A stretch of 42,443 nt of DNA from Prevotella sp. (GTDB lineage Bacteria; Bacteroidota; Bacteroidia; Bacteroidales; Bacteroidaceae): the NCBI GenBank assembly GCA_022774105.1, contig JALFNY010000117.1, forward strand, positions 1-42,443. Direction: 5' to 3'. The notes beneath the pieces are model-generated. The model was not told the origin of the DNA. It worked only from the letters and a program-made list of their open reading frames with translations, and made no database searches. Below, one piece after another: positions 1 through 42,443 of this stretch. The first letter of the stretch is position 1; each line of letters begins with the position of its first letter. Both the position numbers and the translations under genes were made by a program.

Positions 1-4
1 GGTG

Positions 5-38
5 CAAAGGTACACGTTTTTCGCTTGCGCCACCCAAA
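5..38 (-). promoter_or_regulatory. Candidate Bacteroidota promoter reading out of the window
   Basis: On the minus strand the sequence reads TACCTTTG (plus-strand CAAAGGTA at 5-12), a match to the -7 consensus TAnnTTTG. A CAAA at 35-38 could be the -33 box, although the 22-bp spacing is slightly long. It would drive a gene lying to the left of the window. Confidence 0.4.
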
Positions 39-143
39 CCACCCAATAATTTTACGTAACTCGCTGATTATCATTGTGCGCTATATGATGGCGCAAAAAA
101 GTGATGAAGTCAGGAAAAAGACATAAGGCGGCACAGCCGTCAC

Positions 144-220
144 AATTAGCACCTAAACAGAGTGTAATCTGGTGCTGATTACATTGAGATAAGCACCTGA
201 TTGCAATGTAATCAGCACCA
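144..220. repeat. Family A intergenic repeat, copy 1
   Basis: This copy contains TGGTGCTGATTACATTG (170-186) and its exact reverse complement at 204-220, a perfect 17-bp inverted repeat with a 17-nt loop. The loop holds another variant word, AGCACCTGATTG, and TTAGCACCT lies further left. It sits upstream of the outer-membrane barrel gene. The rest of the 1-371 gap is A-rich with no convincing gene. Confidence 0.75.
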
Positions 221-371
221 TATTGCGTATTAATGGCAGACAGGAAAAATCTACATCAGCAAAAAAAAGCGAAAAAAAATAAAGTTACACAATAAACTTT
301 TCATGCGCAGCAACGTCATAGATAACGTAATACCCCAGAACAAACGACGGGAAACGAGTAAATAAAAGTAT

Positions 372-3300
372 ATGAAAAAGACCCTTTTCGCCATGATGCT
401 GATACTCTGCACCGCTGTGACAGCATTGGCACAAGAAAGAAAAATCTCAGGAACACTGCTTGACAAGGAGTCCAGAGAACCCGTATTACAGGCAACGATA
501 CAGTTGCTGAAAGCCAAAGACTCCGTTTATGTGGCTGGTGCCGTCACCGACGAGAACGGTGCGTTCAGCCTCATAGCCCCCGAAAACGGCAGGTACATCA
601 TCAAGATGACAACCATAGGCTATAAGGGAATAGTACGCAATGTAACCATCAGCGAGGACAAGAACTTCGCCTTCGGCAAGATAAGCATGGAGACAGACGC
701 CGTGATGCTGAAGGAGGTCATTGCCAACGGTGTGGCAGCAAAGGTGGTGGTGAAGGAAGATACCTTCGTATATAACGCCGCAGCATACCGTACTCCAGAA
801 GGCTCCGTGATAGAAGAACTCGTAAAGCGACTGCCGGGAGCACAGATAGACGATAACGGAAAAATAACCATCAACGGTAAGGAAGTGAAGAAAATAATGG
901 TAGATGGAAAGGAATTTATGACCGGCGACACCGAGACCGCGCTCAAAAACCTCCCCACCGCCATAGTAGATAAGGTGAAAGCATATCAGGAAAAGAGTGA
1001 CCTCTCAAAGATGACAGGAATAGACGACGGCGAAGAAAGCACCGTACTTGACTTCAACATCAAGCGAGGCATGAACAAAGGAACACTAATCAACACAGAC
1101 CTCGCAGCAGGAACAAGTTCACGTTACGCCGAGCGCATGATGTTTGCGTACATGAAAGACAACAGCAGACTGATGTTTTTCGCTAATGCCAACAACACGG
1201 GAGACAGAGGATTCAGCACCGGAGGACGCGGCGGCGGAGGAGGAGGCAACGGCCTTATGGCGGCAAAGATGCTGGGAATGAACTACAACTACGAGATAAA
1301 AAACAAGATACGAGCCGACTTCTCAGTGAGATGGAACCACAGAGACAACGACAACGCCACCACAACGGCAAGCGAAAACTTCGTCTCAACCGTAGGATCA
1401 TTCTCTAATGGACGCTCACAGAGTTACTCACGCAACAACTCATGGAACATCAACGGACGATTAGAATGGAAGCCTGACACGCTGACCACAATACAGTTGC
1501 GCCCCAATCTCAGCACCTCCACCAGCGATTCACGCTCCATGAACTCCAACGCCTCGTTCAACCAAGACCCATACACCACCGTCAACCCATACACAGGAGC
1601 ATACGTGGCTGACCCACTTGACGCCGCATCAATGGCGCAACTCAACGAAGCCCTGTATCAATACTCCAAGGAACAGCAGGGTACCGACCCAACAAGGGCA
1701 CTCGACTCAATACTCGTAAACAGAAGAGAAAATAACTCCCTCTCATACGGGACAAACACAAACTTCAACATACAAGCCACCATTTCACGACGATTGTCAG
1801 ACAAAGGACGCAACATCACCGTGCAAGGACGATACGCACACACCAACGGTGACTCCGAAAGCCTGTCAACACAGTTCGTGACACTGTACCGACCAACCAC
1901 GGAAGACTCACTGTACTATCGCAACAGATATAACGTAACCCCCAACAGTAACAATACATACCGCCTGACAGCAACGTACAGTGAGCCCATAGCACTCGCT
2001 ACCTTCCTGCAACTGCGCTATCAATACCAGTACCAGAACCGTAAGAGTGACAGACAAACGTATGACTTCAGCCAATTTGCCAACTTCGGAGACGGTATCA
2101 TTCCAACCTACCGTAACTTTGCATCATACCTTAACCCCTTTGTAACAGAGGCAAATCCGCTGGAAAACGAACTCGACACCATCCAGAGCAAGTATACAGA
2201 ATATGACAACTACATACACGAGATAGAACTCACCCTGCGCCGCACCACCAACAATTATAACCTCAACTTCGGCGTAATGCTGCAGCCGCAGAGTTCAGAA
2301 CTACACTACAAACATCTGGGAATAGACACCAAAACAAGACGTTCAGTGTGCAACTTCACACCGACATTCGACTTCCGCTACCGTTTCAACAAGCAGAAAA
2401 ACCTGCGCCTAAACTACCGCGGAAGCACCGATCAGCCGTCAATGACCGACCTCTTGGACATTACCGACGACACAGACCCGCTGAATATATCCAAGGGTAA
2501 CCCAGAGTTAAAACCATCATTCACTAACAGGTTCTTCCTTGAATACAACAACTACATACAGCACAGGCAGAATGCAATAATGGCATTCGTTGATTTCCAG
2601 ACCACAAGGAACAGCGTGTCAACAATGGTGACGTATAACCCCAGCAACGGCGGACGTACCACACAGCCAATGAATATAAACGGTAACTGGAACGTTAGAT
2701 CCGCATTTATGTACAATACCTCGCTTGACACCGTGGGAGTATGGAGCGCAAACTCATTCACACAGTTGAATTACAACAACCGAGTAAGTTACACTTTCCT
2801 CAACGAGACGAAGACAACAGAAAAGAACTACACCCGCACCACAGGCATATCAGAACGTCTTGGCTTCAGTTACCGTAACTCATGGCTTGAGGTAGAACTT
2901 AATGGCAACGTGACATACTCAATAAGTCGTAACAAGTTGCAGCCCAATGCCAACCTCGATACGTGGGACTTCAATTACGGAACGGATATCACCGTCAATG
3001 CGCCCTGGGGCATGAGTTTCTCTACTGGGGCACACATGCAGTCACGCAGAGGATACAGTGATGCGTCAATGAATACCAACGAGTTTGTGTGGAATGCCCA
3101 ACTGTCACAGAGTCTCCTCAAAGGCAAGCCTCTAACGCTGTCCCTGCAACTGTATGACATACTGCAACAGAAGAGTTCATTCTCACGTATGATATCAGCA
3201 ACACAGCGTTCAGACGTGTATTATAACTCAATAAACAACTACGCCATGTTCCATGTCATCTACCGTTTCAATGCCTTTGGCGGCAAGATGGCACGTCAGC

Positions 3301-3410
3301 AACGTCGTGAAGGAGGCGATGCACCGCAGGGAGCACCACAAGGTGGCTTTAGAGAACGTGGTGGAGGCGGATTCCAAGGCGGCGCTGGCGGCGGAGGAAG
3401 ACGATTCTAA
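372..3410 (+). CDS. TonB-dependent receptor-like outer-membrane beta-barrel protein
   Basis: A 1012-residue outer-membrane protein. It has a Sec signal peptide (MKKTLFAMMLILCTAVTALAQ), then a CarboxypepD_reg-like domain at about 25-110 (ISGTLLDKESREPV, DENGAFSL, TTIGYKG). A plug-like segment follows at about 120-240 (VIEELVKRLPGAQIDDNGKITINGKEVKKIMVDGKEF). The rest is a long barrel rich in alternating aromatic strands (RYQYQYQNRK, LRLNYRGST, NFRFFLEYNNY-type). This layout matches the OMP_b-brl_3 group of TonB-dependent receptor relatives. The substrate cannot be told, since no SusD partner lies beside it. After the last strand (FHVIYRFNAFGGK) it carries a tail of about 40 residues rich in Gly, Arg and Gln, ending in RRF. 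It stands alone, with a hairpin downstream. Confidence 0.88.
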   Translation: MKKTLFAMMLILCTAVTALAQERKISGTLLDKESREPVLQATIQLLKAKDSVYVAGAVTDENGAFSLIAPENGRYIIKMTTIGYKGIVRNVTISEDKNFAFGKISMETDAVMLKEVIANGVAAKVVVKEDTFVYNAAAYRTPEGSVIEELVKRLPGAQIDDNGKITINGKEVKKIMVDGKEFMTGDTETALKNLPTAIVDKVKAYQEKSDLSKMTGIDDGEESTVLDFNIKRGMNKGTLINTDLAAGTSSRYAERMMFAYMKDNSRLMFFANANNTGDRGFSTGGRGGGGGGNGLMAAKMLGMNYNYEIKNKIRADFSVRWNHRDNDNATTTASENFVSTVGSFSNGRSQSYSRNNSWNINGRLEWKPDTLTTIQLRPNLSTSTSDSRSMNSNASFNQDPYTTVNPYTGAYVADPLDAASMAQLNEALYQYSKEQQGTDPTRALDSILVNRRENNSLSYGTNTNFNIQATISRRLSDKGRNITVQGRYAHTNGDSESLSTQFVTLYRPTTEDSLYYRNRYNVTPNSNNTYRLTATYSEPIALATFLQLRYQYQYQNRKSDRQTYDFSQFANFGDGIIPTYRNFASYLNPFVTEANPLENELDTIQSKYTEYDNYIHEIELTLRRTTNNYNLNFGVMLQPQSSELHYKHLGIDTKTRRSVCNFTPTFDFRYRFNKQKNLRLNYRGSTDQPSMTDLLDITDDTDPLNISKGNPELKPSFTNRFFLEYNNYIQHRQNAIMAFVDFQTTRNSVSTMVTYNPSNGGRTTQPMNINGNWNVRSAFMYNTSLDTVGVWSANSFTQLNYNNRVSYTFLNETKTTEKNYTRTTGISERLGFSYRNSWLEVELNGNVTYSISRNKLQPNANLDTWDFNYGTDITVNAPWGMSFSTGAHMQSRRGYSDASMNTNEFVWNAQLSQSLLKGKPLTLSLQLYDILQQKSSFSRMISATQRSDVYYNSINNYAMFHVIYRFNAFGGKMARQQRREGGDAPQGAPQGGFRERGGGGFQGGAGGGGRRF

Positions 3411-3671
3411 ACGTGGGTAAGCACATAGTATTTTGGAGGGAAAACGCCTGCGCTTTGCTTGCAAAAGACTATGCACGGTTCATTGATAACGATAACGGAT
3501 AACCCGTAATTGCCTGTATCTGTACCAGACTGTGTCATGCTCCACCGAAGGCATAGCAGCCTATGGCAAGACGAAGCGGAGCGTAAAGGAACAGAAAAGC
3601 CGCTGTAGTAAGGTGAAGGGGGTTGTCTGTGGTCTAATGACCGACATGAAATAACTTGTAAAACAATAATG

Positions 3672-3714
3672 GGGTGTATCATATAACATAAAGAATTATG
3701 TTTATGGTACACCC
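3672..3714. terminator. Strong hairpin between convergent genes
   Basis: GGGTGTATCATATAACATAA pairs with TTATGTTTATGGTACACCC across an AGAA loop: 19 pairs including one G-U, with a single bulged T. It lies between the convergent barrel gene and the isomerase gene and could end transcription from both sides. There is no good T tract, so its role as an intrinsic terminator is inferred. The rest of the 3411-3791 gap shows no gene I can support. Confidence 0.55.
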
Positions 3715-3791
3715 TCCTTCTGTGGTAATATGTTGTAAATGAAATTCTGCTAATGCTTCCCCTGCCGTCATGGCAACCTGCGTAGGCGGCG

Positions 3792-4868
3792 TTACTTGCG
3801 TGTGATATGCAGGAAACGTGTGAACGATGACAGTGCCGAACGGTTCTTCCGGTCGATGTGTGCTTCAAGTATTCGTGTGGTAGGAGATAGCGGTATGATG
3901 TCATAATCAGCGATGGCAGCAGGAATGAGGCATGAATTTCCTGCGGGAATCTCCACCGTCTGTTGCTCTCCGGTATATCCTCGCATGGATATTCTGCACC
4001 CACCCTTGATACAAACAGATATTATGAACGAGTCATACTTGACGAGGTTACGGTGGAAGGGTTCGTTGATGTCCATCACCCTCACGTCAAAAAAGGGAGT
4101 GTCTATCACCTGTGCCGCGCGTTCGGTGGTGTCACCATAATGTGTTCGGTAGTCATCTTCCACGTGAAAGTCTATTGCCTCGGCAGCAAGGTCTGTGTGT
4201 AACTCTCTCGGTTTGCCGTCAAGGCCAGGACGGTTATAGTCAAAGATGCGGTATGTCACGTCACTTGCCTGTTGCACTTCCGCCAGCATTATGCCTCCAC
4301 AGATGGCATGTATGCGGCCAGCCGGTATGTAGAATACATCTCCAGGGTGTACTTCGTGACGGGCGAGGACGTCACAGATTGTCCCATCCTCTACGCGTTT
4401 GCGGTATTCGTAGGGCGTGATGCTGCCCTTAAAGCCTGCATACAGGCAGGCGCCTGGCTCTGCATCGATGATGTACCACATCTCTGTCTTGCCGAACTTA
4501 CCATGTCGTCGTGCGGCAAGAGCATCATCGGGATGAACCTGTATGCTGAGGTCTTTTCTTGCGTCAATGAACTTTACCAGCAGTGGCAGTTTGTTTCCGT
4601 ATTGTTCATATACCGCTTCGCCCAGCAGTTCGGCCCCATATTCCTCTACCACACTGATGAGGTCACGCCCTTTCAGCGGTCCGTTGGCAATGATGCACGG
4701 GCTTGATTCTACGGCGGAAACCTCCCAACTCTCGCCGATGGGAGTGTCAGGGGTGATGCCAGTAGGGAGTGTCTGCGCATTAAGGCCTTTGTAAGGAATC
4801 AAGCGGTTACCGCCCCATACGATGGTATGCAGGTTTGGCTTGAATAGCAGGGGGTATAACTTCATCAT
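3792..4868 (-). CDS. manA: Mannose-6-phosphate isomerase, class I
   Basis: A 358-residue cytosolic zinc enzyme of the type I phosphomannose isomerase (cupin) family, interconverting mannose-6-phosphate and fructose-6-phosphate to supply GDP-mannose for surface glycans or to use mannose. Family landmarks are visible: WGGNRLIPYKG near the N terminus, IGESWEVS, the metal-binding IQVHPDDALAARR, GKTEMWYII, GDVFYIPAGRIHAI (second metal His) and EVQQASDVTYRIFDYNR. Length is normal for this branch. The start is MMKLYPLLF; either of the two Met codons would serve. An 84-bp gap separates it from the upstream lipoprotein gene on the same strand, so co-transcription is plausible. Confidence 0.93.
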   Translation of the reverse strand: MMKLYPLLFKPNLHTIVWGGNRLIPYKGLNAQTLPTGITPDTPIGESWEVSAVESSPCIIANGPLKGRDLISVVEEYGAELLGEAVYEQYGNKLPLLVKFIDARKDLSIQVHPDDALAARRHGKFGKTEMWYIIDAEPGACLYAGFKGSITPYEYRKRVEDGTICDVLARHEVHPGDVFYIPAGRIHAICGGIMLAEVQQASDVTYRIFDYNRPGLDGKPRELHTDLAAEAIDFHVEDDYRTHYGDTTERAAQVIDTPFFDVRVMDINEPFHRNLVKYDSFIISVCIKGGCRISMRGYTGEQQTVEIPAGNSCLIPAAIADYDIIPLSPTTRILEAHIDRKNRSALSSFTRFLHITRK

Positions 4869-4952
4869 GGTTCTGTCTCTTGTTGTGGCTATGTCTCTAT
4901 CTTTTTCTGTTATGAGGCGCAGGGGATTGGTGTGTGTCGGTACGCTGATTCC

Positions 4953-5645
4953 TTATTGGTTAGCAATAATGGTATCCTTAACCAATCGTAGATTGTATTC
5001 TGTCTTTGTACCGATTTCTGTAATGTTGGTATTTTTCAGCAGTGAGAAGGAGTGTTCTGCATTGTTGCAGAGATAGCGGTATGCGGGGGAACTGGTCTTT
5101 ATCTGCCATGCTCTCAGTGGCTTTCCGCCAAAGGAAGTTATTTGTTCGTTGAGTGTTTCCAACTCTTTGCTGAGGTAATTCGCTGAACCTTCCTTGTAGC
5201 CGTATAGCGTTTCACGCAACTGTTTTGCCTCGTCTTTCGTGGGTATTCGCCACCCTGTCAGGTTGCCTTCCCTGTATTTAGTTGCCATTTGCACAACCTT
5301 TGCACCACTGCTGGCGCCGTCTGACAGTATAATCCCGTTCCACTCGTGTAGCGATATGAGCAGGACATTCTTGTTACCGTCGTCTGTTGCGGTGGTGATA
5401 GCAGTGGCGTGGGCGTCTGAGGGGAATAGGAGCGTGCCGTCAGGGAGTTCTTGTAACGGTATGGCAGGTATGCTTCCGTCGTTGGAATCAGTATTGTCAG
5501 AGGTATTGTCAGAGTTATCTTTGCTGTCAGAAACGGTGTCTTTGTTTCCCGAAGTGTTAAGGTCGTCGGCATCAATCTTCTCACATGATGTCATTGCGAG
5601 TAGTACGGCAAAGAGTGTTGTTATGCAGAAGAATCTTGTCCGCAT
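4953..5645 (-). CDS. Lipoprotein with Asp/Ser/Asn-rich linker and Lcl/FISUMP-like region
   Basis: A predicted 230-residue lipoprotein. I use the Met at 5645 (MRTRFFCITT) rather than the longer ORF, because it places a signal peptide and lipobox (LLAMTSC) at the N terminus; the extra 30 codons upstream run into an inverted repeat. After the acylated Cys comes a low-complexity linker (DSKDNSDNTSDNTDSNDGS) at about 35-60. A globular part contains GWRIPTKDEAKQLRETLYG, resembling the GWRLPTxxEW signature of DUF1566/Lcl or major-paralogous domains in Bacteroidota surface proteins. No residues suggest an enzyme. The function is unknown; surface or periplasmic anchoring is inferred. Confidence 0.75.
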   Translation of the reverse strand: MRTRFFCITTLFAVLLAMTSCEKIDADDLNTSGNKDTVSDSKDNSDNTSDNTDSNDGSIPAIPLQELPDGTLLFPSDAHATAITTATDDGNKNVLLISLHEWNGIILSDGASSGAKVVQMATKYREGNLTGWRIPTKDEAKQLRETLYGYKEGSANYLSKELETLNEQITSFGGKPLRAWQIKTSSPAYRYLCNNAEHSFSLLKNTNITEIGTKTEYNLRLVKDTIIANQ

Positions 5646-5683
5646 TGTTAGTGATATGCTGTATTGTGACGCTTTATAAAACT

Positions 5684-5770
5684 GCAGGTTACAGATTATC
5701 GGTTGTTCGTAACTTGCTGACAGGTGTTTTACCATGTCCTGATGTCCTAAACCGATAGTCTGTAACCTGC
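5684..5770. repeat. Family B long inverted repeat
   Basis: GCAGGTTACAGATTATCGGTT (5684-5704) is the reverse complement of 5750-5770 with one mismatch in 21 bases. The 45-nt centre includes the partial repeat ATGTCCTGATGTCCT. It lies between the HIT gene and the lipoprotein gene, both minus strand, so it would be transcribed as a stem-loop. Confidence 0.75.
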
Positions 5771-5787
5771 TGTTGGCATCCCTCCTG

Positions 5788-6213
5788 TTACAGGTTTGCC
5801 TTTATCTTCTCTATCATCTCCTTGTATTCCTCGTCTGAGAGATAAACTTCTCCTGGGTTCATGCGGAACAGTCCGGGGTAGTCTGGGCCACCTTTATACT
5901 TTGGTGCGAGGTGGAAGTGAAGGTGTGAGAGTGTGTCTGAGAACGCTCCGTAGTTTATTTTCTCTGGGTTGAACGCCCTCTGCATGGCTCGCGTAGTCTG
6001 TGCCACGTCTGCCATGAAGTCGTTGCGCTGCTGGTCGTTGAGCTCGTTGAGGTCGTTGACGTGCCCATCGTAGGCAACAAGGCAGCGTCCGTGGTAGGTT
6101 TGTTCCTTAAAGAGGAAGACACGGGAGACACGCAAATGCGTTATTTCAATCATAAGATTGTGCAGGGTCTCATTGTTAGTACAATAGAGACAGTCTTTGG
6201 GATCGCTGTACAT
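5788..6213 (-). CDS. HIT family nucleotide-binding protein
   Basis: A 141-residue histidine-triad protein. The catalytic triad is LSHLHFHLAPKY (His-x-His-x-His) near residue 105. The N-terminal CLYCTNNETL gives a Cys pair that may bind zinc, as in many HIT proteins. FLFKEQTYHGRCLVAYDGHV matches the central strand region. Family members hydrolyse or transfer nucleoside phosphates (adenosine phosphoramidates, Ap4A); the exact substrate cannot be read from sequence. The C terminus SDEEYKEMIEKIKANL is a short amphipathic helix. The next gene upstream on the same strand is the merR-like gene, about 150 bp away behind a repeat-like stretch. Confidence 0.9.
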   Translation of the reverse strand: MYSDPKDCLYCTNNETLHNLMIEITHLRVSRVFLFKEQTYHGRCLVAYDGHVNDLNELNDQQRNDFMADVAQTTRAMQRAFNPEKINYGAFSDTLSHLHFHLAPKYKGGPDYPGLFRMNPGEVYLSDEEYKEMIEKIKANL

Positions 6214-6365
6214 AGTGTTAGTTGTTTGGTGGTTTTGTTATCTGGTTGATTAGTTATCTGGTGTTTGGAAGTCTGGTGTTTCGGTTATTTTGTCGTATGA
6301 TTGCTATGCCAACAGAGTTTTTTTGACATTTGACAAAACGGCAAAATGGCCAAGCAGCCAAACTG
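6214..6365. repeat. Word-like quasi-palindromic intergenic stretch
   Basis: The left part repeats G/T words (TTTGGTGGTTTTG, ATCTGGTTG, ATCTGGTGTTTGG, GTCTGGTGTTTCGG). The right part is made of near-complementary A/C words (GACAAAACGGCAAAATGG, CCAAGCAGCCAAACTGC). TTTTGTC and GACAAAA pair at the centre. It resembles the other family B stretches but with different words. Confidence 0.5.
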
Positions 6366-6713
6366 CTAAACTATCTTTTCAAGTGCGTCTTTCAGTTCCT
6401 GTAACTGTGATCTTACGTCAATCAGTTGTTCAAGCACTTTTGTGCTCTTGTCAACACCATCGCGATTGGTGCTTATAATCTTCCTTGCGGCAGCGATTTT
6501 GAAGCCACGCACCTTTACAAGGTTGTGTATGTAACGCAGTTCCTCAATGTCTTTCTCCGTGTATTGCCTTACGTTGTTGGCGGTGGTACGGGGCTTGAGG
6601 AATGGAAATTCCGTCTCCCAATAACGGAGGGTGGACTCTGTTAGGGAGAACATCTTGGCTACTTCCTTGATGCTGTAATATGTCTTCAGGTTCTTGTCTA
6701 TGTTAAGTGCCAT
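6366..6713 (-). CDS. MerR family transcriptional regulator
   Basis: A 115-residue DNA-binding protein. The N-terminal MerR winged helix-turn-helix is clear: YYSIKEVAKMFSLTESTLRYWETEFPFLKP, then the wing RQYTEKDIEELRYIHNLV. A C-terminal coiled coil (STKVLEQLIDVRSQLQELKDALEKIV) should dimerise it. There is no effector-binding domain after the coiled coil and no Cys cluster, so it is the short stand-alone type common in Bacteroidota. I use the Met at 6713 (MALNIDKN) instead of the ORF start at 6878, because a well-formed promoter sits between them at 6739-6769. The target genes are unknown. Confidence 0.9.
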   Translation of the reverse strand: MALNIDKNLKTYYSIKEVAKMFSLTESTLRYWETEFPFLKPRTTANNVRQYTEKDIEELRYIHNLVKVRGFKIAAARKIISTNRDGVDKSTKVLEQLIDVRSQLQELKDALEKIV

Positions 6714-6738
6714 AGTAATGTAGCGTTTATTCTGCCTG

Positions 6739-6769
6739 CAAATGTACGAAAAAGTTTTTATTCTGCAAA
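6739..6769 (-). promoter_or_regulatory. Promoter of the merR-like gene
   Basis: Read on the minus strand, TTTG (6766-6769) and TACATTTG (6739-6746) are separated by 19 bp, matching the Bacteroidota -33/-7 arrangement. The start codon is 26 bp downstream, which decides the gene start. Confidence 0.75.
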
Positions 6770-6781
6770 GGAAATGCGTGA

Positions 6782-6816
6782 AAAAAGCCTCCCGATGATA
6801 GTCGGAAGGCTTTTTC
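6782..6816 (-). terminator. Rho-independent terminator after the NSS transporter gene
   Basis: AAAAAGCCTTCCGA..TCGGGAGGCTTTTTT on the minus strand: an eight-pair stem with one internal mismatch, flanked by A and T tracts. It follows the stop of the transporter gene and precedes the merR promoter, so it separates the two units. The T tract on both strands means it could work in either direction. Confidence 0.8.
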
Positions 6817-6840
6817 CTTATGTTGTAACCTGTGGTGGAA

Positions 6841-8229
6841 TCAATATAATCCGAATGCTCCGAGCAGTAGTATTGCAAGGAGAACAGGGGCTACATAGCG
6901 TAGCATTATGATGTAAAGTGTCTTGCGGCGGAAGGCATATCCGTTCAATCTCATCTCCCCTATGAGCAGTCTTGGCTTGACAATCCAACCGAATAGTATG
7001 CAGGTGCAGATGGAAACGATAGGCATAAGGATATTGTTACTGAGGTAATCGAATATGTCAAGTATCTGTGCCACAGCCCCATTAGGCAGTGGAAGTTCAA
7101 AGTACCAGTCGTTATATCCACGACATACCACGAGAGAGAGGATAAATCCAGAGCCTGCCATGATGATAACTGCTTTACGACGTGTCCATTGAAACTTGTC
7201 CATCATGCTGATTGTGATGGCTTCGAGAATAGAGACAGCACTGGTGACAGCAGCGAATAATACCATGATGAAGAATACAAGGCCGAGTATGTCGCCTGCA
7301 AATCCCATGGATTCAAATACCTTTGGTAGTGCAACGAACATGAGACCTGGTCCTGCGGACATTCCCTCTGTGCCCATAAATACATATACGGCGGGGATAA
7401 TCATAAGTCCTGCCAGTATTGCTATGGCTGTATCACATATTTCTATACGGTCAACCGCCTTGCCAAGGTTTACTTCTTTCTTCATGTATGAGCCGTATGC
7501 TATCATTATTCCCATTGCTATGGAGAGGGAATAGAATAACTGTCCCATGGCGTCAAGCACCACCATGAGGAACTTACGCAGTGTGATTCCATCAAAGTTA
7601 GGTATGAGATATACTGTCGCTCCTTGCAAACCAGTACGTGTTATGCCGCTGGGCGTGGTGTATGAGATAGTTAATGAGTAGATGGAAATGCCTATTACAA
7701 GGATTACAAGCGATGGCATGATGATGCGTGAGTACTTCTCTATGCCTTTTTCTACACCTCTGTAAACCACATAGAAGCAGGCAAGGGCGAAGATTGTCAT
7801 AAAGATTATAGGCTCCCAGCGTGCTGAGATGAATGACCCGAAGTACCCGTCACCGCATAACTTTTCATAGTCAAGGGTGGCGTATGTATATAGGTATTTC
7901 AGTACCCAGCCACCTATCACGCAGTAGTAGGGATAGATGATAAATGGAACGATGAAGGAGAACATACCGAGAAACTTCCAATCTTTGTGGAAGAAGCCGT
8001 ATGCTGTCAACGGACCTTGTGCGGAACGACGGCCAATGGCTACCTCTGTGATGAGTAGTGTGAAGCCGAATGTCACGGTAAGGATAATATAAACAAGGAG
8101 GAACAGGCCTCCTCCGTCACGTGCGGCGAGGAAAGGGAATCGCCAAATGTTGCCAAGTCCGACGGCACTTCCTGCCGCTGCAAGGACAAAGCCCATGGAA
8201 CCACTGAATGAGTTACGGTTCTTTTTCAT
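6841..8229 (-). CDS. Sodium-dependent transporter, NSS (SNF) family
   Basis: A 462-residue inner-membrane symporter of the neurotransmitter:sodium symporter family (LeuT/TnaT fold). The N terminus shows the hallmark TM1 sequence GFVLAAAGSAVGLGNIWRFPFLAARDGGG, which carries the sodium and substrate site. Other landmarks are LLITEVAIGRRS, the YPYYCVIGGWVLKYLYTY region and FFIMVLFAAVTSAVSILEAITISMMD (TM8). About 11-12 hydrophobic segments are present, typical of bacterial members. The likely substrate is an amino acid, but the sequence does not settle which. It is 42 bp downstream of the antiporter gene and is probably co-transcribed; its 3' end is marked by a terminator. Confidence 0.92.
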   Translation of the reverse strand: MKKNRNSFSGSMGFVLAAAGSAVGLGNIWRFPFLAARDGGGLFLLVYIILTVTFGFTLLITEVAIGRRSAQGPLTAYGFFHKDWKFLGMFSFIVPFIIYPYYCVIGGWVLKYLYTYATLDYEKLCGDGYFGSFISARWEPIIFMTIFALACFYVVYRGVEKGIEKYSRIIMPSLVILVIGISIYSLTISYTTPSGITRTGLQGATVYLIPNFDGITLRKFLMVVLDAMGQLFYSLSIAMGIMIAYGSYMKKEVNLGKAVDRIEICDTAIAILAGLMIIPAVYVFMGTEGMSAGPGLMFVALPKVFESMGFAGDILGLVFFIMVLFAAVTSAVSILEAITISMMDKFQWTRRKAVIIMAGSGFILSLVVCRGYNDWYFELPLPNGAVAQILDIFDYLSNNILMPIVSICTCILFGWIVKPRLLIGEMRLNGYAFRRKTLYIIMLRYVAPVLLAILLLGAFGLY

Positions 8230-8271
8230 TGTTTTTAGGTTTGTTTTTATGGTTATTATTCTGTCTTATGG

Positions 8272-10527
8272 TTATATTTCTTCTGCAAGTCGTTTTATGT
8301 TAACGTCTTCACCCACTATCCAAAGTATGTCACCTGCCTCAAATTTGTATGTGGGCGAGACAGTGGATAGGGCATCTTCTCCTTCTTCCAGGCCTACAAG
8401 CATACAGTTGTACTTATCTCTTAGACCGCTGGTAATTAGTGATTTGCCCATCAGTATGCTGCCTTCTCTTATTGCGAAACTGCGTAGTTGCATGTCGTGT
8501 TTCTCTATTTCCATGTTGTCTGGCACCTGTTCCTGCTGCAATATTGTGTTGAGCATGGTGAGTTGCTCGTCTGTTCCTATGGCGCGCAGTTTGTCTCCGG
8601 GAAACAACATATCGCTGCCTGAGGGTATATGTATATGCTGTCTGCCACGGTGTATGCTACTTATGTGCACTCCGTAGCGCTTTGCAAGGTTCAGTTCTGC
8701 CAGTGTCTTGCCTGCCCATAGTGTGTCTTGCGGCACTTCTACCTCTGCTATGTGTATGTCACGGTCAAGTAGTCGTCCCTCAAACAGTGGCCGCCTTTTG
8801 CCGGAGGCGCGTGCGGCTATTTCTTTTGAGCGCAGGTTTTGTATGAATAATCGTTCCAGACGTATGCTGCTGTTCTTCATGCTTCGTGAGTAGATAATGG
8901 CTGATATGGCGGCTATGGCTATGCATATGATGACGGAGTTAGAGTAGTCCAGCAGGTGATTGCATATATAGAATATGTATATTATGGCGAGTACGCCGCG
9001 TGCTATGATGGTGAATACCAGTGGGGCACGGTTGTGGCGGCTGCCTGTCCATAATGCTTTGAACTCCTCACTCTTGTTTTTCTTCATCACCATTGCACGC
9101 AGGAAGGGTGCAGCAAATAGTATTGTCAGCACGGCGCACAGTGGTTGGGCAATGTTTTCGGGTATGATGCTCGTTATGAAGTCTTCGCCAAAGGTCAGCA
9201 TTATCGATGTGACGGCTATGGTGAGTACAGAGTATATCAGTGTGTTCACTGCCATCTGTGTCAGCAATGGTTTCCAGTTGTTCCCTGAACGGTCAATGTT
9301 TGTTGGTGCGATGTCTGATATTTTGTTTATGCGGCTTATCCATACTTTTGGCAGATGACGCTCTATACTATTATATATAGGTAATGCTCCGCGTATCATG
9401 TATGGCGTGAGGAAGGTGGTTATCACTGATACTGTCACCACAACAGGGTACAGGAAATCTGCCACCACGCCCAGTGCAAGGCCTAATGAGGCTATGATAA
9501 AGGCAAATTCTCCTATCTGTGCCATTGAGAAACTGCATCGCATGGCGGTTTTCAACGTCTGCCCTGAGAGCATAAAACCGAATGTTCCGAAGATGCTCTG
9601 CCCTAAGATGATGGCAAGGGTGATGACAACTATTGGGAACCACTGGCTTATTACCACTTGTATGTCAACCAGCATACCTACTGATACGAAGAATATTGCG
9701 CCAAAAAGGTTCTTTACTGGTTCTATAAGTTTCTCTATCTTCTTTGCTTCTATGGTCTCTGCCAGTATGCTACCCATTACGAATGAGCCGAAGGCGGAAC
9801 TGAATCCTGCGAGTGAGGCGCATACTGCCATGCCACAACATAGTGCTAATGCCACGATTAGGAGCACCTCATCGTTTATCAGTGAGCGTACCTTGCGCAG
9901 GAATATGGGTATGAAGAACAAACCGACAACGAACCATAGCACAAGGAAGAACACTATGTTGAGCAGGCTTGCCATCATCTGCTCTCCGTCACCTGACCCT
10001 CCCTTGGCGATGGTTGTCAGTACAACCATCATCACTATGGCGAGAACGTCCTCCAGTATCAGTACGCTCATCACGAGTGAGGAGAACTGTTGTTGTCTCA
10101 GTCCAAGGTCATCAAAGGCCTTGTAGATTATGGTTGTTGACGACATGGCAAGCATTCCGGCGAGGAAAAGGCCGTTCATCGTTGACCAACCGAACGCACT
10201 GCTTATCGTTATGCCTATCATCATCATGGAGAAGATGATTGTCAGTGCTGCTATGATGGGTGCTATGCCCATCTTCAGAATCTTCTTGAAGGAGAAGTCT
10301 AAACCCAGTGCGAAGAGCAGGAACATCACTCCTATGTCCGCCCACACCCTTATGTTGGCGTTGTCAACCACGGACATGGTGAATTTTAGGTTTGGTGACA
10401 CTATGAACCCTGCCATGATGTACCCCAATACCAGTGGCTGCTTGAGTTTCTTGAACACAAGTGTCACTATGCCTGCTGTCACAAGTATCAGTGCAAGGTC
10501 CTGTATTAGAGATGGTATTCCGTGCAT
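8272..10527 (-). CDS. Cation:proton antiporter (CPA2/KefB-like) with two RCK-C domains
   Basis: A 751-residue inner-membrane protein. Residues 1-385 form a CPA2 exchanger domain of roughly 12 helices ([78 protein letters not shown]). A second hydrophobic block follows at about 430-560 ([36 protein letters not shown]). Two TrkA-C/RCK-C-like modules end the protein ([24 protein letters not shown]..., and [24 protein letters not shown]...). I see no NAD-binding TrkA-N domain, which KefB and KefC usually carry, so ligand control is probably different. The start overlaps the last 22 bases of pepT. Potassium or sodium export is inferred from family. Confidence 0.88.
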
Positions 10528-11732
10528 GTTGTCCTTATTATGTTGACTATTACCCTTGCGGCTTTCTCCATTACCTGCACAGAGGCAAACTCATGTGGCC
10601 CGTGGAAGTTCACTGCTCCTGTGAAGATGTTAGGGCATGGCAGTCCGCGGAATGACAGTTGCGCTCCGTCTGTGCCGCCTCTTATTGGCTGTACCTTGGG
10701 TGTTACGCCTGCTTCTGCCATCGCTTTCTGTGCTATGTCGATGATATGTTGCATGGGTTTTACTTTTTCCAGCATATTATAGTACTGGTCATTTACCGTC
10801 ACCTCGCACACCTTCGTTCCGTATTTCTCGTTTATTCTCTCTGCCGTGTGCTGCATTGTGGCTTTCCGTTTGCTGAACTTGCTGCTGTCGTGGTCGCGTA
10901 TTATGTAGTTCAGTTGTGCCTTTTCGCAGTTTCCTGTCATGTTCGTCAGGTGGTAGAAGCCCTCGTATCCTTCTGTCTCCTCGGGTATCTCGTCCTGCGG
11001 AAGCATTGCAGCAAATTCTGTGGCTATGCGTCCTGCGTTGTGCATTTTGCCTTTTGCATATCCGGGGTGTACGCTGATACCGCTTATGTTGACGGTTGCT
11101 GAGGCGGCGTTGAAGTTCTCATATTCCAGTTCTCCCTCGTCTCCTCCATCTACGGTGTATGCCCATTGGCAGGCGAAGGTGTCCACATCAAAGTGGTGTG
11201 CGCCCATACCTATCTCCTCGTCGGGGTTGAATGCTATGCGTATCTCGCCGTGTTCTATCTCAGGGTGATGCCTGAGGTATGCTACGGCGTGCATTATCTC
11301 CGCTATGCCGGCTTTGTCGTCTGCTCCGAGTAGCGTGGTTCCGTCTGTTACTATGATGTCTTCTCCGATGTGGTACAGCAGTTCTGGGAATTTCTTTGTT
11401 GTGCTCCACACGCCTTCTGACAGTTCTATGTCACTGCCGTCGTAATGTTTTATCACGCGTGCTTTGATGTTTTCCCCTGAGCAGTCGGGTGAAGTGTCAT
11501 AGTGGCTGATAAAACCTATGGTGGGAATGGCCTTGTCCGTGTTTGCGGGAAGTGTGGCATACAGATATCCCTTGTTGTCGAGTACGACATTACAAAGCCC
11601 CTCCGCCTCCATCTCTTCTTTCAGATATTCTGCGAAGAGTAGTTGCTTCGGGGTACTTGGCACCGTGGCGGAGTCTTCCGCTGACTGTGTGTCAAACTTT
11701 GTATAGTGTATGAATCTGTCCTGTATTGTCAA
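10506..11732 (-). CDS. pepT: Peptidase T (tripeptidase, M20B)
   Basis: A 408-residue cytosolic zinc aminopeptidase that releases the N-terminal residue from tripeptides. The M20 metal ligands are visible: [11 protein letters not shown] (His), [14 protein letters not shown] (bridging Asp), [14 protein letters not shown] (catalytic Glu-Glu), [19 protein letters not shown] (Asp) and the late [11 protein letters not shown] (His). [18 protein letters not shown] is the usual substrate-side loop. Length matches the family (about 405-410). It runs directly from recA with a 13-bp gap, and the antiporter gene starts inside its 3' end, which suggests translational coupling along this unit. Confidence 0.95.
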
Positions 11733-11745
11733 TGCTTTCTGCCTG

Positions 11746-12750
11746 TTAGTCTTCTTTTTCTTCGGCTATGGCCTCTCTTACCTTTGCTTCAAGTTCCTCA
11801 CAGAGTTCTGGATTGTCTTTCATTAACTTGAGCACGGCGTCGCGTCCCTGCGCCAGTTTGGCCTCACCGTATGAGAACCATGAACCGCTTTTCTTCACAA
11901 TGTTTCGTGTTACGGCCTGGTCAAGTATCTCGCCTGTCTTTGAAATGCCTTGTCCGAACATTATGTCGAACTCGCATTTGCGGAACGGTGGAGCCACTTT
12001 GTTCTTCACTACCTTTACCTTTGTCAGGTTGCCCAGCACTTCCTCACCGTTCTTTATTGGTGTGGATTTGCGCACGTCTATTCGTACTGAGGCGTAGAAT
12101 TTCAGCGCGTTACCGCCTGTTGTGGTCTCTGGGTTGCCGAAGGTGATGCCTATTTTCTCGCGCAACTGGTTGATGAAGATGCAGGTTGTCTTTGTTTTTG
12201 AGATGGTGGAGGTTAGTTTTCTCAGTGCCTGTGACATCAGTCTTGCTTGTAGTCCTACCTTGTTTTCGCCCATGTCACCTTCTATTTCGGCTTTTGGGGT
12301 GAGTGCTGCCACTGAGTCTATGACTATTATGTCAACTGCAGCACTTGATATTAGTTGGTCTGCTATCTGCAAAGCCTGCTCTCCGTTGTCTGGTTGTGAG
12401 ATGAGAAGGTTATCTACATCTACTCCGAGGTTTGAGGCATAGAAGCGGTCAAAGGCGTGTTCTGCGTCAATGAATGCTGCTATTCCTCCGAGTTTCTGGG
12501 TTTCGGCAATGGCGTGTATGGCAAGGGTTGTCTTACCTGATGATTCTGGGCCGTAGATTTCTATTATGCGTCCTTTGGGGTATCCGCCTACACCCAGTGC
12601 TATGTCGAGGCCGAGTGAGCCTGTGGGTATCACCTCCACGTTCTCTACGCTCTCGTCACCGAGTTTCATTATGGCGCCTTTGCCAAAGTCTTTTTCTATC
12701 TTTGCCATTGCTGCCTGCAATGCTTTTAGTTTTGCTTCTTTCTCCTCCAT
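11746..12750 (-). CDS. recA: Recombinase RecA
   Basis: The strand-exchange ATPase of homologous recombination and SOS induction. It shows the Walker A motif [31 protein letters not shown], Walker [10 protein letters not shown], the L1 loop region [35 protein letters not shown] and the L2 region [18 protein letters not shown]. The acidic tail [17 protein letters not shown] is present. From the Met at 12750 ([12 protein letters not shown]) the protein is 334 residues. The ORF can begin at 12831, adding 27 low-complexity residues ([24 protein letters not shown]) and overlapping the upstream stop. I prefer 12750 because the family core starts there and the upstream DNA looks like word-repeat filler, but the longer form cannot be excluded. 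Confidence 0.96.
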
Positions 12751-12802
12751 GAGTGGTTTTGTTGTTTTGTCGTTTCGTGGTTTTGTGTTTTGGTCGCTGC
12801 TG
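12751..12802. repeat. T/G word-repeat stretch before recA
   Basis: The plus strand reads GTGGTTTTGTTGTTTTGTCG and then TTTCGTGGTTTTGTGTTTTGG, a run of near-identical short words like the left arm at 6214-6300. It is open in the recA frame and would encode the optional N-terminal extension. Confidence 0.4.
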
Positions 12803-14053
12803 TTAGTTAGCGAGTTCTGTGTCTTCGCCAAACACTTCGTTCCATGGCAGGCCTTGTTTGTTCAGTTGTTCCATGAAAGGGTCTGGGTCAAAGTCCTCTA
12901 CGTTCCACACGCCGGGCTTTCTCCACAGTCCTTTGAAGAACATCATTGCTCCTATCATGGCTGGTACGCCAGTGGTGTATGATACTCCCTGCATACCTGT
13001 TTCTTTGTATGCTTCCTGGTGTTTGCAGTTGTTATATACGTAATATGTCTGCTCTTTGCCGTCTTTTATGCCACGTATGCGACAGCCTATGCTTGTCTCG
13101 CCGTCGTAGTTCTCACCGAGGTCTTGCGGATTGGGCAGCACTGCTTTCAGAAATTGCAGCGGTACTATCTTCACCTTCACCGTCTTGCCGGAGCCGTCAG
13201 CCAGTGGTGCCTCGTATTCCATTTCGTCTATGCGTGACATTCCGAGGTTCTGTATCACGTCGAGGTATGTAAGGTATTGTTGTCCGAAGGTCATCCAGAA
13301 GCGTGCCTGCTTTATTGTCGGGTAGTTCTTGACGAGTGATTCCAGTTCCTCGTGGTGCATGAGGTAACTTTCTCTTGGCCCGATGTTGGGGTAGGTGATG
13401 GGCTGGTGCACTGACAGTGGCTCTGTTTCTATCCACTCTCCGTCCTTGTAGTAGAGCCCTTTTTGTGTTATTTCGCGTATGTTTATTTCTGGGTTGAAGT
13501 TTGTGGCAAACGCCTTGTGGTGGTTACCGGCATTGCAGTCCACGATGTCGAGGTAGTGTATCTCGTCGAAGTGGTGCTTTGCGGCGTAGGCGGTGTATAT
13601 GCCTGACACTCCGGGGTCGAATCCGCAGCCGAGTATTGCGGTCAGTCCTGCGTCCTCGAAGCGTTGTTTGTATGCCCACTGCCATGAGTATTCAAAGTGT
13701 GCTTCGTCCTTGGGCTCATAGTTGGCGGTGTCAAGGTAGTTTACGCCGCAGGCCAGACAGGCATCCATTATGGTGAGGTCCTGATAGGGCAGGGCGAGGT
13801 TTACGCACAGTTCTGGCTTGAACTCGTTGAACAGGGTCTTCAACTGCTCTACGTCGTCAGCGTCAACCTGCGCCGTGGATATGTTCATCTTGCTGCCATG
13901 GCCTTTGTCTTTTATGGCTTTGACAATGGCGTCACACTTCTCTTTGCGCCTGCTTGCTATCATGAAATCGGTGAAGATGTCATCGTTCTGCGCAATCTTG
14001 TGGGCGGCGACTGTGGCTACGCCACCTGCGCCAATCATTATTACTCTTGACAT
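12803..14053 (-). CDS. Saccharopine dehydrogenase-family protein, likely carboxynorspermidine synthase
   Basis: A 416-residue NAD(P)-dependent enzyme. The N-terminal Rossmann motif is [16 protein letters not shown], followed by [13 protein letters not shown] and a second-strand acidic region. [31 protein letters not shown] and [39 protein letters not shown] are characteristic of the carboxynorspermidine/carboxyspermidine dehydrogenase group rather than lysine-biosynthetic saccharopine enzymes. Such enzymes condense aspartate semialdehyde with a diamine in an alternative spermidine or norspermidine route. Its decarboxylase partner is not in this window. It is just upstream of recA on the same strand. 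Family is certain; the exact polyamine product is inferred. Confidence 0.88.
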
Positions 14054-14109
14054 TTCTGTATGTTGTATTCTGGTTTTTGTATGTGTTTCTTGTTTGCTTC
14101 CTGCGTGTA

Positions 14110-14952
14110 TCAGCGGTTTAGTCTCAGTTTGTCGTTTGCTGAATCCTGCTTCTCTACGGCTTTTGCGGCTGCTTCGTTGGCTTTTATGGCGTTCTGCTTG
14201 CGGTGGAAACTGTATCTCCTGCCTGCCTGTGTAAGCACCAGCGAGTCGGTGTCCATGAACACAAAGTCCAGTGTGTCAACCACGTTGGGCTTCCTTGTCT
14301 TCTCTTCTGGATTGGCTTTCTCACCTGATATGAGCAACAGTCTGCCGTTGGACATATACCAATGTTTGTAGTTTTTTACTTCGGGGTACTTCACCGGCGA
14401 GTCGTCTTCCAGCGAGTTTGACCTCATTATCCAGCCTACGGGCTGCGCCTTGTTGTGGCGTTTGAGGGTGAAACCGTATTCGCGTGGCACGAGGTATGTG
14501 GCTTTTATCGAGTCGGGCATATTCGCCATCATGCGCCGTTGCATACGTTTGCTCATGTGCTGGAGGTCTTTCATCACGGGCATCACGGGGTAGGTCCATG
14601 TGCCTTTCAACTGGTCAAGGTTCACGGCCATGGTCACCTCCATGCTGTCTTCGGCGTTCAGCATCACTCCTGTCCAGTCTCCTATCTCCAGATTGCCTAT
14701 TATTCGCCTGTTGTGCTTGGCGTCAATGCTGTTCAACACCATTGGGTCTCCGCTGAAAGGCCATAGCACAATGACAGAGTCTGACGTGCCGTCGCAAATG
14801 AGACCGTAAATCATCGAGTCGTTCTTTACCACGAATTCTGGCTCTTGCGCTGGCTCTGCAACCTCTGCTGTTGGCTCTGACTTCCTGCATCCTGCCACTG
14901 AGAACAGTAGCAGGAGGGTGAATAATGTGAATGTTATATACTTGTTTCGCAT
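14110..14952 (-). CDS. Lipoprotein of unknown function, lipocalin-like C-terminal half
   Basis: A 280-residue predicted lipoprotein. The Met at 14952 (MRNKYITF) begins a signal peptide with lipobox SVAGC; the ORF upstream of this point crosses a good promoter, so I reject the longer start. Residues 50-120 form a beta-rich region (SDSVIVLWPFSGDPM, RRIIGNLEIGDWTGVML). A basic helical stretch follows (MKDLQHMSKRMQRRMMANMPDS). The last third (YMSNGRLLLISGEK...DTLDFVFMDTDSLVLTQAGRRYSFHRK) resembles the lipocalin-like domains frequent in Bacteroidota lipoproteins. I do not recognise a function. It heads the long minus-strand run that ends with the NSS transporter. Confidence 0.75.
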   Translation of the reverse strand: MRNKYITFTLFTLLLLFSVAGCRKSEPTAEVAEPAQEPEFVVKNDSMIYGLICDGTSDSVIVLWPFSGDPMVLNSIDAKHNRRIIGNLEIGDWTGVMLNAEDSMEVTMAVNLDQLKGTWTYPVMPVMKDLQHMSKRMQRRMMANMPDSIKATYLVPREYGFTLKRHNKAQPVGWIMRSNSLEDDSPVKYPEVKNYKHWYMSNGRLLLISGEKANPEEKTRKPNVVDTLDFVFMDTDSLVLTQAGRRYSFHRKQNAIKANEAAAKAVEKQDSANDKLRLNR

Positions 14953-14981
14953 TTTATATACCGCTGTTTTGGATATATTTG

Positions 14982-15013
14982 CAAAGGTAGTGTTTTTTTT
15001 GCAAACCGCCAAA
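14982..15013 (-). promoter_or_regulatory. Promoter of the 14110-14952 lipoprotein gene
   Basis: On the minus strand, TTTG (15010-15013) and TACCTTTG (14982-14989) are 20 bp apart, a full match to the Bacteroidota consensus. It sits 29 bp upstream of the chosen start and may serve the whole run down to 6841. Confidence 0.8.
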
Positions 15014-15600
15014 CTTTTGGGTTCTTTTCTTCGTTTCACTGAGAAATGGTGCGGGGGGCGGGAATGGTGGCTGGGAAGCATGGGCGGGAGGACGGTTTTC
15101 CTGTATGTGACAGGCTTTTTCCTTGCTTGGCGGCAGACCTTAATCGGACATTGTCTATAGCCTCGTGGCGTGTGTTAAAACACGGAGTGAGGAAGTGTTA
15201 AAGTTTCCGTAATACGTGCTAAAATATGTATTTTTACTGTGATATGCGGTGGATTTTCTGATGTTCGTATCGTTGTTACGGTGTAAAAAAAGCATTGTTA
15301 GTAGAGGTAAATGGCGTTGCGGACGCAGTAATCAGGTGCTGTTTGCATGGTGATTAGCACTTAATTGCATTGTGAAAGCAACCCTTTTACTGCTTTTGCA
15401 GCCCGATGCAGGTTTGTCAGAAAACAGCCATAGCGTTTTTGTCACTTTACGTGCGATATGGGCGCGCAGCCTCATTTCTGGCAAATCTCCTGGCAAGACG
15501 GGATTTAACGCGGCAGAACGAGTTTTCTGTCTCCATGCCTTTGTAAGGTCATACGGATGTGTGTTTCTTGTGGGGAGAGAGAGTTTTTATTGTGCCTGTG
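15014..15600. other. Long intergenic region without a supported gene
   Basis: Nearly 600 bp. It contains three GTGYTAAA words at 15172, 15195 and 15216, a family A repeat at 15328-15373, and about 200 bp of G/C-richer sequence (around 15440-15580) for which I have no explanation. The 100-residue ORF 15372-15674 has no recognisable start signal or domain and begins inside the repeat. Confidence 0.5.
15328..15373. repeat. Family A intergenic repeat, copy 2 (degenerate)
   Basis: GTAATCAGGTGCTGTTTGCATGGTGATTAGCACTTAATTGCA contains the family words AATCAGGTGCTG and a variant of its complement (ATTAGCACTTAATT). Pairing is imperfect, unlike the other four copies. Confidence 0.6.
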
Positions 15601-15601
15601 C

Positions 15602-15632
15602 TTGGATTAGTAAGTTTTTTTTTCTAACTTTG
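15602..15632 (+). promoter_or_regulatory. Promoter of the acyltransferase gene
   Basis: TAACTTTG (15625-15632) matches the -7 consensus. TTGG at 15602-15605 is a reasonable -33 element about 20 bp upstream. Confidence 0.65.
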
Positions 15633-15696
15633 CAGCAGGTTTATCCGCAATGGGTGAATGATGCCATGCGGTAGAAGGAAGAAAAGACAAGTGATT

Positions 15697-16695
15697 ATGA
15701 CTGTAACAAACGTTATTCCAGGTGGCAGAATAGCCTATCTTGACAATCTTAAAGCCTTTACTATTTTCTGTGTAGTATTGGGGCACGCCATACAGTGCTA
15801 TGACACCACGGGCAGGATGCATGGGGTGTATGGCGCAATATACTCCTTTCATATGCCGTTGTTTATGGTGATAAGCGGCTACTTCCTGTCAAAACTCCTT
15901 GATATGCGTATTGACAGGGTTGTTGTGCGCAAGGCGCGACAGTTGTTGATGCCCGTGCTGTCATTCTCGATAGTCGCTTTATGTGTGTCGTTGCTTACAC
16001 GCTTTGATATTCTCAGAGGACAAAGTTTCGGGCAATATGTGTTTGGTGGGGATATGTGGTTTCTGAAATATCTGTTCGCCAGCATTGTGATGGCGTGCGT
16101 GAGCAAACTCATTTTCCGTAATACCGTGATTGCCGCACTTGTTCCTGCCATAATCTTGATTTCTGTGTCACGTGTAGGTATATTCAGGATATATCCCTTC
16201 CTGTGGCTTGGCTTCTGCCTGAACCATTATGATTACCTTGTAAAACGCTATGTCAAGGCTTTGTTGCCCATATCGTTCCTGTTATTTGCCATATCGTTAT
16301 TGTTCTGGAATGTGGAGTATGACTATCCGCATTACAGGTGGATAACGGTGAAGGACGGTGTGGCGTTTGATTGGCAGGATATGGCAATAGTGGCATACCG
16401 CTTCTGGATAGGGGCGACGGGCAGCCTGTTTTTTATCACGCTGTTCAGACTTTTAGGCGGTAGCACACGTATGACGAATGCTGTCGGCACAAGGACGCTG
16501 GGCATATACTGTTTGCAGATATACCTGTTGGAACACCTCTCAGACTATCTTCCCAAACCCGATTTTGTGGGCGTTGCCTCTGTGATATTTGTCATCTTGG
16601 TGGCTGTTGTAGAAACAGTCTTATGCTGTGGAGTGACGATGCTGCTTGAGAGGAACAGGTATCTGGCCTTATGTTTCCTTGGCAAGAAGGTATAG
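15697..16695 (+). CDS. Acyltransferase family membrane protein
   Basis: An integral-membrane acyltransferase (acyltransferase 3/OafA-type) of 332 residues from the Met at 15697, or 345 from the upstream Met at 15658. The N-terminal YLDNLKAFTIFCVVLGHAIQCYD carries the family's first helix and conserved His. FHMPLFMVISGYFLSKLL is the second signature. About ten hydrophobic helices follow, and the motif GTRTLGIYCLQIYLLEHL lies near the C terminus. Such enzymes usually O-acylate sugars of surface polysaccharides or periplasmic glycans; the acceptor here is unknown. I prefer the second Met because family members normally start about 10-15 residues before the DNLKA motif. It is a single-gene unit, convergent with porV. 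Confidence 0.88.
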   Translation: MTVTNVIPGGRIAYLDNLKAFTIFCVVLGHAIQCYDTTGRMHGVYGAIYSFHMPLFMVISGYFLSKLLDMRIDRVVVRKARQLLMPVLSFSIVALCVSLLTRFDILRGQSFGQYVFGGDMWFLKYLFASIVMACVSKLIFRNTVIAALVPAIILISVSRVGIFRIYPFLWLGFCLNHYDYLVKRYVKALLPISFLLFAISLLFWNVEYDYPHYRWITVKDGVAFDWQDMAIVAYRFWIGATGSLFFITLFRLLGGSTRMTNAVGTRTLGIYCLQIYLLEHLSDYLPKPDFVGVASVIFVILVAVVETVLCCGVTMLLERNRYLALCFLGKKV

Positions 16696-16747
16696 AAACG
16701 TAAGGATTAGGCTTCGCCTGACAGTGTTGTGTGATAAGAAATATAAG

Positions 16748-16792
16748 GCAAGGCTGGCGCAACAGGGGACAAACCCGTTGCGCCAGCCTTGC
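16748..16792. terminator. Bidirectional hairpin between acyltransferase and porV
   Basis: GCAAGGCTGGCGCAAC and GTTGCGCCAGCCTTGC form a perfect 16-bp stem, extended inside by GGG/CCC after one bulge. It lies between two convergent genes. No T tract follows on either side, so termination would rest on stem strength. A smaller CTCTCTG/CAGAGAG hairpin lies at 16812-16832, nearer the porV stop. Confidence 0.7.
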
Positions 16793-16846
16793 TGTTATGG
16801 GGTGTTATGTCCTCTCTGACGATGCCAGAGAGTGTGGGGCAGGGGG

Positions 16847-18025
16847 TTATCTCCTGTTGAACAAGTCCTTGATACCGTCTATGTCGAAGTTGAGAGAGAA
16901 ACGGAGGGTCTGGTCAAGGGGGTTGGACTTGGCAGTGGCGATGACGTATCCCGCATCAAGTGAGAAGGCACTCATGCGGAAGCCTGCACCAACGGTGAAG
17001 TATTTACGGTTACCCTTGTTCTCTGCCTCATGGTGATAACCGGCTCGAACGCTGAAACGGTCGTTGTAAGTGTATTCCGCACCCACGCTCCACTGTATCT
17101 CTTCCAGTTCTTCCTTAAAGCCGTTAGGAGCATCACTGAAACTCTTGAACATTCCGGATATGCTGCCTACGTCGTAGTAGTCGCTTTGAAGACGTGCGTC
17201 ATAGTCTTCATCGTCACGCTTCTTCGGGTATGTGGGTACAAGGAGTTTGTTTGCGTCTGCGGCTATGGTGAACTTGTTATATTCATCAATAGGCACCATC
17301 AGTGATGCACCGAGGCGCATGTTGGTGGGTATGAATTCAGAACGGTCGCTACCTCCGAAGGTTATCTTTGAGCCGATGTTACGCAGGTAGAAACCCAGTC
17401 CGAGTTGACATTCGCGTTGTCCTATGTTGACATAGTTTTGGTAGTAACAGGCGAGGTCTGCTGCGAACGCCGTGGCGGCAGAGGTCGCCTCGTTTGGGGT
17501 GTATGACATATCGGAGAGCAGGAAACGTACTCCGGCAGCGATGGAGAACTTCTCGCTGAGCATTAGTGAGTATGCTACGTCGAATGACATCTCGTAGGGC
17601 TTGGTGGTGGTTGTCTCTGTTGATGCGGTGGTACCGTCGGCAGGGAAGTTGATATATACCTCGCCAAGGGAGAAATAGTGCATTGATGCTGATACGGCAC
17701 TGTAGTCCCCGATGCGGTAGTAGCCTGTGAGGTTGGCTATGTTCATGTCGTTTACCAGTTGGCGCAACCACGGTGTGTATCCCATTGTGACACCGGCACG
17801 TGAGATACAGAAAGGGTATTTGGCGGGATTCCAATACTGTGACGCCACGTCTGGGTCTGTTGCGGCACCTACTTCGCCCATGCCACCGGCACGGGCATCA
17901 GGCGTTATGGTCTGTGACACGAGTGCTGTATGTACGGGGTTGAAACTGTCATACCTGTCCTCCTCGGCTGATGATGTGAGAATAGCGAGGCACAGAGTGA
18001 TTGTTACTGTCAGTAGTCTTTTCAT
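16847..18025 (-). CDS. porV: Type IX secretion system outer-membrane protein PorV (LptO)
   Basis: A 392-residue outer-membrane barrel of the FadL-like PorV family. In characterised T9SSs it shuttles cargo from the SprA translocon to the PorU attachment complex. It has a signal peptide (MKRLLTVTITLCLAILTSSA), then VHTALVSQTITPDARAGGMGEVGAATDPDVASQYWNPAKYPF, which closely matches the family's N-terminal signature. Successive strand motifs (ISRAGVTMGYTPWLRQL, GYYRIGDYSAVSASMHYFSLGEV, FSIAAGVRFLLSDMSY, RFSVRAGYHHEAENKG) follow, ending in a short basic tail. It lies 12 bp behind porU on the same strand, the arrangement also known from Porphyromonas gingivalis. Confidence 0.93.
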   Translation of the reverse strand: MKRLLTVTITLCLAILTSSAEEDRYDSFNPVHTALVSQTITPDARAGGMGEVGAATDPDVASQYWNPAKYPFCISRAGVTMGYTPWLRQLVNDMNIANLTGYYRIGDYSAVSASMHYFSLGEVYINFPADGTTASTETTTTKPYEMSFDVAYSLMLSEKFSIAAGVRFLLSDMSYTPNEATSAATAFAADLACYYQNYVNIGQRECQLGLGFYLRNIGSKITFGGSDRSEFIPTNMRLGASLMVPIDEYNKFTIAADANKLLVPTYPKKRDDEDYDARLQSDYYDVGSISGMFKSFSDAPNGFKEELEEIQWSVGAEYTYNDRFSVRAGYHHEAENKGNRKYFTVGAGFRMSAFSLDAGYVIATAKSNPLDQTLRFSLNFDIDGIKDLFNRR

Positions 18026-18037
18026 TATCGTATGTTT

Positions 18038-21000
18038 TTATTGTGCTATGATGAGTTTCTTGGTTTTTGATACGAAGTCGCTGCCGTCGCAGGAGACGCG
18101 TACTCGATACAGATAGAGGCCTCGTGAAATGCCGCTTGGGGTCCAGCGGTATGTGGTGGTGGGGCTTGTCTCAGAGAAGACATCGTCCCATTGGAGTATG
18201 TCAACGACTCTGCCTGAGGGGTCTATAATATCTATGTTGATGGTGGCTTGGCTGCCCTGCATATCGTGTGTTACATAGAATGTGGCGACATCAGTGACAG
18301 GGTTGGGAGCGACGGAGACGTCAGAGACCTCTGGCTGCATACCTTTTACCACGCGGAAGTCGAGTGATACGGTGTTGGAATTACCCAAAAGATCCCATGC
18401 CTTGAATGACAGACTGTGGCTGCCGGGTGTCAGAGTGGGGATAACGTAGTATGTCTGGCCCGTGGTATAACTGTTATTGTCAAACAAGAAGTTGTTACTC
18501 AGGTCGTAAGTCATGTCTGGTTGTTTGTCAATCACCAGTTCCATGTTGTGACCTATGGACGAACTGCTGGTGTTGATGCCGTCCTTGTCTGATATTTCTG
18601 CTACAAAGAAGGGTGTCCTTCCAACGGCATCGTTGTTGGAGAAGGTGGGACTATTGAGGTAGGCGTGTATGGAAGGGCCTACGAGGTCGTTGTTAATGTC
18701 TTCCCAACCGCTGGCTATGAAACTGCTACTTTCGCCGTTTGCGGCCATACGTTTGTCTGGGTCTATGGCATAAACGGTGATCAGACCTGTCCCATTGTCA
18801 TTGTATATGTCCCGTGGTACCTTAAAGGTGAAGGCAAACTGGCCGTCTTTCACGTTGCAGGTGCCTTTGAATAGCGTGCTGGGGCGGTCGTAATAGGTGA
18901 ACTTTTGTGTATCACTGTCAGAGGCAGGATTGTTGTTTCGGCAGGTGATAGTCTGCTTGCTGTCCATTACAAGTATGTTGGCTGTACCGTTAAAGTCTGA
19001 TACTACGGTGTTGTCGGAGCCTCTTCGTACTATGTGTCCACGTACATTGACAGTGCTGTTGCCTTTTATGGAACAGGTTTCGGTGGTGCTTGTCTCGTTG
19101 ATGTAGTCTATTACAACGGAGTCTTTGGGCAGTGCCAGGCGCATTGCTGGGTCACCAATGATGGTGTAATGATGTTTGTTGATACTCATATCACCTGTTG
19201 ATGGCCCGTTTTTTACAAGGTCATTTTTTGCGAGACGCATGGCTTCGCCGATGGTTAGAGGGTTACCCTCGCTGTCATATTCAAGTGCGTGTTTCATGAA
19301 CGCCTTGTCCATCTTCGTGTTGTCGCTCTCATATACGGTTCTGACAGTGCCTATAAATGCTATGGCTCCGCCTGAAGCGTTGAGTAATGCGGTCTCGCCG
19401 AGGGTGTTTGTTGTAGCGTCAAAGGGGACAGTCTCGCAGCCGGCGGTGAACCAGAGGGAGTAATTCGTACCCTTGAAGTTGGCAAAGTCTGACAAAACAA
19501 GCAGTTTCTCGTGTGACAGCAGCACCCAGGAGGCGTGTCCGCCGTAGTTCATTATTAGTGCACCGTCATTCTGTTGTTTCTTTATCGTGGCTGTAGCATC
19601 GGGGTATGTGTTTCCAGCAGAGGTGCTTTTGAGTTCGTATGCATCGAGCATTACCTTCTTGACGTTATAGCCTCTCGCACTGTTTATTATGTTATCAGCA
19701 TTGGCGTTGATGTTGGCCATGTGGCTGTTGTAGTCTCCGTCATCGCCGATGAACATGATTTCGTTTTGCCATGAGCCGGCAGGTGATGATGTTATGTAGT
19801 GTATTATCTTGTCAACTACGGCCTTTGCGTCACTTGTTTGGGTAACAGGTATTCTGCCTACGGATACGTCGAACTGCAAATTGGTGTCTGTTCCCTCGTT
19901 GCTGTCAGTGTGTATTGCCATGTTGTCTTGCAGCACTGTGATGTAGTCGTCTGCCGCTATGCTCTTGGGTGAGTAGTAGGAGTTCTCTGTTTCATAGCAT
20001 AGCAGGTAGTCATCAGGTGAGTATTTGGTCGAGGTGAGGGTCAACATACGGTTGTCCCATACGGCATCACCAAACAATAATACGTGTTTCGGTATGTCCT
20101 TGCTGTCTGTTGCCCTGTCATGGAGCATCTTGAGGTAACGTTTGTATGCTGCCATGTCAGGTGTACCACTTGAGAATTCGTTGTATAACTCATCGGCGGG
20201 AATGACGCGTGCGCTCATGCCATCGTACTGCCTGTGACATTCGGCGAGCCTTTCTGCCTGTTCTTTAAGTTTCTGTGAGGTGGGGATTATGATAATAATG
20301 TCGGCTGATGTGTCGGCATGGTGATTCTGATTGGTTATGTTTTTGTAGTATTGTGCTACGGGATAGTTGCCGGATGCGAGTGGGGCAGGGGTGGCAGGTG
20401 TGTCGAAACAGGCTGAGACATAGTCCAGTCTGAGGGTTGATGACGCACCGATGGCATTGATGACAACGGGTATATGTGCCACACCTGTGCTGGCATCGGT
20501 GTAGGGTGTGAGGTCGTTGATGGTGAAAGATGCTGTTTTTACGCCTGCTTTATAGTATTCCCCGAAAGAGAATGAGCCGTTGCTCTCCTTGTCTGCGCAG
20601 GTTATGCGGTATGTTGCTGCTGCTCCTGCAGAGACTGCTACCTGTATGTTTGCGGTGCTGTTACCTGCTGGTATCTCCACGTTGACGGTCATTGGTGCGC
20701 TTGATGTGATGGCCGTTCCGTCAAAAAGGTTACGCCCCATCTCTGCCCATGCGTACTTATCGTTTTCGTATAGGTAGTGATGTGCATCGGGAGAACTGGT
20801 CACTTGTTGCAGTAGTTCTCCTTCTGAACAACTCAGTGGGGTATCGGTTGCTTCGGTGATGAAGTAATACCCGTAGTCAGAGAAGAAGTTGCGGTTACGC
20901 CTTACGGCTGTGTTCGTGTCCCAGGAGACAGGGCCTTGTGCATAGAAATACTTTACTCCGCCCACTGTGCAGGTCGCTATTTCTTTTAGATCATCGTGTT

Positions 21001-21631
21001 CTCGGAGGTAATCCTGTGTCAATCGGTCTGGTATCAGTGCGCCTCCGTAGCCATATACCTTTACTTTTGACAGGTCAGAGAAGCCTGCCTGTCGTATTAT
21101 ATCGGCTGTGAGTTGGTGTATTCCTGTTGTTGTTACGCGTATTTTTGCCCATGCTCCCTCACGGAGTACGGAGTTGTCGGCGTATGTCTGTGTGTTCTCC
21201 GTGGAGCGAGTGCTTGTATATGTCGTGGCTGCTGCGCTGGCAATGACGTCTGGCATGAACGAGTTGATGAAACAAAGACGGTCGTTGTGTGTTACAATCG
21301 GTGTGAGTTCCATGCGGAGTGTACCGTTCTTGCGTTCCTGATATGTTGTCAGTGTCATCTTAGGAGTGTTGGGAGCGGTGTTCTTTCCGGTCCGTTTACG
21401 GTACGCCTTGCGTTGCTTTCTGGTCAGCGGGGTGTATTCTGGATAAAGTAGTTTGACAGTGTACAGTGAGTCCTGATAGCCCTCTGGTAGTGTGATATAG
21501 TGTGAGATCTTGGGCAATATGGTGTCAATCCGCATCTGTGATGATGTGAGGTCAACAAAATCATGTGCTGCCGCCGTTGTGTTCAGCAGCAGTGACGTTA
21601 CCAGTCCCGTTATGATCTGTTGTTTCCGCAT
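18038..21631 (-). CDS. porU: Type IX secretion system sortase PorU
   Basis: A 1197-residue gingipain-like C25 cysteine protease that removes the C-terminal signal of T9SS cargo and joins cargo to A-LPS at the cell surface. After a signal peptide (GLVTSLLLNTTAAAH) comes a beta-rich N-terminal region to about 430. The C25 domain follows at about 440-840 (ADIIIIIPTSQK, HVLLFGDAVWDNR, DVSVGRIPVTQTSDA). The likely catalytic His is in NYGGHAS (H699) and the Cys in TAGCET (C732). A C-terminal module (VAPNPVTDVATFYV...GLYLYRVRV...KTKKLIIAQ) has the look of a type A T9SS sorting domain, which PorU is known to retain. Length suits the family. FAH-family hydrolase lies 83 bp upstream. Confidence 0.94.
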   Translation of the reverse strand: MRKQQIITGLVTSLLLNTTAAAHDFVDLTSSQMRIDTILPKISHYITLPEGYQDSLYTVKLLYPEYTPLTRKQRKAYRKRTGKNTAPNTPKMTLTTYQERKNGTLRMELTPIVTHNDRLCFINSFMPDVIASAAATTYTSTRSTENTQTYADNSVLREGAWAKIRVTTTGIHQLTADIIRQAGFSDLSKVKVYGYGGALIPDRLTQDYLREHDDLKEIATCTVGGVKYFYAQGPVSWDTNTAVRRNRNFFSDYGYYFITEATDTPLSCSEGELLQQVTSSPDAHHYLYENDKYAWAEMGRNLFDGTAITSSAPMTVNVEIPAGNSTANIQVAVSAGAAATYRITCADKESNGSFSFGEYYKAGVKTASFTINDLTPYTDASTGVAHIPVVINAIGASSTLRLDYVSACFDTPATPAPLASGNYPVAQYYKNITNQNHHADTSADIIIIIPTSQKLKEQAERLAECHRQYDGMSARVIPADELYNEFSSGTPDMAAYKRYLKMLHDRATDSKDIPKHVLLFGDAVWDNRMLTLTSTKYSPDDYLLCYETENSYYSPKSIAADDYITVLQDNMAIHTDSNEGTDTNLQFDVSVGRIPVTQTSDAKAVVDKIIHYITSSPAGSWQNEIMFIGDDGDYNSHMANINANADNIINSARGYNVKKVMLDAYELKSTSAGNTYPDATATIKKQQNDGALIMNYGGHASWVLLSHEKLLVLSDFANFKGTNYSLWFTAGCETVPFDATTNTLGETALLNASGGAIAFIGTVRTVYESDNTKMDKAFMKHALEYDSEGNPLTIGEAMRLAKNDLVKNGPSTGDMSINKHHYTIIGDPAMRLALPKDSVVIDYINETSTTETCSIKGNSTVNVRGHIVRRGSDNTVVSDFNGTANILVMDSKQTITCRNNNPASDSDTQKFTYYDRPSTLFKGTCNVKDGQFAFTFKVPRDIYNDNGTGLITVYAIDPDKRMAANGESSSFIASGWEDINNDLVGPSIHAYLNSPTFSNNDAVGRTPFFVAEISDKDGINTSSSSIGHNMELVIDKQPDMTYDLSNNFLFDNNSYTTGQTYYVIPTLTPGSHSLSFKAWDLLGNSNTVSLDFRVVKGMQPEVSDVSVAPNPVTDVATFYVTHDMQGSQATINIDIIDPSGRVVDILQWDDVFSETSPTTTYRWTPSGISRGLYLYRVRVSCDGSDFVSKTKKLIIAQ

Positions 21632-21714
21632 TGTCGTTACAAGTGTGTTTAATCTTCGTTTACTCTCCGTCTGTCATGTGTTCGAGGCTTGTCGGCGTGT
21701 TTCTCTGCCTCTTG

Positions 21715-22362
21715 TTATCTGCACCAGAAGTCAAGAACCTTGTCTTCTTCGAGGTATCCTTCAAGGTGATCGTTGATGTTTACTGGCCCGACTCCTGCTG
21801 GAGTGCCGGTATATAGCAGGTCGCCTGTCTTGAGAGTGAAGAACGTTGAGATATAGGTTATGAGGCGGTCTATGCTTGCCAGCATGTCGCAGGTGCAGCC
21901 TTCCTGTCTGCGTTCGCCGTTGATGTCAAGGGAGAAACGTATTCCTCTCATGTCTTTGAACCTTTCCTTACTGACCCATTTGCCTATTACGGCTGCTCCG
22001 TCAAAGCCCTTTGCTATTTCCCACGGTTGTCCTTCTTCGCGTAATCTTTTCTGGAGGTCGCGGGCGGTGAAGTCTATTCCAACTGTCACTGCATCGTAGT
22101 ATCGGTGTGCGAACTGCTCTGGGATGTTCTTGCCGAGGCGTGATATGCGCACTACAAGTTCTGTTTCGTAGTCTATTCTGCCGAGGTGGTCGGGTATAAA
22201 GAATGGTTTTCCGTCCTTGATGAGTGAGGAGTCTGCCTTGGTGAATATCACTGGGTCACGTTGTCTGTCATCGTCAGCGTGGCCAACGCCCTGTTGTAAT
22301 AACGTATTTTTTATTTCTTTATTGTGTAGGGCATAGTTCATGCCCACTGCAAATATTTTCAT
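21715..22362 (-). CDS. Fumarylacetoacetate hydrolase (FAH) family protein
   Basis: A 215-residue cytosolic protein of the FAH/acylpyruvase fold. Visible landmarks are MKIFAVGMNYALHNKE, PVIFTKADSSL, DYETELVVRI (acidic metal ligands), TVGIDFTARDLQKRL, KGFDGAAVIGKW and LLYTGTPAGVGPV. Single-domain members cleave C-C bonds in acylpyruvates or decarboxylate oxaloacetate; the physiological substrate is not evident here. No aromatic degradation genes lie nearby. It is upstream of porU on the same strand, and I saw no separate promoter for porU, so shared transcription is possible though no functional link is implied. Confidence 0.9.
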   Translation of the reverse strand: MKIFAVGMNYALHNKEIKNTLLQQGVGHADDDRQRDPVIFTKADSSLIKDGKPFFIPDHLGRIDYETELVVRISRLGKNIPEQFAHRYYDAVTVGIDFTARDLQKRLREEGQPWEIAKGFDGAAVIGKWVSKERFKDMRGIRFSLDINGERRQEGCTCDMLASIDRLITYISTFFTLKTGDLLYTGTPAGVGPVNINDHLEGYLEEDKVLDFWCR

Positions 22363-22375
22363 ATGATGAAAAAAA

Positions 22376-22458
22376 GTTATAAGTTATGGTGTTAGGTTGT
22401 AGGTCTTTTGAGCGGTAGTGGCTCTTGAACCTATAACTTATAAGCCATAACTTATAAC
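22376..22458. repeat. Family B inverted repeat
   Basis: GTTATAAGTTATGG (22376-22389) pairs exactly with CCATAACTTATAAC (22445-22458). Nested words (TAGGTTGTAGGTC, GAACCTATAACTT) extend the symmetry inward. It lies between the FAH gene and tsf, both minus strand. Confidence 0.7.
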
Positions 22459-22546
22459 CGTTAGGTTGTGCCGTTGGGGGCAGACCGTGGCTTTTTGTAT
22501 TGCTGTATGGCCCTTGCCCTTCGACGGGTAATATGTTATTCTTCTA

Positions 22547-23539
22547 TTAGTCTGCCTGAAGTGAGAAACGCTTGAAGTCAATTACCGTCAGTTCCTTGTC
22601 TGCTGCTTTGAGGTAATCGGCAACAGACATCTTGCTATCCTGTATGAATTCCTGGTTCAACAGGCATGAGTCCTTGAAGAACTTGTTAAGACGGCCCTTG
22701 GCAATGTTCTGTATCATTGCTTCAGGAAGGTTTGCTGCCTTCTCTTCTGAGGTCTTTGCTATGATTTCTTTTGCTTTCTCTACGTCCTCAGCGGTTATCC
22801 ATCCCTTGTCAACGTTAGACTTCATGTGGTCTTCTGAGTCAACGTGTGCAGGGTTGATGCCGGCTTTTTTCAGTGCGTTTTCTACTGCTTTCTGAACCTG
22901 CTCCTGCTTTGTTTTCTCTATTGCGACCTTTATTTCCTCGTCTATTATTGCCTGTGGCACAGATTCCTGGTTAAGGGCTACTGGCTTCATGGCTGCTACC
23001 TGCATTGCTACAGCGTGTGCCTGCTCTTCTGCTGGCTTGTTGGTCTGTACCATGGTGCAGAGTACGTTCTTGTTCATGTGGTTGTAAACAGATACGTTCT
23101 GGCCTTCGATGAAGAGGTAACCGTCCAGTTCCATCTTCTCGCCTGTTACGCCTGAGCGCTCTGTTATGGCTGCTGCTACTGTCAGACCGTTGGCGAGTGT
23201 CAGTTCTTTTACTGCCTCCAGGTCCTTGGCTTTTGCTGCGATAGCGGCATCGAGTATTTCCTGTGTCAGTGCGATATAGTCTGCTCCGTTAGCCACGAAG
23301 TCTGTTTCACACTTCAGGGCAATCATTGCTGCGAAGCCGTCCACGGCCTTTACGAGTACGCAACCGTTTGATGTCTCGCGGTCACCACGTTTTGCTGCGA
23401 TAGCCTGTCCGCGCTCGCGGAGTATCTCCTTGGCGCGGTCCATGTCGCCGTCAGCTTCTGTCAGAGCTTTCTTTACGTCAGCAAGACCTGCGCCAGTCAT
23501 AGTGCGCAGTGTCTTGATGCTTTCCATTGTTATAGCCAT
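22547..23539 (-). CDS. tsf: Elongation factor Ts
   Basis: The guanine-nucleotide exchange factor for EF-Tu, 330 residues from the Met at 23539 (MAITMESIKTLRTMTGAGLADVKKALTEADGDMDRAKEILRERG). The N-terminal UBA-like domain and the core KCETDFVANGADY motif (TDFVA contacts EF-Tu) are intact. The C-terminal half is the usual duplicated dimerisation region (NIAKGRLNKFFKDSCLLNQEFI). The ORF track's longer start (23602) adds 21 residues without family similarity and is rejected. It follows rpsB by about 110 bp, the standard rpsB-tsf pairing. Confidence 0.96.
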   Translation of the reverse strand: MAITMESIKTLRTMTGAGLADVKKALTEADGDMDRAKEILRERGQAIAAKRGDRETSNGCVLVKAVDGFAAMIALKCETDFVANGADYIALTQEILDAAIAAKAKDLEAVKELTLANGLTVAAAITERSGVTGEKMELDGYLFIEGQNVSVYNHMNKNVLCTMVQTNKPAEEQAHAVAMQVAAMKPVALNQESVPQAIIDEEIKVAIEKTKQEQVQKAVENALKKAGINPAHVDSEDHMKSNVDKGWITAEDVEKAKEIIAKTSEEKAANLPEAMIQNIAKGRLNKFFKDSCLLNQEFIQDSKMSVADYLKAADKELTVIDFKRFSLQAD

Positions 23540-23649
23540 TGTGTGTTTTAATGTTTGTGGTTTGTTTATCCAGAAGCCCTGTTGTCCGTCTGTCTTGGCC
23601 ATTGTCTTGGCGTGATAGTCCGGGCAACAGGACTGCTGTTCTGTTTGTT

Positions 23650-24402
23650 TTATTCAGCGGTAGCCTTTGGCTGGTCCTCCTGCTGTGCGGCAGCTTTCTC
23701 GTCTGCCTTCTCTATCTTGCGCTCTTGAAGACCCTCGTTGATAGCGTCGCAGCATGCTGAGAGTATCACTTCTACTGAGTCTTTTGCGTCATCGTTGGCT
23801 GGTATAGCGAAGTCCACCTTGTTTGGGTCAGCGTTTGTGTCAACGATACCGAATACTGGTATGCCGAGACGGTGTGCTTCTTTTACTGCGATGTGCTCCT
23901 TCTCAACGTCAACAACGAAGATAGCAGATGGAAGACGTGTCAAGTCTGCTATTGAACCGAGGTTCTTCTCCAGCTTTGCACGCTGACGTGAGATCTGCAG
24001 GAGCTCACGCTTTGAGAGGTTGCTGTATGTGCCGTCAGCGGTAAGTTTGTCTATGTTCGCCATTTTCTTTATGGCCTTACGTATTGTCTGGAAGTTGGTG
24101 AGCATACCACCAGCCCAGCGTTCGTTGATGTAAGGCATGTTAACGCTCTGTGCCTTCTCGGCAATCACGTCCTTAGCTTGTTTTTTAGTAGCAACGAACA
24201 GTATCTTCTTACCTTGTTTGGCGATGTTCTTCAGAGCCTCAGAAGCCTCGTCTATCTTTACGACCGTCTTGTGGAGGTCTATGATGTGTATGCCGTTACG
24301 CTCCATAAAGATGTAGGGAGCCATGGCAGGATTCCACTTGCGACGGAGGTGGCCAAAGTGACAGCCAGCCTGAAGTAACTGATCAAAATTAGTTCTTGAC
24401 AT
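23650..24402 (-). CDS. rpsB: 30S ribosomal protein S2
   Basis: A 250-residue small-subunit protein that binds late at the head-body junction and helps recruit S1. It shows the family N terminus NFDQLLQAGCHFGHLRRKWNPAMAPYIFMERNGIHIIDLHKT, the central INERWAGGMLTNFQTIRKAI, and PSAIFVVDVEKEHIAVKEAHRLGIPVFGIVDTNADP. The last 20 residues (EKADEKAAAQQEDQPKATAE) are a disordered charged tail common in Bacteroidota S2. The 260-bp gap upstream to rpsI contains T-rich sequence and one small GTTTAGatgCTAAAC hairpin but no promoter I can recognise, so read-through from rplM-rpsI is likely. Confidence 0.97.
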   Translation of the reverse strand: MSRTNFDQLLQAGCHFGHLRRKWNPAMAPYIFMERNGIHIIDLHKTVVKIDEASEALKNIAKQGKKILFVATKKQAKDVIAEKAQSVNMPYINERWAGGMLTNFQTIRKAIKKMANIDKLTADGTYSNLSKRELLQISRQRAKLEKNLGSIADLTRLPSAIFVVDVEKEHIAVKEAHRLGIPVFGIVDTNADPNKVDFAIPANDDAKDSVEVILSACCDAINEGLQERKIEKADEKAAAQQEDQPKATAE

Positions 24403-24662
24403 TGTCTTTTTTCTTTTTTGTGGTCTTTTGTCGGGTGATGGCGTTGTGTCTTTTTTGTTATGGTGTGTTGCCTTCCCTCCTGTTGACCTGTTTGTTTACT
24501 TTCTTTTTAATTCTTTTTTGTTAGAATCAGCCTGCGGGTAGCCTATACCTATTTATATATTGTATGGTGTAGAGTCTGGCAGGTTTAGATGCTAAACAGT
24601 TTTTGCGGCGCTGCTCCTGTGTTATGTGTGGTGTAGCGTCCGCTTTGTTCCGTTCCCAATGA

Positions 24663-25049
24663 TTAACGTTTAGAGAACTGGAAGCGACGACGTGCCTTTG
24701 GCTGACCTGGCTTCTTACGCTCTACCTTACGTGAATCGCGTGTTAGGAAGCCCTGTGTCTTCAGTGCCTTCTTGTCTTCTGCGTCAACCTTTACCAGTGC
24801 GCGTGCTATAGCGAGGCGCAGAGCCTGGCTCTGACCGGTGAAACCACCGCCGTTGAGGTTAGCCTTGATGTCGTACTTCTCTGCTACTTCAAGGAGTTCC
24901 AATGGCTGCTTTACTACGTACTGTAGTATTGCTGATGGGAAATATTCTGTGAGATCTACCTTGTTGATAGTTATCTTGCCGGTGCCCTCTGAGAGATATA
25001 CACGAGCGATAGCGCTCTTGCGACGACCGATTGCGTTTATTACTTCCAT
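24663..25049 (-). CDS. rpsI: 30S ribosomal protein S9
   Basis: A 128-residue small-subunit protein. It starts with the family sequence EVINAIGRRKSAIARVYLSEGTGKITIN and has GGGFTGQSQALRLAIARALVKV. It ends with the conserved basic tail RKKPGQPKARRRFQFSKR, whose C-terminal SKR reaches the P-site tRNA. It starts 17 bp after the rplM stop, the near-universal L13-S9 pair, and is co-transcribed with it. Confidence 0.97.
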   Translation of the reverse strand: MEVINAIGRRKSAIARVYLSEGTGKITINKVDLTEYFPSAILQYVVKQPLELLEVAEKYDIKANLNGGGFTGQSQALRLAIARALVKVDAEDKKALKTQGFLTRDSRKVERKKPGQPKARRRFQFSKR

Positions 25050-25066
25050 GTTATGTATATCTTTTA

Positions 25067-25528
25067 TTATTTGTACTGATTGATGTCGATAGCCTTAGGC
25101 TTCTGTGCCTCGTGCTTATGCTCTGTGCCCTCATATACGTAGAGGTTCTTCAGGATAGAGCGACCGAGTGGGCCTTTGGGCAGCATACCTTTTACGGCGT
25201 GGCGCAGTATCCTCTCGCAACCGTCGTTTTTCTTACGTAATTGTGCGGGAGTGTTGAAACGCTGACCGCCGGGATAGCCGGTGTAACGTGTGTAAACCTT
25301 GTCTGTCTCCTTTTTACCCGTGAAGACAATCTTGTCTGCATTGATGATGATTACGTTGTCGCCGCAGTCAACGTGCGGTGTGAAGGTTGGCTTGTACTTA
25401 CCACGAAGCAACTTTGCCACTTTTGAAGCGAGGCGGCCTACTACCTGGTCTGAGGCGTCAATGACTACCCACTCCTTCTTCGCAGTCTCCTTGTTAACGG
25501 AGATTGTCTTGTAACTTAAAGTGTTCAT
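25067..25528 (-). CDS. rplM: 50S ribosomal protein L13
   Basis: A 153-residue large-subunit protein needed early in 50S assembly. The start at 25528 (MNTLSYKTISVNKE) is chosen because the added residues of the longer ORF (MNPPRKQCFLVVIKLLKLR) come from a structured untranslated leader. Family motifs are WVVIDASDQVVGRLASKVAKLLRGKYKPTFTPHVDCGDNVIIINADKI, TRYTGYPGG and RILRHAVKGMLPKGPLGRSILKNLYVYEG. It heads the rplM-rpsI-rpsB-tsf run. Confidence 0.97.
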   Translation of the reverse strand: MNTLSYKTISVNKETAKKEWVVIDASDQVVGRLASKVAKLLRGKYKPTFTPHVDCGDNVIIINADKIVFTGKKETDKVYTRYTGYPGGQRFNTPAQLRKKNDGCERILRHAVKGMLPKGPLGRSILKNLYVYEGTEHKHEAQKPKAIDINQYK

Positions 25529-25660
25529 TCTTAACTTTAATAATTTTATTACTACTAAAAAACATTGTTTTCGGGGCGGATTCACTAACCACCGGCGTGG
25601 CCAAACGCACGGCTATTAACACCGTCACCCGTAGGGCTCTAAGTGCGCCCTGAATAATCG
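25529..25660 (-). promoter_or_regulatory. Structured 5' leader of rplM (candidate L13 leader)
   Basis: About 130 nt between the putative promoter and the rplM start. On the RNA strand AGGGC..GCCCU (plus 25633-25651) forms one hairpin. ACGG..CCGU and GGCCAC..GUGGUU can form two more, followed by an A/U-rich single-stranded stretch before the AUG. Ribosomal leader candidates preceding L13 have been proposed in Bacteroidia, where L13 would repress its own operon. Assignment to that class is inferred from position and folding by eye only. Confidence 0.55.
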
Positions 25661-25665
25661 GTCCG

Positions 25666-25673
25666 CAAAATTA
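25666..25673 (-). promoter_or_regulatory. Candidate -7 box of the rplM-rpsI-rpsB-tsf unit
   Basis: The minus strand reads TAATTTTG, fitting TAnnTTTG. The expected -33 position is only A/T-rich (no TTTG), with a T tract on the plus strand. It is followed by very A/T-rich DNA to about 25770. Confidence 0.55.
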
Positions 25674-25774
25674 CTCATTTTTTTTCATTTATATATAACT
25701 AATGATTCGTAAGTGTTGCATATTTATGATTATTTAACATACAAGATATGTCCTGATAATTATTTTGTAACGCT

Positions 25775-25860
25775 GCAATCGGGTGCTGATTACACTGCAA
25801 ACAGCACCTGATTGCGGTGTAAAAGGGTGCTAATTACTTTTCAATCAGGTGCTGTTTGCT
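25775..25860. repeat. Family A intergenic repeat, copy 3
   Basis: GCAAACAGCACCTGATT (25797-25813) and AATCAGGTGCTGTTTGC (25843-25859) are perfect 17-bp complements. A second, imperfect pair joins CTGCAATCGGGTGCTG (25773-25788) to CAGCACCTGATTGCGG. The middle arm can therefore pair with either flank, giving two exclusive folds. Confidence 0.75.
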
Positions 25861-25992
25861 GAGGGTGTCGTTGGCTTTCGTAAGGTATAGAGAATGTCGG
25901 CAGTGGTTGGGTTGTACGTAAGTCGCAGAGAGTGTGTTGGTTATCAGTTATAGGATAACATTATAAGGGATAGATTGCAATGGTGTAAAAAT

Positions 25993-26071
25993 AGGTTGGA
26001 GGTTGTATTACGTAACCCAAAGCCTCACAATCCACAACCCAAAACCTCGCGCCCTTCAATCTACAACCTTC
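25993..26071. repeat. Family B word-like repeat
   Basis: AGGTTGGAGGTTGT on the left faces AACCC, CACAACCC, AAAACC and TCTACAACCTTCC on the right. It ends directly at the stop codon of the membrane protein gene. The rest of the 25529-26071 gap holds the leader, promoter and family A copy described separately. Confidence 0.55.
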
Positions 26072-27070
26072 CTAATCTCTCTCCTTCTTGTCTGTTAATG
26101 TGGTCATAACCCAGCCGTAAATGCCGAGCAGGGCAACGAGAAGCGTCTGCACGCTGTGCACCACAAGAACGAAGTACAGTGCTGGCATCTCCGCCACACC
26201 GTACAGTATCATCATTGTTTTGACGGCGAAATGCCATGAGCCAGCACCGTTCGGCGTTGGCACAAGCACGGCAATAGAGCCTACAATGAACGTTACCATG
26301 GCGCAGGTTATACCCAGTCCTGCTGTGGCTTCAAAGCAGAAGAAGGTGAGGTAGTAGTGAAGAAAGTACGATGCCCATATAGCAATGCTGTAAAAAAGGA
26401 ACAATGGCACGTTGCGCACGTTCCTTAACGACATTACTCCGTCACGCAGTCCGTGGACGGTAGCCTTTACACGGTCGTAGAAAGCCAGTTTCTTGCGGAA
26501 TATGTAGAAGCCGAAAAGGGTGGACAAGGCACATATCAGTGTCACGATATACCCCGTGCCAGAGAACATTCCGAGCACCCCCATGAGGTTATCAAGCCGT
26601 GTGCCTGTCTTGGAGAAGAACGAAACAAACACCGGCATCTGCAACAACAGTACGAGAAGCGTTATCAGCAATATTATCAGTGAGTCCACGGCACGCTCCG
26701 TAACCACCGTTCCCAAAGCCTTGGGAAAACTTGTTCCCTCCTTCCTTGCCAGCACTCCGCAACGTGTAAACTCACCTATCCTCGGCACAATCAGTGACGC
26801 TGCGTATGATATGAATATGGCATTGATGCAGGTTTGCGTCCTTGGACGCTCGCCAAGAGGCTCCAATGCCTGTTTCCATCGCCACCCACGAAACATCTGT
26901 GCCAATATGCCGAAAGGGAAAGAAGCCAGCATCCACCACCAGTTCACATCACGGCGGAGCACCTCTTTGATGGTAGCAATGTCAAAACCACGGTACATCC
27001 AATACAATATCGCACCGCCCAGAAAGATGGACAGCAACACGTTGGTGGTCTTGCGGATATAACGTCTCAT
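26072..27070 (-). CDS. Lysylphosphatidylglycerol synthetase-type flippase-domain membrane protein
   Basis: A 332-residue inner-membrane protein of the UPF0104/LPG_synthase_TM family. The start at 27070 (MRRYIRKTTNVLLS) is chosen because a promoter lies just upstream and the longer ORF crosses it. Landmarks are WWWMLASFPFGILAQMFRGWRWKQALEPLG, SYAASLIVPRIGEFTRCGVLARKEGTSFPKALGTVVTERAVDSL and, near the end, FIVGSIAVLVPTPNGAGSWHFAVKTMMILYGV. About eight hydrophobic helices are visible. There is no C-terminal lysyltransferase domain, so it would be a stand-alone membrane domain, perhaps moving a lipid; substrate unknown. Confidence 0.87.
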   Translation of the reverse strand: MRRYIRKTTNVLLSIFLGGAILYWMYRGFDIATIKEVLRRDVNWWWMLASFPFGILAQMFRGWRWKQALEPLGERPRTQTCINAIFISYAASLIVPRIGEFTRCGVLARKEGTSFPKALGTVVTERAVDSLIILLITLLVLLLQMPVFVSFFSKTGTRLDNLMGVLGMFSGTGYIVTLICALSTLFGFYIFRKKLAFYDRVKATVHGLRDGVMSLRNVRNVPLFLFYSIAIWASYFLHYYLTFFCFEATAGLGITCAMVTFIVGSIAVLVPTPNGAGSWHFAVKTMMILYGVAEMPALYFVLVVHSVQTLLVALLGIYGWVMTTLTDKKERD

Positions 27071-27111
27071 TACAAAATGATGAAAAATGCAAAATGGTTG
27101 CAATTCAGGCG

Positions 27112-27143
27112 CAAAATTACTGTAATTAGATGAAATGACCAAA
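27112..27143 (-). promoter_or_regulatory. Promoter of the flippase-like gene
   Basis: On the minus strand TTTG (27140-27143) and TAATTTTG (27112-27119) are 20 bp apart. It is back to back with the ksgA promoter about 50 bp away. Confidence 0.75.
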
Positions 27144-27193
27144 CAATGTATAGTTTTTTTCGGTAACAGTGCCTTTTTTTCATAAAATAATTG

Positions 27194-27201
27194 TACCTTT
27201 G
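27194..27201 (+). promoter_or_regulatory. Candidate ksgA promoter -7 box
   Basis: TACCTTTG followed by C matches the -7 consensus. The -33 region is a T tract (27174-27180) rather than a clear TTTG. The leader to the chosen ATG is about 100 nt. Confidence 0.6.
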
Positions 27202-27311
27202 CCATGATATTATAGGGGCAGGCTCCCTGTCAGCCACTCATGGCGGCGGGAACAGAGAACGTTGGTAGCAGAACAACGCCCATGTGGTATAACAGAGAAA
27301 TACACCATACG

Positions 27312-28103
27312 ATGAAAAAAGTACGTCCCAAGAAGAATCTCGGACAGCATTTCCTTACTGACCTCGGCATAGCGAGGCGCATAGCAGACACCGTTGACGC
27401 CTGTCCCAGCATACCAGTGCTGGAGATAGGGCCCGGTATGGGTGTGATGACACAGTATCTTTACACCAAGGACAGGGAATTTAAGTGCGTTGAAATAGAC
27501 ACAGAATCAGTGGCATATCTGCAAGAAAACTACCCGAAACTGCGTGGAGGCATCATCGGAGACGACTTCCTTCGCATGAATCTTGACAGCGTTTTCGGTG
27601 GCAGGCAGTTCGTCTTGACAGGCAATTATCCCTATGACATCTCCTCGCAGATATTCTTCAAGATGCTTGACAACAAGGACTTGATACCCTGTTGCACAGG
27701 TATGATACAGCGAGAGGTAGCACTTCGCATTGCCTCCAACCCCGGAAACAAGGCTTACGGCATACTGTCGGTGCTGATACAGGCATGGTATGACACGGAA
27801 TACCTGTTCACTGTTGACGAGGATGTGTTCAATCCACCGCCGAAAGTGAAGTCGGCAGTGATACGCATGACACGCAATGGGCGCACGGACTTGGGCTGCG
27901 ACTGGCCGTTGTTCCGCCGCATTGTCAAGACAGTATTTAACCAACGCCGCAAAATGTTGCGCGTAAGCCTGAAGCAGTTGCCGCTCGATGACAATAAGGC
28001 AACGCCAGAATTCTTCCAGCAGGAGTTCCTTACCAAGCGTCCAGAGCAGTTGACACATGAGGAATTTGTAAGACTTACCAACATGATAGCGGAGGTAATG
28101 TAA
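27312..28103 (+). CDS. rsmA: 16S rRNA dimethyltransferase KsgA (RsmA)
   Basis: A 263-residue SAM-dependent enzyme that dimethylates two adjacent adenines in the 3' hairpin of 16S rRNA and acts as a 30S maturation checkpoint. Motifs in order: VRPKKNLGQHFLTD, the SAM motif LEIGPGMGVMTQYL, acidic VEIDTES, GDDFL, catalytic NYPYDISSQIFFKML (the usual N-L-P-Y has Tyr in place of Leu), GILSVLIQAWYD, FNPPPKVKSAVIRM and FNQRRKMLRVSLK. The Met at 27312 is chosen because the family begins with this basic stretch; the ORF's 24 extra residues show no similarity. Confidence 0.95.
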   Translation: MKKVRPKKNLGQHFLTDLGIARRIADTVDACPSIPVLEIGPGMGVMTQYLYTKDREFKCVEIDTESVAYLQENYPKLRGGIIGDDFLRMNLDSVFGGRQFVLTGNYPYDISSQIFFKMLDNKDLIPCCTGMIQREVALRIASNPGNKAYGILSVLIQAWYDTEYLFTVDEDVFNPPPKVKSAVIRMTRNGRTDLGCDWPLFRRIVKTVFNQRRKMLRVSLKQLPLDDNKATPEFFQQEFLTKRPEQLTHEEFVRLTNMIAEVM

Positions 28104-28143
28104 GAAAAAAGATAATAAAGAAAGAAACAAACCATAACAACAA

Positions 28144-28785
28144 ATGAAGAAAACCCTGAAAAAAACGCTGCTTGTGACGGCACTGACACTATGCGCAAAC
28201 GGTGCCAACGCACAGTTTAGCGACCTTCTTAAAAATGCGGCTTCAAAGGTACAGTCAGCCGCTTCTAACACTAATAGCAGCACGTTGTCTGCCATTAGCA
28301 GCATCATCTCCAGCAAGTTGATACCCAATTCCTCGCAGATAGTGGGCACATGGGCCTACAAGGAGCCCGCGGTTATGTTCACAAGCAGCAACGCTTTGAA
28401 GAGCGCTGCAAGTTCAGTAGTATCAAAAAATATAGAAACAAAGTTACAAGGCTACCTCTCCAAGGTGGGCATTTCAGAAGGAAAGATGACCATTACCTTC
28501 GCTGATGACAAGTCATTCTACGTCTCTCGCAGCGGTAAGAAGGTGGCTACGGGCACCTACTCACTGACGGACAGTGATGTAACGCTGACCTTCAAGGGCC
28601 GTCGTACCCCCTGCAAGGTAACCCCGCAACTTAACAATGGGACGCTGGTTATTGTCATGGACGTGACAAAACTCAAGACCTTCTTTGAGGGAATAGGCTC
28701 CAACGTGTCACAACTCGCAACCGTAACCTCACTCCTTAAGACAATGGACGGCATGAAGGTGGGCATACGAATGACCAAGAAATAA
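28144..28785 (+). CDS. Secreted DUF4923-like protein
   Basis: A 213-residue exported protein. It has a basic N terminus and signal peptide (LLVTALTLCANGANAQ), then an Ala/Ser/Asn-rich helical stretch (FSDLLKNAASKVQSAASNTNSSTLSAISSII). A lipocalin-like core follows: IVGTWAYKEPAVMFTSSNALKSAASSVVSKNIETKLQGYLSKVGI, GKMTITFADDKSFYVSRSGKKVATGTYSLTDSDVTLTFKG. This arrangement is what I know as DUF4923 in Bacteroidales; its function is unknown. There is no lipobox Cys, so it should be a soluble periplasmic or surface-released protein. It starts 40 bp after ksgA and is 30 bp before the symporter gene, so the three probably share a transcript. Confidence 0.78.
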   Translation: MKKTLKKTLLVTALTLCANGANAQFSDLLKNAASKVQSAASNTNSSTLSAISSIISSKLIPNSSQIVGTWAYKEPAVMFTSSNALKSAASSVVSKNIETKLQGYLSKVGISEGKMTITFADDKSFYVSRSGKKVATGTYSLTDSDVTLTFKGRRTPCKVTPQLNNGTLVIVMDVTKLKTFFEGIGSNVSQLATVTSLLKTMDGMKVGIRMTKK

Positions 28786-28815
28786 GTGTAATTACAGACA
28801 AATCTTTCAATCAAA

Positions 28816-30057
28816 ATGACTAAAATACTTTATCGCGTTGCACAAATCTGGGGTAGCACCCACCTTATGATGCGCATATTCTGCGGCATAGTGATAGGCA
28901 CAGTGTTGGCCCTTACCTGTCCAGGACTGTCAGGTGTCTCTATACTCGGCACCCTGTTCGTGGGCGCATTGAAGGCCATAGCCCCCGTATTGGTGGCTGT
29001 TCTCGTGATGTCATCAGTGGCAAAGGCCCGTCAGGGCTTAGGAGAACGCTTCCGTACAGTTATAACCCTGTATCTTGCGAGCACCCTTCTTGCGGCGGTT
29101 CTCGCTGTGTTTGCAAGTCAGGCGTTCCCTCTGACACTTACGTTGTCAGGCGTTGTAGGGGCAGAAAACCCCGCTCCGGGAGAGTTGGGAGACATTTTCA
29201 ACAACCTTGCACGTGACATTATGAGTAACCCTCTCACCGCAGTAAGTTCAGCAAATTACCTCAGTGTGCTCTTATGGTCTATTATAATAGGTGTAGCCTT
29301 AAAGCGCAAAGCCTCTGACAAGACCATCAACGTGTTGCAGGAGGTGGCTGATTCCGTTACGCTTGTGGTTCAGTGGGTCATACAGTGTGCGCCTTTCGGC
29401 ATCTTAGGACTTGTATATACCTCCGTTAGCGAGAGCGGATTGGACATCTTCACCACCTACGGCAAACTCATAGCCTTGCTGGTGGGCTGTATGCTGACGG
29501 TCTCTCTCGGTATAAACCCGTTGATATCAGGCATCATGTTGCGCAAGAATCCCTATCCGTTAGTGTGGAAATGCTTGAAGGGAAGTGCTGTCAGCGCATT
29601 CTTCACACGCTCGTCAGCCGCCAATATACCTATGAATATGGCTCTGTGCAAGCGCATGGGACTGGACGAGGACTTCTATTCAGTCAGCATACCGTTGGGA
29701 TGCACCATCAATATGGACGGTGCCGCCATCACGATAACGGTGATGACGCTCGCTACCTGTCATACAATGGGCATTGATGTGTCGCTCGGCAGTGCGTTAG
29801 TGCTTAGTATTCTCGCAACGCTCGGAGCCTGCGGAGCATCAGGAGTGGCAGGAGGCTCGCTGTTGCTCATACCAATGGCGTGCGCATTGTTCGGCATCAG
29901 CAATGACATCGCAATGCAGGTGGTAGCCGTGGGATTCATCATCGGCGTGATACAGGACTCTGTCGAAACGGCACTTAACTCCAGCGGAGACGCCATGTTC
30001 ACCGCTACGGCAGACCTGTATGACCGCAAGAAAAGAGGAATGGAGGTAAAATTCTGA
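28816..30057 (+). CDS. sstT: Serine/threonine:sodium symporter, SstT-like (DAACS family)
   Basis: A 413-residue inner-membrane transporter of the dicarboxylate/amino acid:cation symporter family. SstT landmarks are MRIFCGIVIGTVLALTCPG, FVGALKAIAPVLVAVLVMSSVAKARQG, FFTRSSAANIPMNMALCKRMGLDEDFYSVSIPLGCTINMDGAAITITVMTLA (helical hairpin and TM7 with the NMDGA sodium/substrate site) and ATLGACGASGVAGGSLLLIPMACALFGI (second hairpin). The serine-containing hairpin and overall match favour serine/threonine uptake over glutamate. A family A repeat follows the gene. Confidence 0.92.
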   Translation: MTKILYRVAQIWGSTHLMMRIFCGIVIGTVLALTCPGLSGVSILGTLFVGALKAIAPVLVAVLVMSSVAKARQGLGERFRTVITLYLASTLLAAVLAVFASQAFPLTLTLSGVVGAENPAPGELGDIFNNLARDIMSNPLTAVSSANYLSVLLWSIIIGVALKRKASDKTINVLQEVADSVTLVVQWVIQCAPFGILGLVYTSVSESGLDIFTTYGKLIALLVGCMLTVSLGINPLISGIMLRKNPYPLVWKCLKGSAVSAFFTRSSAANIPMNMALCKRMGLDEDFYSVSIPLGCTINMDGAAITITVMTLATCHTMGIDVSLGSALVLSILATLGACGASGVAGGSLLLIPMACALFGISNDIAMQVVAVGFIIGVIQDSVETALNSSGDAMFTATADLYDRKKRGMEVKF

Positions 30058-30086
30058 TATGCCGCAGGGCAGCACGTAACGTGAAA

Positions 30087-30164
30087 GGGTGCTGATTACC
30101 CTGTAAACACGTGCTGATTACCGTACAATCAGGCGCTGATTATACGGTAATCAGCACCTGATAG
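30087..30164. repeat. Family A intergenic repeat, copy 4
   Basis: GTGCTGATTACCGTA (30111-30125) pairs perfectly with TACGGTAATCAGCAC (30143-30157), 15 bp. Another GGGTGCTGATTACC lies at 30087 and CAATCAGGCGCTGATT is in the loop. Unit spacing is about 23 bp. It lies between two plus-strand genes. Confidence 0.75.
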
Positions 30165-30227
30165 CCCAGCCAACAGCATGACGGCAGGAGGCGGTGGGGC
30201 AGAAGACAGATGAAACAATAGAACCGA

Positions 30228-31361
30228 ATGACAGAGGAACTGAAAGACAAGAAAATAGCGTTGCTACTATCCGGTGGCGTAGATTCGGCTGTGGCGGTGC
30301 ACGAACTATGCTCCAAGGGACTGCACCCAGATTGCTTCTACATCAAGATAGGCCCAGAGGAGCAGGAAGAATGGGACTGTACCTCAGAGGAAGACCTTGA
30401 GATGGCTACCGCCGTAGCCCATCGTTACGGTCTGAAACTGGAGGTAGTGGACTGCCACAGAGAGTATTGGGACAACGTGACACGATACACTATGGACAAG
30501 GTACGCAGCGGTTTCACGCCCAATCCCGACGTGATGTGCAACAGACTAATCAAGTTTGGAGCGTTCAACGAGAAACGCGGGCACGACTATGACATAATAG
30601 CCACCGGGCATTATGCACAGACAGAAATTGACAGCGAGGGCAGAAAATGGCTCGTAACATCGCCCGACGCAGTGAAAGACCAGACAGATTTCCTCGCACA
30701 ACTCTACGACTGGCAACTCAGGAAGAGCCTGTTCCCCATAGGACACTACCGAAAAGAAGAGGTGAGAGCCATTGCCGAGCGAGAACATCTGGTCAATGCA
30801 CGACGTAAAGACTCACAGGGCATCTGCTTTCTCGGTAAGATAAACTACAACGAATACCTGCGCCGATACCTCGGAGAGAACCCCGGACTGGTTATAGACA
30901 TAGCCACTGGCAAGAAGATAGGTATGCACAAGGGACTGTGGTTCCACACGATAGGACAGCGACACGGGCTTGGCTTCGGCGGAGGACCGTGGTTCGCGGT
31001 GAAGAAAAACATAAAGAAAAACATACTGTTCGTCTCTAACGGCTACGACCCCAAGACCGCATATAAACAGAATTTCCCAGTGTATAACATGAATTTCCTC
31101 ACCTGTAACCCTTGGAAAGCAGAGCAGGGACAGGACTATGTGCCAGGAAAACACCTGCAAGAGCAAGGAGACCGCGTGGAGGTATGCGTAAAAATACGAC
31201 ATACACCAGAGTACCTTCCAGCATCATTAGAACTCGGAGCAGACGGCGTTTACATCGTTCACGCACGAGAACCCATACACGGCGTAGCACCAGGACAGTT
31301 CTGTGTCATATACGACGAGTGCCATCACCGCTGCTATGGGTCGGCAGAGATAACAGTATAG
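30228..31361 (+). CDS. mnmA: tRNA-specific 2-thiouridylase MnmA
   Basis: A 377-residue ATP-dependent enzyme that places sulfur on U34 of tRNA-Lys, Glu and Gln. The PP-loop IALLLSGGVDSAVAVHEL is near the N terminus. The two catalytic cysteines lie in NPDVMCNRLIKFG and RRKDSQGICFLGKINYNEYLRRYL. IATGHYAQ and DQTDFLAQLYDWQLRKSLFPIGHYRKEEVR are the other standard segments. The C-terminal domain includes HTIGQRHGLGFGGGPWFAVKKN and PGQFCVIYD. Length fits the family. The start at 30228 is the first Met before the PP-loop. The TlpA-like gene follows after 29 bp. Confidence 0.96.
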   Translation: MTEELKDKKIALLLSGGVDSAVAVHELCSKGLHPDCFYIKIGPEEQEEWDCTSEEDLEMATAVAHRYGLKLEVVDCHREYWDNVTRYTMDKVRSGFTPNPDVMCNRLIKFGAFNEKRGHDYDIIATGHYAQTEIDSEGRKWLVTSPDAVKDQTDFLAQLYDWQLRKSLFPIGHYRKEEVRAIAEREHLVNARRKDSQGICFLGKINYNEYLRRYLGENPGLVIDIATGKKIGMHKGLWFHTIGQRHGLGFGGGPWFAVKKNIKKNILFVSNGYDPKTAYKQNFPVYNMNFLTCNPWKAEQGQDYVPGKHLQEQGDRVEVCVKIRHTPEYLPASLELGADGVYIVHAREPIHGVAPGQFCVIYDECHHRCYGSAEITV

Positions 31362-31390
31362 AAAAGATATTGCGAAAAAAAGAGAAAGTT

Positions 31391-31981
31391 ATGAGACATT
31401 ACATTATCCCCATTATGACAATGATGCTGTGCCTTACAGCCTGCGCACGTAACAAAAATGCTGTGCCAAACACATCAACAACTACGCAGAGTGCCGTTGA
31501 CACTACCCCATATACAGGTGAAACGACACCCTCTCACCCCCTAATTGGGAAGAAATATGTAGATGTTAGCGTTGGAGGCACAGACGGAAGGCAGCACAAA
31601 CTGAGTGAGTATATAGGCGGAAAAGCCACCAAAGGCAAGAAGAAGTATGTGCTTGTGGACTTCTGGGCGAGCTGGTGTCGCCCCTGTATGATGGAGATGC
31701 CGAACGTAAAGAGCAACTGGGAGCGGTATAGGTCGCAGGGCTTTGAAGTAGTAGGAATATCACTTGACGGTAATAGGCAGGCATGGATGCAGGCAATAAA
31801 CAATAATGGTTACCTCTGGCCGCAACTCTCTGACCTCAACGGTTTTGACTGTTCAGCAGCAGCATTGTATGGCATTGAGTACATACCTTGGAACTTCTTG
31901 TGCAATGAAGAGGGCATCATCGTGGCGGTAGAACTGCGTGGTGAAGACCTGGCAAACAAGTTAAAAGAGATCTACGAGTAG
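31391..31981 (+). CDS. TlpA-like thioredoxin-fold lipoprotein
   Basis: A 196-residue predicted periplasmic lipoprotein. I use the Met at 31391 (MRHYIIPIMTMMLCLTAC), which gives an SPII signal with Cys lipobox; the ORF track's longer start runs inside mnmA. A Thr-rich linker (NTSTTTQSAVDTTPYTGETTPSH) leads to an AhpC/TSA-type thioredoxin domain: GKKYVDVSVGGTDGRQHKLSEYIGG, LVDFWASWCRPCMMEMPNV with the active CRPC pair, FEVVGISLDGNRQAWMQAI, IEYIPWNFLCNEEGIIVAVEL. The cis-Pro position reads IPWNFL where I-P-x-x-(F/V)L is usual. Likely a thiol reductase in the periplasm; partner unknown. Confidence 0.9.
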   Translation: MRHYIIPIMTMMLCLTACARNKNAVPNTSTTTQSAVDTTPYTGETTPSHPLIGKKYVDVSVGGTDGRQHKLSEYIGGKATKGKKKYVLVDFWASWCRPCMMEMPNVKSNWERYRSQGFEVVGISLDGNRQAWMQAINNNGYLWPQLSDLNGFDCSAAALYGIEYIPWNFLCNEEGIIVAVELRGEDLANKLKEIYE

Positions 31982-32018
31982 GCCGTTTCGCCACAAGTAG
32001 TAACCATAAAGACATGAA

Positions 32019-32050
32019 AATAGGGCGCTTCCAAACGGAATCGCCCTATT
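32019..32050 (+). terminator. Intrinsic terminator after the TlpA-like gene
   Basis: AATAGGGCG pairs with CGCCCTATT, and TTCC with GGAA after one mismatch, with an AAAC loop. CTTATAT follows. It lies between convergent genes. Confidence 0.75.
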
Positions 32051-32162
32051 CTTATATCGTATTGCCGATGCTTTCACCGCGCCTTTTGTGCATATTTTAT
32101 ACCGAATATATTATATAATAAGGTGAAAGCACATATCAACGGCTTGGTGACAAATGCGTGAA

Positions 32163-33911
32163 TTATTGCTTTATAGCCTTTATCTTCTGCTTCATCAATT
32201 CCAGTTCGTCGCGCAACTTGTCAGCCTTGCGGTTCATTTCGTCTATCAGTGAGTTGCCTTTCTTGCTGCTTGCAGAGAGGAAGGTGAGGTTGGTCTCGTA
32301 GTTAGCAAGTTCCTCTTTCATTGCTTCATAGCGTCTTTGCATCCTCTGTAACTCTGTCTCAACAGCGTTTTCACCACGTTTTGCCACCTCTTTCATGCCC
32401 TGCTTGAAGGCGTTAAGACGGCGGTCAGCACGGTTCTTGTTAAGTTTTTTGTACAGAATGTCAAGCGCATTGTGGTATTCCTCGTACAGTTTGTCTTTCT
32501 CTTTGAATGGAACGTGACCGATAGCATTGAACTCTTCCGACAGAGCCTGTATCTGTTGGCGCAGGCCTTCAGTCTCCGTCTCGTTGAGAGCTTTTAGTTT
32601 TTCCACCACTTCCAGTTTCTTCTTCAGGTTCTCCTGCTGCTCGTTTCGCTCGCCGGCGTTGGCTGCGTTGCGTGCTTCAAAGAACTTGTCACAGGCAGAA
32701 ATAAACTCTTTCCAGAGAGCATCACCAGTCTTCTTAGGCACCATGCCTATGGTTTTCCATTCCTTTTGCAACTGTATCAGTTTCTCAGCAGTCTGCTTCC
32801 ATTCCGTACTGTCTTGCAAAGCCTGTGCCTGTTTCACCAGTTCCTCCTTCTTAGAGATATTCTCTTGGAAGCGGCTTCGCATCTCAGTGAAGAACTCTCC
32901 CTTTGCGGTGAAGAACTGATCACACGCTGTGCGGAATCTCTCGAATATCTTTACGTTCATAGCTTTGGGTGCGAAGCCAATGGCTTTCCATTCAGTTTGC
33001 AGTGCGATTATCTCCTTTGTCTTCGCTTCCCAGTCTGCTGCGCTCTTACATTCTGTTGTTGTCAGCATCTCAACCTTGTCGCATAACTCGCTCTTCTTGG
33101 CAAGGTTCTCTTCCTGTTGTTGCCTTATTGCCTCGTAGTGTGCGGCGTGTTTCTTGTTGATTATTGTGCTGGCCTGCTTGAAACGTGCCCATATTTCCTC
33201 TCTTAGTTCTTTTGCTACGGGCCCTATTTCGCGGTATTGGTTATGCAAATCTTGTAGTTGGTGGAATGCGCTTATTACGTCTTCCTCCTCTGATAACTTC
33301 TCAGCAGCCTCGCATAGTGCGGTCTTCATCTCAAGATTTTTCTTGAAATCGTATTCCCTTGCCTCAAAGTTCATCTTGAGAAGGTCATAGAACTGCTCCT
33401 GCACCAGTTTGTAGTTGTTCCACAATTCTGTTGCGTTTTCTGCTGGAACGGCCTTTATCTCACGCCATTCCTGTTGCAGTTGCTTCACCTCCTGAAAGGC
33501 GTTTGCAGCCTCTTCAGGTGATGTTGTGAGTTCCTTTATGCGTTCCAGTATCTGCTGTTTCCGCTTTAGGTTCTGCTGTTTCTCTTCCTCCAGCCGTTGC
33601 ATAGCCTGCTGTCTCTTTTCTTTTATGGTGTTCATCTCAGCCTTGAACACCTCTTCCAGTGGGTCAGGCAGTGCTGCATACTGCATGGGGTCGCCTCCAT
33701 TGTCGAGGTAGGCCTTCTGGGCTGCGTCGCGTTCAGCGTTGAGCAGGAAATAGAAGGCAGTCTTGAGATGTTCCAATTCTTGCCTTGTGGGTTCTTCCTC
33801 ACCCTGTGAAAGTTCTTTTACACGGGCTATTACTTCTTCCTTGGAGGTGTAAAGGCGCTTCTCCTGTGCTGTTTCTTGTGGCTGCAGCGCCGTCTCTTGA
33901 GAGTCCATCAT
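32163..33911 (-). CDS. DUF349 domain-containing coiled-coil protein
   Basis: A 582-residue, highly charged and almost wholly helical protein with no signal peptide. It contains five DUF349-type units recognisable by the LQxEWrxIG...lWerFr...f pattern: LQQEWREIKAVPAENATELWNNYK, LHNQYREIGPVAKELREEIWARFK, LQTEWKAIGFAPKAMNVKIFERFR, LQKEWKTIGMVPKKTGDALWKEF and LSEEFNAIGHVPFKEKDKLYEEY. The C terminus is a long coiled coil (LQRMQRRYEAMKEELANYETN). Function of the family is unknown; in the cytosol it is probably a scaffold or RNA/protein-binding factor. Start MMDSQETALQ at 33911 is chosen because the promoter lies at 34007-34038 and family-like sequence begins after it. Confidence 0.9.
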   Translation of the reverse strand: MMDSQETALQPQETAQEKRLYTSKEEVIARVKELSQGEEEPTRQELEHLKTAFYFLLNAERDAAQKAYLDNGGDPMQYAALPDPLEEVFKAEMNTIKEKRQQAMQRLEEEKQQNLKRKQQILERIKELTTSPEEAANAFQEVKQLQQEWREIKAVPAENATELWNNYKLVQEQFYDLLKMNFEAREYDFKKNLEMKTALCEAAEKLSEEEDVISAFHQLQDLHNQYREIGPVAKELREEIWARFKQASTIINKKHAAHYEAIRQQQEENLAKKSELCDKVEMLTTTECKSAADWEAKTKEIIALQTEWKAIGFAPKAMNVKIFERFRTACDQFFTAKGEFFTEMRSRFQENISKKEELVKQAQALQDSTEWKQTAEKLIQLQKEWKTIGMVPKKTGDALWKEFISACDKFFEARNAANAGERNEQQENLKKKLEVVEKLKALNETETEGLRQQIQALSEEFNAIGHVPFKEKDKLYEEYHNALDILYKKLNKNRADRRLNAFKQGMKEVAKRGENAVETELQRMQRRYEAMKEELANYETNLTFLSASSKKGNSLIDEMNRKADKLRDELELMKQKIKAIKQ

Positions 33912-34006
33912 TGTTGTTTTTGTTAATGATTCGATGTTCTGACACATGTTTCCTTGTGCCCCTTTTTGAAGTTTATGGGTATAACTTCTCCTTTGTTTTT
34001 TGCGTA

Positions 34007-34038
34007 CAAAGGTACGTAAAAGGTTTTATATGGGCAAA
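34007..34038 (-). promoter_or_regulatory. Promoter of the DUF349 gene
   Basis: On the minus strand TTTG (34035-34038) and TACCTTTG (34007-34014) are 20 bp apart. The leader is about 90 nt. Confidence 0.78.
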
Positions 34039-34041
34039 ACA

Positions 34042-34096
34042 TTTCGTTAAAAAATACGCTGGCAGGTGATTTTTTCGTTAAAAAACACTACCTTTG
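34042..34096 (+). promoter_or_regulatory. MATE gene promoter with 13-bp direct repeat
   Basis: TACCTTTG at 34089-34096 is a clear -7 box, only about 20 bp before the ATG at 34117, so the mRNA leader must be very short. TTTCGTTAAAAAA occurs twice, at 34042-34054 and 34073-34085, 31 bp apart; the second copy lies just upstream of the -7 box. This could be an operator. Confidence 0.6.
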
Positions 34097-34116
34097 CACG
34101 GTAATTGTGTCATCTT

Positions 34117-35412
34117 ATGAACAAAAAAATACTTCGTCTTGCCATTCCTTCTATTGTGTCAAACATCACCGTTCCGCTTCTTGGACTGGTTGATGTTGCT
34201 ATTACCGGCCACATGGGTGATGCCAGATATATGGCTTCTATAGCCGTGGGCTCTATGGTTTTCAATATTATCTACTGGTTGTTTGCGTTCCTTCGTTTCG
34301 GTACGGGGGGCATGACGGCGCAGAGTTTTGGTGAGGAGCGTCCTGAGGAGTGTTGTCACATATTGCTGCGTGCGCAGTTGACGTGCTTCCTTATGGCAGT
34401 CGTTCTGGTTGTTATTCAGCAGCCGTTGTTCCACCTTGCCATGTGGTTTATTGAACCAGAGGTGCAGTTATTGCCTATAATCCGCACCTATTATAATATA
34501 TGTATATGGGGCACTCTGCCGTCACTTGCGCTTTATGCCTTCACGGGTTGGTTTGTCGGTATGCAGAATACGGTGTTGCCTATGATTATTTCCATTACTC
34601 AGAATGTTGTCAATATCGGTCTCTCATGCCTTTTTGTGTATGTTTTCGGCATGAAGATAGAGGGTGTTGCCTATGGTACTTTGATAGCGCAGTGGAGTGG
34701 TGTGCTAATGGCTCTTGTCATGGTTAGTGTCAGATACGGCGGGCTGTGGCGTGGGGTGTCACTCAAAGGGGCAGTGAAGTTTGAGCAGATGCGTCGTTTC
34801 TTCCTTGTCAACAGCACTTTGTTCTACCGCACGTTGTTTCTTGTTGCGGTCAATCTCTATATCATCGTTGCGGGAGCACGTGGTGGTGCTGTCATACTTG
34901 CCGTCAACTCTGTGCTCATGCAACTCTTTATACTTTATACATACGTAATGGATGGCTTTGCCTTTGCTGCCGAAGCGTTGTGTGGGCGGTACTACGGTGC
35001 TGGTGATGCGGTGCGTTTCCGTCTTGCTCTTCGTGGTGTATGGCTGTGGGGTATAGTGCTCACCACCATATATACTGTTCTCTATGCTTTTGGAGGTGAG
35101 GCTTTCCTGTGCCTTCTTACAGACGATGTCACCATCCGTTCTGCTGCAACTGCCTACCTGCCGTGGGCTGTGGCCATCCCCTTTTGCGGTGTTGCAGCCT
35201 TCGTGTGGGACGGTGTCTTTGTGGGGATTACCAATACCAGGGGTATGCTTTGGGGCACATTCTGTGGTGCTACGGCTTTCTTTACCCTGTATTTTGCTTT
35301 CTGTAACACGCTGGGCAATCACGCCTTATGGCTCGCTTTCGCTGCATATCTCTTTATGAGAGGTGTTGCTCAGCATATGATTTACTGTAAACAAGGTAGG
35401 TTAGGAGGTTGA
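34117..35412 (+). CDS. MATE family efflux transporter
   Basis: A 431-residue inner-membrane exporter of the MATE (NorM/DinF-like) family, with 12 predicted helices. Landmarks: the N-terminal LRLAIPSIVSNITVPLLGLVDVAITGHMGDARYMASIAVGSMVFNIIYWLFAFLRFGTGGMTAQSFG, the mid-protein repeat region FFLVNSTLFYRTLFLVAVNLYIIVAGARGG, and DGFAFAAEALCGRYYGAGD. The DinF-like branch fits best. Drug or metabolite export by proton or sodium exchange is inferred. The ORF track's TTG start (34105) is replaced by the ATG at 34117. The last codons (RLGG, stop) are read from the arm of a family B repeat. Third codon positions are richer in T/C and poorer in A than in neighbouring plus-strand genes. Confidence 0.92.
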   Translation: MNKKILRLAIPSIVSNITVPLLGLVDVAITGHMGDARYMASIAVGSMVFNIIYWLFAFLRFGTGGMTAQSFGEERPEECCHILLRAQLTCFLMAVVLVVIQQPLFHLAMWFIEPEVQLLPIIRTYYNICIWGTLPSLALYAFTGWFVGMQNTVLPMIISITQNVVNIGLSCLFVYVFGMKIEGVAYGTLIAQWSGVLMALVMVSVRYGGLWRGVSLKGAVKFEQMRRFFLVNSTLFYRTLFLVAVNLYIIVAGARGGAVILAVNSVLMQLFILYTYVMDGFAFAAEALCGRYYGAGDAVRFRLALRGVWLWGIVLTTIYTVLYAFGGEAFLCLLTDDVTIRSAATAYLPWAVAIPFCGVAAFVWDGVFVGITNTRGMLWGTFCGATAFFTLYFAFCNTLGNHALWLAFAAYLFMRGVAQHMIYCKQGRLGG

Positions 35413-35486
35413 AGGTTATGGGTCTTAGGTCACCTTGCGTACGCCCGAAGGCCCTTCACCTATACCCTCCAGCCTCAAAACCTTAA
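35396..35486. repeat. Family B repeat overlapping the MATE gene end
   Basis: Left words AGGTTAGGAGGTTGAAGGTTATGGG face right words CCCTTCACCTATACCCTCCAGCCTCAAAACCTT. The segment 35414-35438 (GGTTATGGGTCTTAGGTCAC..) matches 39711-39735 at 20 of 25 bases, showing these are copies of one element. Confidence 0.65.
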
Positions 35487-35501
35487 AAAAATAACATCTC
35501 T

Positions 35502-36359
35502 ATGAACCCTGCTACAAAGATTCTCTTCGGCACTCTGTTTGCCGCCGTTGCGCTTGCCGTTGGCAATGTCATTGCAAAACAGTCCTTTTCAGACAGCCCG
35601 TCGGAGGTGTTGCCCTCCCATGAGCGTGTTGATAGTCTCGCTGTTGCCCCTACTGGTGACCTGCGCCATACCGTGGTGCGTCAGGGAACGCCCCTCGCCG
35701 CTTCTGTCTCAGACTTTATTACTTTGGAACGTGCAGGCTATATTCTCTGTTATAACCCTTCTACAAGGCTGCCCGTGTGGGTGGCGTGGCATCTGCCGGC
35801 GGCGCATACCGATGGCGCTTACAGTCGCAAGGGACTGAAATTTGCTGAGGACGAGGATGTGCCTGTGCCTCGTGCTACCAACATGGACTATATGAACAGC
35901 GGCTATGACCGTGGACATATCTGCCCTTCCGGCGACAACAGATGGAGTGAGGAAGCGCAGATACAGTCGTTTCTTTACACTAATTGCTGTCCGCAGTTGC
36001 ACAATCTCAATGCTGGCGACTGGGGCGAACTGGAGAAACGGTGCCGTCTCTGGGCACAGCGGTATGGCGATATATACATCGTCAGCGGTCCGTTGCTGTT
36101 TAATAAGAAGCACAAGACGATAGGAAGGAATAAGGTTGTGGTGCCCGAAGCCTTCTACAAGGTGGTGCTATGCTTGCGTGGCACGCCGAAGGCCATTGGT
36201 TTTATCTACCGTAACGAGGCTAACAACAAGAGGATGTCGTCATACGTTAACACTGTTGATGATGTAGAACGCCTTACGGGTCTTGACTTCTTCTCTGCCC
36301 TTTCTGACGGTGTAGAGCAGCGTGTAGAGGCTGTTGCCAATCTGAACGATTGGGAATGA
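35502..36359 (+). CDS. DNA/RNA non-specific endonuclease (NUC family)
   Basis: A 285-residue exported nuclease of the bba-metal (Serratia nuclease/EndoG) family. The N terminus is a hydrophobic signal or anchor (ILFGTLFAAVALAVGNVIA). The catalytic region is intact: GLKFAEDEDVPVPRATNMDYMNSGYDRGHICPSGDNRW, where DRGH holds the catalytic His, and QSFLYTNCCPQLHNLNAGDWGELEKRCR, holding the metal-binding Asn and helix. IYIVSGPLLF and VPEAFYKVVLCLRG match the rest of the fold. It would degrade nucleic acid outside the inner membrane, for nutrients or biofilm DNA. No immunity gene is beside it, which argues against a toxin role. Its codon usage resembles the MATE gene. Confidence 0.92.
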   Translation: MNPATKILFGTLFAAVALAVGNVIAKQSFSDSPSEVLPSHERVDSLAVAPTGDLRHTVVRQGTPLAASVSDFITLERAGYILCYNPSTRLPVWVAWHLPAAHTDGAYSRKGLKFAEDEDVPVPRATNMDYMNSGYDRGHICPSGDNRWSEEAQIQSFLYTNCCPQLHNLNAGDWGELEKRCRLWAQRYGDIYIVSGPLLFNKKHKTIGRNKVVVPEAFYKVVLCLRGTPKAIGFIYRNEANNKRMSSYVNTVDDVERLTGLDFFSALSDGVEQRVEAVANLNDWE

Positions 36360-36429
36360 CAGTGTTTTGAGGGTGATGTGGACTTATTATCCCTAATATA
36401 AGAATACCTACTTGTTGTGAAGCGTAAAA

Positions 36430-36520
36430 CAAACAGGTGCTGATTGCTCGGTAATCAGCACCTGTTTGCTGTGTAATCAGCACTTGTTTACTGTGTAATC
36501 AGCCCCTGTTTACCGCGGTA
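36430..36520. repeat. Family A repeat, copy 5, with 22-bp tandem array
   Basis: AAACAGGTGCTGATT (36431-36445) pairs perfectly with AATCAGCACCTGTTT (36453-36467), 15 bp with a 7-nt loop. From 36451 the unit GTAATCAGCACCTGTTTGCTGT repeats three times at an exact 22-bp period (36451, 36473, 36495) with few changes. It lies between convergent genes. Confidence 0.8.
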
Positions 36521-36560
36521 CTTGGTGTGTAACGGCTGTGTGTGGCGAGGCATTAGCGTC

Positions 36561-37595
36561 TCACCTGCGTCTTAATATGATGTATAATATCACTGGTGCG
36601 CCGAATATCGGGGTCACGGCATTTATGGGTATGACGGTGCTTTGTGGCAGTATGCATATAATGTTGCACAGCAATGCGATGTTTGCACCGCATAGGATTG
36701 TAGCAGGCATCAGCACGGTGTGGTCTGCCGTTCGTGTCAGCATCCGTGCAATATGTGGCACGGCAAGGCCTATGAACGCCACGGGACCGCAGTAGGCGGT
36801 GCTGACGGCGGTGAGGATACCCGTGGTGAGCAGTAGTAACTGTCGTGTGCGTCGTATGTTGACACCGAGGTTTTGCGCATAGTTGTCGCCGAGCAGCAGT
36901 GCGTTGAGCGGTTTCACAAGCAGTATGGCGAGAGACAGTCCGCAGAGTGTCACGGCAGCAAACCATGGCAGTTGTTGCAGACTGACATTGCTAAAACTGC
37001 CCATGCCCCACATTACGTAGTTATAAACATTCTCTGTGTCAGCGAAGAAGTTGAGCAGTGACACAGCGGAGGAGGTGAGGTAACTTACCATTATGCCTAT
37101 GATGAGCAGCATCATGTTGCTTCTTACCACGTGGCTCAGAGCCAACAGCAGTGCTATCACCGCCACGGCCCCGATGAAGGCAGCCATTGTAACGGCGAAA
37201 AAGCCGCCTAAGTGTAGTGTCGTGTCACTGTCGGGGAGGTCAGTGCCGCCCACGCTGATGACACCTCCGAGAAGCAACATCACCAGTGCCACGCCCAGAC
37301 TTGCACCATTGGTGATGCCAAGAATGGAGGGCCCAGCAAGTGGGTTGCGGAAGGAAGTCTGCAACAACAGTCCCGATGTGGCGAGGGAAGCACCGCACAG
37401 GAGGGCTGTAAACGCCTGTGGGAGGCGGGCTTCCAGTACGATGTATGCCCAGATATCCTGTTCAACCCCCATTCCTGCCAGTGCGCGGAGCACCTGTGCA
37501 ACGGGTATGCTGACAGGCCCTGCCACGAGGCTGACAGCCGTCAGCAACAGGGTGATAAGTGATAACAATATGTTTATGGTGAAACCTTTACTCAT
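36561..37595 (-). CDS. FecCD/BtuC-type ABC transporter permease
   Basis: A 344-residue inner-membrane permease for iron-siderophore, heme or cobalamin import. FecCD landmarks are present: EARLPQAFTALLCGASLATSGLLLQTSFRNPLAGPSILGITNGASLG, MLLIIGIMVSYLTSSAVSLLNFF, YVMWGMGSFSNVSLQQLP, LLLGDNYAQNLGVNIRRTRQLLLLTTGILTAVSTAYCGPVAFIGLAVPHIARML (ATPase coupling helix), and VIPINAVTPIFGAPVILYIILRRR at the end. Nine to ten helices fit the family. The binding lipoprotein gene is 88 bp upstream. No FecE/BtuD ATPase gene lies on either side in the window, so it must be encoded elsewhere or shared. Confidence 0.92.
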   Translation of the reverse strand: MSKGFTINILLSLITLLLTAVSLVAGPVSIPVAQVLRALAGMGVEQDIWAYIVLEARLPQAFTALLCGASLATSGLLLQTSFRNPLAGPSILGITNGASLGVALVMLLLGGVISVGGTDLPDSDTTLHLGGFFAVTMAAFIGAVAVIALLLALSHVVRSNMMLLIIGIMVSYLTSSAVSLLNFFADTENVYNYVMWGMGSFSNVSLQQLPWFAAVTLCGLSLAILLVKPLNALLLGDNYAQNLGVNIRRTRQLLLLTTGILTAVSTAYCGPVAFIGLAVPHIARMLTRTADHTVLMPATILCGANIALLCNIICILPQSTVIPINAVTPIFGAPVILYIILRRR

Positions 37596-37683
37596 TATAC
37601 TGTTAATGGAAAGAATAGGTGTAACTCACGATCTGTGTATGGCGTGGCCGTAGGGTGCGTGTCAGCACGTCCTGGCTGCCGCC

Positions 37684-38802
37684 TCAGAGACGTTTGTAAT
37701 ATTTGTTTGTAGCCTCAGGCAGAGTGCCGGGGTGCAGAATATTTATAAACTCACGCAGTAGCACATCAGGGTGGAAAGGCGTTTCCTCAAAGAAATGCGT
37801 CTTACCGAGGTTGCAACCAAAGACGTTTCCCTGCCTGTAAGCCTCCATAAACCTGTTAGAAGCCCATGCCTGCGCCAGTTCCTGCATCGTCATGTCTGTG
37901 GCTTGGTTATACTTTATAAGCCAGAAGTCGGCCTTGTGAGCACGCTGTAACACCTGTTCAGGATTATAAGGCACAGCCCCGCTGCCTGCCACATCACTGA
38001 AAACGTAGTCGCCTCCAGCATCACTTATCAGTATTCCCACGGTGCTGTTCTTGCCAGCCACATACCATGTGCTGCCTATCTTCATCTCTGTCACCACGGT
38101 GGGGCGTGTCTTTATCCCTGCCACAGTGGCTTTCATGCTGTTGTAATGGCTCTCCACGGCAGCGAAAATGCTGTCTGCCTCACGCTGTTTGCCAAGCAAC
38201 CGGCCGTAGAACCGCAGCCATTCCGCACGCCCCAAGGGGTTGGTCTCCATGTAGTCAGCACACTCTATGATGGGGATGTGCAACTTGCCGAGTTTCCCGT
38301 AAGAACCACTGTTCTCAAAAGGAGAGATGAACATTGCGTCAGGGCGCATGGCCATAATAAGTTCTATGTTAGGTGTCATGTTGTTGCCGAGATCTGTTAT
38401 GCTGCCGTTGCGCACCCCCTGTTGTATCTTTTGCAGGTAGATATATTGCAGGTCACAAACACCCCTGATAGCATCTGCCGCTCCCAGTTCGTCAATCAGT
38501 GCGCAGTGAACAGACGTATAGACCGCCGTGTTGCGTAGCGGAGTACGTATCACCTCGCCCTCAGGCAACTTTTCAGGTAACGCCCTGTCAGCAGGCACAA
38601 GGACATAACGGTGAAGCAGCGAGGCAGTGTCCCACGGATTACGCACCTCCGCCGTCACGATGCCGTCATGCTCACACATTGACAGCAGACGGGAATACCT
38701 CATCTCTAACGGCTCCTCGGTGACAGTAGCCCCATTGTTACCCCGCTTGCTGCATGAGATAAGGAGGAGTAGGCAGAGTGAAAAATGTATTATTCTGTAC
38801 AT
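37684..38802 (-). CDS. ABC transporter substrate-binding lipoprotein (BtuF/FepB-like)
   Basis: A 372-residue periplasmic-binding lipoprotein, cluster A-III (Peripla_BP_2). The signal peptide ends in a lipobox (LCLLLLISCSK). The N-lobe shows RYVLVPADRALPEKLPEGEVIRTPLRNTAVYTSVHCALIDELGAADAIRGVCD and the C-lobe PNIELIMAMRPDAMFISPFENSGSYGKL, the long linker helix GRAEWLRFYGRLLGKQREADSIFAAVESHYNSMK and ISDAGGDYVFSDVAGSG. The ligand may be cobalamin, heme or a siderophore; the sequence does not decide. No cobalamin riboswitch box is visible in its long leader. It is co-oriented with the permease gene downstream. Confidence 0.9.
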   Translation of the reverse strand: MYRIIHFSLCLLLLISCSKRGNNGATVTEEPLEMRYSRLLSMCEHDGIVTAEVRNPWDTASLLHRYVLVPADRALPEKLPEGEVIRTPLRNTAVYTSVHCALIDELGAADAIRGVCDLQYIYLQKIQQGVRNGSITDLGNNMTPNIELIMAMRPDAMFISPFENSGSYGKLGKLHIPIIECADYMETNPLGRAEWLRFYGRLLGKQREADSIFAAVESHYNSMKATVAGIKTRPTVVTEMKIGSTWYVAGKNSTVGILISDAGGDYVFSDVAGSGAVPYNPEQVLQRAHKADFWLIKYNQATDMTMQELAQAWASNRFMEAYRQGNVFGCNLGKTHFFEETPFHPDVLLREFINILHPGTLPEATNKYYKRL

Positions 38803-38816
38803 GACAGTATTCAGTA

Positions 38817-38950
38817 ATTTGTAGGTTGTTACTTATAAGTGATGAATTGTGAGTAGTTGACAGTTATTAGTGATGAGTTGCTGACGGTTATTAGTGATGA
38901 ATAGTGAGCGATTAACCCATAAATTACAACTCATAGCACGTAACTATCCA
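38817..38950. repeat. Word-like direct repeats in the 5' leader of the binding-protein gene
   Basis: GTTATTAGTGATGA occurs at about 38863 and 38887, and a related TTATAAGTGATGAATTGTGAG at about 38834, with ACCCATAAATTACAACTCATAGCAC on the right flank complementing the left words loosely. It fills most of the gap 38803-38970, which is the untranslated leader. Confidence 0.55.
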
Positions 38951-38977
38951 AACCGCCGGACAACTATTAACGTTTTG

Positions 38978-39008
38978 CAAAATTACAAGAAATAATTAAC
39001 ACAACAAA
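38978..39008 (-). promoter_or_regulatory. Promoter of the ABC binding-protein/permease unit
   Basis: On the minus strand TTTG (39005-39008) and TAATTTTG (38978-38985) are 19 bp apart. The start codon is about 175 bp downstream, so the leader is long. Confidence 0.72.
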
Positions 39009-39025
39009 CATTTGCACTTCAAAAT

Positions 39026-39056
39026 TTTGCGGAATGGAAAATAATAAGTAAATTTG
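39026..39056 (+). promoter_or_regulatory. frr promoter
   Basis: TTTG (39026-39029) and TAAATTTG (39049-39056) are 19 bp apart, followed by an A-rich 50-nt leader. It is divergent from the ABC promoter, only 17 bp away. Confidence 0.78.
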
Positions 39057-39108
39057 CAGACGAAAAAGACAGAACGTAACACACAAAAAATAATAACAAC
39101 CAGAAGAT

Positions 39109-39669
39109 ATGATCGACGTAAAAGAAGTACTCCAGGACGCCGAGGAGCGCATGGAGATGGCAGCAATGTTTCTTGAAGAGCAACTCTCACGAATCCGTGC
39201 GGGACGTGCCAATGTGGCAATACTTGACGGAGTGAGGGTGGAGTCATACGGCATGATGGTGCCGTTGAATCAAGTAGCAAACGTAAGTACCCCTGATGCG
39301 CGCACCATTGCTATAAAACCATGGGACAAAAAGGCAATACGCAGTATAGAAAAAGCGATAATGGACTCAGAGGTAGGCATCACCCCCGACAACAATGGAG
39401 AGGTGATACGCCTTGCCATACCACAGCCTACGGAGGAACGCCGTCGTGAACTGACAAAGCAGTGCAGCAAGATAGCGGAGAAGGCGAAGGTAGAGGTGCG
39501 CAATGTACGTGGTGACTTGAAGGATAAGTTGAAGAAAGCAATAAAGGACGGACTGTCAGAGGACGTAGAAAAAGATGCAGAGACCAGCCTTCAGAAGGTA
39601 CACGACAAGTACATAGCGAAGATAGAAACACTCCTTGAAGAGAAGAATAAGGAGATAATGACAATTTAG
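39109..39669 (+). CDS. frr: Ribosome recycling factor
   Basis: A 186-residue factor that splits post-termination ribosomes together with EF-G. The helical arm and core are recognisable: ERMEMAAMFLEEQLSRIRAGRANVAILDGVRVESYGMMVPLNQVANVSTPDARTIAIKPWDKKAIRSIEKAIMDSEVGITPDNNGEVIRLAIPQPTEERRRELTKQCSKIAEKAKVEVRNVRGDLKDKLKK. Length is standard (about 185). The start MIDVKEVLQDAEE follows a clear promoter. The rsgA gene follows on the same strand after a 213-bp family B stretch. Confidence 0.96.
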   Translation: MIDVKEVLQDAEERMEMAAMFLEEQLSRIRAGRANVAILDGVRVESYGMMVPLNQVANVSTPDARTIAIKPWDKKAIRSIEKAIMDSEVGITPDNNGEVIRLAIPQPTEERRRELTKQCSKIAEKAKVEVRNVRGDLKDKLKKAIKDGLSEDVEKDAETSLQKVHDKYIAKIETLLEEKNKEIMTI

Positions 39670-39880
39670 TTGATTTGAGGTTGGTGATAACGTTTGGTTG
39701 GAAGGTTGATGGTTATGGGTTAAGGGTCACGTTGCCTAATCCGTAAGACCACCAACCTAAAACCTCCAATCACTAACATCTATCCCCAGGACCTCAACCA
39801 ATCACCCACCACCTAAAACCCTCCAAACCACTAATACCAACACCCCAAGCCCTCAAATTCACAACCTCCCTAACCTCAAG
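39667..39880. repeat. Extended family B element with G-poor and C-poor arms
   Basis: The left 60 nt (TTTGAGGTTGGTGATAACG, TTTGGTTGGAAGGTTGATGG) contain almost no C. The right 131 nt (39748-39878) contain only three G, in words such as ACCACCAACC, AAAACCTCC and CACCCACCACC. The two halves are loosely complementary. It ends within a few bases of the rsgA start codon. Confidence 0.65.
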
Positions 39881-39882
39881 AA

Positions 39883-40833
39883 ATGTCCTCCCTCGTAATA
39901 AAAAATACGGGTTACTGGTACACGGTGCTGACAGACGAAGGTACTACGGTCCAATGTAAGGTAAAAGGCAACTTTCGCCTCAAAGGAATCCGTAGCACTA
40001 ATCCCATTGCTGTTGGTGACAGAGTAGAGATACAGCAAGCCGATGATACCACAGCATATATCACGGAGATAAAAGACAGGCGCAACTATGTCATACGCAA
40101 GTCCTCAAACCTCTCAAAGCAAAGCCATATCATAGCAGCCAATGTAGATCAGGCAATGCTCATTGTTACCATCAACCACCCCGTCACAAGCACCACATTC
40201 ATTGACCGTTTTCTCGCCTCTGCGGAAGCATACAGAATACCTGTCGTGATAGTGTTCAACAAAACGGACCTGCTATGCGAGGAAGAACAACATTATCTTG
40301 ACATGATGCGTACACTCTATGACACCGTAGGTTACAAGAGTCTCGCTATCTCCGCCACCACAGGCAGTGGTATAGAAGCGCTACGCACTATGCTTGACGG
40401 TAAAATAACCCTCTTCAGTGGCAATAGCGGAGTGGGCAAGTCAACCATCATCAATGCCCTCATACCAGGAGCAAACCTGCGTACAGCAGAGATAAGCGAT
40501 GCCCATAATCAAGGGACGCATACCACCACATTCAGCGAGATGCTACCCATTCCCCTCACGTCACCAGAAGAAAAGCAAGGCTGGATAATAGATACCCCCG
40601 GCATACGTGGCTTCGGAACGTTCAACATAGAGCCAGAAGAACTGACAAGTTACTTCAAGGAAATATTCCGTTTCTCAAAAGATTGCCGTTTCTCTGACTG
40701 TACACACACACACGAACCAGGCTGTGCAGTGCTGAAAGCCGTGGAAGACCACTACATCTCCGCCTCACGATACCAGAGTTATCTTTCCATGCTTGAAGAC
40801 AAGGAAGAAGGGAAATATAGGACAGGGCATTAA
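39883..40833 (+). CDS. rsgA: Ribosome small subunit-dependent GTPase RsgA
   Basis: A 316-residue circularly permuted GTPase (YjeQ) that checks late 30S assembly. An N-terminal OB fold (residues 1-75: [40 protein letters not shown]) is followed by the GTPase motifs in permuted order: G4 VFNKTDLL, G5 ISATTG, G1 [17 protein letters not shown], the G2 region [19 protein letters not shown] and G3 [11 protein letters not shown]. The zinc knuckle is [16 protein letters not shown] (Cys-Cys-His-Cys). Start [10 protein letters not shown] is at the edge of a family B repeat, so an upstream start is not available. Confidence 0.96.
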
Positions 40834-40841
40834 GCGCGAGG

Positions 40842-40890
40842 TAGGGATTCCCCCACAAGAGATAGGAATATCCTACTGACTGGTAGGGAA
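40842..40890 (+). promoter_or_regulatory. Three TAGG motifs at exact 21-bp spacing
   Basis: TAGGGATTCCC (40842), TAGGAATATCC (40863) and TAGGGAAAAAT (40884) start exactly 21 bp apart, two helical turns. The last sits just upstream of the -33 element of the small secreted protein gene. The first two have partial dyad symmetry (GGGATTCCC, TAGGAatATCCTA-like). It has the layout of an activator binding array; the regulator is unknown. Confidence 0.55.
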
Positions 40891-40897
40891 AAATAAT

Positions 40898-40927
40898 CTT
40901 GTTAGCAGTTTATTAGTAGTACCTTTG
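40898..40927 (+). promoter_or_regulatory. Promoter of the small secreted protein gene
   Basis: TACCTTTG (40920-40927) is a full -7 match. CTTG at 40898-40901, 18 bp upstream, is a weak -33 box, consistent with a need for an activator. Confidence 0.72.
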
Positions 40928-40992
40928 CACCAGAAATCAGAGACAAAAGGTCTCAGATGCAAAAGAAAACAAATAAAATAGGAGACAAGATT

Positions 40993-41247
40993 ATGAAAAA
41001 GTATGTATTCAGTTTAATGACACTCGTTACACTTGGCACTGGCACTATGTTCGGAGAAACGACAAAGGAGGTACAGTCAGTCACAACACAGAGTCAGGAG
41101 GTGGAGCAAAGTACAGGTAACCACATTCAGTCCACGGAACAAGAGTGTGAAGAGAAGGTAAGACACAGCCGTAGCAACAAACGCGGCGAGGGTATGACAA
41201 TAAAGAAGAAAGAAGTGACATACAGCGTGCAGACATTGCATATGTAA
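40993..41247 (+). CDS. Small exported protein of unknown function
   Basis: An 84-residue protein from the Met at 40993 (MKKYVFSLMTLVTLGTGTMFGE), a Sec signal peptide. The ORF track's earlier Met (40957) only adds charged residues in front of it. The mature part is about 62 residues. The first half is rich in Thr, Gln, Glu and Ser (TTKEVQSVTTQSQEVEQSTGNHIQSTEQECEEK) with one Cys; the second half is basic (RHSRSNKRGEGMTIKKKEVTYSVQTLHM). I recognise no domain. It is its own unit, with a strong promoter, an unusual upstream array and a terminator, which supports it being a real expressed gene. Confidence 0.65.
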   Translation: MKKYVFSLMTLVTLGTGTMFGETTKEVQSVTTQSQEVEQSTGNHIQSTEQECEEKVRHSRSNKRGEGMTIKKKEVTYSVQTLHM

Positions 41248-41267
41248 ACCATTCAGTAAGTGTAATG

Positions 41268-41310
41268 AAACAGTATAATGTAGGTTTTTAACCCTCGTTA
41301 TACTGTTTTT
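41268..41310 (+). terminator. Terminator of the small secreted protein gene
   Basis: AAACAGTATAA (41268-41278) pairs with TTATACTGTTT (41298-41308), with an inner GGTT/AACC pair and a following T run. The rest of the gap to ruvA is A/T-rich; a weak promoter candidate is TTTG (41425) with TATGTGTG (41447). Confidence 0.75.
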
Positions 41311-41506
41311 CCATTTTGTGAGATTGCAGTAAAAAGTGAAAATGGCAGAAGACTAAAGACCGATTTGGGATAAATTATGGCATAACGGAACTCTCCACCA
41401 CCTTTCCATAATTGTTAAAAAGGGTTTGAAGGTGCAATATATTTATTATGTGTGCGTTATTATAATACGTGTTTTTCGTAGATAAAAAAGAGAAGTAAGT
41501 AAGGCG

Positions 41507-42127
41507 ATGATAGAATATATAAAAGGAGAACTGACGGAACTGACACCAGCGCAGGCGGTGGTAGAGGCGCACGGTGTAGGGTACTTGCTTAACATATCCC
41601 TTAATACATATACCGCTATTCAGGATAAGCATGACGTGAAACTGTATGTGCATGAGGCTATCGTGACAGGTGGCCGAGATGACTCGTACACCCTATACGG
41701 TTTTTATACCAAGCAAGAGCGGGAGATATACCGTATGCTGATAACTGTCAGTGGAGTGGGCAGCAATACTGCACGCATGATTCTCAGTGCTATATCGCCT
41801 ACAGACCTTGTAAACGTCATTGCCTCTGGCAACGAGAAGGCACTGAAGGGCGTAAAGGGTATCGGTCTGAAGACGGCACAAAGGATAATTGTTGACCTAC
41901 GTGACAAGATGACGGCCAGCGGTATCATTGCCGACATTACCGCGCCTTCTGCTCATGTTGCGCCAGCGAGTGTGAATACGGAGGTGCATGAGGAGGCAGT
42001 AGGTGCATTGACGATGCTTGGTTTCTCACCTGCACCAAGTGCCAAGGTTGTGACGGAGATATTGCAGGGTACGCCTGATATGCCCGTGGAACAGGTTATT
42101 AAGTTGGCGTTGAAGATGATAAAATAG
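41507..42127 (+). CDS. ruvA: Holliday junction branch migration protein RuvA
   Basis: A 206-residue subunit that clamps Holliday junctions as a tetramer and loads the RuvB motor. The N-terminal OB fold ([52 protein letters not shown]) is followed by two helix-hairpin-helix motifs ([40 protein letters not shown]). The C-terminal domain III ([26 protein letters not shown]...[12 protein letters not shown]) binds RuvB. ruvB and ruvC are not adjacent. The sprA-like gene follows 11 bp later, a neighbourhood conserved in many Bacteroidota. Confidence 0.96.
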
Positions 42128-42138
42128 CGGAGGGGCTG

Positions 42139-42443
42139 ATGGCAAGACGTCAGAAGAATATAATGGGCAAGATAAGGAGCGAACTGTATGCTCTTTACAG
42201 GGAGGGCAGGGTACGTTCCGTGCTGACGGTGGTACTGTTGCTACTGTCAGCCCTTGTTAGTTCTGCCATGATACGCCTTGTTGGTGCTCCTGACGAGGGG
42301 GACAAGCAGAAGACGGAGACGACAACGCCGAGGAAACGAACAGTAAAATCATCGCTTGAGAGATACAGGGAACGGCAGGCAAGGTTGAAGTTGCAGCAAG
42401 ATACCATTCCTGACAGTCTGTTAAACCCCAGATGGAAGATACA
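42139..42443 (+). CDS. sprA: SprA/Sov T9SS translocon, N-terminal fragment cut by the window
   Basis: An ORF open from the ATG at 42139 to the window end (101 codons, no stop), absent from the ORF track because it is incomplete. It begins MARRQKNIMGKIRSELYALYREGRVRS, then a hydrophobic segment VLTVVLLLLSALVSSAMIRLVG. A charged stretch ends in DTIPDSLLNPRWKI, similar in character to the region where the SprA mature part starts. SprA proteins are about 2400 residues, so nearly all of it lies outside. The assignment rests mainly on position directly after ruvA and on the porU-porV genes in this window. An SD-like GGAGGGG precedes the ATG, unusual for this phylum. A second Met lies at 42163. Confidence 0.65.
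   Translation, partial: MARRQKNIMGKIRSELYALYREGRVRSVLTVVLLLLSALVSSAMIRLVGAPDEGDKQKTETTTPRKRTVKSSLERYRERQARLKLQQDTIPDSLLNPRWKI

Follow-up and report, generated by a model that had tools for sequence, protein, structure and literature searches.

Tandem operators that carry dimers up to a poor promoter box have been described in Bordetella, where BvgA binds Pfha and Pptx as head-to-head dimers. The dimer centres are spaced by 22 bp along a single DNA face, and the last dimer abuts the -35 region. A poor -35 box is needed for this regulation, each BvgA dimer occupies a 14-bp pair of inverted heptads, and the strongest site at Pfha lies upstream and reads TAAGAAATTTCCTA (PMC7250471). A 14-bp dyad is also used by the Rcs system of enterobacteria, which is an envelope-stress system (PMC9942566) and whose RcsAB box is TaAGaatatTCcta (PMC4325325). 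LytTR regulators, as at the LRS of Streptococcus mutans and the LRS-like operons of Bacteroides, use direct repeats of 9-11 bp set 11-12 bp apart, so that the repeats recur every 21-22 bp immediately before the promoter (PMC6193735).

In this study, the window was the whole of a 42,443-nucleotide stretch of Prevotella sp. DNA (assembly GCA_022774105.1, contig JALFNY010000117.1, positions 1-42,443, forward strand), in which three phased motifs precede a gene for a small exported protein. Their layout resembled the BvgA promoters in its tandem 14-bp dyads, in having the strongest site upstream and in a last site abutting a poor upstream box, and TAAGAAATTTCCTA is close to the Prevotella consensus TAGGGAATTTCCTA. 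The Prevotella arrays differ from BvgA promoters in using a Bacteroidota -33/-7 promoter and in preceding envelope genes, whereas BvgA serves virulence genes. The RcsB/RcsAB box is a 14-bp dyad of the same type as the Prevotella site, but the regular tandem layout seen in Prevotella sets the two apart, as Rcs boxes are not known to be arranged in this way. LytTR operators share the phase and the position upstream of the promoter; their units are not dyads, whereas those of the Prevotella arrays are.

The three-site array and its promoter

The TAGG motifs TAGGGATTCCC, TAGGAATATCC and TAGGGAAAAAT start at 40842, 40863 and 40884, and the phase of exactly 21 bp reported by the first-pass annotation was borne out. 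The window holds one such triplet, and an order-1 Markov model of its sequence produced no equally phased triplet in 300 runs. Single sites resembling site 2 also arise by chance, and the significance therefore rests on the array and not on single sites. Site 1 (40842-40855, + strand) is a 14-bp dyad-type site, TAGGGATTCCCCCA, with the highest matrix score in the window (17.8). The sequence, a comparison with an orthologous locus and the matrix further indicated that site 2 (40863-40875, +), TAGGAATATCCTA, is a 13-bp variant with perfect TAGGA/TCCTA arms, and that site 3 (40884-40897, +), TAGGGAAAAATAAT, has retained its left half and lost its right half. The end of site 3 directly abuts CTTG (40898-40901, +), as had been proposed; we take CTTG to be a weak -33-like box under the Bacteroidota promoter rule, and 18 bp separate it from the -7 element TACCTTTG (40920-40927, +). 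The distance from the third TAGG to the -7 element is 36 bp, the commonest distance among the 101 arrays listed in the genus-wide survey below.

The array was maintained in a Prevotella relative (G392, locus L087), where it reads TAGGGGATTTCCCC-7-TAGGGTAATCCTA-8-TAGGGAAAATAAG. All three TAGG motifs are retained at 21 bp and in the same register, the middle site also has the 13-bp form, the last site likewise lacks a right half, and 32 bases separate the last TAGG from TACCTTTG in both genomes. A lack of conservation in orthologous promoters had been named in advance as an observation that would refute the reading; the motifs were conserved. The gene behind the G392 array also encodes 84 residues, of which 33/84 are identical to the window protein in a gapless alignment, with 37/32/49 changes at the three codon positions. 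Preservation of the array beside a protein of such low identity indicated that the binding letters have been held while the spacers and the protein drifted.

The gene itself (40993-41247, +) starts at ATG 40993 and encodes 84 residues with a signal-like N-terminal segment, export being judged from the N-terminal sequence alone. A longer in-frame start at ATG 40957 is unlikely, as the aligned G392 region carries a TAA and leaves no open extension of the gene. No match to Pfam, NCBIfam or PDB reached the cut-off, in keeping with the earlier description of a protein of no known family, and a protein search of 199 related genomes and viral contigs found no relative at the cut-off; the G392 ortholog was located only through its promoter DNA and not by protein search. 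The predicted 5' leader contains a hairpin, AUC.GAGAC-AAAAG-GUCUC.GAU (40936-40958, +; fold z -2.33), whose counterpart in G392 (fold z -4.35) keeps its pairing with changed bases. Downstream, an inverted repeat, ACAGTATAA...TTATACTGT, that leads into a T run (41270-41311, +) was read from the sequence as resembling a terminator. The gene lies between rsgA (39883-40833, +; Pfam RsgA_GTPase, 2.1e-53) and ruvA (41507-42127, +; Pfam RuvA_N, 5.3e-19). At the rsgA locus, the closest relative (L003) carries a different gene in this place, and another (L004) has rsgA and ruvA without the small gene.

Two further observations concern transcript leaders. A start-of-transcript element, TTTGCA(C)CAGAAATCAGAGAC, follows the -7 box of many Prevotella genes and often opens a small hairpin; it was seen in the window at 40920-40958 and at L083, L088, L331 and L089-L102, several of these genes being without TAGG arrays. 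The sole Rfam match in the window was an L13-Bacteroidia ribosomal leader at 25579-25651 (-).

Distribution of the arrays in Prevotella

Computation established the motif, its phase, its fixed distance from the promoter, its conservation and the kind of genes behind it. The pattern TAGG-N17/18-TAGG-N28-36-TAnnTTTG was found in 391 of 398 Prevotella genomes, typically in 2-8 copies each, and a backwards-pattern control mostly gave 0; these counts derive from exact patterns, which miss weaker sites, and most of the genomes surveyed are MAGs. Among the 101 arrays listed, the sites were 22 bp apart in 63 and 21 bp apart in 38, and the second TAGG lay 36 bp (81 arrays) or 37 bp (19 arrays) from the -7 box. 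Letters outside the search pattern were conserved as well in these arrays, with G at position 5 (88%), A at position 6 (79%) and CC at positions 11-12 (93-96%). The consensus of 120 arrays, TAGGGAATTTCCTA, is a 14-bp dyad symmetric at 12/14 positions, and would therefore be expected to serve a homodimer.

As a check that the phase did not stem from the search pattern itself, 40 genomes, including named members of Prevotella, Palleniella, Xylanibacter, Hoylesella and Hallella, were searched with a gap free to take 31 values, which permitted match lengths of 56-87 bases. This free-spacing search returned 155 matches versus 4 in the control, and all the matches listed spanned 64-67 bases, corresponding to a spacing of about 20-22 bp, or 86 bases, corresponding to three-site arrays. 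It yielded no arrays in three Bacteroides/Mediterranea genomes. B. fragilis Q1F2 has one array, before a lipoprotein resembling those that arrays precede in G487 and G636. The strict pattern was nearly absent outside the family, as 295 Bacteroidales genomes gave only family members (G338, G487, G636 and the window's own genome, G000) and three single matches elsewhere, which are possibly due to chance. Single pairs, TAGGGTTTTACCTAC..TAGGGTTTTAGG, were noted in two genomes of another Bacteroidales family (G505 and G659; L156, L157), where the gene behind them encodes an exported protein that is carboxypeptidase-like or receptor-like; they may be chance occurrences or distant relatives of the arrays.

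The first-pass annotation had proposed a search of the genome for the same triplet. The exact triplet occurs once in the 2.2-Mb genome, versus none in a reversed control, and is thus unique; other arrays stand before three genes, encoding a 111-aa small exported protein (contig C3) and proteins of the TDKMAYEL (C154) and DDMYFTPKK (C171) kinds. Three-site arrays precede further small exported proteins in G201 (L083/L334, L322) and G111 (L088).

Genes behind the arrays

Nearly all genes following the approximately 120 arrays encode proteins with an export signal or lipobox, as judged by eye; exceptions include PNPase, a transposase and spurious matches. Pfam assigned OmpH (Skp), BamE together with DUF4476, OmpA combined with Gly-zipper, OMP_b-brl_2 and META, and glycine-zipper lipoproteins, beta-barrels and small secreted proteins are also present. 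The two large "TDKMAYELNLTDDQYEAAYEINLDYL" and "DDLYFTPKK" families gave no Pfam match. As OmpH/Skp and BamE have envelope-assembly functions, this gene set supported an envelope reading of the regulon, and the presence of OmpA, OmpH/Skp, the BamE-domain protein, glycine-zipper lipoproteins and beta-barrels points to envelope adjustment under stress as its likely role. No regulator was present among the approximately 120 array genes examined.

Small exported proteins, many of them rich in His, Lys and Cys, make up a last, loosely defined class, to which the 84-aa protein of the window belongs. The first-pass annotation had suggested a surface or signalling factor, a description that found no support: the protein evolves fast and belongs to a broader group of exported proteins under array control, and nothing points to signalling. 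The His/Lys/Cys-rich class was observed at L087, L083, L322, L155, L319, L238, L327, L330 and L331, with several members in G111 and little conservation beyond the signal-like segment.

Proposed mechanism and rival explanations

The reading that we favor, with moderate confidence, is that the three motifs serve as tandem operators in an envelope regulon of Prevotella under a dimeric activator of LuxR/NarL type. The dimer, whose helix-turn-helix is most likely of that type, would bind each 14-bp dyad head to head, and neighboring dimers would sit two helical turns (21-22 bp) apart on one DNA face. The strongest site lies upstream, and the weakest abuts the poor -33 box, where it would place RNA polymerase at the TAnnTTTG promoter; the controlled gene encodes a small exported protein. 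From the layout and the genes we infer activation by the array, a LuxR/NarL-type binder and an envelope-stress signal. The strong analogy with BvgA suggests that the arrays would work like its tandem-dimer promoters: on the Prevotella matrix, the BvgA Pfha site scored 9.7 (random p 4e-5). A score of 9.2 (random p 5.5e-5) was obtained for the RcsAB box TAAGAATATTCCTA, which is a resemblance only. The activator-array layout proposed earlier was reinforced by the register kept in the ortholog, the recurrence across the genus and the near-fixed spacing and distance to the -7 box, from which activation itself is presumed. The lost right half of site 3, the absence of arrays at LuxR loci and of regulators among the approximately 120 array genes examined, and the distribution of LuxR groups A and C described below count against the envelope-regulon explanation.

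Repression would be compatible with the position alone, as the last site touches the -33 box and a repressor there could keep array genes low; however, a fixed distance upstream of the -7 box combined with a weak -33 box is the usual layout of activators, and we regard repression as unlikely. Short inverted repeats within the sites could also suggest an RNA feature, such as an rsgA terminator or a leader hairpin. This reading was largely refuted and is extremely improbable, since the array folded no better than shuffled sequences (z -0.33), lies upstream of the promoter and keeps its phase across unrelated genes. On spacing, the most serious known rival is a LytTR-type regulator binding TAGGGAAA-type direct repeats two turns apart, as the same phase just upstream of promoters occurs in Bacteroides too (PMC6193735) and LytTR proteins were present in all five Prevotella genomes tested. 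However, every unit of the arrays forms a dyad on its own, the right half of which includes a conserved CC, and no LytTR orthologue was common to all five array-bearing genomes. The sole LytTR protein of G016, which has five arrays, shares only 31-38% identity with the response-regulator LytTRs found in the other genomes, whereas the figure for the G283 and G273 orthologues is 66%. A LytTR binder was thus disfavored and is quite improbable. Sites 21-22 bp apart are also used by AraC-type and other regulators, and our search for regulators covered the LuxR and LytTR families; a different dimeric or two-headed protein with the same phase (AraC type, OmpR type or of an unknown family) is therefore possible, if doubtful, with the symmetric 14-bp unit and the match to BvgA and RcsAB sites fitting LuxR/NarL-type binders better.

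Candidate regulators

That the arrays are bound by a LuxR/NarL-type protein is, in our estimate, about an even call, and groups A and C are the remaining LuxR-type candidates, both being present in six of six Prevotella genomes tested. Group A is a fusion of hemerythrin and LuxR (the copy in the window's genome is on contig C188), and group C comprises small LuxR proteins whose receiver-like region is not recognized by Pfam as Response_reg. Of the LuxR groups, A alone occurred in all the array-bearing genomes that were checked, and it is also present in array-free genomes. In the Bacteroidales profile, group C was lacking in G636, a genome with three arrays, and occurred in many families without arrays, making its phylogenetic profile undiagnostic as a pointer to the regulator. 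Group B was set aside, as it was not among the matches of the array-bearing G283. Autoregulation also offered no route to the regulator, as no array lay near any LuxR or LytTR gene tested.

The hemerythrin-LuxR fusion was observed in six Prevotella genomes (L166, L167, L168, L169, L171 and L175), and in Bacteroides its two halves are separate adjoining genes. A second group C paralogue lies at a contig end in the window's genome (G000:C182:16273-16923), and G273 also has two group C proteins.

A more specific and unlikely proposal is that the arrays are read by group A, which, as a one-component sensor, would respond to oxygen, nitric oxide or iron state and directly control outer-membrane make-up through tandem operators. 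If this is true, the envelope response of Prevotella would differ from those of sigma-E, Cpx and Rcs.

Significance

Searches of the open-access literature on Prevotella LytTR proteins, TAGGG motifs, envelope stress, start-site maps and LuxR/hemerythrin regulators returned no description of such arrays or of such an envelope regulon in Prevotella, and the arrays probably mark a previously unreported system of cell-envelope control. Prevotella is a dominant genus of the rumen, gut and mouth. If our reading is true, a simple sequence rule would list the envelope regulon in nearly every Prevotella species, a common role could be assigned to several large unnamed families of exported proteins, and the array would provide a ready bait for finding the master regulator.
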